From assembly GCA_020847095.1 (NCBI GenBank), contig JADLCR010000064.1:1-55395 (forward strand): 55,395 nucleotides of DNA. The letters run 5' to 3'. Position numbers and translations under genes: made by a program. Positions 1 through 55,395 of this stretch are shown piece after piece. Within the stretch, counting starts at the first letter, position 1; each line of letters opens with the position of its first letter. The notes under the pieces were generated by a model. It had not been told where the DNA came from, did not search any database, and saw only the letters and a list, made by a program, of their open reading frames with translations. Origin of the DNA: Oligoflexia bacterium (GTDB taxonomy: Bacteria > Bdellovibrionota > Bdellovibrionia > JABDDW01).

Positions 1-912
1 ACCCCCCACAGACATGCGCAGTTGATTAAGATTGTCTGAGGTCTCTATCCGCGCGCGCTCTTGGTTGGTGTTGCCGTAAAATTCAAGCCGCGCCGTATTC
101 GCGCCGGCATTAGTGGTGTTGGTAATTCTCAATGCTGACGAAGCGGCCCGAGAGATTTCAATATCTGCTGCAGGAACCGCTCCAGTGCCCACACCGAAGT
201 TACCGGACATGGTGAGATTTCCTGCGGTTATCGATTGATTTCCCGCTGGAGTGAATCGCACATAGCGATCATCGTGAATATGTAACGTCGAGGCGTTTGT
301 AACCCCTCCGCGACCAACTAGGGTTTCGACGTTGGCTTGAGTGACTTGATTGCCACCACCGGTGGTGACTTGAATAAAATCCCCAGCGGCCTTGCCTTGG
401 AGTGATTCGGCGACAATGGCCGTTGGCACACTGGTGATCATTTGAGTTGGAGATAACACCTGGGCCGTCAAGGTGCCCAGGTTGGTTGTCACTGTGACGC
501 GCATCATGCGCACATTTCCGGCCGATGGGGTGTAAGTTCCGCCGACACAGCTTCCAGCGGTCACATCCGAAGCCGTCATGGCGACTGGATCGTTTGAAAA
601 AACTCGCGCCATCGTGTGACCTTGGTCAACGCCTACATTTCGTGCTGGATTTCCAACTGGTGTTCCTACTGTTGCTGAGAAAATTCCGGAGTTAAGGGCA
701 ACTCCTGCTTGGGTTTCGGAATAAATAATACAAGTACTAGTAGGATCCATGATGTCAAAAACAAACGTGGCCGAAGCATCAGCAATCGGTGCGCCACCGC
801 TTGTTAATCGACCTTGATAAGTGAAAGACTGGGGCATCTCTTCAGCAGAGAAAGCTGAGAGCGGCGCAATCGCGCAAAGAAATGTCATGATCCCACAAAC
901 GTACAGCTTCAT
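1..912 (-). CDS. Secreted tail-fibre/adhesin-like surface protein (partial, C-terminus off the left edge)
   Basis: An open frame reads without a stop from an ATG at 912 to the window edge (304 codons), so only the N-terminal part is visible. It begins with a signal peptide of about 22 residues (basic start, hydrophobic core, cleavage near SAFSA/EE), followed by a YQGRL motif. The body is rich in Thr, Ser, Asn, Ala and Gly. It contains a HIHDDRYVRF stretch and then NLTMSGNFGVGTG, wording typical of repetitive phage-tail-fibre-like or cell-wall-anchor-like proteins that often end in a chaperone domain. A GGGGTG ribosome site lies about 9 nt before the ATG. A sigma-28-like promoter lies upstream (940-967). 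The role is probably a large exported surface or adhesive protein. The missing C-terminus prevents family assignment. Confidence 0.75.
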   Translation of the reverse strand, partial: MKLYVCGIMTFLCAIAPLSAFSAEEMPQSFTYQGRLTSGGAPIADASATFVFDIMDPTSTCIIYSETQAGVALNSGIFSATVGTPVGNPARNVGVDQGHTMARVFSNDPVAMTASDVTAGSCVGGTYTPSAGNVRMMRVTVTTNLGTLTAQVLSPTQMITSVPTAIVAESLQGKAAGDFIQVTTGGGNQVTQANVETLVGRGGVTNASTLHIHDDRYVRFTPAGNQSITAGNLTMSGNFGVGTGAVPAADIEISRAASSALRITNTTNAGANTARLEFYGNTNQERARIETSDNLNQLRMSVGG

Positions 913-939
913 TTTAAAGTTCACCCCAAGTTGCTATAT

Positions 940-967
940 AGATCGGTAAAACCTGGGACAAACTTTA
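940..967 (-). promoter_or_regulatory. Candidate sigma-28 (FliA)-like promoter of the left-edge surface protein gene
   Basis: On the minus strand TAAAGTTT (967-960) is followed after 12 nt by ACCGATCT (947-940). The E. coli FliA consensus is TAAAGTTT-N11-GCCGATAA. The -35 element matches exactly, the CCGAT core of the -10 is present, and the spacer is one base longer. A similar arrangement with the same spacer occurs before the vWA gene at 51398. The predicted transcript would have a short leader before the ATG at 912. Confidence 0.45.
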
Positions 968-987
968 GACCAGAACTAGTCTATAAC

Positions 988-1189
988 ATGTTGAAACTGC
1001 TAAAGGATTTAACCTTAGGCCAGAAATTTACTTATGGCGTCATTACCGATCGCTCAGCTTCTCGAAGTCTAATGGATTTGAATTGAAAATGATCCTATTC
1101 GCGCCCAGATTAGTACCTTTTTGAATCAAATCATCAGTCGAACGAAAAATAGCGGAATTCAAACGATTTCTCTTACCGACAAAAACTAG
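988..1189 (+). pseudogene. Possible broken small gene (single-base frameshift)
   Basis: The 322-base gap between the divergent genes at 912 and 1235 holds two abutting open stretches. Frame one runs from ATG 988 (MLKLLKDLTLGQKFTYGV...SLMDLN) to a TGA at 1084. Frame two continues with protein-like sequence (IENDPIRAQISTFLNQ...LTDKN) to a TAG at 1187. Dropping one A near 1081 would join them into one protein of about 66 residues. The frame is also open upstream of 988 without a clear start. No ribosome site or family was recognised. It may be a gene remnant, a sequencing error, or chance. Confidence 0.3.
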
Positions 1190-1234
1190 ATCAAGAGCGG
1201 GTCGATCCCGTTTAGCCAAACTCCGATAGGGTGG

Positions 1235-3172
1235 ATGGCGAGGTATCCGTACATGAAAAATACTATTGAAATGCTACACCCTCAGGTTGTTGATTGTGCG
1301 TTAAGCTCAAACGGCGAATCGATCATCCTAAAGAGCCTCAAGTCCGATAAACATCTTCAATTTCCGTCTGATGCTGAAGACTATATTAAAAAATTCATCG
1401 CAGGTCTTAGCCTTCAAGAAATCATTCATGAAGGGCGTAAAGCCGGTGAAAATATTGACTTTAAACAACTTAAAGAATGTCTCGCGACCCTTTATTGGGG
1501 ACGCTTCCTGAAAAACAGCAAAGAGTTTAGTAAGCATATTGAATTTCCTGAGTGGGTGCCTGTAGAGCGCCCAAGCCTGAAAGCCCCATGGCTCAGCATT
1601 GAAGTCGACGATCAGCCGCCTTTGCTTCGCATTTTTTATTACTTGTTACCCATTGGATTGTTTCTCCTCGTCTCCAATTTTTTACTTCAACTGTCTCCAG
1701 GACAAACCGACTGGACTGCTGCCCTCGCCGTCTTGCTTATTCCCCAGTCAGCTCTCATACTAAAAGGAATTTTCTCTGCGGTCATAAGCGCGGTGTTTCA
1801 TCAATCTCCTCAGTCATTGGCGGTTCATGTTTCCGCTTTTGGTATATATCCAGAGGAATCATCTTCTCACCCAGTAAAAATTGGTCTTTTCGAAGCGCTC
1901 GTGCGAACCACTTGTTATGCTTTTCTTTTTGGATCTGCATTTTACTTCTGCGTTCAATCCGAAAATCCACTTATTTACTCTTTTGGACCACTGGCCATTC
2001 TCTTGGTACTCAGCCAAAGTTTTGTTCCGGGCAAACACGGAGAATTTGGCGATCTTGTTAGACTCTTAAGCGAGCCCGATTTGCGTCCTGTTCAAAGGTG
2101 GGGTTCAATTGCTCTTTATATTGGCTGGACAATGGTCTCCGTTATCGTGAGCTTGATTTTTATCGCCTCGGTTTCAAAGCTCTTATATTTCCACGCTAGA
2201 GATTGGGCTTTCACGAATTTAGATTGGGATTACATTTTAACCGTGGTTGCTGTGATGGGTTTGTATCCCGTCACCAAGGATCTTTGGGACGGAATGAAGT
2301 TTATGCATTATCACTTAGGCGAGCTGGTCAATGCCGGAAGCAAACGTGATCAAATGACTGTTCCAAAAACACGAGATGATCTTATTGGTCTGCTTAAAAA
2401 AATTCCGCCATTTGAGTTTTTATCTCCTGAAGTACTGAGAAGTGTTTCGAAACATGCTAAACTCAAAAAATTTCCGGCGGGCGCCAGAGTTTTCAAACAG
2501 GGTGACTCCTCAACTGAGCTTTATGTTCTGATTCAGGGAGAGGTTCGAGTCGTGAGGCGCGATGCACAAGGGCAAAAAGTTCCTATTGTCAGCCTTAAGC
2601 AAGGTTCCGTGTTTGGAGAAGGCGGATTTTTCTTAAGGCATGCACGTACCGCCGATTGCGTTTGCACCAAAACTTCCATTGTCATCCAAATCGGACACAC
2701 TCCAGATGCAGCGGGCTCCCAACCTCACCAGTTTGAGCACGCAGAAGACTTTCAACAAAGAATTTGGGCATTGCAGGCGATGATTTCTTCGGACATGTTT
2801 AAAAACGTCCCGCACGAAGCCATCATGTCGCTCATCTACCAAGGTGAGCTCAAAAGAGTTCCAGAGCGCTCAGTTGTTTTGAAGGCCGGTGATCAAGCGG
2901 ATGCACTGTATGTTATTATCGAAGGGAGCTGTCGCGTTGAATCTGATGGCAGCTTTGTAAGAAACCTAGAAACCCGATCTATTTTTGGCGAAATTGGAAT
3001 TCTTTGGAATACCCGTCGTACGCATACAGTTACAACCGCCGAACATTGTCTTCTTTTGAAACTCTCTTCGTCGGTGATTTGGGGAATGTTGGAGCACAAC
3101 ATCGACTTCGGTATCGCGCTCCAATCTCTAGGTCAACGTCGGATCCAAGACAGCCTCAGACCCGCGAGCTGA
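1235..3172 (+). CDS. Membrane protein with PqqD-like N-terminus, degenerate M50-like membrane core and two cyclic-nucleotide-binding domains
   Basis: The N-terminal ~110 residues look like a PqqD-type winged-helix domain. Residues ~130-370 hold about six hydrophobic segments. Two cNMP-binding domains follow, at ~395-500 (FGEGGF...HARTA) and ~520-635 (FGEIGI...RRTHT); each keeps the FGE and Arg-Thr features of the phosphate-binding cassette. The membrane part resembles M50 (site-2-protease-like) proteins in layout, including a GEFGDLVRLLSEPDLR stretch placed like the family's DGYyLLsdlleipNLR motif. However, HExxH and the Asp-Gly pair are absent, so it would be catalytically inactive; this similarity is by eye. 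It may transmit a cAMP/cGMP signal to a membrane process. The start could also be ATG 1253, which has GAGG about 9 nt upstream. A class III adenylate cyclase lies at 40575. Confidence 0.75.
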   Translation: MARYPYMKNTIEMLHPQVVDCALSSNGESIILKSLKSDKHLQFPSDAEDYIKKFIAGLSLQEIIHEGRKAGENIDFKQLKECLATLYWGRFLKNSKEFSKHIEFPEWVPVERPSLKAPWLSIEVDDQPPLLRIFYYLLPIGLFLLVSNFLLQLSPGQTDWTAALAVLLIPQSALILKGIFSAVISAVFHQSPQSLAVHVSAFGIYPEESSSHPVKIGLFEALVRTTCYAFLFGSAFYFCVQSENPLIYSFGPLAILLVLSQSFVPGKHGEFGDLVRLLSEPDLRPVQRWGSIALYIGWTMVSVIVSLIFIASVSKLLYFHARDWAFTNLDWDYILTVVAVMGLYPVTKDLWDGMKFMHYHLGELVNAGSKRDQMTVPKTRDDLIGLLKKIPPFEFLSPEVLRSVSKHAKLKKFPAGARVFKQGDSSTELYVLIQGEVRVVRRDAQGQKVPIVSLKQGSVFGEGGFFLRHARTADCVCTKTSIVIQIGHTPDAAGSQPHQFEHAEDFQQRIWALQAMISSDMFKNVPHEAIMSLIYQGELKRVPERSVVLKAGDQADALYVIIEGSCRVESDGSFVRNLETRSIFGEIGILWNTRRTHTVTTAEHCLLLKLSSSVIWGMLEHNIDFGIALQSLGQRRIQDSLRPAS

Positions 3173-3177
3173 TCGAG

Positions 3178-3699
3178 TTAACGAGCCGGACCTAGATCAG
3201 CCTTAGGTGTCGTCGCCTCCGGCTTCACAGGGCTTTCAAAATCTGAAACTTTCACGGAGCCAAAAGCCCTGTCACTGGGCAATACTTTTATTTTTTCAAT
3301 TTGACCGGACTTGGTATTGACCTTCAGAAAGTAGGCAACTGAAGTTGGCCGCGGCACCTGGGTCACCCTTATGAATTCAAGACAAGCCTCAGCATTTTCA
3401 AAAAGGAGTTCTTTTGTTCCACTTTTAGTTCCCAAGTAAAGTGTAGAAATGTTGCAATAGACGAGTGAGCCAATCTTGAGGTTTTTATGGTCCATTGTGG
3501 CTAGAAAGCGTTCTCCAGAATCTTCTTCCAGATCAAATTTTGACCAATCTCCGGTGCTTCCATCTGACGGTTCAAGCCGCACTACGTAGTGAGATTCGAA
3601 AGCACTAAAATCAATGGCCTGTATGGCCATTGAGTTCGAACCAATAAGTACAGTCACCATAAAAGAAAATAAGCTGATTTTCCTGACCACATAATTCAT
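3178..3699 (-). CDS. Secreted protein of unknown function
   Basis: A 173-residue protein with an N-terminal signal peptide (MNYVVRKISLF, then a hydrophobic core, likely cleavage after SMAIQA or nearby). The start at 3699 is chosen because an excellent AAGGAG lies 9 nt upstream; the frame is open further upstream but without support. The mature part has two cysteines (YCN and ACLE) that could form a disulphide, and a charged, Pro-rich tail. No family was recognised. The gene is convergent with the cNMP-domain gene, whose stop is only 5 bp away. Confidence 0.7.
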   Translation of the reverse strand: MNYVVRKISLFSFMVTVLIGSNSMAIQAIDFSAFESHYVVRLEPSDGSTGDWSKFDLEEDSGERFLATMDHKNLKIGSLVYCNISTLYLGTKSGTKELLFENAEACLEFIRVTQVPRPTSVAYFLKVNTKSGQIEKIKVLPSDRAFGSVKVSDFESPVKPEATTPKADLGPAR

Positions 3700-3957
3700 A
3701 TATTTGATCTCCTTCGTTATGGGAGAATCATTTTGCGATTTTTGTACCGTCCGGGGACAATATCTATTGCCGCCCAAGTTCAATAAAAAAGCAGTTGCGC
3801 AGTCTCTAAACAGCTCATATTCAAATTTGACATCAAGTTAAAATCTGTGCAGCAAACGATCTTTAAGTGTTCACTAAAGACAAAGGATTCAATACCTTAG
3901 AAGAATGCCTATTTGGCCTACACGTTGCTGACGTAATTGGGTAACGGAGGTCAAGAC

Positions 3958-4530
3958 ATGAAATATTTAAATCAATACTTACCCCTGCTCGCTTGCGCCC
4001 TTTTTATCGGGGCCTGCGCTGAGCAACCAAGTCTCGTTATCAATGGCCCGCCAGCCAATAATCCCGCTTTCGTATTAGCAAGTCGTGGCGACGCTCGATC
4101 TACGGCTCAATACCCGGATTCATCGAGCATTGGTGGTCCTCGATTTGAAAATGGTGTTGTAGTCACTGCGGTCAATCCACCGACTTCTAACTCTAACCCC
4201 GGAAACCCCACGGGCGCTCCAGTGCCCCGTAATAATCGTTGCGACAATCCAGACGCTTTTAATAGCTGTGAATCGTGTTTGGCCTATATCAATAATGGCC
4301 CCAATCGAGGTCTTTCAACCGAGAACGTTCGCGAAATCTGTATAGATAAGCGACGGGCCAATAACGGTAATAACTGCTGGAACAATATTCCTGCCGACCG
4401 GTACAACTGGCGCCATCCCGGATATGAAGACGGCGTTTACGCTCAACCTTCACGAGATGAATACCCCAATCACTTTCATCCCAAGTACCATTGCCTGTGG
4501 AGAAGAGGTTGGCTTGGAGACGGCGCATAA
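3958..4530 (+). CDS. Lipoprotein with Asn/Pro-rich linker and Cys-rich C-terminal domain
   Basis: The start at 3958 is preceded by GGAGG with a 7-nt spacer. The signal peptide ends in a good lipobox, LFIGAC, so the protein should be lipidated. After the Cys comes a ~80-residue low-complexity linker (Pro, Asn, Ser, Gly), then a compact C-terminal domain with at least six Cys (RCDN, SCESC, ICID, NCW, HCLW) and many Asn, Trp, His and Tyr residues. The last ~70 residues (NNCWNNIPADRYNWRHPGYEDG...) resemble no family I know. It is probably exposed in the periplasm or on the surface. The two genes flanking it on the plus strand are not obviously related. Confidence 0.7.
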   Translation: MKYLNQYLPLLACALFIGACAEQPSLVINGPPANNPAFVLASRGDARSTAQYPDSSSIGGPRFENGVVVTAVNPPTSNSNPGNPTGAPVPRNNRCDNPDAFNSCESCLAYINNGPNRGLSTENVREICIDKRRANNGNNCWNNIPADRYNWRHPGYEDGVYAQPSRDEYPNHFHPKYHCLWRRGWLGDGA

Positions 4531-4564
4531 TAGCGTCATTCCAACTAGGCAAGACAGAAATGTC

Positions 4565-4594
4565 TTGCCTGACCTCCACCTTCAATTTCATAAT
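4565..4594 (+). promoter_or_regulatory. Candidate sigma-70-type promoter giving a leaderless mRNA for the Mpo1-like gene
   Basis: TTGCCT (4565-4570), 18-nt spacer, CATAAT (4589-4594), then 7 nt to the ATG at 4602. The gene has no Shine-Dalgarno sequence. The predicted transcription start falls at the start codon. Confidence 0.45.
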
Positions 4595-4601
4595 TTCAAC
4601 T

Positions 4602-4964
4602 ATGAACACACAAACGCGTATTCAAACCTATAAAGAGTTTTGGCCCTTCTATGTTGGCGAACATTCTAAACCAACAAACCGCCTTTTGCATTTTATAGGA
4701 ACGAGCATCGGCTTTGTCTGCTTGATCAATTTCGTCCTAACTTTAAATCCCAAATGGATAGGCATTGGACTCATCGCCGGTTATGCCTTTGCGTGGATTG
4801 GACATTTCGTGATCGAAAAGAATCGTCCAGCCACTTTCAAGTATCCCTTTTGGTCTTTCATTTCAGATTGGCGCATGTGGTTTTTAATGCTCACAGGGCG
4901 CATGAATTCTGAAATCCAAAAAGGTTCAAAAGGCATGCAATTTTCTGGCTCGAACAATCGGTGA
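4602..4964 (+). CDS. Mpo1-like (DUF962) membrane protein
   Basis: A 120-residue protein with the DUF962 pattern: an N-terminal FWPFYVGEHSKPTNRLLHFIGT block, two to three hydrophobic segments (~30-72), WIGHFVIEKNRPATF, then YPFWSFISDWRMW. Yeast Mpo1, the studied member, is an iron-dependent dioxygenase acting in alpha-oxidation of 2-hydroxy fatty acids; the conserved His residues (EHS, LHF, GHF) are the likely iron ligands and are all present. The bacterial role is not established and might concern hydroxy fatty acids or membrane lipids. The start at 4602 fits the family N-terminus. There is no ribosome site, but a promoter is placed for a leaderless message. Confidence 0.85.
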   Translation: MNTQTRIQTYKEFWPFYVGEHSKPTNRLLHFIGTSIGFVCLINFVLTLNPKWIGIGLIAGYAFAWIGHFVIEKNRPATFKYPFWSFISDWRMWFLMLTGRMNSEIQKGSKGMQFSGSNNR

Positions 4965-5025
4965 ATTTGGCCGCTTACTCACCAGAATTGAAATTCACCC
5001 AGGCGCGAGAATAGGAAAAGAAACC

Positions 5026-6378
5026 TTATTGAAACAGCTTTTGGGCGCGATCCGGTGTCACGCTCATGTGATGGGGATTTGGATAACGCGTTTTGGATAG
5101 ATTTGACGATTTAGGACTTCCCATTACGGCTTGATCAAAATGAGATTTCAAAGGCAGTCCTGAGATCGTTTCTAGATCAGAACGAAAACTTTCAGTTGTT
5201 ATTGTGTTGAACAACCGAAACTTCAGTAATTCTCTAAGAGCGCCGTCCATTCCACCGAACGGTTTAAATAAATGATCTAAATATCGAATAAAGCGGGCTC
5301 CGCTTGTGTAAGCCTTTCTGTCGGTCTGACGAAAATACGGCGAGTGACTTGCCATTCCCGTCCCGACCACGCCGATTGAGTCAGCAGAGTTAGACCCGTG
5401 ATCGGCCCAAGTTGTTATGGCCTCATCAATCCATCCCGAATTTCCGTTTGCGGGCATTATGCCTCGTGCAAAGTAGCTATGGATCAACTCGTGATTGAGT
5501 GAATTAAAATCAGTAACAGTGGCTCCAGCGTACTCCATTCCACCACTCACATCTTCTTGAGCGTAAATGATCACTTGATCATGTTTCCAAGTTCCAAAGC
5601 GCCTTTCCAGATCTTGGAGACTGACGTGAGCCTGGGTTTCAAACTTGCCTACGATTCCAGCAGCACTGCTATAAACAAGAACCGGCACAGTGCGACCATC
5701 TTTAGTTTTAAATTGTGATTTAAGCTCGGTAAATCGCCCTTCAACATACATGTGCAAGTAAAATGAACTTGAAGTGAAATATTCGGGAAATCTGATCTGT
5801 AAGGTGTCTTGAGATAACCAGGTTACCGTACCGTTAGTGACAATTCTTTGATTCAACTTGTGGGAGTCTCGAACAAACTTAAAGACTAAAGTTCGAGGTG
5901 CTTGATCGAACTCAAAGTTAGCCGGCAAGTACCTTTCAAGAAATCCCCGATCGGTCAGATCATTCATCGTCCATAACCAGTTGATGCCACTGCTACCCAT
6001 AGCCGCACCTTTGATTTCACCCTTTATGATCATCTGGTGACGACCCGGAGCCACTGACTGCATGGCAATGCGCAATTTGGTCTCGTCGGTAGGATCTTTG
6101 ATCAAGGCTTGTGTGGTCGGCACGCCATCCATAATGACTTCGGTGGGATCCTTCTCAACGTCGAAAATAGGAAACCCGTGCTCTAATGCCTCGAAGTCAA
6201 TGGTTGATTGGTAAAAAAGCTTGGACTGTTTGTGATCAACTTGAATTTCATCTTGAACGTTAACAATGTCTACAAAGATTGCGTTTCCCGACCCCATTGA
6301 AAACGATGGGGGTTGTCCATGCCCAAAAGCGATCGATTGAACAAACAAACACGCAGCGGCTCCAAGCCAGCTTTTCAT
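5026..6378 (-). CDS. Secreted M1-like zinc metallopeptidase (gluzincin)
   Basis: A 450-residue protein with a signal peptide (MKSWLGAAACLFVQSIAFG). It carries GGMEYAG (~279-285), the counterpart of the M1 GAMEN exopeptidase motif, followed by HELIH (296-300) and, exactly 18 residues later, E319 in WIDEA. This HExxH-x18-E zinc site is complete, so the enzyme should be active. The N-terminal ~230 residues would form the beta-rich domain typical of M1/M61 enzymes. It should act in the periplasm or outside the cell on peptides or proteins. A CAAGGAG ribosome site precedes the ATG. It is the last gene of a minus-strand operon, 17 bp after the MFS transporter gene, suggesting linked peptide breakdown and uptake. 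Subfamily (M1 or M61) is uncertain. Confidence 0.85.
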   Translation of the reverse strand: MKSWLGAAACLFVQSIAFGHGQPPSFSMGSGNAIFVDIVNVQDEIQVDHKQSKLFYQSTIDFEALEHGFPIFDVEKDPTEVIMDGVPTTQALIKDPTDETKLRIAMQSVAPGRHQMIIKGEIKGAAMGSSGINWLWTMNDLTDRGFLERYLPANFEFDQAPRTLVFKFVRDSHKLNQRIVTNGTVTWLSQDTLQIRFPEYFTSSSFYLHMYVEGRFTELKSQFKTKDGRTVPVLVYSSAAGIVGKFETQAHVSLQDLERRFGTWKHDQVIIYAQEDVSGGMEYAGATVTDFNSLNHELIHSYFARGIMPANGNSGWIDEAITTWADHGSNSADSIGVVGTGMASHSPYFRQTDRKAYTSGARFIRYLDHLFKPFGGMDGALRELLKFRLFNTITTESFRSDLETISGLPLKSHFDQAVMGSPKSSNLSKTRYPNPHHMSVTPDRAQKLFQ

Positions 6379-6395
6379 TTCTTTCTCCTTGAAAC

Positions 6396-7613
6396 TTATA
6401 ACTCCTCAACAAAATCCAAGTTCGACCCAAAGGATTCTTTCAAATGCCCCAGGGCCCATAACGCCAAAGCGATACAAATTAAGCCTACCGCTAATGCGCC
6501 GTAAATCAATCCGAATTGATGCTTAAATGCTTCAAATGCCCAAGTGATGGGCACGACCGCGCCCCGCACAAAGTTGGGAACGGTTGTCGTAACCGTAGCC
6601 CGCAGGTTCGTACCGAATTGCTCGGCCGCATTTGTTACAAACACCGCCCAATAACCCACGGCAAAACCCAGTGGCAAGCACATCCAATAAAGATGAGAGG
6701 GCTTTGACCAGCCGCCAAATAGGTAAAGAACGATACAAATCAAAGTCAGCCAAATAAAAATTCCAAGAATTTTGCGACGGCTCTTCACAACCTGACTAAA
6801 AAGACCGCTCGAAAGATCGCCCAGCACAAGTCCGATATACGTAAACATAACAGAGCTACCAGCACTCACAGGATCTTGAATGCCGTAGGCTTTTCCAAAT
6901 TCTGGAGAAAAGGTGACCAATATTCCAATAGAAAACCAGATCGGAAGCCCTACGAGGATGCAGTTCATATAGCGAAAAAAGCGCTCTTTCGAAAAAACTA
7001 ACTGAAGAAGGTCTCCGCGTTTCACATGATGTTTTTTCTTTAATGAATCGAACATTCCCGACTCTTGCACCGCAATTCGAAGCCCCAACAAAGCAAGCCC
7101 TAGGGCACCACCCACGAAGTAGGCTTGTTTCCAAGTGAGATACTCTCCGATGATGGCGGCAAAAACCGCACCCATGACTCCAACAGACGCCACGATTGTT
7201 GTTCCAACGCCACGCTTCTCTTTGGTCATCAATTCTGAAACCAGTGTAATGCCTGCGCCTAACTCTCCGGCTAGTCCCACCCCTGCCAAAAACCGCCAAA
7301 GAGCGTACGCTTCAATACTGGTCACAAGCCCATTGGCAATGTTGGCCACCGAATACATGAAAATGGATCCGAGCAGCACACTCAATCGTCCGCGCTTGTC
7401 CCCAAGAATTCCCCAAAAAACTCCCCCAATCAGCATGCCCGCCATTTGACAATTCAAAAGCATGACACCAGTAGATAAAATTTCAGGTTCCGGAACCGCA
7501 AGATCCTTAAGACTTGAAATGCGAACAATGCTAAAAATGAGTAGGTCGTAAACGTCGACGAAGTAGCCGAGCGCTGCAACAACAACCGCCCCTTTAACGC
7601 CTTTTTGGCTCAT
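6396..7613 (-). CDS. MFS transporter
   Basis: A 405-residue protein with about 12 hydrophobic segments. The cytoplasmic loop between segments 2 and 3 carries GDKRGR, the MFS motif A, and a second conserved block (RFLAGVGLAGELGAG) lies in segment 4. The arrangement resembles metabolite/proton symporters of the sugar- or organic-acid-transporter type; the substrate cannot be read from the sequence. A GAGGGG ribosome site lies just before the ATG. The gene starts 7 bp after the rsmJ stop and is followed by the M1-type peptidase gene, so import of a peptide or amino-acid product is possible. Confidence 0.85.
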   Translation of the reverse strand: MSQKGVKGAVVVAALGYFVDVYDLLIFSIVRISSLKDLAVPEPEILSTGVMLLNCQMAGMLIGGVFWGILGDKRGRLSVLLGSIFMYSVANIANGLVTSIEAYALWRFLAGVGLAGELGAGITLVSELMTKEKRGVGTTIVASVGVMGAVFAAIIGEYLTWKQAYFVGGALGLALLGLRIAVQESGMFDSLKKKHHVKRGDLLQLVFSKERFFRYMNCILVGLPIWFSIGILVTFSPEFGKAYGIQDPVSAGSSVMFTYIGLVLGDLSSGLFSQVVKSRRKILGIFIWLTLICIVLYLFGGWSKPSHLYWMCLPLGFAVGYWAVFVTNAAEQFGTNLRATVTTTVPNFVRGAVVPITWAFEAFKHQFGLIYGALAVGLICIALALWALGHLKESFGSNLDFVEEL

Positions 7614-7620
7614 GGTCCCC

Positions 7621-8337
7621 TCATGCTTTCAAATAAACATCAAACCTGATCGCTATTCCTTTAAAACTGATGGAAACATCTTTGGCAAGGGGTTCTTGTT
7701 TAATATGCCGCTTGACTACAATGCGATGAAACCTTGTGCGGGCCAATTTCAAAACTTCCGAAAAATCTGTCTGAGGGTCGTCGGCTACGAGCCGTTCAAG
7801 AATCTGGATGTCTTTCTTGGGAAGGCTTTTACGGTTAGGAGGTTTGAACATAGGGTCGAGGTAGAGACGTTCCCCGATAGGCATGTCAGTCACAATTTGA
7901 TGAATATCAGCACAGGTCACGGCGACAAATTGGTTTTCTGTGGGCAAATGCCGTTGAACATACTCAAGCATCAATGCCAGCGCTGGATTTTGCTCTATAG
8001 CCGAAACGCGATAACCTTTATGCGATAACACAAACGCATCTCGTCCAAGACCTGCGGTTCCGTCAATGACCTCTCCGGGTGTACCCATGGCCCGAAGCAA
8101 GAGATCAAAATCATTTTGCTTAAGACGATAGCCCAAACGCCCCTCATTGGGAGAAATCGAAAGCCCCGAGAGCTCTGGATGCTTTTTGTCGACAAGTTCT
8201 ATTCCGGATTCAGTCAGCGTCAGAACAAAATCAGCATTTAGGTGACCTGATTGATCAAAAGGAATCCCAAATTTTAATCCTAAGTTTTGAGCCTGGTCGC
8301 GAAGCTCAGTGGACTGACAATGAATGGCCAGCTTCAC
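7621..8337 (-). CDS. rsmJ: 16S rRNA (guanine-1516-N2)-methyltransferase RsmJ
   Basis: A 238-residue class I SAM methyltransferase. The SAM-binding GxGxG-like loop is DGTAGLGRDAF (~91-101), followed by the acidic AIEQNP. The catalytic-type DPMF motif is followed by basic residues (KPPNRKSLPKKD), and the C-terminal block RIVVKRHIKQEPLA...GIAIRFDVYL is characteristic of RsmJ. The family methylates G1516 of small-subunit rRNA. The start is a GTG at 8337 with GGGAG 7 nt upstream, overlapping the end of the upstream methyltransferase gene by 32 bp, so the two are probably translated together. It is slightly shorter than E. coli RsmJ (250 residues). Confidence 0.88.
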   Translation of the reverse strand: MKLAIHCQSTELRDQAQNLGLKFGIPFDQSGHLNADFVLTLTESGIELVDKKHPELSGLSISPNEGRLGYRLKQNDFDLLLRAMGTPGEVIDGTAGLGRDAFVLSHKGYRVSAIEQNPALALMLEYVQRHLPTENQFVAVTCADIHQIVTDMPIGERLYLDPMFKPPNRKSLPKKDIQILERLVADDPQTDFSEVLKLARTRFHRIVVKRHIKQEPLAKDVSISFKGIAIRFDVYLKA

Positions 8338-9157
8338 TAAGATCTCCCAATAGCTGAGGGCGAACGGGAATGCTCTTTAATAGACCGGCCAGTTTTTCGC
8401 GGGCCGAATTATCAAAAGCTTTAACTTTTTTAGCCAAGATAAGTTCGTTTTTAAAAGAATGCTCCCACCCGACAAGCTCAGTAACCGTTACTTGATAGCC
8501 CAAAGATTTAAGGGCTAGCGTTCGAATGACATTTGTTAAGTGGCTACCGAACTCCCGTTTATGAAGTGGGTAATCCCACAAGGCACCGGCTACTTCAGAC
8601 TCCGTGTCGCCGAGTTGCCTTGCGAGTTCAGCCTGGCAACACGGAACTAAAACAATATAATCCGATCTGGATTTCACTGCTCTAACTATGGCGTCATCGG
8701 TGGCCGTGTCACAGGCGTGAAGAGCCATAGTGAGATGTACCCGTTCGGGCCATTGGGCCGTTTGAACGTCCCCTTCAATGACATCGAATCGACTAAAATC
8801 TAATTTTTTTGAAATCTCATGGCATTTCAGTGTCAAATCCGATCGCTTCTCTATGGCCAGTACTCGTCCGGTTGATCTTTCTTTGAGATAGGCTTCGTAG
8901 AATAAAAAACCCAAATAACTTTTCCCAGCGCCTACATCGACAAAAAGTGGGTTCTCGTTACGTTCAAACACATCAGTGACTGGGTCTTCAAGAAACTGAA
9001 GAAAATGGTTTACTTGTTTAAGCTTGCGCAATGAATCGGCGTTAAGATTTCCCTGGCGAGTCAAAATATGAAGTTCTTTGAGAAGTTCTGTCGATTGCTC
9101 GGGACGAAGCTCTTGACGGACTTTCTTAGCGTTTAGTGATGATCTTGGCTTGCTCAA
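8306..9157 (-). CDS. SAM-dependent methyltransferase of the Methyltransf_32 type
   Basis: About 283 residues. The centre has a SAM-binding motif (FVDVGAGKSYLGFL), then AIEKRSDL, then LHACDTATDDAIV and VLVPCCQAELAR. This HACD.xTD / PCC pattern is typical of the Methyltransf_32 family (METTL25/GSTCD-like), whose bacterial substrate is not known to me. The protein lies between trhO and rsmJ, so a role in RNA modification is a fair guess. Start: TTG 9157 has TGAGGG about 8 nt upstream; an alternative TTG lies at 9172. Both overlap the 3' end of trhO (stop at 9126), indicating coupled translation. Confidence 0.75.
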   Translation of the reverse strand: MSKPRSSLNAKKVRQELRPEQSTELLKELHILTRQGNLNADSLRKLKQVNHFLQFLEDPVTDVFERNENPLFVDVGAGKSYLGFLFYEAYLKERSTGRVLAIEKRSDLTLKCHEISKKLDFSRFDVIEGDVQTAQWPERVHLTMALHACDTATDDAIVRAVKSRSDYIVLVPCCQAELARQLGDTESEVAGALWDYPLHKREFGSHLTNVIRTLALKSLGYQVTVTELVGWEHSFKNELILAKKVKAFDNSAREKLAGLLKSIPVRPQLLGDLSEAGHSLSVH

Positions 9158-9884
9158 GCTCGGAACCCTCAATCGGATCTAGGCCTGGGGTCAACGCCAG
9201 CCTTTCATCAAATACAAAGCAACTACCCGTCCAATGTTTTCCGCCTACTTTTTTAAAATAGTCCAAAATTCCGCCATGCAATTGGTAAACGTTATGGATT
9301 CCTTCGTGCATCATAATGCCCGTTGCTTTTTCACATCGAATTCCACCAGTGCAAAAAGTGACAACGGTCTTGTCTTTAAATTCATCGCGATGTTTTTGAA
9401 CATAGTCTTTAAATTGTGTGAATCGTTCGATGTTAGGATTGATAGCACCTTTAAAGGTTCCAACCGCATATTCAAAATCGTTTCGCGTATCGAGTAAGAC
9501 GACTTCGCGCCCATCATCGAGCCATTTTTGAAGCTCTTCCGGTTCGACGTAGGCGCCCGTTTCTTTAATGGGCACTATCGAATCGTCTCGTACCGTGATG
9601 ATTTCATTTTTGAGTTTAATCAGAAGCCTTTTAAACGGAATTGTTGCACTAAAACTCCACTTGAGTTCAACGCCCGGAAACCAAGGGTACGTTTGTAACT
9701 CGTCGATCAATTGATTGATGGAATCCAAGGTTCCCGCAAGGTTTGCATTTATGCCTTCTGGGGCCAAAAGCACGGTCCCGCGGATACCGAGGCTTCCACA
9801 ATGCGATTCAAAAAACTCTTTGAGTGATTGACGTTCCTCAAGCTGAGTAAATTTATAAAATGCGATGTTTGCGATACTTGACAC
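9126..9884 (-). CDS. trhO: tRNA uridine(34) hydroxylase TrhO (rhodanese family), short form
   Basis: A 252-residue protein with the TrhO N-terminal domain (RGTVLLAPEGINANLAGT) and a rhodanese domain. The active loop is FCTGGIRCEKATG, whose first Cys starts the rhodanese CxxxxR loop. TrhO (YceA) forms 5-hydroxyuridine at position 34 of some tRNAs. The protein stops soon after DERLALTPGLDP and so lacks the Cys-containing C-terminal extension of the E. coli enzyme (350 residues). The start is a GTG with no ribosome site. TTGATT at 9920-9915 ends 30 nt before it, which fits the leaderless arrangement seen elsewhere in the window, although the -10 is poor. First gene of the 5026-9884 operon. Confidence 0.9.
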   Translation of the reverse strand: MSSIANIAFYKFTQLEERQSLKEFFESHCGSLGIRGTVLLAPEGINANLAGTLDSINQLIDELQTYPWFPGVELKWSFSATIPFKRLLIKLKNEIITVRDDSIVPIKETGAYVEPEELQKWLDDGREVVLLDTRNDFEYAVGTFKGAINPNIERFTQFKDYVQKHRDEFKDKTVVTFCTGGIRCEKATGIMMHEGIHNVYQLHGGILDYFKKVGGKHWTGSCFVFDERLALTPGLDPIEGSELEQAKIITKR

Positions 9885-9949
9885 AGCGTTTAACTACCAC
9901 CGAAACCCCTGCCGAATCAAGCGGGTTCGTTTGACTTTAAGGAGACCCT

Positions 9950-9997
9950 GTGTCATCAAGAAGGACCTATGGGACGTGGATGGATACAAGGATATAA
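9950..9997 (+). other. Possible 15-codon upstream reading frame overlapping the yebC start
   Basis: A GTG at 9950 has AAGGAG (9939-9944) 5 nt upstream, a better ribosome site than yebC itself has. The frame encodes VSSRRTYGTWMDTRI and stops at TAA 9995-9997, overlapping the first 29 bases of yebC in another frame. It could be a leader peptide that tunes yebC translation. It could also be a chance product of a ribosome site used for yebC over an unusual distance. Confidence 0.3.
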
Positions 9998-10673
9998 AGA
10001 CGAACAGGCTGCCAAAAAGGGCAATCTTTTCACTAAATTATCAAAAGAGATTTCTGTTGCAGCTCGCCTTGGAGGCGCTGACCCCGCCGGCAATGCGAGA
10101 CTTCGTGCGGCGGTCGATGAGGCTCGGGCCAACTCCATGCCTCGAGATAATATTGAGCGCGCAATTAAAAAAGGGGCTGGTCTCTTAGAGGGCGTAAGCT
10201 ACGAAGACGTTCTCTACGAAGGCTACGGTCCTCACGGAATGGCGGTTCTTGTTGAAGCGCTGACCGACAATCGCAATCGCACCGTTTCAGAACTTAAAAT
10301 GATTTTTAAATCTCACGGTGGAAACATGGGCGAAGTGGGAAGTGTCGCCTGGATGTTCGATCGTGTTGGGGTCATCGAAGGTAAAAAAAATCCACTACCC
10401 GATGATGTCGAGGGTGAAGCCATCGAAGTCGGCGCCCAAGATGTCGAATCCTATGGCAATGGAGTCGTAGGGTTCACAACGGACCCAAAGGATCTCGAAC
10501 AAGTGCGCTCGTCACTCATTGGGCGCGGTTGGGAGCTCACTTTGAGTGAACTAGGCTTTCATGCAAAAACTCCCGTGACCCTTGATGGCGACGCTAAGAA
10601 AGAAGCCGTAGAATTTCTTCAGGAGCTCAGCAGTCACGACGATGTTCGCCGTGTGCATGCGACGTTGAAATAG
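9969..10673 (+). CDS. yebC: YebC/PmpR family protein (TACO1-like translation factor or DNA-binding regulator)
   Basis: A 234-residue protein that fits YebC along its whole length: MGRGW, KKGNLFTKLSKEISVAAR, NARLRAAVDEARANSMPRDNIERAIKKG, the YEGYGPHGMAVLVEALTDNRNRT block and MFDRVGVI. Family members have been described both as transcription regulators and, more recently, as factors easing ribosome stalling at proline stretches. The start at 9969 is fixed by the family N-terminus; only a weak AAGGAC lies close to the ATG. A short upstream frame overlaps the start. The 2H phosphoesterase gene follows one base after the stop (TAG-C-ATG). Confidence 0.92.
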   Translation: MGRGWIQGYKDEQAAKKGNLFTKLSKEISVAARLGGADPAGNARLRAAVDEARANSMPRDNIERAIKKGAGLLEGVSYEDVLYEGYGPHGMAVLVEALTDNRNRTVSELKMIFKSHGGNMGEVGSVAWMFDRVGVIEGKKNPLPDDVEGEAIEVGAQDVESYGNGVVGFTTDPKDLEQVRSSLIGRGWELTLSELGFHAKTPVTLDGDAKKEAVEFLQELSSHDDVRRVHATLK

Positions 10674-10674
10674 C

Positions 10675-11400
10675 ATGACAAATCTCAAGCGACGCCCCTT
10701 GGGCAAAAAGCCTCAAAATCAAAATGGTAACGGTGCTCAGGCTTCATCCCCTCATCCACAGCAGCCCCGACCACCTCGTGACCAAAATCAAAACCGCAAT
10801 CGCAATCAGCGCCCACAACCCAATCAAGGAAATGCTCACCATGGGGGCCAACGCCGTAGGCAAAATCGCCATCGCCAGCCTCCAAGGCCCATGGCGTATT
10901 TGCAGCGAGACATCTTGCTCATTGCCACTCAGGAGTCCAATAAGAGTTTGGAAGAGGTTCGCGCCAAATATGATCCGTTGGTAAAAAAGTTGCCCGCTCA
11001 CATCACATTGGTATTGCCGGAGCCTGCAGGACTACTAAGCGATCAACTATTTAATCAACTGCCTGAATCCGATTTAAAAGCGCTTTCAGAACTGACTTTT
11101 GTCGAAATAGTAGCTTACGATGATCGTTATCTTTGGCTTATGCCGGACAAAGACTCTGCTGAGAAAATCCGACTGTGGCGAGATCATTACGTTGGTAAAC
11201 TTGAAAAACACACTCAAGGGGATGAATTTGAGCCCCACATCACCCTCGGCTACATCCCTAGAAAGACCACACCCGAAGATGCCCTCAGCTTTGCAAAGGG
11301 CCTAATCAACCTTCCGGTAACGCTCAAATTCAGTCGCCTCTTGCTTGAAGAATTTGAAGAAAATCAAATTTCGAAGCCGATTAAAGAACTTAATATTTAG
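10675..11400 (+). CDS. 2H phosphoesterase (LigT / 2'-5' RNA ligase-like) with a disordered Arg/Gln/Asn/Pro-rich tail
   Basis: Residues ~1-72 are low-complexity and strongly basic (NQNRNRNQRPQPNQ, RRRQNRHRQPPRP), with no fold expected. The remainder, from AYLQRDIL, is a 2H phosphoesterase domain with the two catalytic HxT motifs, AHITLVLP and PHITLGYIP. Members of this superfamily act as RNA 2',3'-cyclic phosphodiesterases or on related cyclic phosphates. The tail looks like an RNA-binding or condensate-prone extension. The gene begins one base after the yebC stop, so the two are translationally coupled, which supports a role linked to RNA or translation. The exact substrate is unknown. Confidence 0.8.
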   Translation: MTNLKRRPLGKKPQNQNGNGAQASSPHPQQPRPPRDQNQNRNRNQRPQPNQGNAHHGGQRRRQNRHRQPPRPMAYLQRDILLIATQESNKSLEEVRAKYDPLVKKLPAHITLVLPEPAGLLSDQLFNQLPESDLKALSELTFVEIVAYDDRYLWLMPDKDSAEKIRLWRDHYVGKLEKHTQGDEFEPHITLGYIPRKTTPEDALSFAKGLINLPVTLKFSRLLLEEFEENQISKPIKELNI

Positions 11401-11408
11401 TCAGCGTC

Positions 11409-11843
11409 CTATTTTTCGATCGGAGTCACTTTCCAATGACTCATCGTGCACTCAATGGGTAACCGTACAATCCTGCGGTTAATCGCTGTAGTCACAAATC
11501 CATAGGCAGTGCTACCCCCGCCGGCTTCATCATGAGTCTCAACGACCGATAGTGTTGTCTTTGGCTTTTTTGAGCTGCAATCCACTTTTCCGGGAAATTC
11601 GTGTTCAACGTCACAAACGACCATGACGGATTTAAAAGTCAATGGCGGTGTTTGGGTAAGATCGGTGAGATCTAACCGACGGCGAACAGTGTCGTCGTTG
11701 GGGATAGATTCTGTCACCCGGATGGAAAACGCCCCGTAAGCGGGATCACTGTTCGTACAGTCAAGTAGAGCCACGCGAACCTGGGCTTGGGCTATGGCGC
11801 CAACAAAAATAATGGGTAATGCCAGCGTAAAAGTAGATTTCAT
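11409..11843 (-). CDS. Small secreted protein of unknown function
   Basis: A 144-residue protein with a signal peptide (MKSTFTLALPIIFVGAIAQAQ; cleavage after AQA). The ~124-residue mature part has four Cys (LDCTN, VVCDV, VDCSS, IECTM), probably two disulphides, and appears beta-rich. No family was recognised. A hairpin-forming inverted repeat lies immediately before the ribosome site (AGAGG, 9 nt from the ATG). The gene follows the processing-protease gene on the same strand and is convergent with the 2H phosphoesterase gene. Confidence 0.7.
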   Translation of the reverse strand: MKSTFTLALPIIFVGAIAQAQVRVALLDCTNSDPAYGAFSIRVTESIPNDDTVRRRLDLTDLTQTPPLTFKSVMVVCDVEHEFPGKVDCSSKKPKTTLSVVETHDEAGGGSTAYGFVTTAINRRIVRLPIECTMSHWKVTPIEK

Positions 11844-11855
11844 CTCTCGGTACCT

Positions 11856-11889
11856 CTTTGAGTCAGTCTTTAAAAAAGCAGACTCAAAG
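11856..11889 (-). repeat. Inverted repeat (9-bp arms) in front of the small secreted protein gene
   Basis: CTTTGAGTC (11856-11864) and GACTCAAAG (11881-11889) are perfect complements with a 16-nt loop. On the minus strand the hairpin lies between the processing-protease stop (11912) and the ATG at 11843, and its 3' arm runs into the AGAGG ribosome site. No T-run follows, so it is not a classic terminator. It could limit read-through or mask the ribosome site. Confidence 0.5.
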
Positions 11890-11911
11890 CAAAAAGAGGA
11901 CCAAGGTTAAT

Positions 11912-13909
11912 TTAATTTGGTGCGCCCTTAGAATGCTTTCCGGAAGGTTCGTTGGCAATCGTTACATCAGTTTTGATTTTTTTCATCAAATCAACAGTGA
12001 TGGCGACGGCCTCTTGAATGGCAGGCTGATTAAGGTACTCAGCCTCCTTATCGGTTTTCGACTTCTTTTTGGCTTTTTCTTTCTTGTTCGTTTCTTCGGT
12101 CTTTTTCATGATCTCGGCAATTTTAACTATGCCTTTTTTTTCTTCGGCCTCTTTGGCCTCTTTTTCAATCTTTGCAAATTCGGCATCTTTTTTGGTTCGC
12201 TGTGCCGACTGCTTTGCTAACTCCTGAAGTATCGAATCTGATAATGGCGTATAGCGATTTTCCCCTGTCTCCTCGTTAGCCTCCTGAGACAAAAATGCTG
12301 GAATGCTTCTGTGGGGAAGAGCGTAGTCCAATGACATTTCGCTAAACTCTTTTGAAACATAGGGGCTTGGAATTTTGATATCAGAGAGAACACCTTGCTC
12401 TTGTGTTGAAGTTCCGCTGGGCGTGAAGAACATGCCCGTGGTTACTTTAATGGCTCCCATGTTCTCGCGAAGTCGCAAAACCGCCTGAACACTTCCTTTT
12501 CCGAAGGTATGATCAGAACCGACAATGACGGCACGCTTGTAGTCTTTCAATGCTCCTGCCACGATTTCTGATGCGCTGGCGCTTAATCGGCTGGTGAGCA
12601 CCACCAGCGGTCCGTTGTAGGCCACGCTGCTATCTAAATCAGCAAGAAGATTAACTCGGCCATCATCTTGAGTGGCCACGACGTTACCTTTTTTAATAAA
12701 AAGTCCCGCGATCTTTTGGGCTTCTCCCAATACGCCGCCACCATTTTTTGAAAGGTCAAGCACAAGCCCATCTACTTTTTTTGCTTTTGCTTCAAGTACG
12801 AGCTTTCTCACGTCTTCAAAACAACTCCTACCACCGCCCTCTGAATCGGCGTAAAACGAGGGTAAGTTGATGATTCCGATTTTGAGTTTTTGATCGCCCA
12901 CTTTCTTTTCGATAAATGAAAGTTTTGCGGCTTCTTCTTTAAGATCGATTTTGTCTCTAAGAAGTGAAATCGTAAATCTCTTGGTGGTTTTACCTTGGCG
13001 AAGAATGCTCAAGGTGACTTTAGAACCCTTTTTCCCCCGGATAAGCTTCACCACATCCCGAAGCGGCATATCGATGACGGTGACAAATTTATCTGAGGTT
13101 CCTTGGGCAACGCCAATAATCTTATCTTTGGGCTCGAGTTCACCTGAACGTTCCGCAGCACCGCCAGGAATCAAATTTTCAATGACCGTATAGCCGTCTT
13201 GGCTGCTGAGGGTTGCACCGATGCCTTCAAGCGAAAGGTTCATTGAGATCAAAAAGTCATCGTAATAGTCTTTTGACAAAAAGTTAGAGTGCGGATCGAG
13301 ACTTGAGGCAAACGCGTCGATGGCTTGATTATAAAGATCGTCCTTTTTTTGTTCTCTCAGGTGCTTAAGAACAACCTCATAGCGATGTTCTAAACTTTTC
13401 AGCGCCTCTTTCAACTTCATATCGTTGGAAAGATAATTAGACATCTGGAAGTGAATGAACTTTGTCTGCAGATCTTCAAGCTCTTTACGGTCTTTTGAAT
13501 AGCCCCGTTTTTCTGGGTCCATCAAAAGTGTGATATCTTCCTTAAGTTTAAAATCCTTAGTCAGGCTCTTTTTGGCAAACTGCACAGCTTCTTCAACGCG
13601 CTTCTCATAAATCTTTCTAACCGCTTCAAGGTCTTCGCATTTTTTGTCGCGCAGCTTTGCGTACAATCCCGAGAGTAGAGACTTCATTTGAGTGACGTCA
13701 GATTCCATCAAATAAAGTTTGGAAGGGTCGGTGGCCTTAATAAATTGCTGAATCGTTCGCTCTTCAAGCTCTGGAGTTAGTTTCTTCTGGCTGTAATGTT
13801 GCTCCAAGAACAGGTTCATCACTGGGAAGATTGTCCCGCAGTCAATTCCTGCCGAAGCTGCGTTGGCTTGGAACGAAATAAACAACAATAATGAAACTAG
13901 AAATTTCAC
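11912..13909 (-). CDS. C-terminal processing (tail-specific) protease, S41 family
   Basis: A 665-residue Prc/Tsp-like protease. A signal peptide (VKFLVSLLLFISFQANAA) is followed by a long helical N-terminal region. A PDZ domain comes next (GIGATLSSQDGYTVIENLIPGG...), then the S41 catalytic core with Ser in SASASEIV and Lys in TFGKGSVQ. The C-terminal region is Lys/Glu-rich and probably coiled coil. Such enzymes cut periplasmic proteins from their C-termini and control peptidoglycan hydrolases in other bacteria. The start is set at the GTG 13909 because AAAGGA lies just upstream and the signal peptide then begins correctly; the frame is open upstream to a TTG at 13978. It follows the HAD gene in the fumC operon. 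Confidence 0.9.
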   Translation of the reverse strand: MKFLVSLLLFISFQANAASAGIDCGTIFPVMNLFLEQHYSQKKLTPELEERTIQQFIKATDPSKLYLMESDVTQMKSLLSGLYAKLRDKKCEDLEAVRKIYEKRVEEAVQFAKKSLTKDFKLKEDITLLMDPEKRGYSKDRKELEDLQTKFIHFQMSNYLSNDMKLKEALKSLEHRYEVVLKHLREQKKDDLYNQAIDAFASSLDPHSNFLSKDYYDDFLISMNLSLEGIGATLSSQDGYTVIENLIPGGAAERSGELEPKDKIIGVAQGTSDKFVTVIDMPLRDVVKLIRGKKGSKVTLSILRQGKTTKRFTISLLRDKIDLKEEAAKLSFIEKKVGDQKLKIGIINLPSFYADSEGGGRSCFEDVRKLVLEAKAKKVDGLVLDLSKNGGGVLGEAQKIAGLFIKKGNVVATQDDGRVNLLADLDSSVAYNGPLVVLTSRLSASASEIVAGALKDYKRAVIVGSDHTFGKGSVQAVLRLRENMGAIKVTTGMFFTPSGTSTQEQGVLSDIKIPSPYVSKEFSEMSLDYALPHRSIPAFLSQEANEETGENRYTPLSDSILQELAKQSAQRTKKDAEFAKIEKEAKEAEEKKGIVKIAEIMKKTEETNKKEKAKKKSKTDKEAEYLNQPAIQEAVAITVDLMKKIKTDVTIANEPSGKHSKGAPN

Positions 13910-13970
13910 CGGTGAGCATCCTTTGTGAGAGTCGACATCCATTCTCTTAAGGATACGGAACGCTTGAGTT

Positions 13971-14837
13971 TTAGTCAAATAAGGTCAGCTGTTCGTCGGT
14001 TACATCCGTTTGGCTCACCCCGTCGACATGGACCTCTTGCTTTAATAGGCGCCCGCCATGGGTATCGATGACAAAGAACGAGTTCTGGGGATAACGACGT
14101 TTGAGCTCAGACATGGCTTCAACAATAAGCTTGAGATTGGTCGGGTCGTCGTCGCTCATACCGAAGCGATGATGGGGATTAAACCCATAAACTTGAAAAG
14201 CCTTTTCTACACTCTGCAGTATGGCCAAGTGTTTTAACTTGCTCGCGTGCCACTCTGCGTTAGAGTCTCCCAAAGCATAACGAGTTTCGAGGTGACTAAC
14301 TGGGTAAATGCTCAAGTAGTTAGGAGTCTTTGTAATGTGGCCTCGTTTTTTTAAAAGCTGAATCCCGCCTTTGATTGTTCGTGGATGATGACCTCTCGCC
14401 GTGATGATTGAAAGAGGCCGCTGATTGTGGACCGCGTGCCAAAAAAACTGCCAGCTAGGCCCTTTCCAAGCCGGCAGAGGCTCGTTAAGCACTCGCAAAA
14501 CATCTTCCACTAAGGGCTGCTTTTTCCCCAGCAAGCGTTGTAGCAGGGAAATTCTTTGTTGCCGAAACCGACGAAAACTTCCGAATTGAGGATCCAATCT
14601 CAGTTCGTAATCTCTCCACTCTCCTTGCTTTCCGATCATGGGGCCGATCAAGGCAAATGAATGAGTGTTCACCTCTTTCTCAGCACCGGTCATTTTATGA
14701 AAAACATAAAGTGGTGTGGGCAGGATCATGACGTTGTCGTCAAAATCAAAAAAATAAAAACTGCGACCACCCTTGTGAAGATTTCGATCGGGAGTGCGGG
14801 GCGTATGAAGCCCAAACTCTAACTGCCTAGGATTCAT
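13971..14837 (-). CDS. HAD-superfamily phosphatase-like protein
   Basis: A 288-residue protein. Motif I is [11 protein letters not shown] (~29-39), with the two acidic residues of the HAD nucleophile loop. Motif II is likely SIITARG (~143-149), and motif [11 protein letters not shown] (~231-239). These fit the haloacid-dehalogenase fold, but no specific substrate family was recognised, and the region between motifs I and II is unusually long. Its ATG overlaps the fumC stop (ATGA), so translation is coupled to fumC. The processing-protease gene follows. A metabolite-repair or nucleotidase role is possible but not shown. Confidence 0.7.
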
Positions 14838-16234
14838 TCAACTCCGGGTCCTAACATTTTTTCGGGCTTCATAATTTTATCAAACGATGGACCGTCTAAA
14901 ATCTTTAGGGCCATTGCCGCCTCACGAAGCGTCGAACCATCCGCATGAGCCTTCTTGGCTATTTTCGCCGAGTTGTCATACCCGATATGAGGATTCAAGG
15001 CCGTCACCAGCATTAGTGACTCGTCCACGTATTTTTTAAGTTGCTCTTTTCTTGGCTCAATTCCATCAGAACAGTGCTCAACAAAATTCACAGCCGCATC
15101 GGCCAACAGCCTCACGGACTGCAAAAAGTTGAAGATGATGACTGGCTTATAAACATTGAGCTCGAAGTTTCCTGAAGCACCGGCGAATTTTATTGCCGTG
15201 TCATTTCCCATGACCTGAACGCAAACCATGGTCATGGCTTCGCTTTGAGTGGGGTTGACTTTACCAGGCATAATCGAACTTCCCGGTTCGTTTTCTGGAA
15301 TAGTGATCTCTCCAAGCCCACATCGAGGTCCACTGGAGAGCCAGCGAATGTCATTGGCAATTTTCATAAAGGCGCAAGCGATTGAGTTCAACGCCCCAGA
15401 GGCAAAAACAAGGGCATCGTGGGCGGCTAGCGCTTCAAACTTATTTGGAGCACTCACGAAAGAAAGTCCGGTGAGTTTAGCAATTTTTTCGGCCACTTTT
15501 TTTGCAAATTGCGGATGCGTATTCAATCCTGTGCCAACGGCCGTTCCGCCTTGGGCGAGCTCGAGAAGACCCTTGAGCGCCAACTCCAAACGTGCCACAC
15601 CGTTGTCAATTTGAGTGACGTAACCAGAAAATTCTTGCCCCAAAGTCAACGGAACAGCGTCTTGCAGGTGAGTTCTTCCGATCTTGATGATGTCGTTAAA
15701 TTCTTTGGATTTTTTGTGAAGCGATTCTCTAAACACCTTGAGCGCCGGTATGAGCTTATGGGTGATTTGTTCGCAAGCGGCGATATGCATGGCCGTCGGA
15801 AAACTGTCATTTGATGATTGTGACTTATTGACATCGTCATTGGGATGCACGGGCTTCTTGGAGCCCATTTCACCGCCAAGAATTTCAATGGCCCGATTAG
15901 AAATGACTTCGTTGGCATTCATATTGGTTTGAGTGCCACTTCCGGTTTGCCAAACGACTAGGGGAAAGTGTTCGTCAAGCTTGCCCTCGATGACCTCATC
16001 GGCCGCTTGGCAAATGACCTTGGCCTTTTTTTCGTCTAAGACTCCTAGCTCCTGATTGGCCAGGGCCGCTGCCTTTTTAAGAATTCCCAGAGCTCGAATC
16101 ATCTCTCGCGGAAAGCGCTCACCGCCGATTTTGAAATTTTGAAGACTTCGCTGGGTCTGTGCCCCCCAATATTTATCCGAAGGAACATCAATTTTTCCCA
16201 TGGAGTCTGATTCAGTGCGCATGTTTTTACCCAT
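14834..16234 (-). CDS. fumC: Class II fumarate hydratase (fumarase)
   Basis: A 466-residue enzyme, the same size as E. coli FumC (467). It has the substrate-binding [19 protein letters not shown] and the family signature [11 protein letters not shown]. It interconverts fumarate and malate in the TCA cycle, without an iron-sulphur cluster. The start at 16234 has AAAGGAG 5 nt upstream; the open frame extends to 16303 but that part lacks support. The downstream HAD gene overlaps by 4 bp. It is divergent from the ABC permease gene across a 54-bp gap. Confidence 0.96.
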
Positions 16235-16250
16235 ATCCGCTCCTTTAAAG

Positions 16251-16281
16251 TTGCAAGCTCCCGAAACCTCATTGATATTCT
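16251..16281 (+). promoter_or_regulatory. Candidate promoter giving a leaderless mRNA for the ABC permease gene
   Basis: TTGCAA (16251-16256), 19-nt spacer, TATTCT (16276-16281), then 7 nt to the ATG at 16289. The gene has no ribosome site. The 54-bp fumC/permease gap must also hold the fumC promoter. Confidence 0.35.
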
Positions 16282-16288
16282 GTCTTTC

Positions 16289-18034
16289 ATGGCATTGCAA
16301 CATCCCATCCCTAAACGGCTCATTACAATAGCCGATCTGGTCGTTTTTGTTCTTGTGGGAGCCGCTATTTATGGAGTGGTGGCCACGGGACGTTTATGGC
16401 GCGAAGATTTTCACCCCCTCACTGAAATTGACCTCAGCGTCCAAGCGCTTCCCCTGTACGTCCTTTATTCAGCTATGCGGGGGCTCGCAGCCTACGCCCT
16501 GTCGCTTATCTTTACTTTTTCCGTCGGCTACCTGGCCGCAAAGAACAAAACGGCAGAAAAGTTTATTCTACCTCTATTAGATATTGGACAGAGTATTCCC
16601 GTGCTGGGCTTTTTGCCGGGATTGGTGCTCGGACTCATATCGATATTTCCCAATACCAATATGGGTTTGGAGTTGGCAGCCATCATCATGATATTTACAA
16701 GCCAAACCTGGAATATGGCGTTTTCGTTTTATGCCTCGTTAAAATCCATTCCGCCCGATCTTTACGAAGCCTCTCAAATGATGGGTCTATCGGGGTGGCG
16801 AAAATTTTGGAGACTTGAGGTTCCGTACAGTGCGGTCAACCTCGCATGGAACAGCATTATTTCAATTGCCGGCGGATGGTTTTTCTTAAGCGTTTGCGAA
16901 GCCTTTACGTTAGGAAACAAAGACTTCAGACTTCCCGGAATCGGCTCTTACATGGCCGTCGCGTTTAACCAAGGTCGCACCGATGCCATTATTTACGGCA
17001 TTGTCGCTATGCTCGCGCTCATCATTCTTTTTGATTTGATCTTATGGCACCCCCTGATGTCGTGGGTGAGGCGCTTTCAAATTGAGGAATCTTTGGGACT
17101 TGATCCAACAGAGCCTTTGATGCTCTTGTTTTTAAAAGATTCGCGGATCATCCGCTGGCTTAAGAATTTCTATCGACGACGAAGACTTTTAGCCTTAGAG
17201 GCGCGACTCAAAAAAGCAACGGCTCCCGAAACACAGTCACCGCTCGATGCTCAAGTTCGGGCCGTGAAAAAACAAGTTCCAAAAATATTAAAAGCCGTAC
17301 TCGTGATTGTGCTGATCTTCTTTTCGCTGATTTTGTTTGATGGAATCGCAAAGCTCTTTCAAACGCTTATTCAAATTCCAGGGGGCACCTGGGCCCAACT
17401 CCTTGGGTCTGCGAGTCTGACTCTTTTAAGAGTCACTGGCGCAGTTTTATTGAGCGCTGCTTGGGCCGTGCCGTTTGGAATTTGGCTCGGGCTGTCGCCT
17501 CATCGAATCCGAATTGCACAGCCGACCATCCAGATCCTAGCTTCTTTTCCGGCACCGATGATTTTCCCCCTGGCCATTTCAATTTTAGACCGTCTCTATG
17601 TTCCGTTTGGAATCAGTTCCATGTTTCTCATGGTCTTGGGAGTTCAGTGGTATGTTCTTTTTAACGTTCTGGCCGGTGCGATGCGGATATCTAAAGAGTT
17701 GCAAGACAGTCTCTTGCTTGCAGACGCCTCACCGATTGATCGATGGAAGCATCTCTATCTACCCAGTATCTTTCCGGCATTGGTGCCAGGATTAACAGCC
17801 GCCGCCGGCGGCGCTTGGAACGCGAGTATTGTCGCCGAGTATATTTCATTTAAAGGAACTCTCCATTCAACTCGAGGATTAGGTTCGGAAATTGGAATAG
17901 CCGCCGCCAATGGTGAATTTGCCACTTTGGCCGCAAGTCTCACGCTCATGGTCACCATTGTCGTTGTATTGAATCGCACTTTATGGGCAAGCCTCTATGA
18001 TTTGGCCGAAAAACGTTTTAGGATGGACTACTGA
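16289..18034 (+). CDS. NitT/TauT-type ABC transporter permease, two permease domains fused
   Basis: A 581-residue protein with two binding-protein-dependent transport inner-membrane domains in tandem. The first (~1-270) has the EAA loop [23 protein letters not shown]. The second (~345-580) has [24 protein letters not shown] charged cytoplasmic linker (~270-345, with FYRRRR) joins them. Fusing both halves means one polypeptide forms the whole channel. Best relatives by eye are nitrate/sulphonate/bicarbonate-type permeases. The stop overlaps the ATPase start (TGATG). No substrate-binding protein gene is nearby. Confidence 0.9.
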
Positions 18035-19347
18035 TGTCGCATTTTGTTGAGCTATTAAATGTTTCTAAGAATTTTACTCTCGACTCGGGTGCCGAGATTC
18101 GAGCGCTTAAAGATATTAATCTCAAAATTGAGTCAGATAATGTGGTTGCCCTTCTCGGCCCTTCGGGCTCGGGAAAATCCACGTGCCTAAGACTTATGAG
18201 TGGGCTGCTCGCGCCAACGGCCGGGCAAGTGCTCGCCAACGGACAGTCCCTTGAAGGACCAAACTTTGATGCCGCCCTTGTGTTTCAGCAATTTGCACTT
18301 TTTCCGTGGGAAACTGTCTTCCGAAATATTGAAATGGCCCTCAAACCCTTAAGGTTGACAGAAAAAGAGGGTCGCGAACGGGTCAAGAAGGCGATTGACC
18401 TTGTCGGTCTTGAAGGATTCGAAGAAGCCTACCCCCGCGAACTTGCTGGCGGCATGAAACAACGGGTGGGAATTGCTCGCGCTCTTGTTATGCAGCGACC
18501 ACTTTTGTTTTTGGATGAACCATTTAGTTCTTTAGATGTTCTAACCGCGGATACACTTCGCACTGAGATGATTAATATTTGGCAGGCCAAGAACACCGCT
18601 GTTAAGACGATGGTGCTTGTCACACATAATATTATCGAGGCCGTTTATATGGCCCGTCGCATTCTCATCATGTCGTCAAATCCAGGAGTGATTCGCGCCG
18701 AAGTTATCAATGATCTTCCCTATCCAAGAGACGAGCAGACCCCTGGGTTTAGGAGAATGGTTAACCGCATTCACGAATTGATTGCCGAAACCCTGATTCC
18801 CGATCAGCCCGTTGGCGCGGGCCTTTCTTCGGCTCCAACCAAAATCACACGAGAGCCGCCCATAGAGCCCATGCCCGCCGTGCAAATTGGAGCAGTGATA
18901 GGTCTAATCGAAACCATTTCAGATCAAGGTGGTCCGGCCGATATTTTTGAATTGTCTCAAAAGATTGAAAAAGATTACGGCTCGACACTCTACATGGTTA
19001 AAGCCGCTGAGCTGTTAGATTTAGTGGATACACCCAAACACCTGGTCATCTTAACAGAACTCGGACGAAAGTTCTCAGAAGGCGATATCAACGCGCGCAA
19101 ACGAATCTTGCACGAGCTTTTTGGTGGCCTCAAAATAGTTCAACTCACCACCAATCTCTTGAGAGCAGAAGAAAGTCTTCGCATTCCCATTGAAACTTTA
19201 GAAACAAGAGTTGCCGAATGGTTGCCAAACGAAAACCCACACGAAATCGTAGAAACTCTCGTGGCCTGGGGGCGATTTGCAGAGTACTTCGGATACAACG
19301 ATGACGCAAAAGAGCTCTACCTTGACGTCGGCCAAGAGGCCACCTGA
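18034..19347 (+). CDS. NitT/TauT-type ABC transporter ATPase with C-terminal AAA-associated domain
   Basis: A 437-residue protein. Residues ~1-240 are an ABC ATPase with Walker A GPSGSGKST, signature LAGGMKQR, Walker B LLFLDEPFSSLD and the H-loop THN. Residues ~285-430 (from QIGAVIGLIETISDQGG) match the AAA-associated C-terminal domain found on a subset of nitrate/sulphonate-like ATPases; it may be regulatory. It powers the fused permease encoded just upstream, whose stop codon it overlaps. The transported compound is unknown. Confidence 0.92.
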   Translation: MSHFVELLNVSKNFTLDSGAEIRALKDINLKIESDNVVALLGPSGSGKSTCLRLMSGLLAPTAGQVLANGQSLEGPNFDAALVFQQFALFPWETVFRNIEMALKPLRLTEKEGRERVKKAIDLVGLEGFEEAYPRELAGGMKQRVGIARALVMQRPLLFLDEPFSSLDVLTADTLRTEMINIWQAKNTAVKTMVLVTHNIIEAVYMARRILIMSSNPGVIRAEVINDLPYPRDEQTPGFRRMVNRIHELIAETLIPDQPVGAGLSSAPTKITREPPIEPMPAVQIGAVIGLIETISDQGGPADIFELSQKIEKDYGSTLYMVKAAELLDLVDTPKHLVILTELGRKFSEGDINARKRILHELFGGLKIVQLTTNLLRAEESLRIPIETLETRVAEWLPNENPHEIVETLVAWGRFAEYFGYNDDAKELYLDVGQEAT

Positions 19348-19362
19348 TGAGGCTTTAAAATC

Positions 19363-19608
19363 ATGGCGCGCGACACACTAGATCTCCATGGAAAGAAAAC
19401 TGATGAAGTGGAAGATCTCGTTGACCGCTTTTTAATGAACGCTCAAGAGCAACACCTCAAACGCATTCGTATTATGACGGGCAAAGGCACTGGAGCCGTT
19501 CGCAACGTCGTTACCAAATACCTCAAGCTGGGCGGCTTTCCATGGAAGTACGAAAAGCTCTCAAATGGAAAAGACAACGAAGGAGTTCTTGTAGTATTTT
19601 TGGACTGA
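19363..19608 (+). CDS. Stand-alone Smr domain protein
   Basis: An 81-residue protein that is essentially one Smr domain: LDLHGKKTDEVEDLVDRFL near the start, then IMTGKGTGAVRNVVTKYL. Smr domains occur in MutS2 and in nucleases acting on branched DNA or on mRNA at stalled ribosomes; the DLHG and TGKG motifs are intact. The gene lies 15 bp after the ABC ATPase gene, with GAGG about 9 nt before the ATG, and 17 bp before ampG. It may be a small nuclease or nucleic-acid-binding protein. Confidence 0.85.
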   Translation: MARDTLDLHGKKTDEVEDLVDRFLMNAQEQHLKRIRIMTGKGTGAVRNVVTKYLKLGGFPWKYEKLSNGKDNEGVLVVFLD

Positions 19609-19625
19609 GTGCTAAGCTCTAAGCC

Positions 19626-20852
19626 ATGTCTGTTCTTAAACTGATCAAAACAAAAAGAATGTGGATCACCGGGCTGTTGGGATTCGGCAGTGGCTTGCCG
19701 CTGCTTCTCACGGGCTCCACCCTTCAAGCGTGGCTCACTGATGACGGCGTAAGCCTTAGCCTCATTGGCGCCGCTACCCTATTAGGACTTCCCTATACGC
19801 TTAAATTTTTGTGGGCTCCCTTTCTTGACCGATTCTCACCACCCATTCTAAAAGGCCGGCGCGGTTGGATTGTCACTTTTCAAATCCTAACCGCCCTAGC
19901 ACTTATCGGCCTATCGACGTGTCGACCAAAAGAATCTCTCTGGGGAATTGTTATTGTTTCTTTTCTCATAACTTTTTTTAGCGCATCCCAAGACATCGTT
20001 GTCGACGCTTATCGTCGCGAGTTACTTCCAAAAAATGAACTGGGGCTGGGCTCGTCGTTCTACGTTTTTGGCTATCGAGTGGCTTTACTGATCGCCGGTG
20101 CTTTTGCCCTTTTTCTCGCCGATCAAATGGCGTGGCCTGATGTTTATATCATCATGGGAGTATTAATGGGGGCGATGATTATTGTGACCGTTTGGTCGCC
20201 TCAACCGACAGATCAGATACAACCCCCAAAGTCCATTTCAGAGGCCGTCATTCAGCCGTTCAAAGATTATCTGAGCAGGCGCGGTGCCACAGAGATTCTT
20301 GTATTCATTCTTTTCTATAAGCTTGGAGACAACATGGCGCTGGCCATGACCACACCCTATGTTTTGAAACTTGGCTACACCAAAACCGAATATGCGGCGC
20401 TGGCTAAAACCGTAGGGCTCGCGGCGCTCATTGTCGGCGGATTCGTCGGTGCTGCCTTAATGGAAAAGCTCGATATGAAAAAAAGCCTTTTTTATTTCGG
20501 AGTTTTACAAGCGCTTTCCACAGCAGCCTTTTCTATTCTCGTTGTCTTGCCTCTCGATCGTACAGCATTGGCCTCAGTCATGATCTTTGAAAATCTGACC
20601 GCCGGAATGGGAAGCACGGCGTTTTCAGCATTCATGTTGGGAATTACCACAAAGAAATTTTCTGGAACCCAATTTGCGCTTTTAAGCTCTTTGATGGGTG
20701 TTCCTCGCGTGATTTTTTCATCGTATACGGGAGTTTTAGCCGAAAACTTAGGCTGGTTTTGGTTTTTCTTAACTTGCAGCTTTGTCGCCGCCCCTGGAAT
20801 TCTAATGGTTTTACGCTTTGACAGATGGCAAAAAGAATCGGTAAATCCCTAA
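19626..20852 (+). CDS. ampG: AmpG-type muropeptide MFS transporter
   Basis: A 408-residue protein with about 12 membrane segments. The N-terminus is strongly AmpG-like: GFGSGLPLLLTGSTLQAWLTDD, then SLIGAATLLGLPYTLKFLWAP and FLDRF, and later SASQDIVVDAYRRE. AmpG imports anhydro-muropeptides released from peptidoglycan; in a predator that digests prey wall this could feed on foreign wall as well. It is shorter than E. coli AmpG (491 residues, 14 segments). There is no ribosome site; TTGTAG (19589-19594) and TAAGCT (19613-19618, 7 nt before the ATG) would fit a weak leaderless promoter. Confidence 0.9.
   Translation: MSVLKLIKTKRMWITGLLGFGSGLPLLLTGSTLQAWLTDDGVSLSLIGAATLLGLPYTLKFLWAPFLDRFSPPILKGRRGWIVTFQILTALALIGLSTCRPKESLWGIVIVSFLITFFSASQDIVVDAYRRELLPKNELGLGSSFYVFGYRVALLIAGAFALFLADQMAWPDVYIIMGVLMGAMIIVTVWSPQPTDQIQPPKSISEAVIQPFKDYLSRRGATEILVFILFYKLGDNMALAMTTPYVLKLGYTKTEYAALAKTVGLAALIVGGFVGAALMEKLDMKKSLFYFGVLQALSTAAFSILVVLPLDRTALASVMIFENLTAGMGSTAFSAFMLGITTKKFSGTQFALLSSLMGVPRVIFSSYTGVLAENLGWFWFFLTCSFVAAPGILMVLRFDRWQKESVNP
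20818..20847 (+). promoter_or_regulatory. Candidate promoter giving a leaderless mRNA for srkA
   Basis: A perfect TTGACA (20818-20823), 18-nt spacer, TAAATC (20842-20847), then 8 nt to the ATG at 20856. It lies inside the 3' end of ampG. srkA has no ribosome site. Confidence 0.5.
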
Positions 20853-20855
20853 TCC

Positions 20856-21818
20856 ATGGAATCACAACCTAAAAACTCGTTCTACTCGATCACTCCCGAT
20901 GTGATTTTGACCTCGGTCGAAACCGTCGGTCGAAGATCAACTGGTCGATGGATGGCTCTCAATAGCATTGAAAATCGGGTTTTTGATGTAGAAATGGATG
21001 ATAGCGAACGCCTCATCATAAAATTTTATAGACCGGGACGTTGGACCGAAGATGCCATCAAAGATGAACATGACTTTATTAAAGACCTTGAAGAAGCTGA
21101 GATCCCGGTTGCCGCCCCGTTGCTGCTTCCCCACGGAAGCACGGTCGGAGTCACCAATGACCAAGTTTATTTTTCTGTTTTTCCAAAAAAACGCGGAAGG
21201 TCGCCGCAAGAATTAGAATCGAACCAGCTTCAATGGCTGGGTCGTTTCATTGCTCGCATGCATGTCGTTGGTGAAAAGCGTCAGGCTCAGCACCGCTTAA
21301 GGCTTTCAGTCGACCATCATATCCGAACGACCCTAAAAATACTTAAAGAAGGCCAATGGCTGGCGCCCGAGATTAAAACCCAGTACGCCGATTGTGCCGA
21401 AACAATCGCCGAGAAAATTGAACCTCTCTTGGCCAAACAGCCTGTGTTTAGAATTCATGGCGACTGTCACCTGGGAAATCTCTTGAGCAATCAGGACGGA
21501 TTTTTCTTCGTTGATTTTGACGACATGATGAACGGCCCAGCTCTTCAAGATTTGTGGCTCTTGGTTAACCGCGCCGGCGATGAAGCACAGAGGTTTTGGC
21601 AAGATCTCCTCGATGGATATCGCCAATTTAGGGAAATTGGCGATGTGGACTTCAAGCTCATAGAAGGTCTTAGAGCCATGAGAATTGTGCATTACTCCGG
21701 TTGGATTGCACGCCGTTGGGACGACCCGTCCTTTCCTCGGCTATTTCCAGATTTCGGGTCATTCAAATATTGGTCTCAAGAGATGGAAGCACTCGAGCGA
21801 ATTAGACGCCAGCTGTAG
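20856..21818 (+). CDS. srkA: Stress-response Ser/Thr kinase SrkA (YihE/RdoA)
   Basis: A 320-residue protein of the aminoglycoside-phosphotransferase-like kinase fold, close in length to E. coli SrkA (328). Visible motifs are the YihE-type ENRVFDVEM near the start, the catalytic HGDCHLGNLL (~203-212), and FFVDFDDMMNGPALQDLWLL, which carries the metal-binding Asp. E. coli SrkA phosphorylates proteins and counteracts stress-induced death. The gene starts 3 bp after the ampG stop but appears to have its own promoter inside ampG. Confidence 0.9.
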   Translation: MESQPKNSFYSITPDVILTSVETVGRRSTGRWMALNSIENRVFDVEMDDSERLIIKFYRPGRWTEDAIKDEHDFIKDLEEAEIPVAAPLLLPHGSTVGVTNDQVYFSVFPKKRGRSPQELESNQLQWLGRFIARMHVVGEKRQAQHRLRLSVDHHIRTTLKILKEGQWLAPEIKTQYADCAETIAEKIEPLLAKQPVFRIHGDCHLGNLLSNQDGFFFVDFDDMMNGPALQDLWLLVNRAGDEAQRFWQDLLDGYRQFREIGDVDFKLIEGLRAMRIVHYSGWIARRWDDPSFPRLFPDFGSFKYWSQEMEALERIRRQL

Positions 21819-22034
21819 CAGCCCGTTTCAAGTCCAAAGTCTAGTCTTTGAAAAAGTGTCAGCTTTCGAATTTGTCTAAAGTCCTGACGATTCTTTATTA
21901 GCGAATGAAGTTCAACTACTTAGCAATATTGATTCAACACTCACTAGACTTTTGACACATTTTCTTAAAACTTTCCTTCAATACAGACGGGACTGAGGGC
22001 GGGCACCACAATTGCTCTATTGGAGATTGGGTTC

Positions 22035-23951
22035 ATGTGTCAGTTGTGGGGGACCTCTTTGAAACACCTAGTTCGTACGCTCGGAATCGTCGGGGCTTTT
22101 GCTTTTGCACTCGCATGTAGCGATGTAAAACTCACCCGTCCTGACAACTACATCGCTGCCGGTCAGTCGCAAGCGATCGTTGGCAGTCTGCCTCAGGCAT
22201 CGGTTCCTTCAAATGAGAGACTGATCATCATTCTAGACATGAGTAATTCAGCCGTTCGAGGATCCTGTCCCGATGAGGTTGATGATCCTCGTTTTCCTTC
22301 AGAAGAAACCAGCCCCTGTGGATCAGGATTTGATAACAAAGGCGATAGGTTTACCTGGGCTCAAAAATGGATTGATGATTTTGCTTCGGCAGGCTTGAGT
22401 GACTTCAAAGTGATGCTCGTGCCCTTTGCTGGCGGAGACGCCTCGTATCCACAAGATCAAACAGACATTCAAAACATGATTTTTCAAAACTCGGCGGGAG
22501 CAAAAGCCTATTTAAATATTTTGAAACAAAGGCATGACAAGGCAGCAGCCAAATTCAATGCCGGGCAAGGCACTCCTAACGACAGTCTTGGAACAAGCAT
22601 ATTCCTTCAAGGTTTAGACTATGCTCATACGGTTTTGGACGCCGAACTTTCTGCATTAGGCGGAAAGGCGCACGATACTAAGTTTGACATCGTTGTCGTC
22701 AGCGATGGAATTCCGACGCCTCGACAAAAAGACTACGACATCATACTTGGGCCATGTCTCGAAACTGAGAGGCGCTTAGCCGAAGGCACCCGACCGTGCA
22801 CCGATTCGGGCGATGATTTTGCGTGTCGTGTTTGTGAACCGTATATCTCAGCTGTTAAGCGTAATCTGGGTGATCCCATGCTGAACAATCCGGATCAAGT
22901 ATGGCTTAAGGCTTTAGGCCTTTCTGGGCTGGTTAGAAATCGGGGCTTTGGAGTTTCAAGACTCACGTTGAAGCTCACCCAACCTCACCCTGAATTTATT
23001 GACGTCAATCGCAATCGTCCAATTGAAGAACTGGCCGACCCCCGCAATCAAATTGCGGAGATAAACTTGCTTCGCTATCTGGCAAATAAAATGAATTTGA
23101 TTGTTCAGCAGTCATCAACTGACGAGCCGCCATTTAGATACGACGGATTTTCAAGTGGTGGAAAAACATATCGCCTGAGTGATCACATCGTTGTCAATCT
23201 CAATGGCCGCGTCAATGCAGCTGGCAAGCTTGTAGTCGACAGTGACGGCGATGGCTTAGATGATATTTCAGAAACCTCGGCAGGGCTGGACGCGAAGAAA
23301 AGCCGCACTAACGGCTATTGCTTGGATGGAATCACCCATATTTTTGGTTGCAAGCAATTGGGCTGTCGTCCCGAAGTCGATACTGACGGAGATGGACTTA
23401 ATCAATGTGAAGAGGATGTTTTAAGTCTAGATGACGGTCGGTTTGATTCGGATGGCGATGGCATCCCCGATCTCTATGAAGTTTATTATTCAACTCGCCT
23501 TCTTCAAGATGATCGTCGTCTTGACGACAGCGCCGATGGAATATCAAACAAGCAAGCTTTCTTAAAAGGTGCCGTTGCCCAAGCGGACCTTAAGGTCGCT
23601 AAAGAAAGTTCTCTGATCTCATCGGAACTGCGCTATTTGGGAGACAAGAACGGGCAAGCCCAGTACTCGCTCGTGATTAAAAGCATTCCGCTTGTGGCCA
23701 CCACTGCCGTCAACGATAATTTTGAACTTTTTCGCTCAGAGTCTCTGGATCCTCTAACCAAAGTTTCAGACGGAATGAAGCTCACGGGAACGGCTCACGG
23801 CCCTGCAGTTAATCAAATCATCATTATTTTAAAAGCAGTTTCAATCAAAGACCCTGAGGATGTTGTTTATTTTATGAAACGTGTGGAAGGGCAGTTTGGG
23901 AAAAGCTCCTTGCCGCCTATTAGTTTTAGCACCTTTGTGCAGATGTATTGA
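22035..23951 (+). CDS. Cassette 1 protein A: vWA-domain lipoprotein with Asp-rich (thrombospondin type 3-like) repeats
   Basis: The start at 22035 has GGAG 9 nt upstream (a TTG at 22020 is less likely). The signal peptide ends in FALAC, a good lipobox at Cys28, followed by SDVKLTRPD. A vWA-like domain begins at ~62; its metal site has DMSNS (DxSxS), a Thr in GTSIFLQG and an Asp in VVVSDGIPTP. Asp-rich calcium-type repeats lie at ~398 (DSDGDGLDD), ~447 (DTDGDGLNQ) and ~469 (DSDGDGIPD), mixed with Cys residues. The C-terminal ~120 residues hold SIPLVATTAV...NQIIIILKAVSI. It is a clear paralogue of the protein at 51398. Probably an outer-membrane or surface lipoprotein; function unknown. Protein B follows at once. 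Confidence 0.85.
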   Translation: MCQLWGTSLKHLVRTLGIVGAFAFALACSDVKLTRPDNYIAAGQSQAIVGSLPQASVPSNERLIIILDMSNSAVRGSCPDEVDDPRFPSEETSPCGSGFDNKGDRFTWAQKWIDDFASAGLSDFKVMLVPFAGGDASYPQDQTDIQNMIFQNSAGAKAYLNILKQRHDKAAAKFNAGQGTPNDSLGTSIFLQGLDYAHTVLDAELSALGGKAHDTKFDIVVVSDGIPTPRQKDYDIILGPCLETERRLAEGTRPCTDSGDDFACRVCEPYISAVKRNLGDPMLNNPDQVWLKALGLSGLVRNRGFGVSRLTLKLTQPHPEFIDVNRNRPIEELADPRNQIAEINLLRYLANKMNLIVQQSSTDEPPFRYDGFSSGGKTYRLSDHIVVNLNGRVNAAGKLVVDSDGDGLDDISETSAGLDAKKSRTNGYCLDGITHIFGCKQLGCRPEVDTDGDGLNQCEEDVLSLDDGRFDSDGDGIPDLYEVYYSTRLLQDDRRLDDSADGISNKQAFLKGAVAQADLKVAKESSLISSELRYLGDKNGQAQYSLVIKSIPLVATTAVNDNFELFRSESLDPLTKVSDGMKLTGTAHGPAVNQIIIILKAVSIKDPEDVVYFMKRVEGQFGKSSLPPISFSTFVQMY

Positions 23952-23959
23952 GGCTCAAA

Positions 23960-25597
23960 GTGGTTCACATAAAGCAAAACATATTCATTCGATTGATGAT
24001 GTGCCTCTCACTATTAGCTTTTGCCTCTGCTTGTTCTGATATTCGCTTGGCCAAACGAAACATTTCCACCTACTCCGTGAATGACGGGCTCAAAGGTAGT
24101 TTTTGCGCCCAACCACCGCTGAGCACCAGCACGCCGATGAAGGTGGTGTTCTTAATTGATATGTCGTTATCAAACATTGGGCGCATTACTGACGGCGGAG
24201 CCTTCGATCGAAGCCAAGCCACGGATCCAACGGCAGTTAGAATTCAAAAGGCGATCGATTACATCAATAACTGCAGTGGAACAAGTGCTAACAAGTTTGC
24301 GATCATTGGATTCAGCGATACTATTTTAAACAATCCGCCAACCAACGATCGATGCCGATTCTTCCGAGATAAAAATACTGCACTTAATGACCTCAATGTT
24401 CTCAAAAATCAACAGACAGCAGCCAATGCGCAGCCAACTGGCGTGATGCAAACGACTTACTATTCGGCGGCTTTTGACTGTTTGGACACGTTAGTACGCG
24501 AAGATATTGGCAATACAGATCCAAGACTTCTTAAAAGCCAATTCTACACTTCGTTTTTCTTAACAGACGGAGCTCCTACGACTCAAAATGGAGAGCCCAT
24601 TCCAACCAACCAAGCTTTTCAGTACGCCAACAAAGTGAAGTCGACTGCGTTTAATGCCAAGCAAGCCACTGGCGGCTTTTTGCTTCAAAGCGTTTACTAT
24701 GGAAATTTAGATTACGGAACAGCTCAACAATTTTTAGATCCGATTTCTCAAGCTGGTGGGACCACCGGCACTATCAAAATTGATGATCTTTCTCGCATTG
24801 ATTTTTGCACTTTAGCACGCTCACCCATTCGAGTGCCTTACAACATCACCCAATTCGCAGTTATCAATGCAACCGCTCATATGAAAAATCAGGCCTTGCT
24901 GCCCGACTCCGATGGTGACGGAGTCATCGACTCTGAAGATGGCGCTCCGACCAATCGTCGCGGATCTTCGATTTTAATCGACGCCGTTTGTAAACTTATG
25001 GGTCCTGGATGCGCTAATTTTATTCCCACCAGTTGTGATGCTACAAAAGTAGATCCGTTTTTTGGATTAAGTGAATGCGACCGAGAGGCCATGTCCTTGG
25101 CCGGAGTGCACGATCAAGATTTGGATGGTATTCCAGACTCCGTAGAAATTCTCAAGGGCTCACTACCGTTGACTTACGACGCCGACCAACAAAGCGGAGA
25201 CGGTCTTACGTTAATAGAAAAAATTCGCCGAGGACGACAAGTTTACTTCTATGAAAACAAAATTCCTGAAGCCATGGAGATGCGCTACAAACTTCAGCCT
25301 ATCGGAGCTGGATCTTGTGGAGCTGGAGGAACCGAGTGGTCTTTTGATGTTTTCGGTAATCCCCTTGTTCCAACTCTAGCCTACTCAACTTCAAATGCTA
25401 ACGAAAATGAGTTTATGGGCCATGCGGCCAACGAAAATGTTTTGCTGGTTTATTACTTTGCTCAACCGGTGAATTCATCGTTACTCGGAACTCAGGTTTA
25501 CGTTTCTCGCCCATTACGAATGAAATACGGATCAAAAGACGGAATTTATCTGCGCCCCGGTGATTTCAGACTTGTAGGCGAAATTCCCACAAGGTAG
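23960..25597 (+). CDS. Cassette 1 protein B: vWA-domain lipoprotein with Asp-rich repeats
   Basis: The GTG at 23960 is chosen because GAGG, lying across the stop of gene A, is 6 nt upstream; a TTG at 23948 and ATGs at 23996 are alternatives. The signal peptide ends LLAFASAC, then SDIRL. The vWA domain starts at ~62, with DMSLS, a Thr in QTTYYSAAFD and Asp in FFLTDGAPT. Calcium-type repeats follow at ~313 (DSDGDGVID) and ~384 (DQDLDGIPD), then SGDGLTLIEKIRRGRQ. The C-terminal module has NPLVPTLAYS...NENEFMGHAANENVL. Paralogue of the protein at 53445 and more distantly related to protein A. Probably functions with A at the cell surface; the partner or ligand is unknown. Confidence 0.85.
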   Translation: MVHIKQNIFIRLMMCLSLLAFASACSDIRLAKRNISTYSVNDGLKGSFCAQPPLSTSTPMKVVFLIDMSLSNIGRITDGGAFDRSQATDPTAVRIQKAIDYINNCSGTSANKFAIIGFSDTILNNPPTNDRCRFFRDKNTALNDLNVLKNQQTAANAQPTGVMQTTYYSAAFDCLDTLVREDIGNTDPRLLKSQFYTSFFLTDGAPTTQNGEPIPTNQAFQYANKVKSTAFNAKQATGGFLLQSVYYGNLDYGTAQQFLDPISQAGGTTGTIKIDDLSRIDFCTLARSPIRVPYNITQFAVINATAHMKNQALLPDSDGDGVIDSEDGAPTNRRGSSILIDAVCKLMGPGCANFIPTSCDATKVDPFFGLSECDREAMSLAGVHDQDLDGIPDSVEILKGSLPLTYDADQQSGDGLTLIEKIRRGRQVYFYENKIPEAMEMRYKLQPIGAGSCGAGGTEWSFDVFGNPLVPTLAYSTSNANENEFMGHAANENVLLVYYFAQPVNSSLLGTQVYVSRPLRMKYGSKDGIYLRPGDFRLVGEIPTR

Positions 25598-25608
25598 GAA
25601 TATAGAAT

Positions 25609-26049
25609 ATGAAGTTTTTGATTTTCGTCATTCTCGCCACAACTTACCTTATGTTACCTCAGCCATTACTGGCTCAAGCACCAAAGTGTTTAAGAATCGA
25701 AGGAAAGACTTATTGCCCTCCTTCAACGGAACCGGAAATTGGCCCCTGTCGCGATTGCAAATATTGCCGCGGCGATATTTTTACCTTTACTCGCGCTGAT
25801 ACCGAAATGAGCTGCCGCCCATGCGTTTGTGGCGTGGATTGTCCCCCAGGACCTGGTGGCGAAGGCTGTGGCCAAAAGGAATTTTGCGAGCCTAAGTCCT
25901 GCAAGCTTGTACAGGCTGAATGTTACCGTGATGTCGTTACCAAACCTGGAATTCCAAACGGCAAGAAATGCAAATGCCCACCACCACCAGACGGCTATCA
26001 ACTTTGTGACAAGCCCCAATGCCGACCTGATGAAAGATGCAAAATCTAA
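25609..26049 (+). CDS. Cassette 1 protein C: small secreted Cys-rich protein
   Basis: A 146-residue protein. The signal peptide (MKFLIFVILATTYLMLPQPLLAQA) leaves a mature chain of ~122 residues with 18 Cys, rich in Pro, Gly, Lys and Asp. The Cys occur in close pairs (PCRDCKYCRG, CRPCVCGVDC, KCKC), suggesting many disulphides or metal binding. It starts 11 bp after gene B, with AGGA upstream. The PCxDCxxCRG block is shared with the partial protein at 55134, which occupies the same place in cassette 2. Its stop overlaps the serA stop on the other strand. No known family was recognised. Confidence 0.75.
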   Translation: MKFLIFVILATTYLMLPQPLLAQAPKCLRIEGKTYCPPSTEPEIGPCRDCKYCRGDIFTFTRADTEMSCRPCVCGVDCPPGPGGEGCGQKEFCEPKSCKLVQAECYRDVVTKPGIPNGKKCKCPPPPDGYQLCDKPQCRPDERCKI

Positions 26050-27287
26050 AATAAGATTCGAGTTTTAATGCTCGTTGGAAGGGCTTTAATGCGCTCTTTC
26101 ACTTTTTCAGCGACGCGCTGGTCAAGATCAACAATCAAATAGCCAATATCTGAATCCGTTGACAAGAACTGACCCTGAATGTTGGCCCCTTCATCTGAAA
26201 TGATGCTGTTGATGTCTTTGAGTACACCCGGAACGTTTTTATGGACGTTTAAAATCCGATGCACTTGGGTTTGAACGGGCAAATCCACTTGAGGAAAGTT
26301 GACACTCCCCGTGGTGCTTCCTCCATTAATGTATTTTGTTAAAGAGGTCGCCACTTCGACACCGATGTTCTGCTGAGCTTCTTCGGTGCTTCCCCCAATA
26401 TGCGGAGTCAAAATAACGTTAGCCATGCCTTGGAGCGGGCTTTTGAATTTTTCATCGTTTGATTCGGGCTCTACCGGAAACACATCAACGGCGGCGCCTG
26501 CCAAATGTTTACTTTTGAGCGCGTCCGCCAATGCCTCCACATCCACCACAGTTCCACGACTTGCATTAAGCAAATAGCTTCCCTTTTTCATTTTCTTAAG
26601 CTGTTTTTGGCTGATTATATTTTTTGTTTGCGGAGTTTCAGGGACATGGAGGGTCACGAAATCCGAAACTTCAAGCAGGTCGTCTAGCGTTTCGACTTGG
26701 TGACTGTTCCCCATAGGCATTTTTGTGATGATGTCGAAGTACTGAACCTTCATCCCGAAACTTTCAGCGAGCACACTCACTTGAGAGCCAATATGCCCAT
26801 AGCCGACAATACCTAAGGTTTTGCCACGGACTTCATAACATCCTGTAGCCGCTTTATTCCATTGACCCAAGTGGGTCCCGGCATTTCGATCACCAATCTG
26901 TCGGGACAGCATCACCACTTCGGCCATGATGAGTTCTGCAACACTTCGCGTGTTGCTAAATGGCGCATTGAAAACGCAAACGCCGCGCCTTTTGGCCGCA
27001 GACAAGTCAATTTGATTGGTTCCAATGCAAAAAGCACCAACACTCAGAAGTCTGGGTGCATTCTCAAAAAGTTTCTTAGTCAATTGGGTTTTGCTTCGAA
27101 TTCCAAGAACATGTACGTCTTCGATTCTTTTGAGCAGTTCACTTTCTGAAAGTGCCTGCTTCACGCCCTCGACGTCGTACCCCTCTTTTTTAAACATTTC
27201 ATGGGCTCTGGGATGGATATTCTCCAAAAGCAAGATCTTGATCTTTGATTTCGGAAACGAAGTCTTTTTTGGGACCGCTGGATGCAT
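26046..27287 (-). CDS. serA: D-3-phosphoglycerate dehydrogenase
   Basis: A 413-residue enzyme of the E. coli length class. It has the NAD-binding GIVGYGHIGSQV, the catalytic Arg in NASRGTVVD, Glu in the VFPVEP region and His in LTPHIGGSTEEAQ. A C-terminal ACT domain (~340-413, HKNVPGVLKDINSIISDEGANI) should give feedback control by serine. It makes 3-phosphohydroxypyruvate, the first step of serine synthesis. The start at 27287 has GGGAG 7 nt upstream. The stop codon overlaps that of the convergent cassette 1 gene C. Confidence 0.95.
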   Translation of the reverse strand: MHPAVPKKTSFPKSKIKILLLENIHPRAHEMFKKEGYDVEGVKQALSESELLKRIEDVHVLGIRSKTQLTKKLFENAPRLLSVGAFCIGTNQIDLSAAKRRGVCVFNAPFSNTRSVAELIMAEVVMLSRQIGDRNAGTHLGQWNKAATGCYEVRGKTLGIVGYGHIGSQVSVLAESFGMKVQYFDIITKMPMGNSHQVETLDDLLEVSDFVTLHVPETPQTKNIISQKQLKKMKKGSYLLNASRGTVVDVEALADALKSKHLAGAAVDVFPVEPESNDEKFKSPLQGMANVILTPHIGGSTEEAQQNIGVEVATSLTKYINGGSTTGSVNFPQVDLPVQTQVHRILNVHKNVPGVLKDINSIISDEGANIQGQFLSTDSDIGYLIVDLDQRVAEKVKERIKALPTSIKTRILF

Positions 27288-27365
27288 ATTTTTTCTCCCG
27301 TGACGTGAACGCACACACGATACCCTCAAACTTCATACACGGTCAACGGTCAGACCCATCAAAAC

Positions 27366-28934
27366 ATGACAAACGTCTGGTGGGTTACGCAGCGCGCGCG
27401 TGTTGACCCAAACCCTCACCTTGTTTACCCTAGAGAAATGCTGCTCGGACAAAAACTCGCCATGACGGTTAACTCAAACTCCAGCCGTCCGATGTTTCGT
27501 TATCTTGCTAAGTCGCAGACCTACAAAGAAGCTTATAGCTACATCAACCGCTATTCATACTTTCTGCAAAACGAGATCATGCATAACAAGAAAGTTCTTG
27601 TTTACATGTCGAACTGTCCCCATTTGGCCTATACGTTTTTTGCATTGGCCAACACAAAAAACATCGCCATCATCGTCGACCCCAATACGCCTGATCCAAA
27701 AGTTGTCGATAAAATAAAAGACATGGCCATCGACGTGATCATTGTCAGCGATGATTACCTTCAGCGCATGAAGGATATGTGCAAGAACAACAACATCATG
27801 ATTCCCATTATTCAGTGCGAAGCCCGCCGCTGGGGTGAGTATGACAACACCTACCGTTTGCCCCCAGGGATGTCGGCTGCCGACAATGACGTAGTGGCAA
27901 TTTTCGAAACTAAGGGAACTTCCGGAAAGCCGAAGCTCGTTCCGTGGACTCACGACATGATTCAACAGGCGTGCCTTGTTTTACGTTCCGCCTATCGAGC
28001 CGGACCCACAGATACTTTTTTCGTTTATGGCGCCAGCCTTTCAGATCCATTTTACTTCTTGCATGGAATGCTTTTTCCGCTCATTCACGGCTCCGGAATT
28101 TTAATCACCGACATTACATCCCCTGAAGATTTGTTCAAAGAATTGATGGAAGGCAAAGCCTCTCGAGTTCTCATGCGAGGTTCACAAATCGAAGAATGGT
28201 TTAATTCTTTCAAGGCCATAAATGTGAAACTTCCATTGGTGCGGTCTATAATTGCGCAATGTAGCCCCATGCGCCCAGGCCTTGACGAGTATATTCAAAC
28301 TGAATTTAACTGCAAAATTCATCGCCTATACGGAAGTGTCGAGTCTTGTTGGGCAGTGGCCGCGCGCCAATTCGAAGAGCCAGAGCCGTTTGACAGTGTG
28401 GGGCAGTTTCTACCCGGAATCAAAACTCGAATCATAGATGAAAACGGTGACGACATTCCAGGTAACAAACCACAAATTGGACAGCTCATTTTATCTGGAA
28501 AAACCGTTTGCACTGCTTATGTCGACAACAAAGAGGCCACCAAAATGAATATGCGTGGCGCTTGGTTTTTCACCGGTGACTTTGTTTCGCAAGATAAGCA
28601 AGGGGTTGTTCGTTTCTTAGATCGTAAGGATAATATATTTCGCGTCGGACCCAACTGGATCATCCCACCCATGATTGAATCAAAGCTCTCTCAAATGCCC
28701 GGAGTCGACAAAGTCGTCATCATCGAAACCAAAGACGGGATCGGCAAATCGCAGGTCACAGCTATTATTGTGAAAAAAGCTGGCGTCGAAGTGAGCTCCC
28801 AAGATGTGCAAACTTATGCGGCCCAGAACCTGCCTGAGCATGAGAGACCAAAAGCAGTGGCCTTCTTTCCTGAGCTTCCGCTAGATGGACACGGCCAAAT
28901 TAATAAATACAAGATCCGCTCTGAATTCAACTGA
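27366..28934 (+). CDS. Adenylate-forming (AMP-binding, acyl-CoA synthetase-like) enzyme
   Basis: A 522-residue protein of the ANL superfamily. Core motifs are A3 FETKGTSGKPKLVPWTH, A5 RLYGSVES, A7 WFFTGDFV, A8 FLDRKDNIFRVG and A10 GHGQINKYKIR with the catalytic Lys. In A3 a Lys replaces the usual small residue before GTSG, which may affect ATP binding. The enzyme should activate a carboxylic acid as an acyl-adenylate; the acid and acceptor (CoA or carrier protein) cannot be told. It is divergent from serA (78-bp gap) and has no clear pathway neighbour. The ATG at 27366 has no good ribosome site. Confidence 0.85.
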   Translation: MTNVWWVTQRARVDPNPHLVYPREMLLGQKLAMTVNSNSSRPMFRYLAKSQTYKEAYSYINRYSYFLQNEIMHNKKVLVYMSNCPHLAYTFFALANTKNIAIIVDPNTPDPKVVDKIKDMAIDVIIVSDDYLQRMKDMCKNNNIMIPIIQCEARRWGEYDNTYRLPPGMSAADNDVVAIFETKGTSGKPKLVPWTHDMIQQACLVLRSAYRAGPTDTFFVYGASLSDPFYFLHGMLFPLIHGSGILITDITSPEDLFKELMEGKASRVLMRGSQIEEWFNSFKAINVKLPLVRSIIAQCSPMRPGLDEYIQTEFNCKIHRLYGSVESCWAVAARQFEEPEPFDSVGQFLPGIKTRIIDENGDDIPGNKPQIGQLILSGKTVCTAYVDNKEATKMNMRGAWFFTGDFVSQDKQGVVRFLDRKDNIFRVGPNWIIPPMIESKLSQMPGVDKVVIIETKDGIGKSQVTAIIVKKAGVEVSSQDVQTYAAQNLPEHERPKAVAFFPELPLDGHGQINKYKIRSEFN

Positions 28935-28941
28935 TCCCCCC

Positions 28942-28971
28942 TTGACAGTTTACCCCCCAACTTCATACGCT
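28942..28971 (+). promoter_or_regulatory. Candidate promoter giving a leaderless mRNA for the lipoprotein gene at 28979
   Basis: A perfect TTGACA (28942-28947), 18-nt spacer, TACGCT (28966-28971), then 7 nt to the ATG at 28979. It begins 7 bp after the stop of the adenylate-forming enzyme gene. No ribosome site is present. Confidence 0.5.
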
Positions 28972-28978
28972 AATAGTG

Positions 28979-29503
28979 ATGAAGATCATTTTTCTCACTA
29001 TCATTCTGGTCACCGTCGGATGCGTCTCCGATTCCACTCAGGAGAAGACCAATCAAAGAGAAGTCAGTTGGCCAAGCTCGCGCCAAATTGATAAATCTTT
29101 GTTAAGCCAGTTGAAGTATGAAATTCGCCGGGACCTGCGCAAAGTCAATGTCCCTGTCTTAGCTCTCAAAAGCGTTCAAGCTAAATCCATACTTACCAAT
29201 CCGGATTTTTACTCATTCAATGTCGAGCAGTCGGGAATCCTGGTTCATTTGATGGCCAGCCGAAAACCCATGCTGACTGGAAATATTTTGATCGGAACCC
29301 GCGGACCCAACGAAGCTATTCGTACCGGCCAGGGTTTTATTGCCCGCACTGACATTAGCCAGTCGGCAACTTGGGATGAATTTGGGGCATCTTATTATTT
29401 AGAAGTTCAATGCAAGACGCTCACAGACAAGCGTTGTCAAAATCCTGAGCTAATCCGCCACTACCTTAACCAACTCGTTCTCATTGGCGGCGCCGCCTAC
29501 TAG
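28979..29503 (+). CDS. Small lipoprotein of unknown function
   Basis: About 174 residues. The signal peptide MKIIFLTIILVTVGC ends in a good lipobox (VTVGC), followed by VSDSTQEK. The mature part is mixed and contains RDLRKVNVPVLALKS, SGILVHLMASRKP and a C-terminal pair of Cys (QCKTLTDKRCQNP) likely to be disulphide-bonded. No family was recognised. The start is ATG 28979 (a GTG at 28976 is adjacent). There is no Shine-Dalgarno sequence, but a good promoter is placed for leaderless expression. It is convergent with the FAD oxidase gene. Confidence 0.7.
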   Translation: MKIIFLTIILVTVGCVSDSTQEKTNQREVSWPSSRQIDKSLLSQLKYEIRRDLRKVNVPVLALKSVQAKSILTNPDFYSFNVEQSGILVHLMASRKPMLTGNILIGTRGPNEAIRTGQGFIARTDISQSATWDEFGASYYLEVQCKTLTDKRCQNPELIRHYLNQLVLIGGAAY

Positions 29504-29545
29504 GACGTACGCTCCCAAAACTTTCAAAATGAATACGAGCCCTAG

Positions 29546-30931
29546 CTAGAATACTTTTCCCGGATTGAGGATGCCCTTGGGATCAAATATCGACTTGATC
29601 CCCTTCATGAGAGCAATTTCATCTGGCGTGCGTGTAAAGTGCAAAAAAGGCTTTTTCGTTAAACCGATTCCATGCTCGGCAGAAATGCTTCCACCATGGC
29701 GCTTCACCAATTCAAACATCGAAAGATCTGCTTTTTTTGCATATAAAAAGAAGTCTTCTTTGGTCATAGACGGCGGCTTAATAAAGTTCACATGCAAGTT
29801 ACCATCGCCAATGTGACCAAAGTTTACAACTTCAAACCCCTTGTACTCTTTCTGTATGAGTCCCTCGAGTTCTTGGCAAAACCGCGTGATTCGAGACATC
29901 GGAAGACTGATATCATTTTTATGAGCGACCGTGAGCGCCGTGAGACTTTCCGCAATATTTTCCCGAAGGCCCCAAAACTGCTCGGCCTGTGTTGAAGACT
30001 GCGCCTGTACTCCATCCAAGATCAGCCCACTTTCAAAACCTTTCTCCATAAACTTTTCGAGATTTTCTAAATCGGCGTCGTGAGCTTTTTCAATTTCAAC
30101 TAGAGCGTAATAAGGATGGTAATTCGAAAATGGATTGGGGAGATGCGTATGCTCTTCTACTTTTTTAAGGCCAAATTGCGTGAAAAATTCGTAGGCCGTG
30201 AGATTAAGCCTCATGGTTCGTGTGAGTTCAAATAGCTTCAGAACATTCTCCAAAGAATCCAAGGCAAACACGGAAACCAGCAAATCCTTTGGCGGTGCCG
30301 TGAGCTTCATGAGGCATTCGGTAATGACTCCCAGGGTGCCCTCGCTACCGACAAAGAGTTGGCGTAAATCCAGCCCCGTATTGTTTTTCACGCAGGCATT
30401 ATCAAGTTCCAAAAGGCGCCCGTCCGCTAAAACGACCTTTAGACCCAGGGTCCAATCTCGAATCAAGCCATATCGAATGACTTTGATTCCACCTGCATTT
30501 GTGGCCACATTTCCGCCAATATGACTAGAACCGCTGGATGCGAAATCCACCGGAAAATAGAGCCCCTTTTCACTGGCTGCCTTTTGAAGCTGCTTTGTCA
30601 CCACTCCGGCCTGAGCCCTGATGGTGCGCTCGGTCTCATTGATTTCCAAAATCTTATTCATGCGAGAAAGTGACAAGACGACTTCTTTCTGAGTGGCTAC
30701 AGCCCCCCCGCTCAGGCCTGTTCGCCCCCCAGAAGGGACCACCGAAATTCCCTTTAGGTTGCAGTACTTAAGGGTTTCTTGGACCTCTTCCGTGGAGCCA
30801 GGCTGCAATATAAGCAAGGGATCCGGCGTAAAAGCCTTCGTATAATCCTTAGCAAGGCTATATTTGCTATCATCTGTAATTAAATGGGCCTTACCAACAA
30901 TTCGCTCTAAGTCATTGATAACACTTGTCAT
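29546..30931 (-). CDS. FAD-binding oxidase/dehydrogenase (GlcD / D-2-hydroxyacid dehydrogenase type)
   Basis: A 461-residue protein. The FAD-binding domain shows PSGGRTGLSGGAV and SSHIGGNVATNAGG, with VGSEGTLGVIT. The C-terminal FAD-oxidase domain has HIGDGNLHVN and SISAEHGIGL. These are the hallmarks of the D-lactate / glycolate (GlcD) / D-2-hydroxyglutarate dehydrogenase group, which oxidises D-2-hydroxyacids and passes electrons to the respiratory chain. The exact substrate is not readable. The start at 30931 fits the family N-terminus. There is no ribosome site, but TTGACA at 30967-30962 fits leaderless expression. Confidence 0.9.
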   Translation of the reverse strand: MTSVINDLERIVGKAHLITDDSKYSLAKDYTKAFTPDPLLILQPGSTEEVQETLKYCNLKGISVVPSGGRTGLSGGAVATQKEVVLSLSRMNKILEINETERTIRAQAGVVTKQLQKAASEKGLYFPVDFASSGSSHIGGNVATNAGGIKVIRYGLIRDWTLGLKVVLADGRLLELDNACVKNNTGLDLRQLFVGSEGTLGVITECLMKLTAPPKDLLVSVFALDSLENVLKLFELTRTMRLNLTAYEFFTQFGLKKVEEHTHLPNPFSNYHPYYALVEIEKAHDADLENLEKFMEKGFESGLILDGVQAQSSTQAEQFWGLRENIAESLTALTVAHKNDISLPMSRITRFCQELEGLIQKEYKGFEVVNFGHIGDGNLHVNFIKPPSMTKEDFFLYAKKADLSMFELVKRHGGSISAEHGIGLTKKPFLHFTRTPDEIALMKGIKSIFDPKGILNPGKVF

Positions 30932-30939
30932 ATGGCAAG

Positions 30940-30967
30940 TGTTTATCAGGTTAACGGCATCTGTCAA
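30940..30967 (-). promoter_or_regulatory. Candidate promoter giving a leaderless mRNA for the FAD oxidase gene
   Basis: Minus strand: a perfect TTGACA (30967-30962), 16-nt spacer, TAAACA (30945-30940), then 8 nt to the ATG at 30931. No ribosome site is present. Confidence 0.45.
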
Positions 30968-31077
30968 AGCAATAGACACGCAAAATACCCAGGCCCCCAT
31001 TTAATGAGGGCCCCAGGGGCACATCCTTCGCTCTTATGGGTGGGTGTAAAGGGAAACGGGAAAAAAGGGGGACTCAA

Positions 31078-31398
31078 ATGAAAACAATTATTGGCTTAAT
31101 CGCAGCCATCACGTTACTGACGGCAACTTCTGTAGAAGCAAAATCTAAATCATCAAAGAAGCGCTCGATTAGCTCGGTTTCAGCGCCACGCTATGTAAAG
31201 CTGGCCTCAAATAAGAAGTATCGAGTTGTAACTATAGATTTCGAAAAAGAACTGAATCGACCGGCAACCTCAAATCAGGATTCTGATGTGACGGTTCAAT
31301 TAGCCGTCGATTCTCACTCTGGTCCTGGGCATTCGTTGGATAATGAGCTTCTGCTCTTGGAGGATGCGGGCCTCCCTGATATCGGAAGCACCAACTAA
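31078..31398 (+). CDS. Small secreted basic protein of unknown function
   Basis: A 106-residue protein with a signal peptide (MKTIIGLIAAITLLTATSVEA) followed by a Lys/Ser-rich start (KSKSSKKRSIS) and an acidic C-terminus (DNELLLLEDAGLPDIGS). The start at 31078 has GGGGG about 8 nt upstream. No Cys and no family recognised. It is a single-gene unit ending at a strong intrinsic terminator, which suggests independent and possibly high expression. Confidence 0.65.
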   Translation: MKTIIGLIAAITLLTATSVEAKSKSSKKRSISSVSAPRYVKLASNKKYRVVTIDFEKELNRPATSNQDSDVTVQLAVDSHSGPGHSLDNELLLLEDAGLPDIGSTN

Positions 31399-31425
31399 AA
31401 AAACAACTAAGTAAGGCATCTTGTG

Positions 31426-31466
31426 CCGGCGGGAGGTTGGAGTTCCTTCCCGCCGGTTCCTTTTTT
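31426..31466 (+). terminator. Strong Rho-independent terminator
   Basis: CCGGCGGGA (31426-31434) pairs perfectly with TCCCGCCGG (31448-31456), followed by TTCCTTTTTT (31457-31466). It terminates the small secreted protein gene on the plus strand. The T-run touches the stop codon of the convergent thioredoxin/TPR gene. Confidence 0.9.
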
Positions 31467-33141
31467 AGAGCTTTTGAGCGGCGTCAATCTGAGCTTTTAA
31501 TTGCTTCAATTTTTCATAGTACCGATGGGTTCGGATTCGAGCGTCCTTTGGTAAGCTTGTTTGTCCCATCACTTCGTTCAAAAGCGACTCCGCTGATTTT
31601 TTATCATCCAAAGCTAAGTGAACCCCGGCCAAAAGCGCAGCCACCCGAAGTCGATTATCTCCGTAAGAATACTGGAAGGCCTTTTTAGCTAGCTCCAAAG
31701 CTTCTTTCGGATTTCCCCATTCATGCATCATGCGTGCATGTTGGTAATAAAACGTGAATTCTTCGGGAAAGAGCTTTTCAAAACGGGAGTATTCGCGATG
31801 CGCCTGCTCTTGCTTTCCCGACTTCCACAAACAGTACAAACGATTAAGGTTGTGACCTCGCTCTCGATCCGCTTGAAGGCCTGCTTTTTTGATCAACTGT
31901 CCAAACTCCCATGCGGCCTGTCCGTAGGCTTGCGCGGAAGCCTTCGCATCTCCCATGGATTCGTATTGTTCGGCAATCACTGAATATAAATCGCCTCGAT
32001 TCCATTCAGTTCCTTGAATCAATTTAGCATTTTTAAGTCGTTCCTTAGCCAAGCGAATGACTTCTAAATGATAGGCTCGTGCTGCTTCTGCGCCTTGTGT
32101 TTCTTCTGCTCCTTGAGCAACCAAGATGGATCGCTCCAGGGCTCTCTTGCTCTTGGGTTGCAACTCAAGGGCTTGCTTCAGAAGCTTTACGTATTGAATC
32201 TTCGCATCAGGATCTTTAGCTCGACTGGCAACTCCAAGCTGGGCTTCTAAAAGGTCGTCGTGCCCGGGATCTGATTTTTTCCATCCTTGCGATGCTTTCA
32301 AAAGGTAGGTCAACGCCTCCGAATATTCTTCGCGGCCAAGCAGAAGTTTTCCTAAATCGTGTGCGGCTCTTAATTCCCCGGCGTCGGCTCGCTTGCGAAG
32401 ATTTGGTTCTGAATGCGCTTGATTTGCGAGAACAGCCGCCATCGTCTTTAGGAACTCAGGGCGCTCTCGAGCGCCGATTATCCGATTGAGCTCCTCACCT
32501 TTGTGGTCTGCAAAAATAATCGTCGGATAACCGGTCACTTTGTACTTAGATTTCAGCTCCCAACTGACTTCTTTATCAGCGTCAAGTTTCAAAAGCACAA
32601 ATGAATCGGCAATTTTTCTAAACGAGGGCGATGAAAACACTTGCTCATCGAGTTGGTTGCACGGGGGGCACCAAATTCCAAAAAAATCGATGAGCATGGG
32701 CTTCTTAGTCTCGTTTGCTAGTTTCACAGCGGCAACGGGATCATTGACAATAAAGCCTTCGAATACAGAACTTGCTTGGGCCGTTTCTTTTTGTCCTTCG
32801 TAGTTTTTTGAGTTTCCCGCTCTCCATTTTCCGTTTTCACAAGAATAGGCCTTCCTGCGCTCAAGGCAGTAAGTTTTCTTGTCGTCACAAATAAACAACC
32901 TTGCTTCAACTGGCTGACACATATTGGTTTCACTGGGATATTGGACTTTGACGATATGGTCAGAAAATTCGAGTTTCCCCACTTCACCTTTAAGAGTGAT
33001 GCGATTGGGTGATTCTTGATTGAAATGATGATTAAGCGGCGCCTGAAACTCAATAAGTCCAGCCTTTGTTTTTTGCTCCGAGAACTTGATGTCGGGTTCG
33101 TTCGCCGCAATCGCAAAGCTCATTAAAAGTGCCGTTATCAT
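31465..33141 (-). CDS. Periplasmic thioredoxin-fold protein with C-terminal TPR repeats
   Basis: A 558-residue protein. A short signal peptide (MITALLMSFAIAA) is followed by an N-terminal beta-rich domain (~20-115) with three or four Cys, similar in placement to the N-terminal domain of DsbD. A thioredoxin domain (~130-240) has the active site FFGIWCPPCNQ and the cis-Pro GYPTIIF. The remaining ~310 residues are helical TPR-type repeats. It probably handles disulphides or reductant in the periplasm and binds a partner through the repeats; it has no DsbD membrane domain. GAGGAGG lies just before the ATG. It starts 12 bp after ppk1 on the same strand. Confidence 0.8.
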   Translation of the reverse strand: MITALLMSFAIAANEPDIKFSEQKTKAGLIEFQAPLNHHFNQESPNRITLKGEVGKLEFSDHIVKVQYPSETNMCQPVEARLFICDDKKTYCLERRKAYSCENGKWRAGNSKNYEGQKETAQASSVFEGFIVNDPVAAVKLANETKKPMLIDFFGIWCPPCNQLDEQVFSSPSFRKIADSFVLLKLDADKEVSWELKSKYKVTGYPTIIFADHKGEELNRIIGARERPEFLKTMAAVLANQAHSEPNLRKRADAGELRAAHDLGKLLLGREEYSEALTYLLKASQGWKKSDPGHDDLLEAQLGVASRAKDPDAKIQYVKLLKQALELQPKSKRALERSILVAQGAEETQGAEAARAYHLEVIRLAKERLKNAKLIQGTEWNRGDLYSVIAEQYESMGDAKASAQAYGQAAWEFGQLIKKAGLQADRERGHNLNRLYCLWKSGKQEQAHREYSRFEKLFPEEFTFYYQHARMMHEWGNPKEALELAKKAFQYSYGDNRLRVAALLAGVHLALDDKKSAESLLNEVMGQTSLPKDARIRTHRYYEKLKQLKAQIDAAQKL

Positions 33142-33153
33142 ATGACTCCCTCC

Positions 33154-35310
33154 TCAAAGGTTTTGTGAGGATTTGATTCCTTTATCTGAAGTTTTGAATC
33201 GTGCGTAAAGTGATGTCCCCTCGTAGCGCTTCCCCGCAAGACGGCTAAAAACATCTTGGGCCGTAATATGTTGCTCCGTTGAATCTGGCACCCGCCTTTG
33301 CCAATGGCCGTCGGGTTGTAACACGCGCGCCTTTTGATTGTCTTGCAAGTAAGTCTCTAAAATCACTTTGGCTATAAATTCTTTCAGCTGAGAATCATTT
33401 ACCGGAAATGCAATTTCAAATCGATTTTGAAGATTTCGATGCATCCAATCGGCACTCGACAAGTACACTAAATGGTCGCCACCATTTTCAAAATAATAAA
33501 TGCGGCTATGCTCAAGATACCGGCCAACAATGCTCACCACTCGAATGTTTTCACTTAAGCCAGGAACTCCTGGTCTCAAAATACATGCGCCTCGCACGAT
33601 AAGATCCACTTTGACTCCAGCTGCGGACGCCCGGTACAACGCCTCGGCCACTTCGACATCGACCAACGCGTTGATCTTGGCCACAATGCGAGCCGGCCGC
33701 CCCTGCTTGGCGTGCTCAATTTCGGCATCAATCCAGCTCATGAGCCGGTTTCTCAGCCCAATGGGTGCTACAACAAATGATTTGAAACCACGACTGGGCA
33801 CTTTACCCGATTCAAAAGCCTTGAAGACGTTTTCGGCATCAGCGCCAAAATCCTCATTGCAAGAAAGAACGGCTAAATCGGTGTACAGTCTCGCCGTTGA
33901 GGGGTTGTAATTGCCTGTTCCAACATGAACGTACGATCTGACCCCTGAATCTTCATTTCTGAGGATTTGGGTTAGTTTGCAATGAATCTTTTTGTCTGAA
34001 AAACCTTTAAGAACTTTTACTCCATGCTTTTTAAGCTCTTTGGCGAGACCGATATTTCGCTCTTCATCAAATCGAGCCCGAAACTCAATCATGACGGAGA
34101 CTTTTTTGCCGTTCTTGGCTGCCTGTATCAACGCATCGATCACGGGAGAATTCAGGCTCGTGCGATAAAGGGTCTGACGAATCTCCGTAACCTTCGAATC
34201 TCCAGCTGCGGCTTGAAGAATCGCAACCACGGTATCGAATGAATCATAGGGATGATGCAAGAGCAGATCTTTTTGTCTAATAACTCGAATTAAATCAGGA
34301 ATCTTATCAAGCTGGCCGGGGTTGTGCCCAACCCAAGATGGAAACTTAAGATGCTCAAATCCCTGAATTTCCAAAAACTTCCAAAGAATTTTCAGATCAA
34401 GCGGCGAATCGTAACGATAAACGCTCCTGGCTGGAAGCTTATGAGAATTGGCCAAAGCCAAAGCCCCATCGGAAATACTAGGGGCATCCACTTCAAGCCT
34501 GACAACAGAAAGTTTTTTCCGGGTTTGGATGGCTTGTTCGACCGAAATGATCAGCTCATCTGGATCTATATTGGGGTCGATTTCCACATCGGCATCACGA
34601 ATCAACTTAAATGGAAAGGCCTCAAGGACGGGTTCGCCTTTATAAATGACTCCCGTCAGGGCCACGATCAGCCTTTCGGCCAAAACAAAATGGTGGGTCA
34701 CTTGAGAAAGTTTTGATGGCAATCGAATCAACCGATCTTCAGGTTTTTTTAGGCTAAGAATCTCGATTCGATCTTGGAGCCTCACAAAGACATAGATCTT
34801 TCCACCCTCTAACTGCTGAAAAACCTCGGGGGATTTTACGGTGACCCTTTCAATCTTTGGCAACAGCTCTCGTGCGTCGGCCAAGAAGCTCTCAGTCGCC
34901 CCCTCTAATGTGGTTTGAAGATAGATTTTCTCTGTTTTGAGCAATTCAAGAATTTCACTTAATGCTTTGGCTTGGCGACTTTTTTGATCGAGTGCCCATT
35001 CGCGAATCTGCCCTAATACGTCTTCAATTTTTAATCCGTCTGGGCTTTTAGATTGAGTTTTTCTGGCCAGCTTCTTTTCGAGTCCGGCCACTCGAATCAT
35101 AAAAAACTCATCGAGGTTTGAACTTACGATAGAAACAAACTTAAGCCTCTCTAAGAGTGGGTACTTAGTGTCGTGGGCCTCTTCAAGCACACGATCGTTG
35201 AATGCCATCCAGCTTAGCTCCCGGTTGATATAGCGGGATAACGCAAGCTTTCCGACCTTTGCACTGCCTTCCATCGCCCCAATGTACTTCAATTGCAAGG
35301 CCGGATTCAA
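33154..35310 (-). CDS. ppk1: Polyphosphate kinase 1
   Basis: A 718-residue enzyme. The N-terminus has YINRELSWMAFNDRVLEEA and NLDEFFMIRVAGL. The catalytic half has the two conserved His motifs KKIHCKL, then HVGTGNYNPSTARLYTD, and later LEHSRIYYFENGGDHLVYLSSADWM. It reversibly makes polyphosphate from ATP. The start is the TTG at 35310, supported by AAGGGG 6 nt upstream. Length matches the family (~690-720). The thioredoxin/TPR gene follows 12 bp downstream. Confidence 0.96.
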   Translation of the reverse strand: MNPALQLKYIGAMEGSAKVGKLALSRYINRELSWMAFNDRVLEEAHDTKYPLLERLKFVSIVSSNLDEFFMIRVAGLEKKLARKTQSKSPDGLKIEDVLGQIREWALDQKSRQAKALSEILELLKTEKIYLQTTLEGATESFLADARELLPKIERVTVKSPEVFQQLEGGKIYVFVRLQDRIEILSLKKPEDRLIRLPSKLSQVTHHFVLAERLIVALTGVIYKGEPVLEAFPFKLIRDADVEIDPNIDPDELIISVEQAIQTRKKLSVVRLEVDAPSISDGALALANSHKLPARSVYRYDSPLDLKILWKFLEIQGFEHLKFPSWVGHNPGQLDKIPDLIRVIRQKDLLLHHPYDSFDTVVAILQAAAGDSKVTEIRQTLYRTSLNSPVIDALIQAAKNGKKVSVMIEFRARFDEERNIGLAKELKKHGVKVLKGFSDKKIHCKLTQILRNEDSGVRSYVHVGTGNYNPSTARLYTDLAVLSCNEDFGADAENVFKAFESGKVPSRGFKSFVVAPIGLRNRLMSWIDAEIEHAKQGRPARIVAKINALVDVEVAEALYRASAAGVKVDLIVRGACILRPGVPGLSENIRVVSIVGRYLEHSRIYYFENGGDHLVYLSSADWMHRNLQNRFEIAFPVNDSQLKEFIAKVILETYLQDNQKARVLQPDGHWQRRVPDSTEQHITAQDVFSRLAGKRYEGTSLYARFKTSDKGIKSSQNL

Positions 35311-35319
35311 GAAATCCCC

Positions 35320-35348
35320 TTGACCTGAGCAAATCCTAACAGGACGAT
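35320..35348 (+). promoter_or_regulatory. Candidate promoter of the methyltransferase gene at 35355
   Basis: TTGACC (35320-35325), 17-nt spacer, GACGAT (35343-35348), then 6 nt to the GTG at 35355. The spacing again predicts a leaderless message, although AGGA 10 nt before the GTG could act as a weak ribosome site. It overlaps the region just upstream of the divergent ppk1. Confidence 0.35.
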
Positions 35349-35354
35349 GATTTT

Positions 35355-36464
35355 GTGAAGCCAGAAATCTATAAAGTGCGAGAACAATACGAAAAGTACC
35401 CGTATCCAGAGCCGGCGCTCTTGGCCTATCCCAGTCGGTCCCTGAGTTGCCATGCGGCTTATGAAGTCGGCGCCGCCCTAACGACCGGAAAATTGGCTTC
35501 GCACGCCGGAAAACGTATCGCCTTGATTGGCTGTGGAACTCAAGAGCCGCTGATCATGGCAAAGCTTCATCCCAAAGCTCATGTGACGGCGATTGATGTG
35601 AGCAAAAAGAGCCTTCGCCAAGCCAAACTTTCTACCCAACTCTGGTTTTGCGATAATATTGAATTTGTTCATAACGACCTCGAATCGTTTGCCATCGAAA
35701 ACGAAGGACGCTTTGACTATGTTCACTGTTACGGAGTTGTTCATCACTTGCCTTCTCCTCAAAGAGGAATTAGCGCGGTGGCGCAACTCTTGTCTCGAGA
35801 CGGATTTGCCCGCCTCATGGTTTATGCCGAAAGTAGCCGTCGGCGGATAAACGGAATTAAGCGCGTGGCAAAGATGCTCGGCCTCTCTGCAGCCGATCCC
35901 GAAAGTCCATTCTTGATTCAAAGGATGATTGAGTCGCTACCGGAAAATCACCCCTTGCGTATTACATTTTCGATGCACACCGAAAGGCATTCGACAGCCG
36001 GTCTCGTTGACGCGTTTTTGCATGCCTGCGAAAACCCGCTGACCCTCTCGCAGCTCGTGGAAAGTGTGGGTGAGAACAGTTGTTTCATTCACGATTGGGA
36101 CTTGAGTTTGCGCTCCATTGAAATGATCAACGATGCTCCAGGCGATAACTTGTACGAGAAAATCAAATGGCTTGAACTCAGCACTCAGTGGCCAGGGCAT
36201 TGGGTTTTTTGGATGTCCAAACTTCGCCACCCCATTAATGCCAATCGCCTCGCCATTAACCCAGCATTTCGCTTAAGACCTTTTCGAACAAGCCACACTT
36301 CAGGAATTTTGAGACAAAAGATTGAGTTCGATCCCGAGATCAAAAAATTATTGCATCAGCTTCAAAGCGGTCCAATCCCACTGGAAAAAGCCCACGCCCT
36401 TGTTGATTCTAAGCGCCTAAGTCTTTTAACCGCGGCCCGGTTGGTCTTAGAGGTCGGCCCATGA
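35355..36464 (+). CDS. SAM-dependent methyltransferase (class I) with an extended C-terminal region
   Basis: A 369-residue protein starting at GTG. Its N-terminus (REQYEKYPYPEP) is typical of a group of class I methyltransferases. The SAM site is IALIGCGTQEP with HVTAIDVSKKSL, followed by FDYVHCYGVVHHLPSPQRG. About 150 further residues include a helical C-terminal region. The substrate is unknown. The last 4 bp overlap the next gene (ATGA), so the two proteins are likely made together. Confidence 0.8.
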   Translation: MKPEIYKVREQYEKYPYPEPALLAYPSRSLSCHAAYEVGAALTTGKLASHAGKRIALIGCGTQEPLIMAKLHPKAHVTAIDVSKKSLRQAKLSTQLWFCDNIEFVHNDLESFAIENEGRFDYVHCYGVVHHLPSPQRGISAVAQLLSRDGFARLMVYAESSRRRINGIKRVAKMLGLSAADPESPFLIQRMIESLPENHPLRITFSMHTERHSTAGLVDAFLHACENPLTLSQLVESVGENSCFIHDWDLSLRSIEMINDAPGDNLYEKIKWLELSTQWPGHWVFWMSKLRHPINANRLAINPAFRLRPFRTSHTSGILRQKIEFDPEIKKLLHQLQSGPIPLEKAHALVDSKRLSLLTAARLVLEVGP

Positions 36465-37039
36465 GAGTGGACCTTCAATTCCCTTATTCGAATCAATGGG
36501 AATCTAAACTGACCTCCCTCATTGAGAAGGCGACAATCTTTGAACTCGATTGGTATTGGCAACCCTTTCATCAAGCTGGATTTGAATCTCTCACTTGGGC
36601 CGCCGAGCAGGGTTGGGAGAGAAACCTCGTCGATTCAGCCATCGCGCAAATCTCCTGTCCTTCTGTCAGCGGTTCTCAAAAAGAAGAATTTTTGCGAACC
36701 CGACTGTGTGACGAGAACGGCCGCGTCTGGCCCCTTGATCCGGAAAGCTCAATTCGCAAGACCTGGGAGCTATCTGGGCATCTCACAAATTGGGCCAACC
36801 GCGCCTTGCCTACCATCGAAGATCTTAGACAGCTTCTGCAAACATCATGGATTCCGGATTTGAAATCTTCGGTCGAGTTTTCTCAAGTGTCCACGTGGTT
36901 GACAGGGGAACCTTTTTTGCTGAAAAAATTCCAGCGACTTTCGGCCTGGGACCAACTCATTTGCCTTGAAACCCTTTCTGGGTGCGCTTTTCCAAAATCA
37001 ACTTTAACCTTTCAACGCATTTACACCGTCTCAACCTAG
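36461..37039 (+). CDS. Unknown protein, translationally coupled to the methyltransferase
   Basis: A 192-residue soluble-looking protein without signal peptide or membrane segment. It is rich in Trp (about ten, e.g. FELDWYWQPF, SLTWAAEQGW) and Leu/Ser. No motif was recognised. Its ATG overlaps the methyltransferase stop, and a TPR gene follows 35 bp later, so it may be a partner or target of the methyltransferase. Confidence 0.65.
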   Translation: MRVDLQFPYSNQWESKLTSLIEKATIFELDWYWQPFHQAGFESLTWAAEQGWERNLVDSAIAQISCPSVSGSQKEEFLRTRLCDENGRVWPLDPESSIRKTWELSGHLTNWANRALPTIEDLRQLLQTSWIPDLKSSVEFSQVSTWLTGEPFLLKKFQRLSAWDQLICLETLSGCAFPKSTLTFQRIYTVST

Positions 37040-37074
37040 TGATATAGAAATGGACCTCACTGAGGGGAAAAACG

Positions 37075-37581
37075 GTGGAGAGAGCAAAGGTCCTAAATTT
37101 AAATCAATATCGGGCGCAAGCCCTGGTCGAAGACGGAAAGCATCTTATTTCTGTTGGCGACCTCGACGGAGCCGTTGACGCTTTTCAACGCGCCATCGAA
37201 CTGCACCCTATTGCCGATGCCTACAGTTACATGGGTTGGGTTTTGAGCCTCAAGGGCCAAACAGACCAAGCCATTTTGCTTTGTAAGACTGCAATCGAAC
37301 TCGATCCGGATTTTGGCAATCCCTATAACGACATTGGAAGTTACCTTATTCAAAAAAATCAGCTCGAAGACGCCATTCCTTGGCTTCAAAAAGCAAAAAA
37401 TGCCCGCCGCTATGAGCCAAGGCATTTTCCTCATATCAATTTAGGTCGAATCTACTCGGCCCAAGGGCGCATTTCAGATGCCATATCAGAGTTTCGTCAG
37501 GCGCTGACTTACGCTCCAGAGCATCAAGAAATCCAAAAGGTTCTTGAGCAACTTGAAAAGCTACAAGACTCCTCAATATAA
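37075..37581 (+). CDS. TPR-repeat protein
   Basis: A 168-residue protein made almost wholly of three to four tetratricopeptide repeats: GDLDGAVDAFQRAIELHP, GQTDQAILLCKTAIELDPD, NQLEDAIPWLQKAKNA and GRISDAISEFRQALTYAPE. It should be a protein-interaction scaffold in the cytoplasm. It starts at GTG 37075 with GAGGGG upstream. The first ~15 residues (VERAKVLNLNQYRAQ) are outside the repeats. The partner is unknown. Confidence 0.85.
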   Translation: MERAKVLNLNQYRAQALVEDGKHLISVGDLDGAVDAFQRAIELHPIADAYSYMGWVLSLKGQTDQAILLCKTAIELDPDFGNPYNDIGSYLIQKNQLEDAIPWLQKAKNARRYEPRHFPHINLGRIYSAQGRISDAISEFRQALTYAPEHQEIQKVLEQLEKLQDSSI

Positions 37582-37682
37582 CTCGTAGCGTTATCATCGG
37601 ATTCGTATACAATTTGATGTTGATTTGCCGTCTCGGAAAGGCGAAAAAAAGAGTCTCTGATGAGCACGAGCGAGGAATAGAA

Positions 37683-39482
37683 ATGAGTCAATCAATCATC
37701 AATGACTGTAGCATCACTGTTGCCACTGTTAACGGAAGCGGCTCCCAGTCGGCCAACAATATTTTATTAAAAACTTTGTTTAGGATGGGGATCCCGGTTG
37801 GAGCAAAAAATCTCTTTCCGTCCAACATTCAAGGTCTTCCCACTTGGTACACCATTCGAGTTAATAAAAATGGGTTTACCGCTAGAAAGCGTGACTTAGA
37901 TATTTGCGTCGCTCTTAACCCAGCCACTTGGTCCGATGATTTGAAGTCGGTCAAAAAGGGCGGCGTCATGATCTACAACTCCGAGTATCCACTCACTTCG
38001 GGGCTTCGCGATGATTTGTTGTTTTATCCGGTGCCATTCAAAAAATTAGCGGAAGAAAACTTTACTGAAGTCAAACTACGAAAACTTTTGACCAACATGA
38101 TTTACGTTGGAGTGCTCACGGAGCTTTTGGGAATTGATGTTGATGTCTTAAAAACCGTGGTCAATGATTCGTTCGCTTCGAAACAAAAAGTGGTGGAAAG
38201 TAATTTTAAAGCCATTCAGGTTGGAATCGAATACGCAAAAGCCAACATCAAGAAAACTGACCCTTACCGCGTCGAAAAAATGGATCAAAATAAGAACAAA
38301 ATAGTTATCGACGGGAATACGGCGGCCGCTCTCGGCTGCGTGTATGGCGGATGTAGTTTTGTTAGCTGGTACCCAATCACACCTTCAAGCTCTCTTTGCG
38401 AAGCGACCATTGACTACTTTGAAGAGCTTCGAGTGGATCCCGCCACGGGAAAAAAGAATTTCGCCGTTGTACAAGCTGAAGATGAATTGGCCGCCCTTGG
38501 AATGGCACTAGGTGCCGGATGGGCTGGGGCTCGAGCCATGACGGCGACTAGTGGACCAGGTATTAGTCTTATGGCTGAATTCACGGGGTTTGTGTATTTC
38601 ACAGAAATTCCCGCTGTCATTTTTGATATTCAGCGCGTAGGCCCATCAACCGGTCTCCCCACCCGAACAGCCCAAGGGGACATTGAATCCACGCACCGTT
38701 TGAGCCACGGTGATAAGCAGCATCCGCTTTTATTGCCGGCCAATCCCGTAGAATGTTTTGATTTCGCCCAATCGGCATTTGATCTCGCAGACCGTCTGCA
38801 AACTCCCGTATTTGTCATGAGTGATCTTGATCTCGGAATGAACCAATGGGTTTCTGATAAGTTTAAACCCAGCGATAAGCCACTTGATCGAGGAAAGGTT
38901 TTAGATGCCGCAGGCCTTTCAAAGGCAGGCACTTTTGGCCGATATCGCGACGTAGATGGAGATGGAATTTGTTATCGCACTCTGCCAGGCACCGATCATC
39001 CGATGGCGTCTTATTTTGTGCGAGGTTCGGGTCATAACGAAGATGCTAAATACACAGAAAAAGCAGACGACTACGCCCGTCTGATGGATCGACTGAAGAA
39101 AAAATACGCCACCGCAAAGAATTACGTTCCGAAATCTGTGACCCAACTCGACTCGGGCGCAAAAGTTGGAATTTTGGCTTATGGCAGTACCGACTTAGTC
39201 ATTCCAGAAGTCCGCGAATTATTAAAAGCTCAGGGCCTTAAGACCAGTTACTTAAGACTTAGAGCTTTGCCCTTCGGCGACGAAGTCACCCAGTTTTTCA
39301 AAGATCATGATCGCGTCTATATTGTTGAACAAAATCGCGACGGGCAAATGGATCGCATAGTCCGTCTCGAAATCGGAGAGTTGAGTCTCAAGGCAAAGTC
39401 TGTGGCCTATACGGACGGACTTCCCCTTGATGCCCACACTGTGGTTGAAAAAATTCTCAGCAAAGAAAAGGGACAAGCATGA
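37683..39482 (+). CDS. korA: 2-oxoacid:acceptor (2-oxoglutarate:ferredoxin) oxidoreductase, alpha subunit with fused gamma domain
   Basis: A 599-residue protein. The N-terminal ~190 residues are the gamma domain (VNGSGSQSANNILLKTLFRMG). The alpha domain follows, with SWYPITPSSSLCEA, QAEDELAALGMALGAGWAGARAMTATSGPG and TRTAQGDIE, as in KorA. With the beta subunit it converts 2-oxoglutarate and CoA to succinyl-CoA, reducing ferredoxin. The start at 37683 has GAGGA 7 nt upstream. It overlaps korB by 4 bp (ATGA). Other 2-oxoacids cannot be excluded. Confidence 0.9.
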   Translation: MSQSIINDCSITVATVNGSGSQSANNILLKTLFRMGIPVGAKNLFPSNIQGLPTWYTIRVNKNGFTARKRDLDICVALNPATWSDDLKSVKKGGVMIYNSEYPLTSGLRDDLLFYPVPFKKLAEENFTEVKLRKLLTNMIYVGVLTELLGIDVDVLKTVVNDSFASKQKVVESNFKAIQVGIEYAKANIKKTDPYRVEKMDQNKNKIVIDGNTAAALGCVYGGCSFVSWYPITPSSSLCEATIDYFEELRVDPATGKKNFAVVQAEDELAALGMALGAGWAGARAMTATSGPGISLMAEFTGFVYFTEIPAVIFDIQRVGPSTGLPTRTAQGDIESTHRLSHGDKQHPLLLPANPVECFDFAQSAFDLADRLQTPVFVMSDLDLGMNQWVSDKFKPSDKPLDRGKVLDAAGLSKAGTFGRYRDVDGDGICYRTLPGTDHPMASYFVRGSGHNEDAKYTEKADDYARLMDRLKKKYATAKNYVPKSVTQLDSGAKVGILAYGSTDLVIPEVRELLKAQGLKTSYLRLRALPFGDEVTQFFKDHDRVYIVEQNRDGQMDRIVRLEIGELSLKAKSVAYTDGLPLDAHTVVEKILSKEKGQA

Positions 39483-40528
39483 GCACCACCACAACACCAA
39501 CGGCAGCAGCGCCTTCAACAAATTCAATTGGCCTTAACAAGAATGATTATAAAGGCGGGCCGAGCACGCTTTGCATTGGTTGCGGACACGACAGCATCAC
39601 CAACCATATCATCACGTCATTTTATGAACTGGGAATTAACCCGCACATGGTTGCGAAGATGTCAGGGATTGGCTGTTCATCGAAAACCCCTGCTTACTTC
39701 ATGAGCCGCGCTCACGGATTTAACTCTGTGCACGGACGGATGCCATCGGTTTCAACTGGCGCCAAAGTGGCTAATCGCAATCTCAACCTGATTGCTGTCA
39801 GCGGCGACGGCGATACAGCGAGCATTGGTTTGGGACAATTTTCTCACTTAATAAGACGCAATTTGGACATGGTTTACATCGTAGAAAATAACGGCGTATA
39901 TGGACTAACAAAGGGACAATTCAGCGCCACGGCCGATAAAAATTCAAAATTAAAGTACGGCGCTGTGAATCCATTTGAGCAAATTGACATTTGTGAACTC
40001 GCCATCACTTTGGGTTGCGGGTTTGTCGCTCGCTCCTTTTCGGGAGATCCAAAGCAGCTTGTTCCTCTGATTAAAGCAGCGGTGTCTCACAAAGGGACTG
40101 CCATCATTGATTGCATCAGTCCTTGCGTTACATTTAATAACCATGAGGGCTCCACCCGAAGTTACCTAGCTGTTAAAGAAAAAGATGAGCCATTACATGA
40201 AATCGGGTATGTGCATGGCGCTCCAGAGATTAGAGTGGATTACCCCGAAGGTAGCGTTCAAGAAGTGGAACTAGCGGATGGAAGCATTATCACGCTTAAG
40301 AAGTTGGACCGGGACTTTAATCCAACTGATAAGCTGGCCGCCCTAAATCTCATTGAAACGTCAAAGCGTGAAGGACTCCTTCTCACCGGGCTTTTTTACG
40401 TCAACACGACGAATGCCGACTTAACTCAGACATTAACGTTGACAGACACGCCCTTGGCCCAGCTCAAGGATTCTGACCTTCGTCCTGGAACGGACAAGCT
40501 TTCGAAGATTTTAAAATCGTTCGAATAA
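39479..40528 (+). CDS. korB: 2-oxoacid:acceptor (2-oxoglutarate:ferredoxin) oxidoreductase, beta subunit
   Basis: A 349-residue thiamine-diphosphate-binding subunit. It has the cluster-binding Cys of single-[4Fe-4S] enzymes (LCIGCGH, GIGCSSKTP, ISPCVTFNNH) and the thiamine-diphosphate motif VSGDGDTASIGLGQF...VENNGVYGLTKGQ. It forms the catalytic partner of KorA, with which it is translationally coupled. The first ~20 residues are a Thr/Pro/Ala-rich extension. With FumC in the same window it supports an oxidative TCA cycle using ferredoxin. Confidence 0.93.
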   Translation: MSTTTTPTAAAPSTNSIGLNKNDYKGGPSTLCIGCGHDSITNHIITSFYELGINPHMVAKMSGIGCSSKTPAYFMSRAHGFNSVHGRMPSVSTGAKVANRNLNLIAVSGDGDTASIGLGQFSHLIRRNLDMVYIVENNGVYGLTKGQFSATADKNSKLKYGAVNPFEQIDICELAITLGCGFVARSFSGDPKQLVPLIKAAVSHKGTAIIDCISPCVTFNNHEGSTRSYLAVKEKDEPLHEIGYVHGAPEIRVDYPEGSVQEVELADGSIITLKKLDRDFNPTDKLAALNLIETSKREGLLLTGLFYVNTTNADLTQTLTLTDTPLAQLKDSDLRPGTDKLSKILKSFE

Positions 40529-40574
40529 GCTTATCTCAGTTCGTTAAGATTCCGAAAATACTATAGGAAATCTT

Positions 40575-42623
40575 ATGACGGACAGCGCCTCAGGAAATTC
40601 GAATCCCAACATTCCAGCTCCACCAACGGAACTGGCCGAAGCATCCACGGAGAGCAATGTGGTGGTGCCTCCGCCGCCACCGGCAGACGCCAAACCACAA
40701 GCGCCCATTCCGGATCCTGTGGCTCTAGTTAAAGATGCACCTGCACCGCCACCAGTTCCCCAAGCTCAGCCAAACGGACCCAATCAACCACAAAAAATGG
40801 CCCATCGGTTGAAAATTCCCATCGCCTTTAAACTGACGTTTATCACCGTACTTCTCATGCTCAGTGCAACTGTGCCCATTGCGCTTCGATCAAGTCATCT
40901 ATTCGAAAAAGAAAGTGGAAAGCGCGAAGAAGACACCAACCGTGACCAGGCAAAAACCGTCGGAGATGAAGTTCAAGAGGCCTTCAAAAACTTTATTGAT
41001 AAGTCAAAATTGGTAGGAAGCATTCTTTATAAGACCTTTCCCTCCGAGGAAAATAGAGAACAAGCGCTCGATCTTTCGTTTCGCACAGATAAGGACTTAG
41101 TTGCTGTTGAAGTTATCGCGGTGGCCGAAGGGCGTCCGCTAACGCTCAAGCGCGTGGTCAATGAAGAATACTTGAAGCAATACGACCTCAAAACTGATTA
41201 CATCGACAATTTGCGATCAGTTAAGCCTTTCCCAGTTCAAATTCCGCTGAACGGAGATATTGAGATTCGAAACTCCACGATTGAGGGGGGCGCTCCACTG
41301 CTCACCCTAGGTGTTCCGATGGTGAGAGATGAGTTTGGAAATATCACCACGATTGTACTTGCTGATATTCGTTTGGATCGCATTCAAAAGATATTCTCAA
41401 GCGTCAGCGAGCGCACTATTTATCTCATCGACCGTGAAGGTCACGTTCTTGCTCACCCAAATGAGAAGTTAGCGCTCACCGGTAAAAAACTTGATGCCAT
41501 CCCGATTGTATCTTTGGCGCTGACAAAGAAAGTCGCTCAGTTTCAAACTCGATTTGAAGACGAAGAGACCGAAGAGCGATTCGTCGCTGCGTTTGTGAAG
41601 ACTCCGTACGGCGCGACAGTTATTTCTCAGGTTCCAGAGGCCGTTATTCTGGAGCCATCACAATTTGTTCGCCGCCAAGCGTTTTTGATCACCGGGGTTG
41701 TTCTTTCATCGGCGTTTTTCTTCATCATCTTATTCTCGGCCACACTGACTCGGCCCTTAGAAGTTTTGGTTTCTACGACGAAAGAAGTTGCCCAAGGCAA
41801 TCTTGAGGCCCGAACCCATTTGAGAACTAGCGATGAGGTCGGAGAACTGGCAGAAGCCTTTGACCAGATGGTCGACGGTCTACGTGAACGAGACAAGGTG
41901 AAAACCTTGTTCAACAAGTTCCACGGTACTGGTGTGGCCAGTCAGTTGATCTCCGGCGAGATCAAATTGGGCGGTGAACAGCGCGAAGCAACAGTATTTT
42001 TTAGCGATATCCGAGGGTTCACTTCATTTTCAGAAAAAATCTCTCCGCAACAAGTCGTGGACATGCTCAACGAGTACTTCAAAATCATGGTAGGAATCAT
42101 CAACACCAATCATGGGGTGGTGGATAAGTTTATCGGAGATGCCATTATGGCTGTTTGGGGAGCTCCTGAAAGTCATGGTAACGACGCGGTTAATGCTATC
42201 AAAGCTTGTATTGAAATGCGCGTGGCCTTAGAAAAACTCAACGATGAGCGAATGGCGCGCGGTGAAAGTGAAGTTAAAATTGGAATGGGATTGCATTCGG
42301 GACCACTTATTGCGGGGACCATTGGTAGCGATGACCGCATGGAGTACACCGTCATTGGGGATACCGTGAATATGGCCTCCCGAATTGAAGCGGCCACAAA
42401 AGCCTACGGTACGGACTTACTGATCAGCGAAGTGACTTATGAACTTGTCAAAGAATACTTCACCGTTGAACAAGCCGGATCGGCAGTTGTTAAAGGAAAA
42501 TCTGAACCACTAAAGCTATTCAAAGTTACCGGGTACTTCGATGAAAGCGGAAAACCCGTCGAAGTCAAAACTCGATATTCACATTATGAAGCTGAATCCG
42601 CTGACAAAGTTAAAGTTGCTTAG
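40575..42623 (+). CDS. Membrane-bound class III adenylate cyclase with extracytoplasmic sensor and HAMP domain
   Basis: A 682-residue protein. The N-terminal ~75 residues are Pro/Ala-rich and cytoplasmic. Membrane segment 1 lies at ~83-103, a Cache-like sensor domain at ~110-365, segment 2 at ~370-393, a HAMP domain at ~395-445, and a class III cyclase domain at ~460-645. The catalytic domain has metal Asp residues in FFSDIRGFT and KFIGDAIMAVWG, with the adenine-selecting Lys in DKFIGD. YTVIGDTVNMASR carries the Asp/Thr pair and the catalytic Asn and Arg. It should make cAMP in response to an external signal. AGGAAA precedes the ATG. The cNMP-domain protein at 1235 is a possible effector. Confidence 0.92.
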   Translation: MTDSASGNSNPNIPAPPTELAEASTESNVVVPPPPPADAKPQAPIPDPVALVKDAPAPPPVPQAQPNGPNQPQKMAHRLKIPIAFKLTFITVLLMLSATVPIALRSSHLFEKESGKREEDTNRDQAKTVGDEVQEAFKNFIDKSKLVGSILYKTFPSEENREQALDLSFRTDKDLVAVEVIAVAEGRPLTLKRVVNEEYLKQYDLKTDYIDNLRSVKPFPVQIPLNGDIEIRNSTIEGGAPLLTLGVPMVRDEFGNITTIVLADIRLDRIQKIFSSVSERTIYLIDREGHVLAHPNEKLALTGKKLDAIPIVSLALTKKVAQFQTRFEDEETEERFVAAFVKTPYGATVISQVPEAVILEPSQFVRRQAFLITGVVLSSAFFFIILFSATLTRPLEVLVSTTKEVAQGNLEARTHLRTSDEVGELAEAFDQMVDGLRERDKVKTLFNKFHGTGVASQLISGEIKLGGEQREATVFFSDIRGFTSFSEKISPQQVVDMLNEYFKIMVGIINTNHGVVDKFIGDAIMAVWGAPESHGNDAVNAIKACIEMRVALEKLNDERMARGESEVKIGMGLHSGPLIAGTIGSDDRMEYTVIGDTVNMASRIEAATKAYGTDLLISEVTYELVKEYFTVEQAGSAVVKGKSEPLKLFKVTGYFDESGKPVEVKTRYSHYEAESADKVKVA

Positions 42624-42633
42624 TTACTGACGA

Positions 42634-43428
42634 TCACTCCGCAGACTTTTTAAATTCAATAACAAACGCTTGAAACCATGGACCTACCTGGACTCCGTCA
42701 AGGCCCGTAGACGACTTTGTTGGTACGGCCCCGGAGAAATACCCGTGAAAGTCTTCATCTAACTGATAGGCTTGAATATCTAATCCTTCTCCAGTGCTGC
42801 CTCTTCTGAGATCAAAAGTGGCATCGACGATTCTCCAGGTTCGATTTGGAGTCGGGTCATACTTCGCCTTAGGGCCAGGGACAACGATCCCTAAAAATCC
42901 GGCGTAAGGAGTACCTGTCATCACAGATTTAAGGGCCGCAATGACGGATTCACCTGAGAGCTCGACGTAGTAATACGAAACATTTCCAGGTCCGTCTGGC
43001 AAGCCTCCTACTTTAGCAATAATTTTCTGAGGTATTTGGATCACACTCTCAAAGCTCTTAATCTTGTGCTTCCGATTTTCTTTTGTGACTGCTAGAACTT
43101 CAAATTCACTCGACTCTTCGGTCTTTCCGTCCTTTAAGGTGGTCACAAGCTTCATCACAAGAAGGTCAATCTTTCCCTTATGAACTAATGCCGTTGCGCT
43201 CCATTTGGTCGAAATTCCAAGCTCCGGCAAATCAACTTCCTCGGATTCTTTAATCAATCCCTGAGATTTCATGAATTCTCGAGCCAATAACTCCAGTTTG
43301 GGGTCTACGTTGAAAGCCCTTACGGACGATTGGAGAAACGCCAAGTGATCTGGACATTTGATGCCAAGTGCCGTGGTCGAAGTCAAAATTGAAGAGGCAA
43401 GTAACACGAAAAAAGCTAGATTTTTCAA
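42634..43428 (-). CDS. Secreted protein of unknown function
   Basis: A 264-residue protein with a signal peptide (MKNLAFFVLLASSILTSTTALG). The mature part is Lys/Ser/Val-rich with many alternating stretches, as in a beta-rich periplasmic protein, and has a single clear Cys (IKCPDH). No family was recognised. The start is a TTG at 43428; a promoter with a perfect TATAAT lies about 45 nt upstream. It is convergent with the adenylate cyclase gene, 10 bp apart. Confidence 0.7.
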   Translation of the reverse strand: MKNLAFFVLLASSILTSTTALGIKCPDHLAFLQSSVRAFNVDPKLELLAREFMKSQGLIKESEEVDLPELGISTKWSATALVHKGKIDLLVMKLVTTLKDGKTEESSEFEVLAVTKENRKHKIKSFESVIQIPQKIIAKVGGLPDGPGNVSYYYVELSGESVIAALKSVMTGTPYAGFLGIVVPGPKAKYDPTPNRTWRIVDATFDLRRGSTGEGLDIQAYQLDEDFHGYFSGAVPTKSSTGLDGVQVGPWFQAFVIEFKKSAE

Positions 43429-43471
43429 AATTTAAAATCCCGTCAAAGTATTAAAATGACACAACCGGGCT

Positions 43472-43500
43472 ATTATAATCGGTTTGAAAAACTCACACAA
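43472..43500 (-). promoter_or_regulatory. Candidate sigma-70 promoter of the secreted protein gene at 43428
   Basis: Minus strand: TTGTGT (43500-43495), 17-nt spacer, TATAAT (43477-43472). The predicted leader is about 40 nt. Confidence 0.5.
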
Positions 43501-43659
43501 TCTGGCCTTTTTATTTGTGGTGACTTGTTGATTTTAGATTGAACCAATTGGCGTGTATTCTTCTCAAAACTGTCAAACCGAACTTAGCCGAATGTTTCCA
43601 GCTAAGATTTGAAGATCTAGGCTGACGCAAATGGATTCGCTCTTTGTCGCCATTGATAG

Positions 43660-43688
43660 TTGACAAACTGAACAATTAGTCATACCTT
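43660..43688 (+). promoter_or_regulatory. Candidate promoter giving a leaderless mRNA for the RAYT gene
   Basis: A perfect TTGACA (43660-43665), 17-nt spacer, TACCTT (43683-43688), then 7 nt to the ATG at 43696. No ribosome site is present. Confidence 0.5.
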
Positions 43689-43695
43689 CGTTCAC

Positions 43696-44274
43696 ATGAA
43701 GTCTCGAAATTCTCAGCTTCAGCTTCTTCAAAGCCAAACGAAGGGCTACGGTGGTGAGCTCATGAAAACTCGCAAAGGGCGAGCTCATGGGCGACCACTT
43801 GACACCCGTCACTCAATGCATTTGGTTTTGAGATCCTCTAAGGCAAAGGGCAGTTGGTCGTTTAAAACAACGAAAAACCAAGAGAAGATCAAACTCATCA
43901 TTTCAAAGTTTTCAAATAAATATGGAATTCGGATTCTTTCGTTAGCCAACGTCGGAAACCACCTTCATTTTCACATAAAACTCTCTACTCGTTTTGCTTA
44001 CAAGCCTTTTATACGAGCTGTAACTTCTTCTATAGCAATGGCTGTTTCTGGTTTTAATCGTTGGAGCCGAGATTCCGATAAATTGGATCAAATCGAGTCC
44101 CTAAGATTTTGGGATTATCGCCCTTACACAAGAGTTGTACTTGGGTATCGGGCATTACTTTGCCTAAGTGACTACATTCAACTGAATCAATTCGAGGGAT
44201 TTGGAGTCAGTCGACCAGAAGCGAAGTTCATTATGAGTTCGCCAAAATTTGCAAGTTGGCACAATACTGGTTAG
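43696..44274 (+). CDS. REP-associated tyrosine transposase-like protein (RAYT, Y1 HUH family)
   Basis: A 192-residue protein. The HUH metal site is GNHLHFHIKL (~95-104) and the candidate catalytic Tyr lies in LSDYIQLNQFEG (~165). The conserved RHSMHLVLRSSKAKGSWSF block near the start and the basic KTRKGRAHGRP match RAYTs, which process REP palindromes rather than moving as full insertion sequences. The start at 43696 is kept because the preceding LKSQ/YGGEL-like region reads as part of the family; ATG 43762 is an alternative. A GC-rich palindrome lies 55 bp downstream. No flanking IS ends were seen. Likely a domesticated single-copy gene. Confidence 0.85.
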   Translation: MKSRNSQLQLLQSQTKGYGGELMKTRKGRAHGRPLDTRHSMHLVLRSSKAKGSWSFKTTKNQEKIKLIISKFSNKYGIRILSLANVGNHLHFHIKLSTRFAYKPFIRAVTSSIAMAVSGFNRWSRDSDKLDQIESLRFWDYRPYTRVVLGYRALLCLSDYIQLNQFEGFGVSRPEAKFIMSSPKFASWHNTG

Positions 44275-44328
44275 GGTAAGCGGCAGACTGTTCAAAACAA
44301 ATCTCTTTTGTCTCTCAGTCATTAGTTT

Positions 44329-44363
44329 CCCGCCAGCCAGATTTTAAGGATCTGCCTGGCGGG
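44329..44363. repeat. GC-rich palindrome downstream of the RAYT (REP-like or bidirectional terminator)
   Basis: CCCGCCAGCCAGAT (44329-44342) and ATCTGCCTGGCGGG (44350-44363) pair at 13 of 14 positions around a 7-nt loop. The single C-C mismatch within the stem is typical of REP elements. It lies between the convergent RAYT and outer-membrane protein genes, with no T-run on either strand, so it may be a REP-type target of the RAYT, a Rho-assisted terminator, or both. Confidence 0.6.
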
Positions 44364-44416
44364 TTATTAATAGGAACCCTTTATTGACCAGGCCTGACAC
44401 ACTTTTTTTGATAAAT

Positions 44417-46075
44417 CTAAAACCCGTACTCGAGCATGAGGTTGAAGTAGTGACCGGTGATGGTCACATCATTTCGCGACTGAGAAGGTGTAAAACCTGG
44501 AGTTTCGAGAACTTTGTAACCGGCCTTTTCTGAGCGATACGCGTAACCCAAAAATCCAACCATTTGATCGGAAATGGCAAGCGAGCCCATCACACCCAAC
44601 TGATAGCTGAGATCAGAAATGTTCTCTTTTCCATTGGGCGTGCCCATTCCCATTGTTGAATGGTAAAGTTGCAAATTCAATTGCGCGCCGAGCTTTCTAG
44701 TGAGTCCGCGCATCAGATTGGCCGAAAGCACCGGTCCCACAGTGGTGATTTTACTTTGCGTAGAGATGTTGTCCCCCATTCCGACCGTGACCGGAAGTTC
44801 TCGATACATCAATCCGCCAGCAAAACGAAGCTGACCCCACCCACCGGCACGATAGCGGTAAACGCCGCTTAACGCTCCTGACACATAGGTGAAAGTTTGC
44901 GCCTTAATTGTAAATCCCGACATATCAGCCCAGGTGAGCATTCCCCACTTCGAATTATCTCCAAACCACGTACCCACACCTAAACGACCTGTTCCACCGA
45001 TGGCTGGATACTGAGTTTCATATCCAGGGGATTGATCAACTGAAACGCCTTTGTAATCGACCATGGTGATGTAGTAGCTGGCGAAGCCGAACAGGTTGCT
45101 CTTTGATCCATAACTTCCTTCTGATTTAACCTGCTCAACGGCTGCAGGATTTCGGGTTCCTAAGTTCATTGAATCGAATTCCGCTATGGTGATTTTAGAT
45201 GGCGCACGACGATCGGCTTGAGCCAATACCTTAATTCGGTAATGCCCACTCGGTAATGGTTTTTGATACCGACGTCCAGGTTTATTGACGTTTCGAGACT
45301 CGATAGTTCTCCATTTTCCATCGGCTTCTAAAGCTTCTAGAGAATAGTCATACTTAATGGCTTGATCGACTTTTTTCCATTTGATGAGTTCAGTGTTGAT
45401 ATTCTCAATTTGCTCAAATTCTGGACTCTCTAGAGCGCCGCCGTAAACTTCAAACCGGGCCGCTTGTTCAAATAAATCTCCTTCAATTTCTTCTTCAGCA
45501 ATGGGTGTGACTTGCCAACTAAAGGCGTCGGCCACAGGAATTTCTAAGGCGGCCGACTCCCCAGAATCAGTAGATTCAGCGACGACTTGCCCCTTTTGAT
45601 TGAACACTTGGACTTTGTAACGGGCGGCGCCTTGCACAGGCTGCCAGCTAAAAGTGACTTTTTCTTTTTCAGCTTCCTCCGAACGAATGACTTCGCCGGT
45701 TTGAGGTTTCAGCGGACGACTAGGCGGAAGCTTAACAGATAGTTCTTGAGCCGGACTCCAATCTCCTGGTACGCCTCGACTGTCAACCGTTCTAACGCGC
45801 AGTTCATATTTGCCCGGAACCAGTTTCGCGTTCCACGTATTGGATTTTAGTTTAAAAACAACAGGCTTTTTCTTTTCGCCACCCTTGAGAACGCGCGTGA
45901 CTTCTACTTGATATCCTTGGTTACCTTCTATTTCTTCGAGTTCCATTTCTAGAGAACGACGAGGAAGCTCTGCAAAGGCACTGACGCCCAAAATAGAAAT
46001 CAGAAGAAACACTCCTCCAACTCCCCCAAGGGACAACCACTTCCTAGCCTTCCGCACTACCAAAGCGGTGTTCAT
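44417..46075 (-). CDS. Fibronectin type III-like protein with predicted C-terminal outer-membrane beta-barrel
   Basis: About 552 residues. A signal-type hydrophobic segment (~16-35, ending SAFAEL) is followed by a region of FN3-like repeats (KYELRVRTVDSRGVPGDWSPA, VTFSWQPVQGAARYKVQVFN, YRIKVLAQAD). From ~320 on the chain is an amphipathic barrel-like region (Gly, Tyr and alternating residues) that ends in LEYGF; a terminal aromatic residue is typical of outer-membrane barrels. The ATG at 46075 begins 3 bases after the stop of the FecR-domain gene, so the two are coupled. It may anchor a periplasmic assembly to the outer membrane. Function unknown. Confidence 0.75.
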   Translation of the reverse strand: MNTALVVRKARKWLSLGGVGGVFLLISILGVSAFAELPRRSLEMELEEIEGNQGYQVEVTRVLKGGEKKKPVVFKLKSNTWNAKLVPGKYELRVRTVDSRGVPGDWSPAQELSVKLPPSRPLKPQTGEVIRSEEAEKEKVTFSWQPVQGAARYKVQVFNQKGQVVAESTDSGESAALEIPVADAFSWQVTPIAEEEIEGDLFEQAARFEVYGGALESPEFEQIENINTELIKWKKVDQAIKYDYSLEALEADGKWRTIESRNVNKPGRRYQKPLPSGHYRIKVLAQADRRAPSKITIAEFDSMNLGTRNPAAVEQVKSEGSYGSKSNLFGFASYYITMVDYKGVSVDQSPGYETQYPAIGGTGRLGVGTWFGDNSKWGMLTWADMSGFTIKAQTFTYVSGALSGVYRYRAGGWGQLRFAGGLMYRELPVTVGMGDNISTQSKITTVGPVLSANLMRGLTRKLGAQLNLQLYHSTMGMGTPNGKENISDLSYQLGVMGSLAISDQMVGFLGYAYRSEKAGYKVLETPGFTPSQSRNDVTITGHYFNLMLEYGF

Positions 46076-46078
46076 CAA

Positions 46079-48190
46079 TTATTTGATCTTTAGCTTTTTA
46101 AACCCCGGCGCTCTTACATCGCTCGTATCTGGAACCCGCAGCTCACGCGCCTGACCGGCCGGTCCCATTCGTCCACTTTCATCTACTGATGCCAAAGAAA
46201 CCTGGTATTGACCGGGCAATAATCCGGTCAACGTTCCTTGGCTTCCGTCAAACTTGTCAGTTTTCATAACTTTGCCGTCTGGAGCTTTAAGAATGACTGC
46301 CGTTTGCTTAGCTCCTTTGACTGTGGTCCAGCCAATGCCGACAGCACCCTTTTTGGTTGCCACCAGAGATGCCGGCATGCGCTCTTGAAAGTTCGGTGCG
46401 GGCAACAACGGTCTTTGGATGACGTTTATCTTTCTAAAATCTGTCTGTGCAACGGGCTTTCCGTTCGCATCAAGTGCGATAGCTCGAACCAAGTACTTTC
46501 CGTCGGTGGGTACTTCAACGGTAGCCATCAAACCATTTGATGCTTGTTCCTTCTTTGAATCTTCACCCTCAGCTTGAACTGCCACTACAAACTTTGCAGC
46601 TTTAACTGCTTGATTAGCCTTCCATTGAACAGTCACACTGGGTTTTAGAGTCGCGTATTGATGGTTTTCTTCTAACTTTCCATCAGCCCAAACCAGCCTG
46701 GGCAGATCTTCGATGGCAAACGTTCTAACGGCACTTGGTTGAGAGTGCTTTCCTTTAGAATCGATGGATTCGACAAACCATTTGTAGGTTCCTGCCTTCC
46801 AATTTGGAATTCGAATCTGGGTCACATCGACTTCTTTTTCAAAAACATTCTGAGGTTTGTCATTTTGGACGGCATCAACTTTCAAACGGTACTTAGTCAC
46901 TCCCGGCACGGTTTCCCAAACTAAAAATGCTCCGCCATTCATGACTTTTTCAAAGCTAATTCGCGCTTCATTTGCCGGAACTTTAAGTTGAGGGGCGTCG
47001 AGAGCCAGTGAGGTACTGAGATTAAATTTAACCACTTCTCCATTGATTCGAATGGCTGTTCCCGGTCGCAAACCAGAAATTCTCAGAAAGTACTCACCTT
47101 CGCCTTTAGGTTGCAGAGAATAGACCCCGGTATCGTCCACAAACTCCGTGGCCACCAGGTTTTTAAAATTCGAGTCCTTTGCGAGTTCGAGTTGAAGCTT
47201 GATTAACTTCGATGGGTTCGCCCAGCGTACGTCAAGAGCTTTGGTTTCGGCATTGAGCGCTGTTCGACTGTCTTTCACAGGTGTGATGATCTTTGGCGGA
47301 GTGTCCGCAACGACGACCAACTTGTTCGTAGGCGAAAACACAATTTGTTTTGGATCTTTTCTGTTAGTGGCCACCAAGCGCCAGTACTGAGTTCCCTGTC
47401 CCAAAATGGCTTTGATTTGACCAACCGACCCTTTGACGACGGTGCCCATGGGCTTAAGCACTTCTCTCTTCGAGCCCACTTCAAGTCGAATGTCAAAATC
47501 ATCGGCCACCGGTCGAAAATTAAAACCGATAGCTTCTTTTTGGTCACCCCGAATATAAACGCGATCGGTAGCTTGAGGGCTAGAAATTTTGAAGAATGCC
47601 GCTTGTACATCAACGCCACCGGCACCGATGCGGCCCGCATTATTTTGATCGAGTGTGAGAGTTTTATCCCCTGCGCTGACTTGAGCGGTACCACGCATAA
47701 CTTGCAGGTTAATATCTTGGCCCGAACCTCGTCCGAGGCTTACGTCGGCGTTCGAAAGGTTAATACTGGTGTTACCGGATTTAAGTGCCAGCCCGCCTTC
47801 ACCGCCCCCACCTTTTACGAACAAATTACCTTTGACGAAATCCAATGCCACTTTACCGTCGGAATCATCGATGACGACAACGCTATCCGGCTCAAGATCA
47901 ACTTCGGCTCCTGATTTGAAAACTATTTTTGCTTCCGCATCGGGACCGGTTCTCACTGCTTCACCGGCAAAAAGTGGTTCTTCGTCACCGATCGACTGCC
48001 AAATAACTCGCTTCACCGATCGCTTCTGAACTTCGTTTTTTGAAGAATCTAAGTGCGCGAGCAATCGACGGTTGTTGTCGTCACCTCGCGAAGATTTGGC
48101 GAGATCGTACTTGTACCAAAGAAAAGAAAGCAAAATTCCAGCGATACTCAATGCTGCAGCAAGGAGCAGTTTTCGGGCGTAAGCGCTCAT
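46079..48190 (-). CDS. FecR-domain protein with repeated fibronectin/Ig-like domains
   Basis: A 703-residue protein. One N-terminal membrane segment (~8-27) is followed by a FecR-type domain at ~60-200 (IGDEEPLFAGEAVRTGPDAEAKIVFKSGAEVDLEPDS). Several FN3/Ig-like domains follow, each with a WxxVxGxxKYRLxV-like pattern (e.g. FLVWETVPGVTKYRLKV, SVTVQWKAN). It ends with a basic KKLKIK tail. No ECF sigma factor or TonB receptor is adjacent, so this is probably not iron signalling but a structural periplasmic protein. It lies 31 bp after hslO and is coupled to the barrel protein gene downstream. Confidence 0.8.
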   Translation of the reverse strand: MSAYARKLLLAAALSIAGILLSFLWYKYDLAKSSRGDDNNRRLLAHLDSSKNEVQKRSVKRVIWQSIGDEEPLFAGEAVRTGPDAEAKIVFKSGAEVDLEPDSVVVIDDSDGKVALDFVKGNLFVKGGGGEGGLALKSGNTSINLSNADVSLGRGSGQDINLQVMRGTAQVSAGDKTLTLDQNNAGRIGAGGVDVQAAFFKISSPQATDRVYIRGDQKEAIGFNFRPVADDFDIRLEVGSKREVLKPMGTVVKGSVGQIKAILGQGTQYWRLVATNRKDPKQIVFSPTNKLVVVADTPPKIITPVKDSRTALNAETKALDVRWANPSKLIKLQLELAKDSNFKNLVATEFVDDTGVYSLQPKGEGEYFLRISGLRPGTAIRINGEVVKFNLSTSLALDAPQLKVPANEARISFEKVMNGGAFLVWETVPGVTKYRLKVDAVQNDKPQNVFEKEVDVTQIRIPNWKAGTYKWFVESIDSKGKHSQPSAVRTFAIEDLPRLVWADGKLEENHQYATLKPSVTVQWKANQAVKAAKFVVAVQAEGEDSKKEQASNGLMATVEVPTDGKYLVRAIALDANGKPVAQTDFRKINVIQRPLLPAPNFQERMPASLVATKKGAVGIGWTTVKGAKQTAVILKAPDGKVMKTDKFDGSQGTLTGLLPGQYQVSLASVDESGRMGPAGQARELRVPDTSDVRAPGFKKLKIK

Positions 48191-48221
48191 ACCTAAGTTG
48201 TCGGAATTTGGCAGGAAACCG

Positions 48222-49115
48222 TTAGATTTTGGTGCCTTTTTTTACTAAGTTTAGCAGGGCCTTTAGGGTCTCTTGATCAACGCTGTACTTTCGTCCGCAA
48301 AAGTCACAAGAGACTTCGGCCGGGACTCGATCTTTGATCAAGGCTTTGATATGCGTTTCGCCCATTAACATGAGCGAGCGCTCGACTTTCATCCCCGAAC
48401 AAGTGCATTTGTAAACCAGGCTTTTATCGTAGTCGAGCTTGCGAAGCGTCAAATCTTCCAAGAGATCAAGAGCCAGGTCAGCGGCACTTCCGCCGTTTCG
48501 CAAAACTTCTGTGACCGGCTTCATTTTTTTCACACTATTTTCGAGATGCGTCAGTGTTTCCTCTTTTGCGCCCGGCATAACTTGCACAATGACCCCTCCT
48601 GCGTGCGACACGTGTCGATTTGCCTCCACAAAAACACCAAGCGCCACGATCGATGGGATCTGTTGCGACTGAAACAGGTAAAAGGCGATGTCTTCGGCAA
48701 TTTCACCGGTTTGAATTTGAACCGAGCCTGTATAGGGTTGCTTTTCTGTCGGAAGCGAATGGGCCACGCTCAAAATTCCTCTCCCAACTGCTCCACCCAC
48801 ATCCAATTTTCCGTTCTTTGGCGGTAGCTCAATTTGCGGATTACTCACAAAACCACGTACGTGACCTTCAGAATTTCCTTCAGCGAATAGCTGACCAAGC
48901 GGACCATCCCCTTTGAAATAAAAAGCGACCCGCCCTTCGTTTTTGATGAAACTTCCCATAAGCCCTGCGCCGATAAGCGCCCGCCCTAAAGCGGCGGTGG
49001 CCACGGGGCTACAGCCGTGGATCACTCTTGCTTCGTTAATTAAGTCGGTTGCCACAACCGATGCGGCCATTACGGTACCATCGGCCGACAGAAATTTTTC
49101 TATTTTTCCACTCAC
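48222..49115 (-). CDS. hslO: Redox-regulated chaperone Hsp33
   Basis: A 297-residue protein, close to E. coli Hsp33 (292). The N-terminal domain starts GKIEKFLSADGTV and has VIHGCSPVATAALGRAL-like family sequence. The C-terminal zinc-switch has the four Cys as CTC (YKCTCSG) and CDFC, so redox activation is intact. It is a cytoplasmic holdase activated by oxidative unfolding. The GTG at 49115 is chosen because it lies one base after the lemA stop and matches the family N-terminus; the frame is open to 49163 inside lemA. Confidence 0.93.
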   Translation of the reverse strand: MSGKIEKFLSADGTVMAASVVATDLINEARVIHGCSPVATAALGRALIGAGLMGSFIKNEGRVAFYFKGDGPLGQLFAEGNSEGHVRGFVSNPQIELPPKNGKLDVGGAVGRGILSVAHSLPTEKQPYTGSVQIQTGEIAEDIAFYLFQSQQIPSIVALGVFVEANRHVSHAGGVIVQVMPGAKEETLTHLENSVKKMKPVTEVLRNGGSAADLALDLLEDLTLRKLDYDKSLVYKCTCSGMKVERSLMLMGETHIKALIKDRVPAEVSCDFCGRKYSVDQETLKALLNLVKKGTKI

Positions 49116-49116
49116 G

Positions 49117-49710
49117 TTAAAACTTAACCTCGGGTGCCTTCTCTGCGCCAGCGACTGCTTCAAAGTATGATTTCACATTAAAACCCGAGAGCTGAGCGAC
49201 GATGTTTGAAGGAAATCTTCGAACAGAAGTATTGTATTCTCGAACAGAATCGTTGAAGTCTTTCCGAGAAACAGCAATTCGATTTTCGGTGCCCTCAAGT
49301 TGTGCCTGGAGATCGGCGAAGTTTGCTGTAGCCTTGAGATCTGGATATTTTTCTACGACCACCAGCAATCGCGAAATCGCCGAAGATAGCTCACCTTGAG
49401 CTTGTTCAAATTTTTTGAATTGCTCTGGATTATTCAGTGTGTCCCGATTGACCTGAAGGCTTCCAACTTTTGCGCGAGCTTCGACAACGGCCGTCAAAGT
49501 GTCTCTTTCAAATCCCGCAGCACCCTTCACCGTGTTAACCAAATTGGGAACCAAATCGGCCCGACGTTGGTAGTTATTCTGAACCTGACTCCATTTTTCG
49601 TTAACGTTTTCTTGCCTGGACACTAATCCGTTGTAGGAGCTCATGTAGAAAAGCACCGCCAATAGTCCAAGTCCCAGAATAGTTGCAGCTGTAATCAAAA
49701 ATGCGCGCAC
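49117..49710 (-). CDS. lemA: LemA family protein
   Basis: A 197-residue protein with one N-terminal membrane segment (~5-24), then SYNGLVSRQENVNEKWSQVQNNYQRRADLVPNLVNTVKG, which is the LemA signature, and the helical remainder of the family. LemA proteins are membrane-anchored with the helical part outside the cytoplasm; their function is poorly defined. It starts at GTG with AAGGAGG upstream and leads an operon with hslO, the FecR-domain gene and the barrel gene. It is divergent from sthA. Confidence 0.93.
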   Translation of the reverse strand: MRAFLITAATILGLGLLAVLFYMSSYNGLVSRQENVNEKWSQVQNNYQRRADLVPNLVNTVKGAAGFERDTLTAVVEARAKVGSLQVNRDTLNNPEQFKKFEQAQGELSSAISRLLVVVEKYPDLKATANFADLQAQLEGTENRIAVSRKDFNDSVREYNTSVRRFPSNIVAQLSGFNVKSYFEAVAGAEKAPEVKF

Positions 49711-49774
49711 GATGTGCCTCCTTGTTTAACCGAATGTATTAGCATTTCTGGTCCGCACGCAAGAGGTCTGTTTA

Positions 49775-49803
49775 TTGAAACCTGAAGATTCTAAGTGTAG
49801 AAT
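49775..49803 (+). promoter_or_regulatory. Sigma-70 promoter giving a leaderless sthA mRNA
   Basis: TTGAAA (49775-49780, 5 of 6 to consensus), 17-nt spacer, TAGAAT (49798-49803, 5 of 6), then 6 nt to the ATG at 49810. No ribosome site is present. The expected transcription start is the A of the start codon. This is the clearest case of the leaderless pattern in the window. Confidence 0.65.
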
Positions 49804-49809
49804 TTATCT

Positions 49810-51216
49810 ATGAAATCCTTCGATTTAATCGTGATCGGCTCAGGCCCTTCTGGCCACAAGGGGGCCATTCAGGCTGCCAAGTTTGGTAAACGCGTGGCCC
49901 TGATTGAAAAAGAAAAGGTTTTTGGCGGAGCCTGCATTCACACAGGTACCCTCCCTAGCAAATCTCTTAGAGAAAGTATCTACAACATCTACATGCTTCG
50001 ATTAAGTGACGAATCATGGACCCGCAAAAAGATTCGCAAAGAAATGACTCTTGAGGATCTTACGGCTCGTAAAAACAGGGTTGTTAATAACGAAAATGAA
50101 ATCATATCTCATCAGATTCGCACCAATGGAATAAGCGTCTACCACGGTGCCGCACAATTCATTGATCGCAATTCGGTGAAAGTTGTCACGCAAGAAGGCG
50201 GCGAAATTACATTGAAGTCTGAACACTTCTTGATCGCGACAGGATCTAAACCGGTTCGGCCGTCAAACATTCCTTTTGACGACATTCATGTTTGCGATAG
50301 CGATAGCATTTTGGGGTTAAAATCCATTCCCGAGTCCATGACTGTCATTGGCGGCGGGGTTATTGGCTGTGAATATGCAAGTATGTTCGCTGCTCTTGGA
50401 GTTGATCTCCATCTTGTTGACAAGAAAAGTGACATTCTCCCTTTCATGGATCAAGAAGTAACTGAAGTTCTTAAAAAGGCTCTCATCGACCAGGGATGTC
50501 GGCTTTATTTGGGAGACGAATGTACAAAAATATCAAAAAACGCAAAGGGCCTGATAACAACCGAGCTCAAAAGCGGCAAGATTATTGAAACAACCCACCT
50601 TCTCTATGCCATGGGACGGGCCCCTCAATCGCCGGCGTTAAAAGTCAAAGAGCTTGGCATCAAAACCGACGAACGCGGTTATATCGATGTGAAAAAAAAT
50701 TATCAAACGGCTGTAGATAATATTTACGCCGTTGGCGACGTAATCGGATTTCCAAGTCTCGCGTCTTCTGGATTTGAGCAAGGCCGCTTGGCTGTTTGTC
50801 ACGCCTTCGATATTCCTCACGGTGATTTTCCCGATGAGTTTCCCTATGGCATTTATACGATTCCGGAAATTTCAAGCGTTGGACTAACGGAAGAAGAAAT
50901 CGCGCAGAAAAAAATCCCCTATGAAGTTGGCAGAGCTGAATATGCCGAAACAGCGCGCGGACAGATTATTTTGGATTCTAACGGCTTGCTCAAAATTATT
51001 TTTTGCCCAGAGACCCTGAAGATTTACGGAATCCATATCATTGGTCCTTCAGCAAGCGAGCTTGTTCATTTGGGACAAATGGTTATGTCTCTTGGGGGGA
51101 ATATGAAAACCCTTATCCGGAATATTTTTAATTACCCAACATTAGCCGAAGCCTACAAAATTGCTGCCTTTAACGGACTCAACAAGGTCTTCAAAAAAGG
51201 TGGAATTCACTTCTAG
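49810..51216 (+). CDS. sthA: Soluble pyridine nucleotide transhydrogenase
   Basis: A 468-residue flavoprotein (E. coli SthA has 466). The FAD site is VIGSGPSGHKGAIQAAKFGKRV. The region that would carry a disulphide reads GGACIHTGTLPSKSLRE, with one Cys and Thr in place of the second, as expected for SthA and unlike lipoamide dehydrogenase. The NAD site is TVIGGGVIGCEYASMFA. It moves reducing equivalents between NADPH and NADH in the cytoplasm. It is driven by its own, apparently leaderless, promoter. Cassette 2 follows after a 181-bp gap. Confidence 0.93.
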   Translation: MKSFDLIVIGSGPSGHKGAIQAAKFGKRVALIEKEKVFGGACIHTGTLPSKSLRESIYNIYMLRLSDESWTRKKIRKEMTLEDLTARKNRVVNNENEIISHQIRTNGISVYHGAAQFIDRNSVKVVTQEGGEITLKSEHFLIATGSKPVRPSNIPFDDIHVCDSDSILGLKSIPESMTVIGGGVIGCEYASMFAALGVDLHLVDKKSDILPFMDQEVTEVLKKALIDQGCRLYLGDECTKISKNAKGLITTELKSGKIIETTHLLYAMGRAPQSPALKVKELGIKTDERGYIDVKKNYQTAVDNIYAVGDVIGFPSLASSGFEQGRLAVCHAFDIPHGDFPDEFPYGIYTIPEISSVGLTEEEIAQKKIPYEVGRAEYAETARGQIILDSNGLLKIIFCPETLKIYGIHIIGPSASELVHLGQMVMSLGGNMKTLIRNIFNYPTLAEAYKIAAFNGLNKVFKKGGIHF

Positions 51217-51344
51217 GGCGCGTTCCCATTTCGGGGGACCGTTTCGAAATAACAGCATGCCTTAAACACCCCTGTCGAAGTTTTGATCAATTATCTTTTC
51301 AGCTAAGTACCTTAAACTACTGAGCATATTTTCATAAACCCGAC

Positions 51345-51372
51345 TAAAGTTTAATACCCCCTGGTCCGAGAA
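51345..51372 (+). promoter_or_regulatory. Candidate sigma-28 (FliA)-like promoter of cassette 2
   Basis: TAAAGTTT (51345-51352) matches the FliA -35 exactly. After 12 nt TCCGAGAA (51365-51372) matches 6 of 8 bases of GCCGATAA. The predicted start lies near 51379, followed by GGAG and the ATG at 51398. The same spacer occurs at 940-967. In front of cassette 1, TAAAACTT (21966-21973) and GACGGGAC (21986-21993) have the same spacing but a poor match. Confidence 0.45.
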
Positions 51373-51397
51373 GTTAAGGGAATAGCGGAGTATAAAA

Positions 51398-53443
51398 ATG
51401 AAGCGGCGAAAAACTAAGTTTAATTGGTCAAAGTATTGGTCAACCAATTCTAAAAAGCTGAAAAGCTTTTGGAAGAACTTTTTGAAAACCAAAAGGCGTT
51501 GGTTTCAAACCTGGGGCATAGGCGTTTTAGCTCTTAGCCTTGGATTTGTTTATCAAAACTGCTCTGATACCCGACTTCGCCGACCCGACGTCGCTCAAAT
51601 CTCAATTGCAAGCCAAGCTCCAGTTGAGGGAACCGGATTACCTCCCATTGAGGTAAGCGCTATTCAACGTCTCGTTGTGGTTCTTGATATGAGTCACTCG
51701 GCTGTGCGAGGAGCTTGCCCCGATGACTTAGATGATCCTGTTATTAATGGAAATCCTTGTGACCCCGGGTTCGATCCAACGGGCCTGCGATTTGAATGGG
51801 TCCGAGGCTGGATCAATAACTACGGATTGGGAGCCGGTGACGTTAAAGTCATGCTTGTTCCATATTCAGGCGGCAACAGACTACGTCCCAATCCTCAGAT
51901 TCCAAATCCCTTTTTGCCAGACGGCCCAAACATGACATTCATTTCGAAATCGGCAGCACTCTTATACTTGGATACCTTAAAGGCTGAACAAGTCGAAACT
52001 TTTAACCGTATGGATTCTAATGACAAGGCTCAAATCATGGGCACCTCAATCATCATGCAGGGTCTCAATTACGCTCGAGCTAAAATCGATCAAGAACTTC
52101 AAGTCATCGATGCGTCTAACAACAACATGCGTTCCCGATTTGATGTCATTGTGATGGGTGACGGAGTGCCTCGTCCCATGGTTCATCACTACGCCTCAGC
52201 TATGAGATTGCCTAAAGATGCCGATGGCAACCCAGCCTGCGAGCCTCTTGCGCAATCCGATGACTGCGGAAGTCTCGATCCTGACGTCTGCGACGCTTGT
52301 CGCGAAGTGGGCCGAGCCTTTTTAGGTTCAGTTGGTGATCCCATGCAAAACTACCCCCCATCAGTGGTACCTAAGCTCTTAGAAATTCAGGGTCTCTTTC
52401 GAAACTATGGCGTCAGCAGCAATTTAAATCTGGCTCAAGTTTGTCCCGACCGCATCCCGGCTGGACAAAATGAGCCTGTCACCGAATCAACAGACGTGAA
52501 TGATCCTAACGTCAATATTTTGCAATTCTTATCTCAGCGCACCGGACTGACGCTTCATCAATCATGCTCCTCGGTGGCACCTATTCAGATTCAATCGGCC
52601 GCCGGAACCGGAGATAACTATCTTGTGTCTGACTTTATTGTCGTCAATCTCAACGCCCGCGTTACCGGTTTTAACACGATCGAAGCAGACTCAGATGGTG
52701 ATGGCCTCACCGATAACGAGGAGTTAACCTTGGGTACGGATCCAACAAATCCGAGATCTGATCGTTCTGCAGATTCAGGCCAATGTCTCGACAGCATTAA
52801 AGAGCGCTATGGTTGCAAACGCCCCGCTCTTGGTTGCTTTGCTAATCTTGATGCCGATGGCGACGGCTTAAATTCGTGCGAAGAAGATACGATCTCAACA
52901 GATGACTTCAGAGTTGATAGTGATAACGATGGTATCCCAAATCTTCATGAAGTCCTGTTTCGAACGCAGATTCTCGAGGACGATAACCTTCAAGACGCAA
53001 GCAGTGATGGTTTATCAAATAAGCAAGCCTATTTAAAAGGTGCCACAGCACAAGCTGACTTGTCTGTCGTTCCTGCTAATCAACTTGTTCGCACCGAATT
53101 TAGAGACCTCGGCGCGACAGCAAACAGCCCCCACGAGTATTATCTCCATATCGTTGGAGTGCCTTTGGTTAACACCAAAGCAGTTCCCGACGCTAATCGC
53201 TTTAATATGTTCCGTGCAGCCAACTTGAATCCGGCAACAATTATTCAAGATGATTCAAATTTTGGTCCAATCACTCATGCCGAAGGAATCAACCAAATCG
53301 TTGTTTTGATTCGTGCCGTATCGATCATCAATCCAAAAGACGCCATTTGGTTTATCAAACGATTTGATGTTGCGTTTAGTAACCCTCAATTTCCCCCACT
53401 TGTGCTTTCGACATTTAAGCAAGTGAAGCGAGGAGGAGACTGA
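51398..53443 (+). CDS. Cassette 2 protein A: vWA-domain protein with Asp-rich (thrombospondin type 3-like) repeats
   Basis: A 681-residue paralogue of the protein at 22035. A long basic N-terminal stretch (~1-38) precedes one hydrophobic segment that ends in GFVYQNC, then SDTRLRRPD. The Cys stands where cassette 1 has a normal lipobox, but here Asn precedes it. The vWA metal site has DMSHS (~96), a Thr in GTSIIMQG and Asp in VMGDGVPRP. Calcium-type repeats occur at ~429 (DSDGDGLTD), ~484 (DADGDGLNS) and ~504 (DSDNDGIPN). The C-terminal module has VGVPLVNTKAV...NQIVVLIRAVSI. GGAG lies about 8 nt before the ATG. Probably membrane-anchored or lipidated and exported. Function unknown. Confidence 0.85.
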   Translation: MKRRKTKFNWSKYWSTNSKKLKSFWKNFLKTKRRWFQTWGIGVLALSLGFVYQNCSDTRLRRPDVAQISIASQAPVEGTGLPPIEVSAIQRLVVVLDMSHSAVRGACPDDLDDPVINGNPCDPGFDPTGLRFEWVRGWINNYGLGAGDVKVMLVPYSGGNRLRPNPQIPNPFLPDGPNMTFISKSAALLYLDTLKAEQVETFNRMDSNDKAQIMGTSIIMQGLNYARAKIDQELQVIDASNNNMRSRFDVIVMGDGVPRPMVHHYASAMRLPKDADGNPACEPLAQSDDCGSLDPDVCDACREVGRAFLGSVGDPMQNYPPSVVPKLLEIQGLFRNYGVSSNLNLAQVCPDRIPAGQNEPVTESTDVNDPNVNILQFLSQRTGLTLHQSCSSVAPIQIQSAAGTGDNYLVSDFIVVNLNARVTGFNTIEADSDGDGLTDNEELTLGTDPTNPRSDRSADSGQCLDSIKERYGCKRPALGCFANLDADGDGLNSCEEDTISTDDFRVDSDNDGIPNLHEVLFRTQILEDDNLQDASSDGLSNKQAYLKGATAQADLSVVPANQLVRTEFRDLGATANSPHEYYLHIVGVPLVNTKAVPDANRFNMFRAANLNPATIIQDDSNFGPITHAEGINQIVVLIRAVSIINPKDAIWFIKRFDVAFSNPQFPPLVLSTFKQVKRGGD

Positions 53444-53444
53444 G

Positions 53445-55109
53445 ATGCCACGCTGGATTAAACATTCAGCCGTCATCTTGCTCTTTTTGGGGCTTGTCAC
53501 CACTCCGTACATCAATTGTGGTGATGTGAAGCTAACCAAAATGAAAGAGGCCAGCGTGGTTAGCAATTCCATTAAGGTGGAGGGAACTTTCTGTAGCCAG
53601 CCACCTCCTTCATCGACAAATCCTTTAAGCGTTATTTTCATCATCGATATGTCGGGTTCTAACATTAATCGCCCAGGCCAACCTCCTGGTACCGATATCG
53701 GCGGCTTAAGATTCACTCGCGTTGAAGAGTTTATTAATAACTGTAACGCAGGTTCAAATGTTCGATACTCGATCATTCCATTTTCGACAAATATCTTGCT
53801 CAATGACGCCAATAATTCGCGCTGCAAAACGTTTTACAACGCTAACCAAGCGCGAAGCGTGGTGGGGCAATTACGAAATATTCAAAATTCAAATCCATCG
53901 GCTATGGCCTATACCAACTATCAATCGGCTCTCGATTGTTTAAATGTTCTTATGCAAGAGGACATCGACACCTTACTAGCCCAATCGCCGGCGGCGGCCA
54001 AAAATCAGTTTTATACGACTTACTTTTTAACTGACGGAGCCCCAACAGATGAAGTGGGCACCCCCATTCCTGCGGGTCAAATCGATGCCGTCGCTGCAGC
54101 CTATGCCGGAAGTGTCCGAGCAACATCGATATTTACGAAACAAGCGGCCGGTGGATTTTTATTTCAATCGGTTTATTACGGAAATCGCGATTTCACTTTA
54201 GCCAACCGATTTTTGCTCCCCATGACTCAAGCTGGGGGCACCGCCGCAACAATTCAAGCGACAGATCTTTCATCGCCAGGAACTTTGAACTTTTGTCAAA
54301 TGACCTTTGAACCTGTGTTTGTGCCATTCTCTGTTAAGAATCCGTTTTTGATGAACTACAATGCTTTAATGAAAAATGGTGTGCTGCTACCCGACTCTGA
54401 TTCTGACGGGCGCCCGGACTCGCAAGACACAACTCCTGTCGCTCGCCGCACGCCAAACACCAAAGAACTTTTTGAAGGCATATGTAACTTGATGCCTGCC
54501 GGAACTTGTGCGGCCTTTAATACCAGCGGCTGCAACAACACTCTTATTGATCTCTTCGGATTTACGGCCTGCGATCGCCAAGTCATGTCTCTAGATGGCA
54601 AAGGCGATTTGGACCACGACGGGATGCCCGATCTTGCGGAAATTCTCAAAGGCGGATTGGTCTCAACTAAAGACGATGACTATACGGCTGGCGATGGACT
54701 TACGAATTTGCAAAAATTAAGAAAGGGTCGCCAGTTAAGATTTTTTGAAGTGGGTATTGATCCAAAAACCGAGATTAATGCGGTTTTCACAAGACAAAAT
54801 GTGAACACGATTTGCCAAGAAGGAACGGAAGAGTACAAGATCAGTGTCCACAACCTTCCATTGGTTCGAACGAAAGCGTACTCATCGGCCAATGCCACTG
54901 AAAATAGTTATTTCGGCCATGGAGAAGAAGAGAATTTAGCCAATATCTATTTCTATTCGGAACCTTCAAATCCTGAGCTTGCATCCACACAGATTTTTGG
55001 TTTGAAGCCCGATGTGGTGCGCACCAAAATGAAATTTAGATTTGGAGAATCAAAACATATTTATTTAGATCCAAGCGATTTTACCGTTGTTGGAACATTT
55101 GAAGAGTAA
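53445..55109 (+). CDS. Cassette 2 protein B: vWA-domain protein with Asp-rich repeats
   Basis: A 554-residue paralogue of the protein at 23960. The signal segment ends TPYINC, then GDVKL; as in its neighbour, Asn precedes the Cys. The vWA metal site has DMSGS (~67), a Thr in YTNYQSALD and Asp in YFLTDGAPTD. The FLFQSVYYGNRDF block is shared with cassette 1. Calcium-type repeats lie at ~315 (DSDSDGRPD) and ~387 (DLDHDGMPD), followed by AGDGLTNLQKLRKGRQ. The C-terminal module has NLPLVRTKAYS...NSYFGHGEEENLA. The ATG follows the stop of gene A by one base with a strong GGAGGAG, so the pair is tightly co-expressed. Confidence 0.85.
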   Translation: MPRWIKHSAVILLFLGLVTTPYINCGDVKLTKMKEASVVSNSIKVEGTFCSQPPPSSTNPLSVIFIIDMSGSNINRPGQPPGTDIGGLRFTRVEEFINNCNAGSNVRYSIIPFSTNILLNDANNSRCKTFYNANQARSVVGQLRNIQNSNPSAMAYTNYQSALDCLNVLMQEDIDTLLAQSPAAAKNQFYTTYFLTDGAPTDEVGTPIPAGQIDAVAAAYAGSVRATSIFTKQAAGGFLFQSVYYGNRDFTLANRFLLPMTQAGGTAATIQATDLSSPGTLNFCQMTFEPVFVPFSVKNPFLMNYNALMKNGVLLPDSDSDGRPDSQDTTPVARRTPNTKELFEGICNLMPAGTCAAFNTSGCNNTLIDLFGFTACDRQVMSLDGKGDLDHDGMPDLAEILKGGLVSTKDDDYTAGDGLTNLQKLRKGRQLRFFEVGIDPKTEINAVFTRQNVNTICQEGTEEYKISVHNLPLVRTKAYSSANATENSYFGHGEEENLANIYFYSEPSNPELASTQIFGLKPDVVRTKMKFRFGESKHIYLDPSDFTVVGTFEE

Positions 55110-55133
55110 AAATAAATCCCGATGGAGGATGTC

Positions 55134-55395
55134 ATGAGTCTCTTAAAACAAAATATGATCATTCTGGTGGCCCTATCGTGCCTCGCCATCCCTCGGGTAG
55201 GTTTTGCACAAGCGCAGCTTGGTCCCATGGACTGTAAGCCTTTAGAAACGCAAACCTTTTGCTTTCCTGGAACAATTCTTCCTCCTGGTGGAAATGAAAA
55301 CAATCCTTGTAGCGATTGTACATTTTGTCGGGGACCAGCGAAGACGATGATCAATTCAAGAATCCAGTGCGTTGAAGAAGAATGCGTTCGTTACG
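55134..55395 (+). CDS. Cassette 2 protein C: secreted Cys-rich protein (partial, runs off the right edge)
   Basis: The ATG at 55134 has GGAGG 5 nt upstream. The frame is open to the window end (87 codons). A signal peptide (MSLLKQNMIILVALSCLAIP...GFAQAQ) is followed by Cys-rich sequence: MDCKPL, FCFPG, PCSDCTFCRGP, QCVEEECVRY. The PCSDCTFCRG block corresponds to PCRDCKYCRG in the protein at 25609, and the position after gene B is the same, so it is the third gene of cassette 2. The C-terminus is missing. Confidence 0.75.
   Translation, partial: MSLLKQNMIILVALSCLAIPRVGFAQAQLGPMDCKPLETQTFCFPGTILPPGGNENNPCSDCTFCRGPAKTMINSRIQCVEEECVRY

Follow-up and report, generated by a model that had tools for sequence, protein, structure and literature searches.

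An adhesin-like cassette of predicted MIDAS/TSP3 lipoproteins with a Cys-rich partner, conserved and recurrently duplicated in Bdellovibrionota

CglB of Myxococcus xanthus is a vWA surface lipoprotein, the adhesin of gliding focal adhesions, where it is recruited by a Glt complex (PMC13104615); an analysis from 2011 reported CglB in Myxococcales genomes only (PMC3169522). Bd0875 of Bdellovibrio bacteriovorus, a MIDAS protein with a lipobox, is required for normal entry into prey, and the substitution D66A abolishes its function; the published description places the end of its small domain at residue 378 and mentions no TSP3 part (PMC11003981). The closest named model for the genes considered here is MtsD (NCBIfam NF047639), a "cell-cell cohesion protein" of about 650 aa with thrombospondin-3 repeats. 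The original prediction, that no described system has the architecture of these genes, was too strong: MtsD is collinear with them over its vWA and TSP3 parts, and functional analogues exist in CglB and Bd0875.

The window is the whole stretch of DNA analysed, 55,395 nucleotides, and makes up an entire contig (C64) of a 2.7-Mb assembly (G000) that is 97% complete. The ORF listing contains six ORFs in two same-strand groups, A1-B1-C1 (22035-26049) and A2-B2-C2 (51398 to the contig end), so that the proposed repeat of an A-B-C cassette in the same order and orientation is found just as described (Table 1). Since the contig ends where C2 runs off it, C2 is incomplete and the second cassette partial.

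Table 1. Positions in the window of the cassette genes, their motifs and one flanking gene
Feature	Position	Strand	Description
A1	22035..23951	+	Predicted lipoprotein, vWA/MIDAS domain and TSP3-type repeats; 638 aa from ATG; start in ORF list is TTG 22020
A1 MIDAS loop 1	22236..22250	+	DMSNS, aa 68-72; site completed by T187 (22593) and D224 (22704)
A1 Asp-rich TSP3-type repeats	23238..23468	+	aa 402-478
B1	23948..25597	+	Predicted lipoprotein, vWA/MIDAS, TSP3-type repeats and C-terminal beta domain; 549 aa as listed
B1 MIDAS loop 1	24158..24172	+	DMSLS, aa 71-75; site completed by T170 (24455) and D207 (24566)
B1 Asp-rich repeats	24905..25204	+	aa 320-328, about 389-397 and 411-419
C1	25609..26049	+	Predicted secreted Cys-rich protein, 146 aa, 18 Cys
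C1 motifs	25687-25716; 25744-25773	+	CLRIEGKTYC; PCRDCKYCRG
Oxidoreductase-like gene	49810..51216	+	Pyridine-nucleotide-disulfide-oxidoreductase-like, 468 aa; upstream flank of cassette 2, outside the cassette
A2	51398..53443	+	A1 paralogue, 681 aa; DMSHS, aa 97-101; TSP3_bac above Pfam cutoff
B2	53445..55109	+	B1 paralogue, 554 aa; DMSGS, aa 68-72
C2	55122..55395	+	C1 paralogue, ended by contig end; likely start 55134
C2 motifs	55233-55262; 55305-55334	+	CKPLETQTFC; PCSDCTFCRG

Two of the listed starts can probably be improved, judging by eye. B1 is listed from a TTG that overlaps the stop codon of A1; the likely start is GTG 23960, which is preceded by GAGG and fits better. For C2, ATG 55134, which lies behind GGAGG, is more likely than the listed start. 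B1 and C1 are separated by 11 nt, A2 and B2 by 1 nt, and B2 and C2 by 12 or 24 nt, depending on the start. Such short gaps (1-24 nt) on one strand are consistent with the proposed operons; a scan for sigma-70 promoters gave no signal above that of shuffled sequences. Two pairs of genes between the cassettes resemble cassette genes in size and were rejected as further cassettes. The 553/703-aa pair, read by eye and with Pfam, is a FecR/Ig-like protein with a partner of 553 aa, lying at 44417-48190 on the minus strand; genes similar to these in size and in order stand upstream of the cassette in a related genome, G002. The 558/718-aa pair, read by eye, consists of thioredoxin/TPR-like and polyphosphate-kinase-like proteins.

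What kind of proteins are A and B? AlphaFold models and Foldseek searches make both of them vWA-fold proteins. The model of B1 (pLDDT 88, pTM 0.84) matches PitA, beta3 integrin, PilB, RrgA, vWF A3 and integrin I domains, while that of A1 (pLDDT 83, pTM 0.74) finds its best matches in complement C2a/factor B and weaker ones in integrin beta. Both models have a secondary structure consistent with a vWA domain followed by the repeat stretch and then by C-terminal strands. Sequence searches see less of this. Pfam VWA matches occur only in some B-type relatives, and a search of PDB sequences with the A and B profiles returned weak matches only, to Ca-binding or unrelated proteins. The calcium-type repeats of the original prediction were located in A and B as Asp-rich TSP3-type repeats. 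Against the Pfam model TSP3_bac (PF18884, cutoff 25), A2 scores above the threshold (31.7) and A1 below it (16.1), B1 and B2 give no match, and at E 0.01 the model is matched by 14 of 22 A proteins and 14 of 27 B-type proteins.

The MIDAS sites (DxSxS...T...D) predicted for A and B are intact, their residues having been verified at the window coordinates and in the alignments of relatives. Among the 22 aligned A proteins the D/S/S residues and the downstream D are invariant and T is kept in at least 90%; among the 27 B-type proteins T170 and D207 are invariant and D/S/S are kept in at least 90%. Such retention across very divergent sequences is as expected of a working metal site. Lipoproteins are sorted to the outer membrane when the lipobox Cys lacks an Asp at +2. 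The lipobox Cys residues at positions 28 (A1), 55 (A2), 29 (B1) and 25 (B2) are followed by S, S, S and G, respectively, and behind a signal peptide this marks A and B as predicted outer-membrane lipoproteins.

It might be argued that the cassettes encode general proteins of the envelope or matrix, in which the vWA and TSP3 parts serve assembly or stability rather than adhesion; the nearness to glt genes, taken up below, would then reflect nothing but the clustering of envelope genes. It is true that vWA domains also occur in non-adhesive proteins, and the best matches of the A1 model are subunits of a complement convertase. The idea is nonetheless improbable, given that MIDAS residues have been retained across very divergent proteins and that the B1 model resembles the vWA domains of adhesins.

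The third protein, C, appears from its sequence to belong to a new Cys-rich family, with a conserved motif near the N-terminus and a fast-evolving remainder. The motif, C-x2-[LI]-E-x(3-8)-C, follows the signal peptide in all 20 C proteins, C1 and C2 included, and is absent from 1300 other ORFs (0/1300) and from 26 other Cys-rich ORFs (0/26), a contrast that is descriptive only, because the pattern was written after the C set had been viewed. Neither C1 nor three of its relatives has a Pfam match, and C1 has no NCBIfam match either. The block PCxDCxxCRG, noticed earlier as common to the two C genes, is indeed present in both, but it is not a signature of the family: it occurs in none of the 18 other C proteins.

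How widely is the cassette found? A first scan of contigs with B1 alone as the query found no relatives. A profile built from ten A proteins, run against 369 genomes of the phylum, found full-length A in 16 genomes besides the window's own, and among the A relatives the named matches are MAGs of Bdellovibrionales, Bdellovibrionaceae and Pseudobdellovibrio. Flanks that could be used were available for 19 A loci, from 16 genomes in six families (f1, f2, f3, f6, f7 and f8), and in every one of these B lies directly downstream of A; two loci that end at contig ends (L082, L084) and one whose A match is mainly to the TSP3 part (L088) were not counted. A Cys-rich C follows on the same strand in 18 of the 19, the sole exception being L047, where a motif search of the next 2.6 kb found none. 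The conserved order is A-B-[X]-C, in which C often comes after an inserted TSP3 lipoprotein (X) of about 315 aa. The co-occurrence of the three genes in order, the check set by the original prediction, is therefore seen in other genomes of the phylum, sometimes with inserted genes.

Individual loci depart from the common layout. A single A-B-X-C operon (L049, genome G031) contains a gene for a subtilisin-like lipoprotein ahead of C, at 6299-7792, and in G002 an extra 186-aa Cys-containing lipoprotein is encoded just upstream of A (L041, 7392-7952). Three short proteins of about 281-311 aa, on contigs C22, C11 and C19 of G041 (L144-L146), match the B profile over its vWA part only.

The resemblance to Bd0875 raises the question whether the cassettes, like that protein, serve the recognition or invasion of prey. 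Bd0875 sets a precedent for a role in prey entry that depends on the MIDAS site, and duplication together with a fast-changing C fits diversification against varied targets. Bd0875 as described is shorter, however, and has no described TSP3 part. A broad B profile has no match in 23 of 24 genomes tested, and the 13 among them that belong to the Bdellovibrio-like genus g10 all lack one; A is present in a further two genomes of that genus, G194 and G198. The genus is thus mostly without the A/B system, which makes a prey adhesin an unlikely reading and suggests that adhesion differs across the phylum.

The claim that the window holds three pairs of paralogues is borne out by full alignment for A1 and A2 (39% identity over 673 columns, E 1e-141) and for B1 and B2 (41% over 558 columns, E 4e-134). 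C1 and C2 are alike at the N-terminus only (29% over 82 aa; E 3e-7 in a two-sequence test), and their homology is better supported by the shared family motif. A and B are in turn distant paralogues of each other.

The main clades are common to the A and B trees. The two window copies fall together with that of G002 in a single clade (100/99 in the A tree, 99/98 in the B tree). A first tree made A1 and A2 sisters (92/93), a grouping that gave way when more rows were included, A1 then pairing with G002 (84/71); for B, a clade made up of the two window copies could not be rejected (p-AU 0.31). Since the duplication falls within the family-level clade of the window, it is not class-wide; the paralogy proposed originally stands. 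The upstream neighbors of cassette 2, including the 468-aa oxidoreductase-like gene, are those of the G002 cassette, and so cassette 2 occupies the position shared with G002. Other genomes carry two or three cassettes of their own. The two cassettes of G024 have sister A proteins (97/89), whereas the A tree spreads the cassettes of G253, G216 and G218 over different clades; lineage-specific and older copies therefore coexist.

The genome from which the window comes has a third, single B paralogue on contig C6 (L009, 6009-18717), and near it are matches to GltG (E 6e-38), TolQ, TolR, a TPR protein and GltC (E 3e-12). A single B paralogue likewise lies beside TolQ, TolR and GltG-like genes at L043 and L059, so that the arrangement occurs in three genomes of two families. 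The same genome also has a second type of vWA/TSP3 operon (L010, contig C61, 1321-11244), ordered X-B'-(1039 aa, Fn3)-B''-(729 aa), and G002 has an operon of the same X-B'-large protein-B''-lipoprotein type (L042, contig C15, 8919-19909). In this type the large protein has 1039-1128 aa and the last gene encodes a Cys-containing lipoprotein of 729-989 aa.

Linkage of this kind was assessed with leave-one-out profiles, the controls being 18-kb stretches taken from long contigs in twelve genomes of the set. Of the 43 vWA/TSP3 loci, 16 include a GltC or TolQ homologue, as does 1 of the 40 controls (Fisher p 5e-5); the loci mix A-B-C, B3 and X-B' types, vary in length and in several cases share a genome. 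For A loci alone the count is 6 of 23 (p 0.008). Neither cassette of the window has a glt neighbor. The coupling of cassette proteins to a motor is a hypothesis that this linkage supports.

I propose that the cassette encodes a surface adhesin module with MIDAS and TSP3 parts, akin to MtsD and CglB, which may be coupled to envelope motors of the Glt type; in this explanation I place somewhat better than even confidence. Most likely each window operon builds one calcium- and metal-dependent surface adhesin, an adhesive role read from predicted fold and motif. A and B would be anchored as lipoproteins in the outer membrane, where the vWA domain would grip a ligand through a divalent metal bound at its MIDAS site. 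The TSP3-type repeats that follow, with C-terminal beta strands behind them, would bind calcium, which would stabilize the display of that grip at the surface. C, in complex with A and B, may be their exported Cys-rich partner, acting as a secreted cap, a ligand or a specificity partner. Since related modules adjoin genes for outer-membrane, GltC, TPR and TolQR motor proteins, at least some of them probably supply Glt-type motors with their outer adhesive, the part played by CglB in Myxococcus, and others may work in contact between cells. Cassettes that are duplicated, or that persist from older duplications, would diversify binding.

A bolder version of the proposal is that A, B and C together form an adhesive, dependent on calcium and on MIDAS sites, whose three components replace CglB on the Glt-type motors of uncultured Bdellovibrionota, with C as its fast-evolving secreted specificity partner. 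I hold this only tentatively. Some observations weigh against the main proposal as well. Motor genes adjoin less than half of the related loci, and the linked set includes relatives of the B3 and X-B' types. GltC-like genes, moreover, are found in 349 of the 369 genomes, nearly everywhere, and full-length A in only those 16 others, and so Glt motors do not need A.

The same facts lend weight to an alternative that does without the motor, namely cohesion between cells, or between cell and prey, of the kind implied by the name of MtsD. A and B on neighboring cells would bind one another through calcium-stiffened repeats and MIDAS contacts. The closest named model is collinear over just these parts, glt neighbors are missing from the window cassettes and from most A loci, and full-length A is rare where GltC-like genes are nearly universal. 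On the other hand, the wider family is linked to Glt/Tol motor genes well above controls, the MtsD scores are far under that model's cutoff, and a literature search for MtsD yielded no paper. I consider motor-independent cohesion a possibility to be taken seriously, though a doubtful one.

If the surface adhesin module proposed above is the right reading, an uncultured relative of predatory Bdellovibrio offers testable candidates for the unknown adhesins of its group, because relatives of the cassette genes sometimes sit beside gliding-motor genes. The candidates comprise the conserved operon itself, the genome-linked MIDAS/TSP3 lipoprotein family and a putative new family of Cys-rich partners.

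Set against the systems with which I began, the cassette is most like MtsD: B covers the N-terminal 210 positions of that model, and A and X its TSP3 part. The scores, at best 39 bits for window proteins and 58 bits for any protein of the same genome, are far below the cutoff of 800, and the cassette has two divergent vWA proteins and a Cys-rich partner in an operon. CglD (NCBIfam NF033765, adventurous gliding lipoprotein) is matched weakly and only over TSP3-like repeats, with a best E of 2e-7 in a relative and 0.013 in A2, again far below the cutoff. No CglB model appears among the NCBIfam matches of A or B up to E 1, a result to be read with the presence of such a model in the library not established. 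CglB, as a vWA surface lipoprotein, is what A and B are predicted to be, and relatives of A and B adjoin genes for GltC-, outer-membrane and TolQR-like proteins; the TSP3 repeats and the Cys-rich partner set A and B apart. RrgA, PitA and PilB, MIDAS adhesins of Gram-positive pili, share the predicted fold of the B1 vWA domain, but they belong to sortase pili, have no sequence relation to B1, and give query TM-scores of 0.24 to 0.28 over the whole B1 model. Bd0875 and Bd1483, compared by description only, are MIDAS adhesins of the same bacterial group that combine a lipobox, a vWA/MIDAS domain and a small beta domain (PMC11003981); a TSP3 part and a Cys-rich partner are undescribed for them. 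Beside all of these, A-B-C stands as a real and conserved cassette of adhesin-like character that has been duplicated repeatedly, a variant on the MIDAS/TSP3 surface proteins that has what appears to be a new Cys-rich family for its partner.
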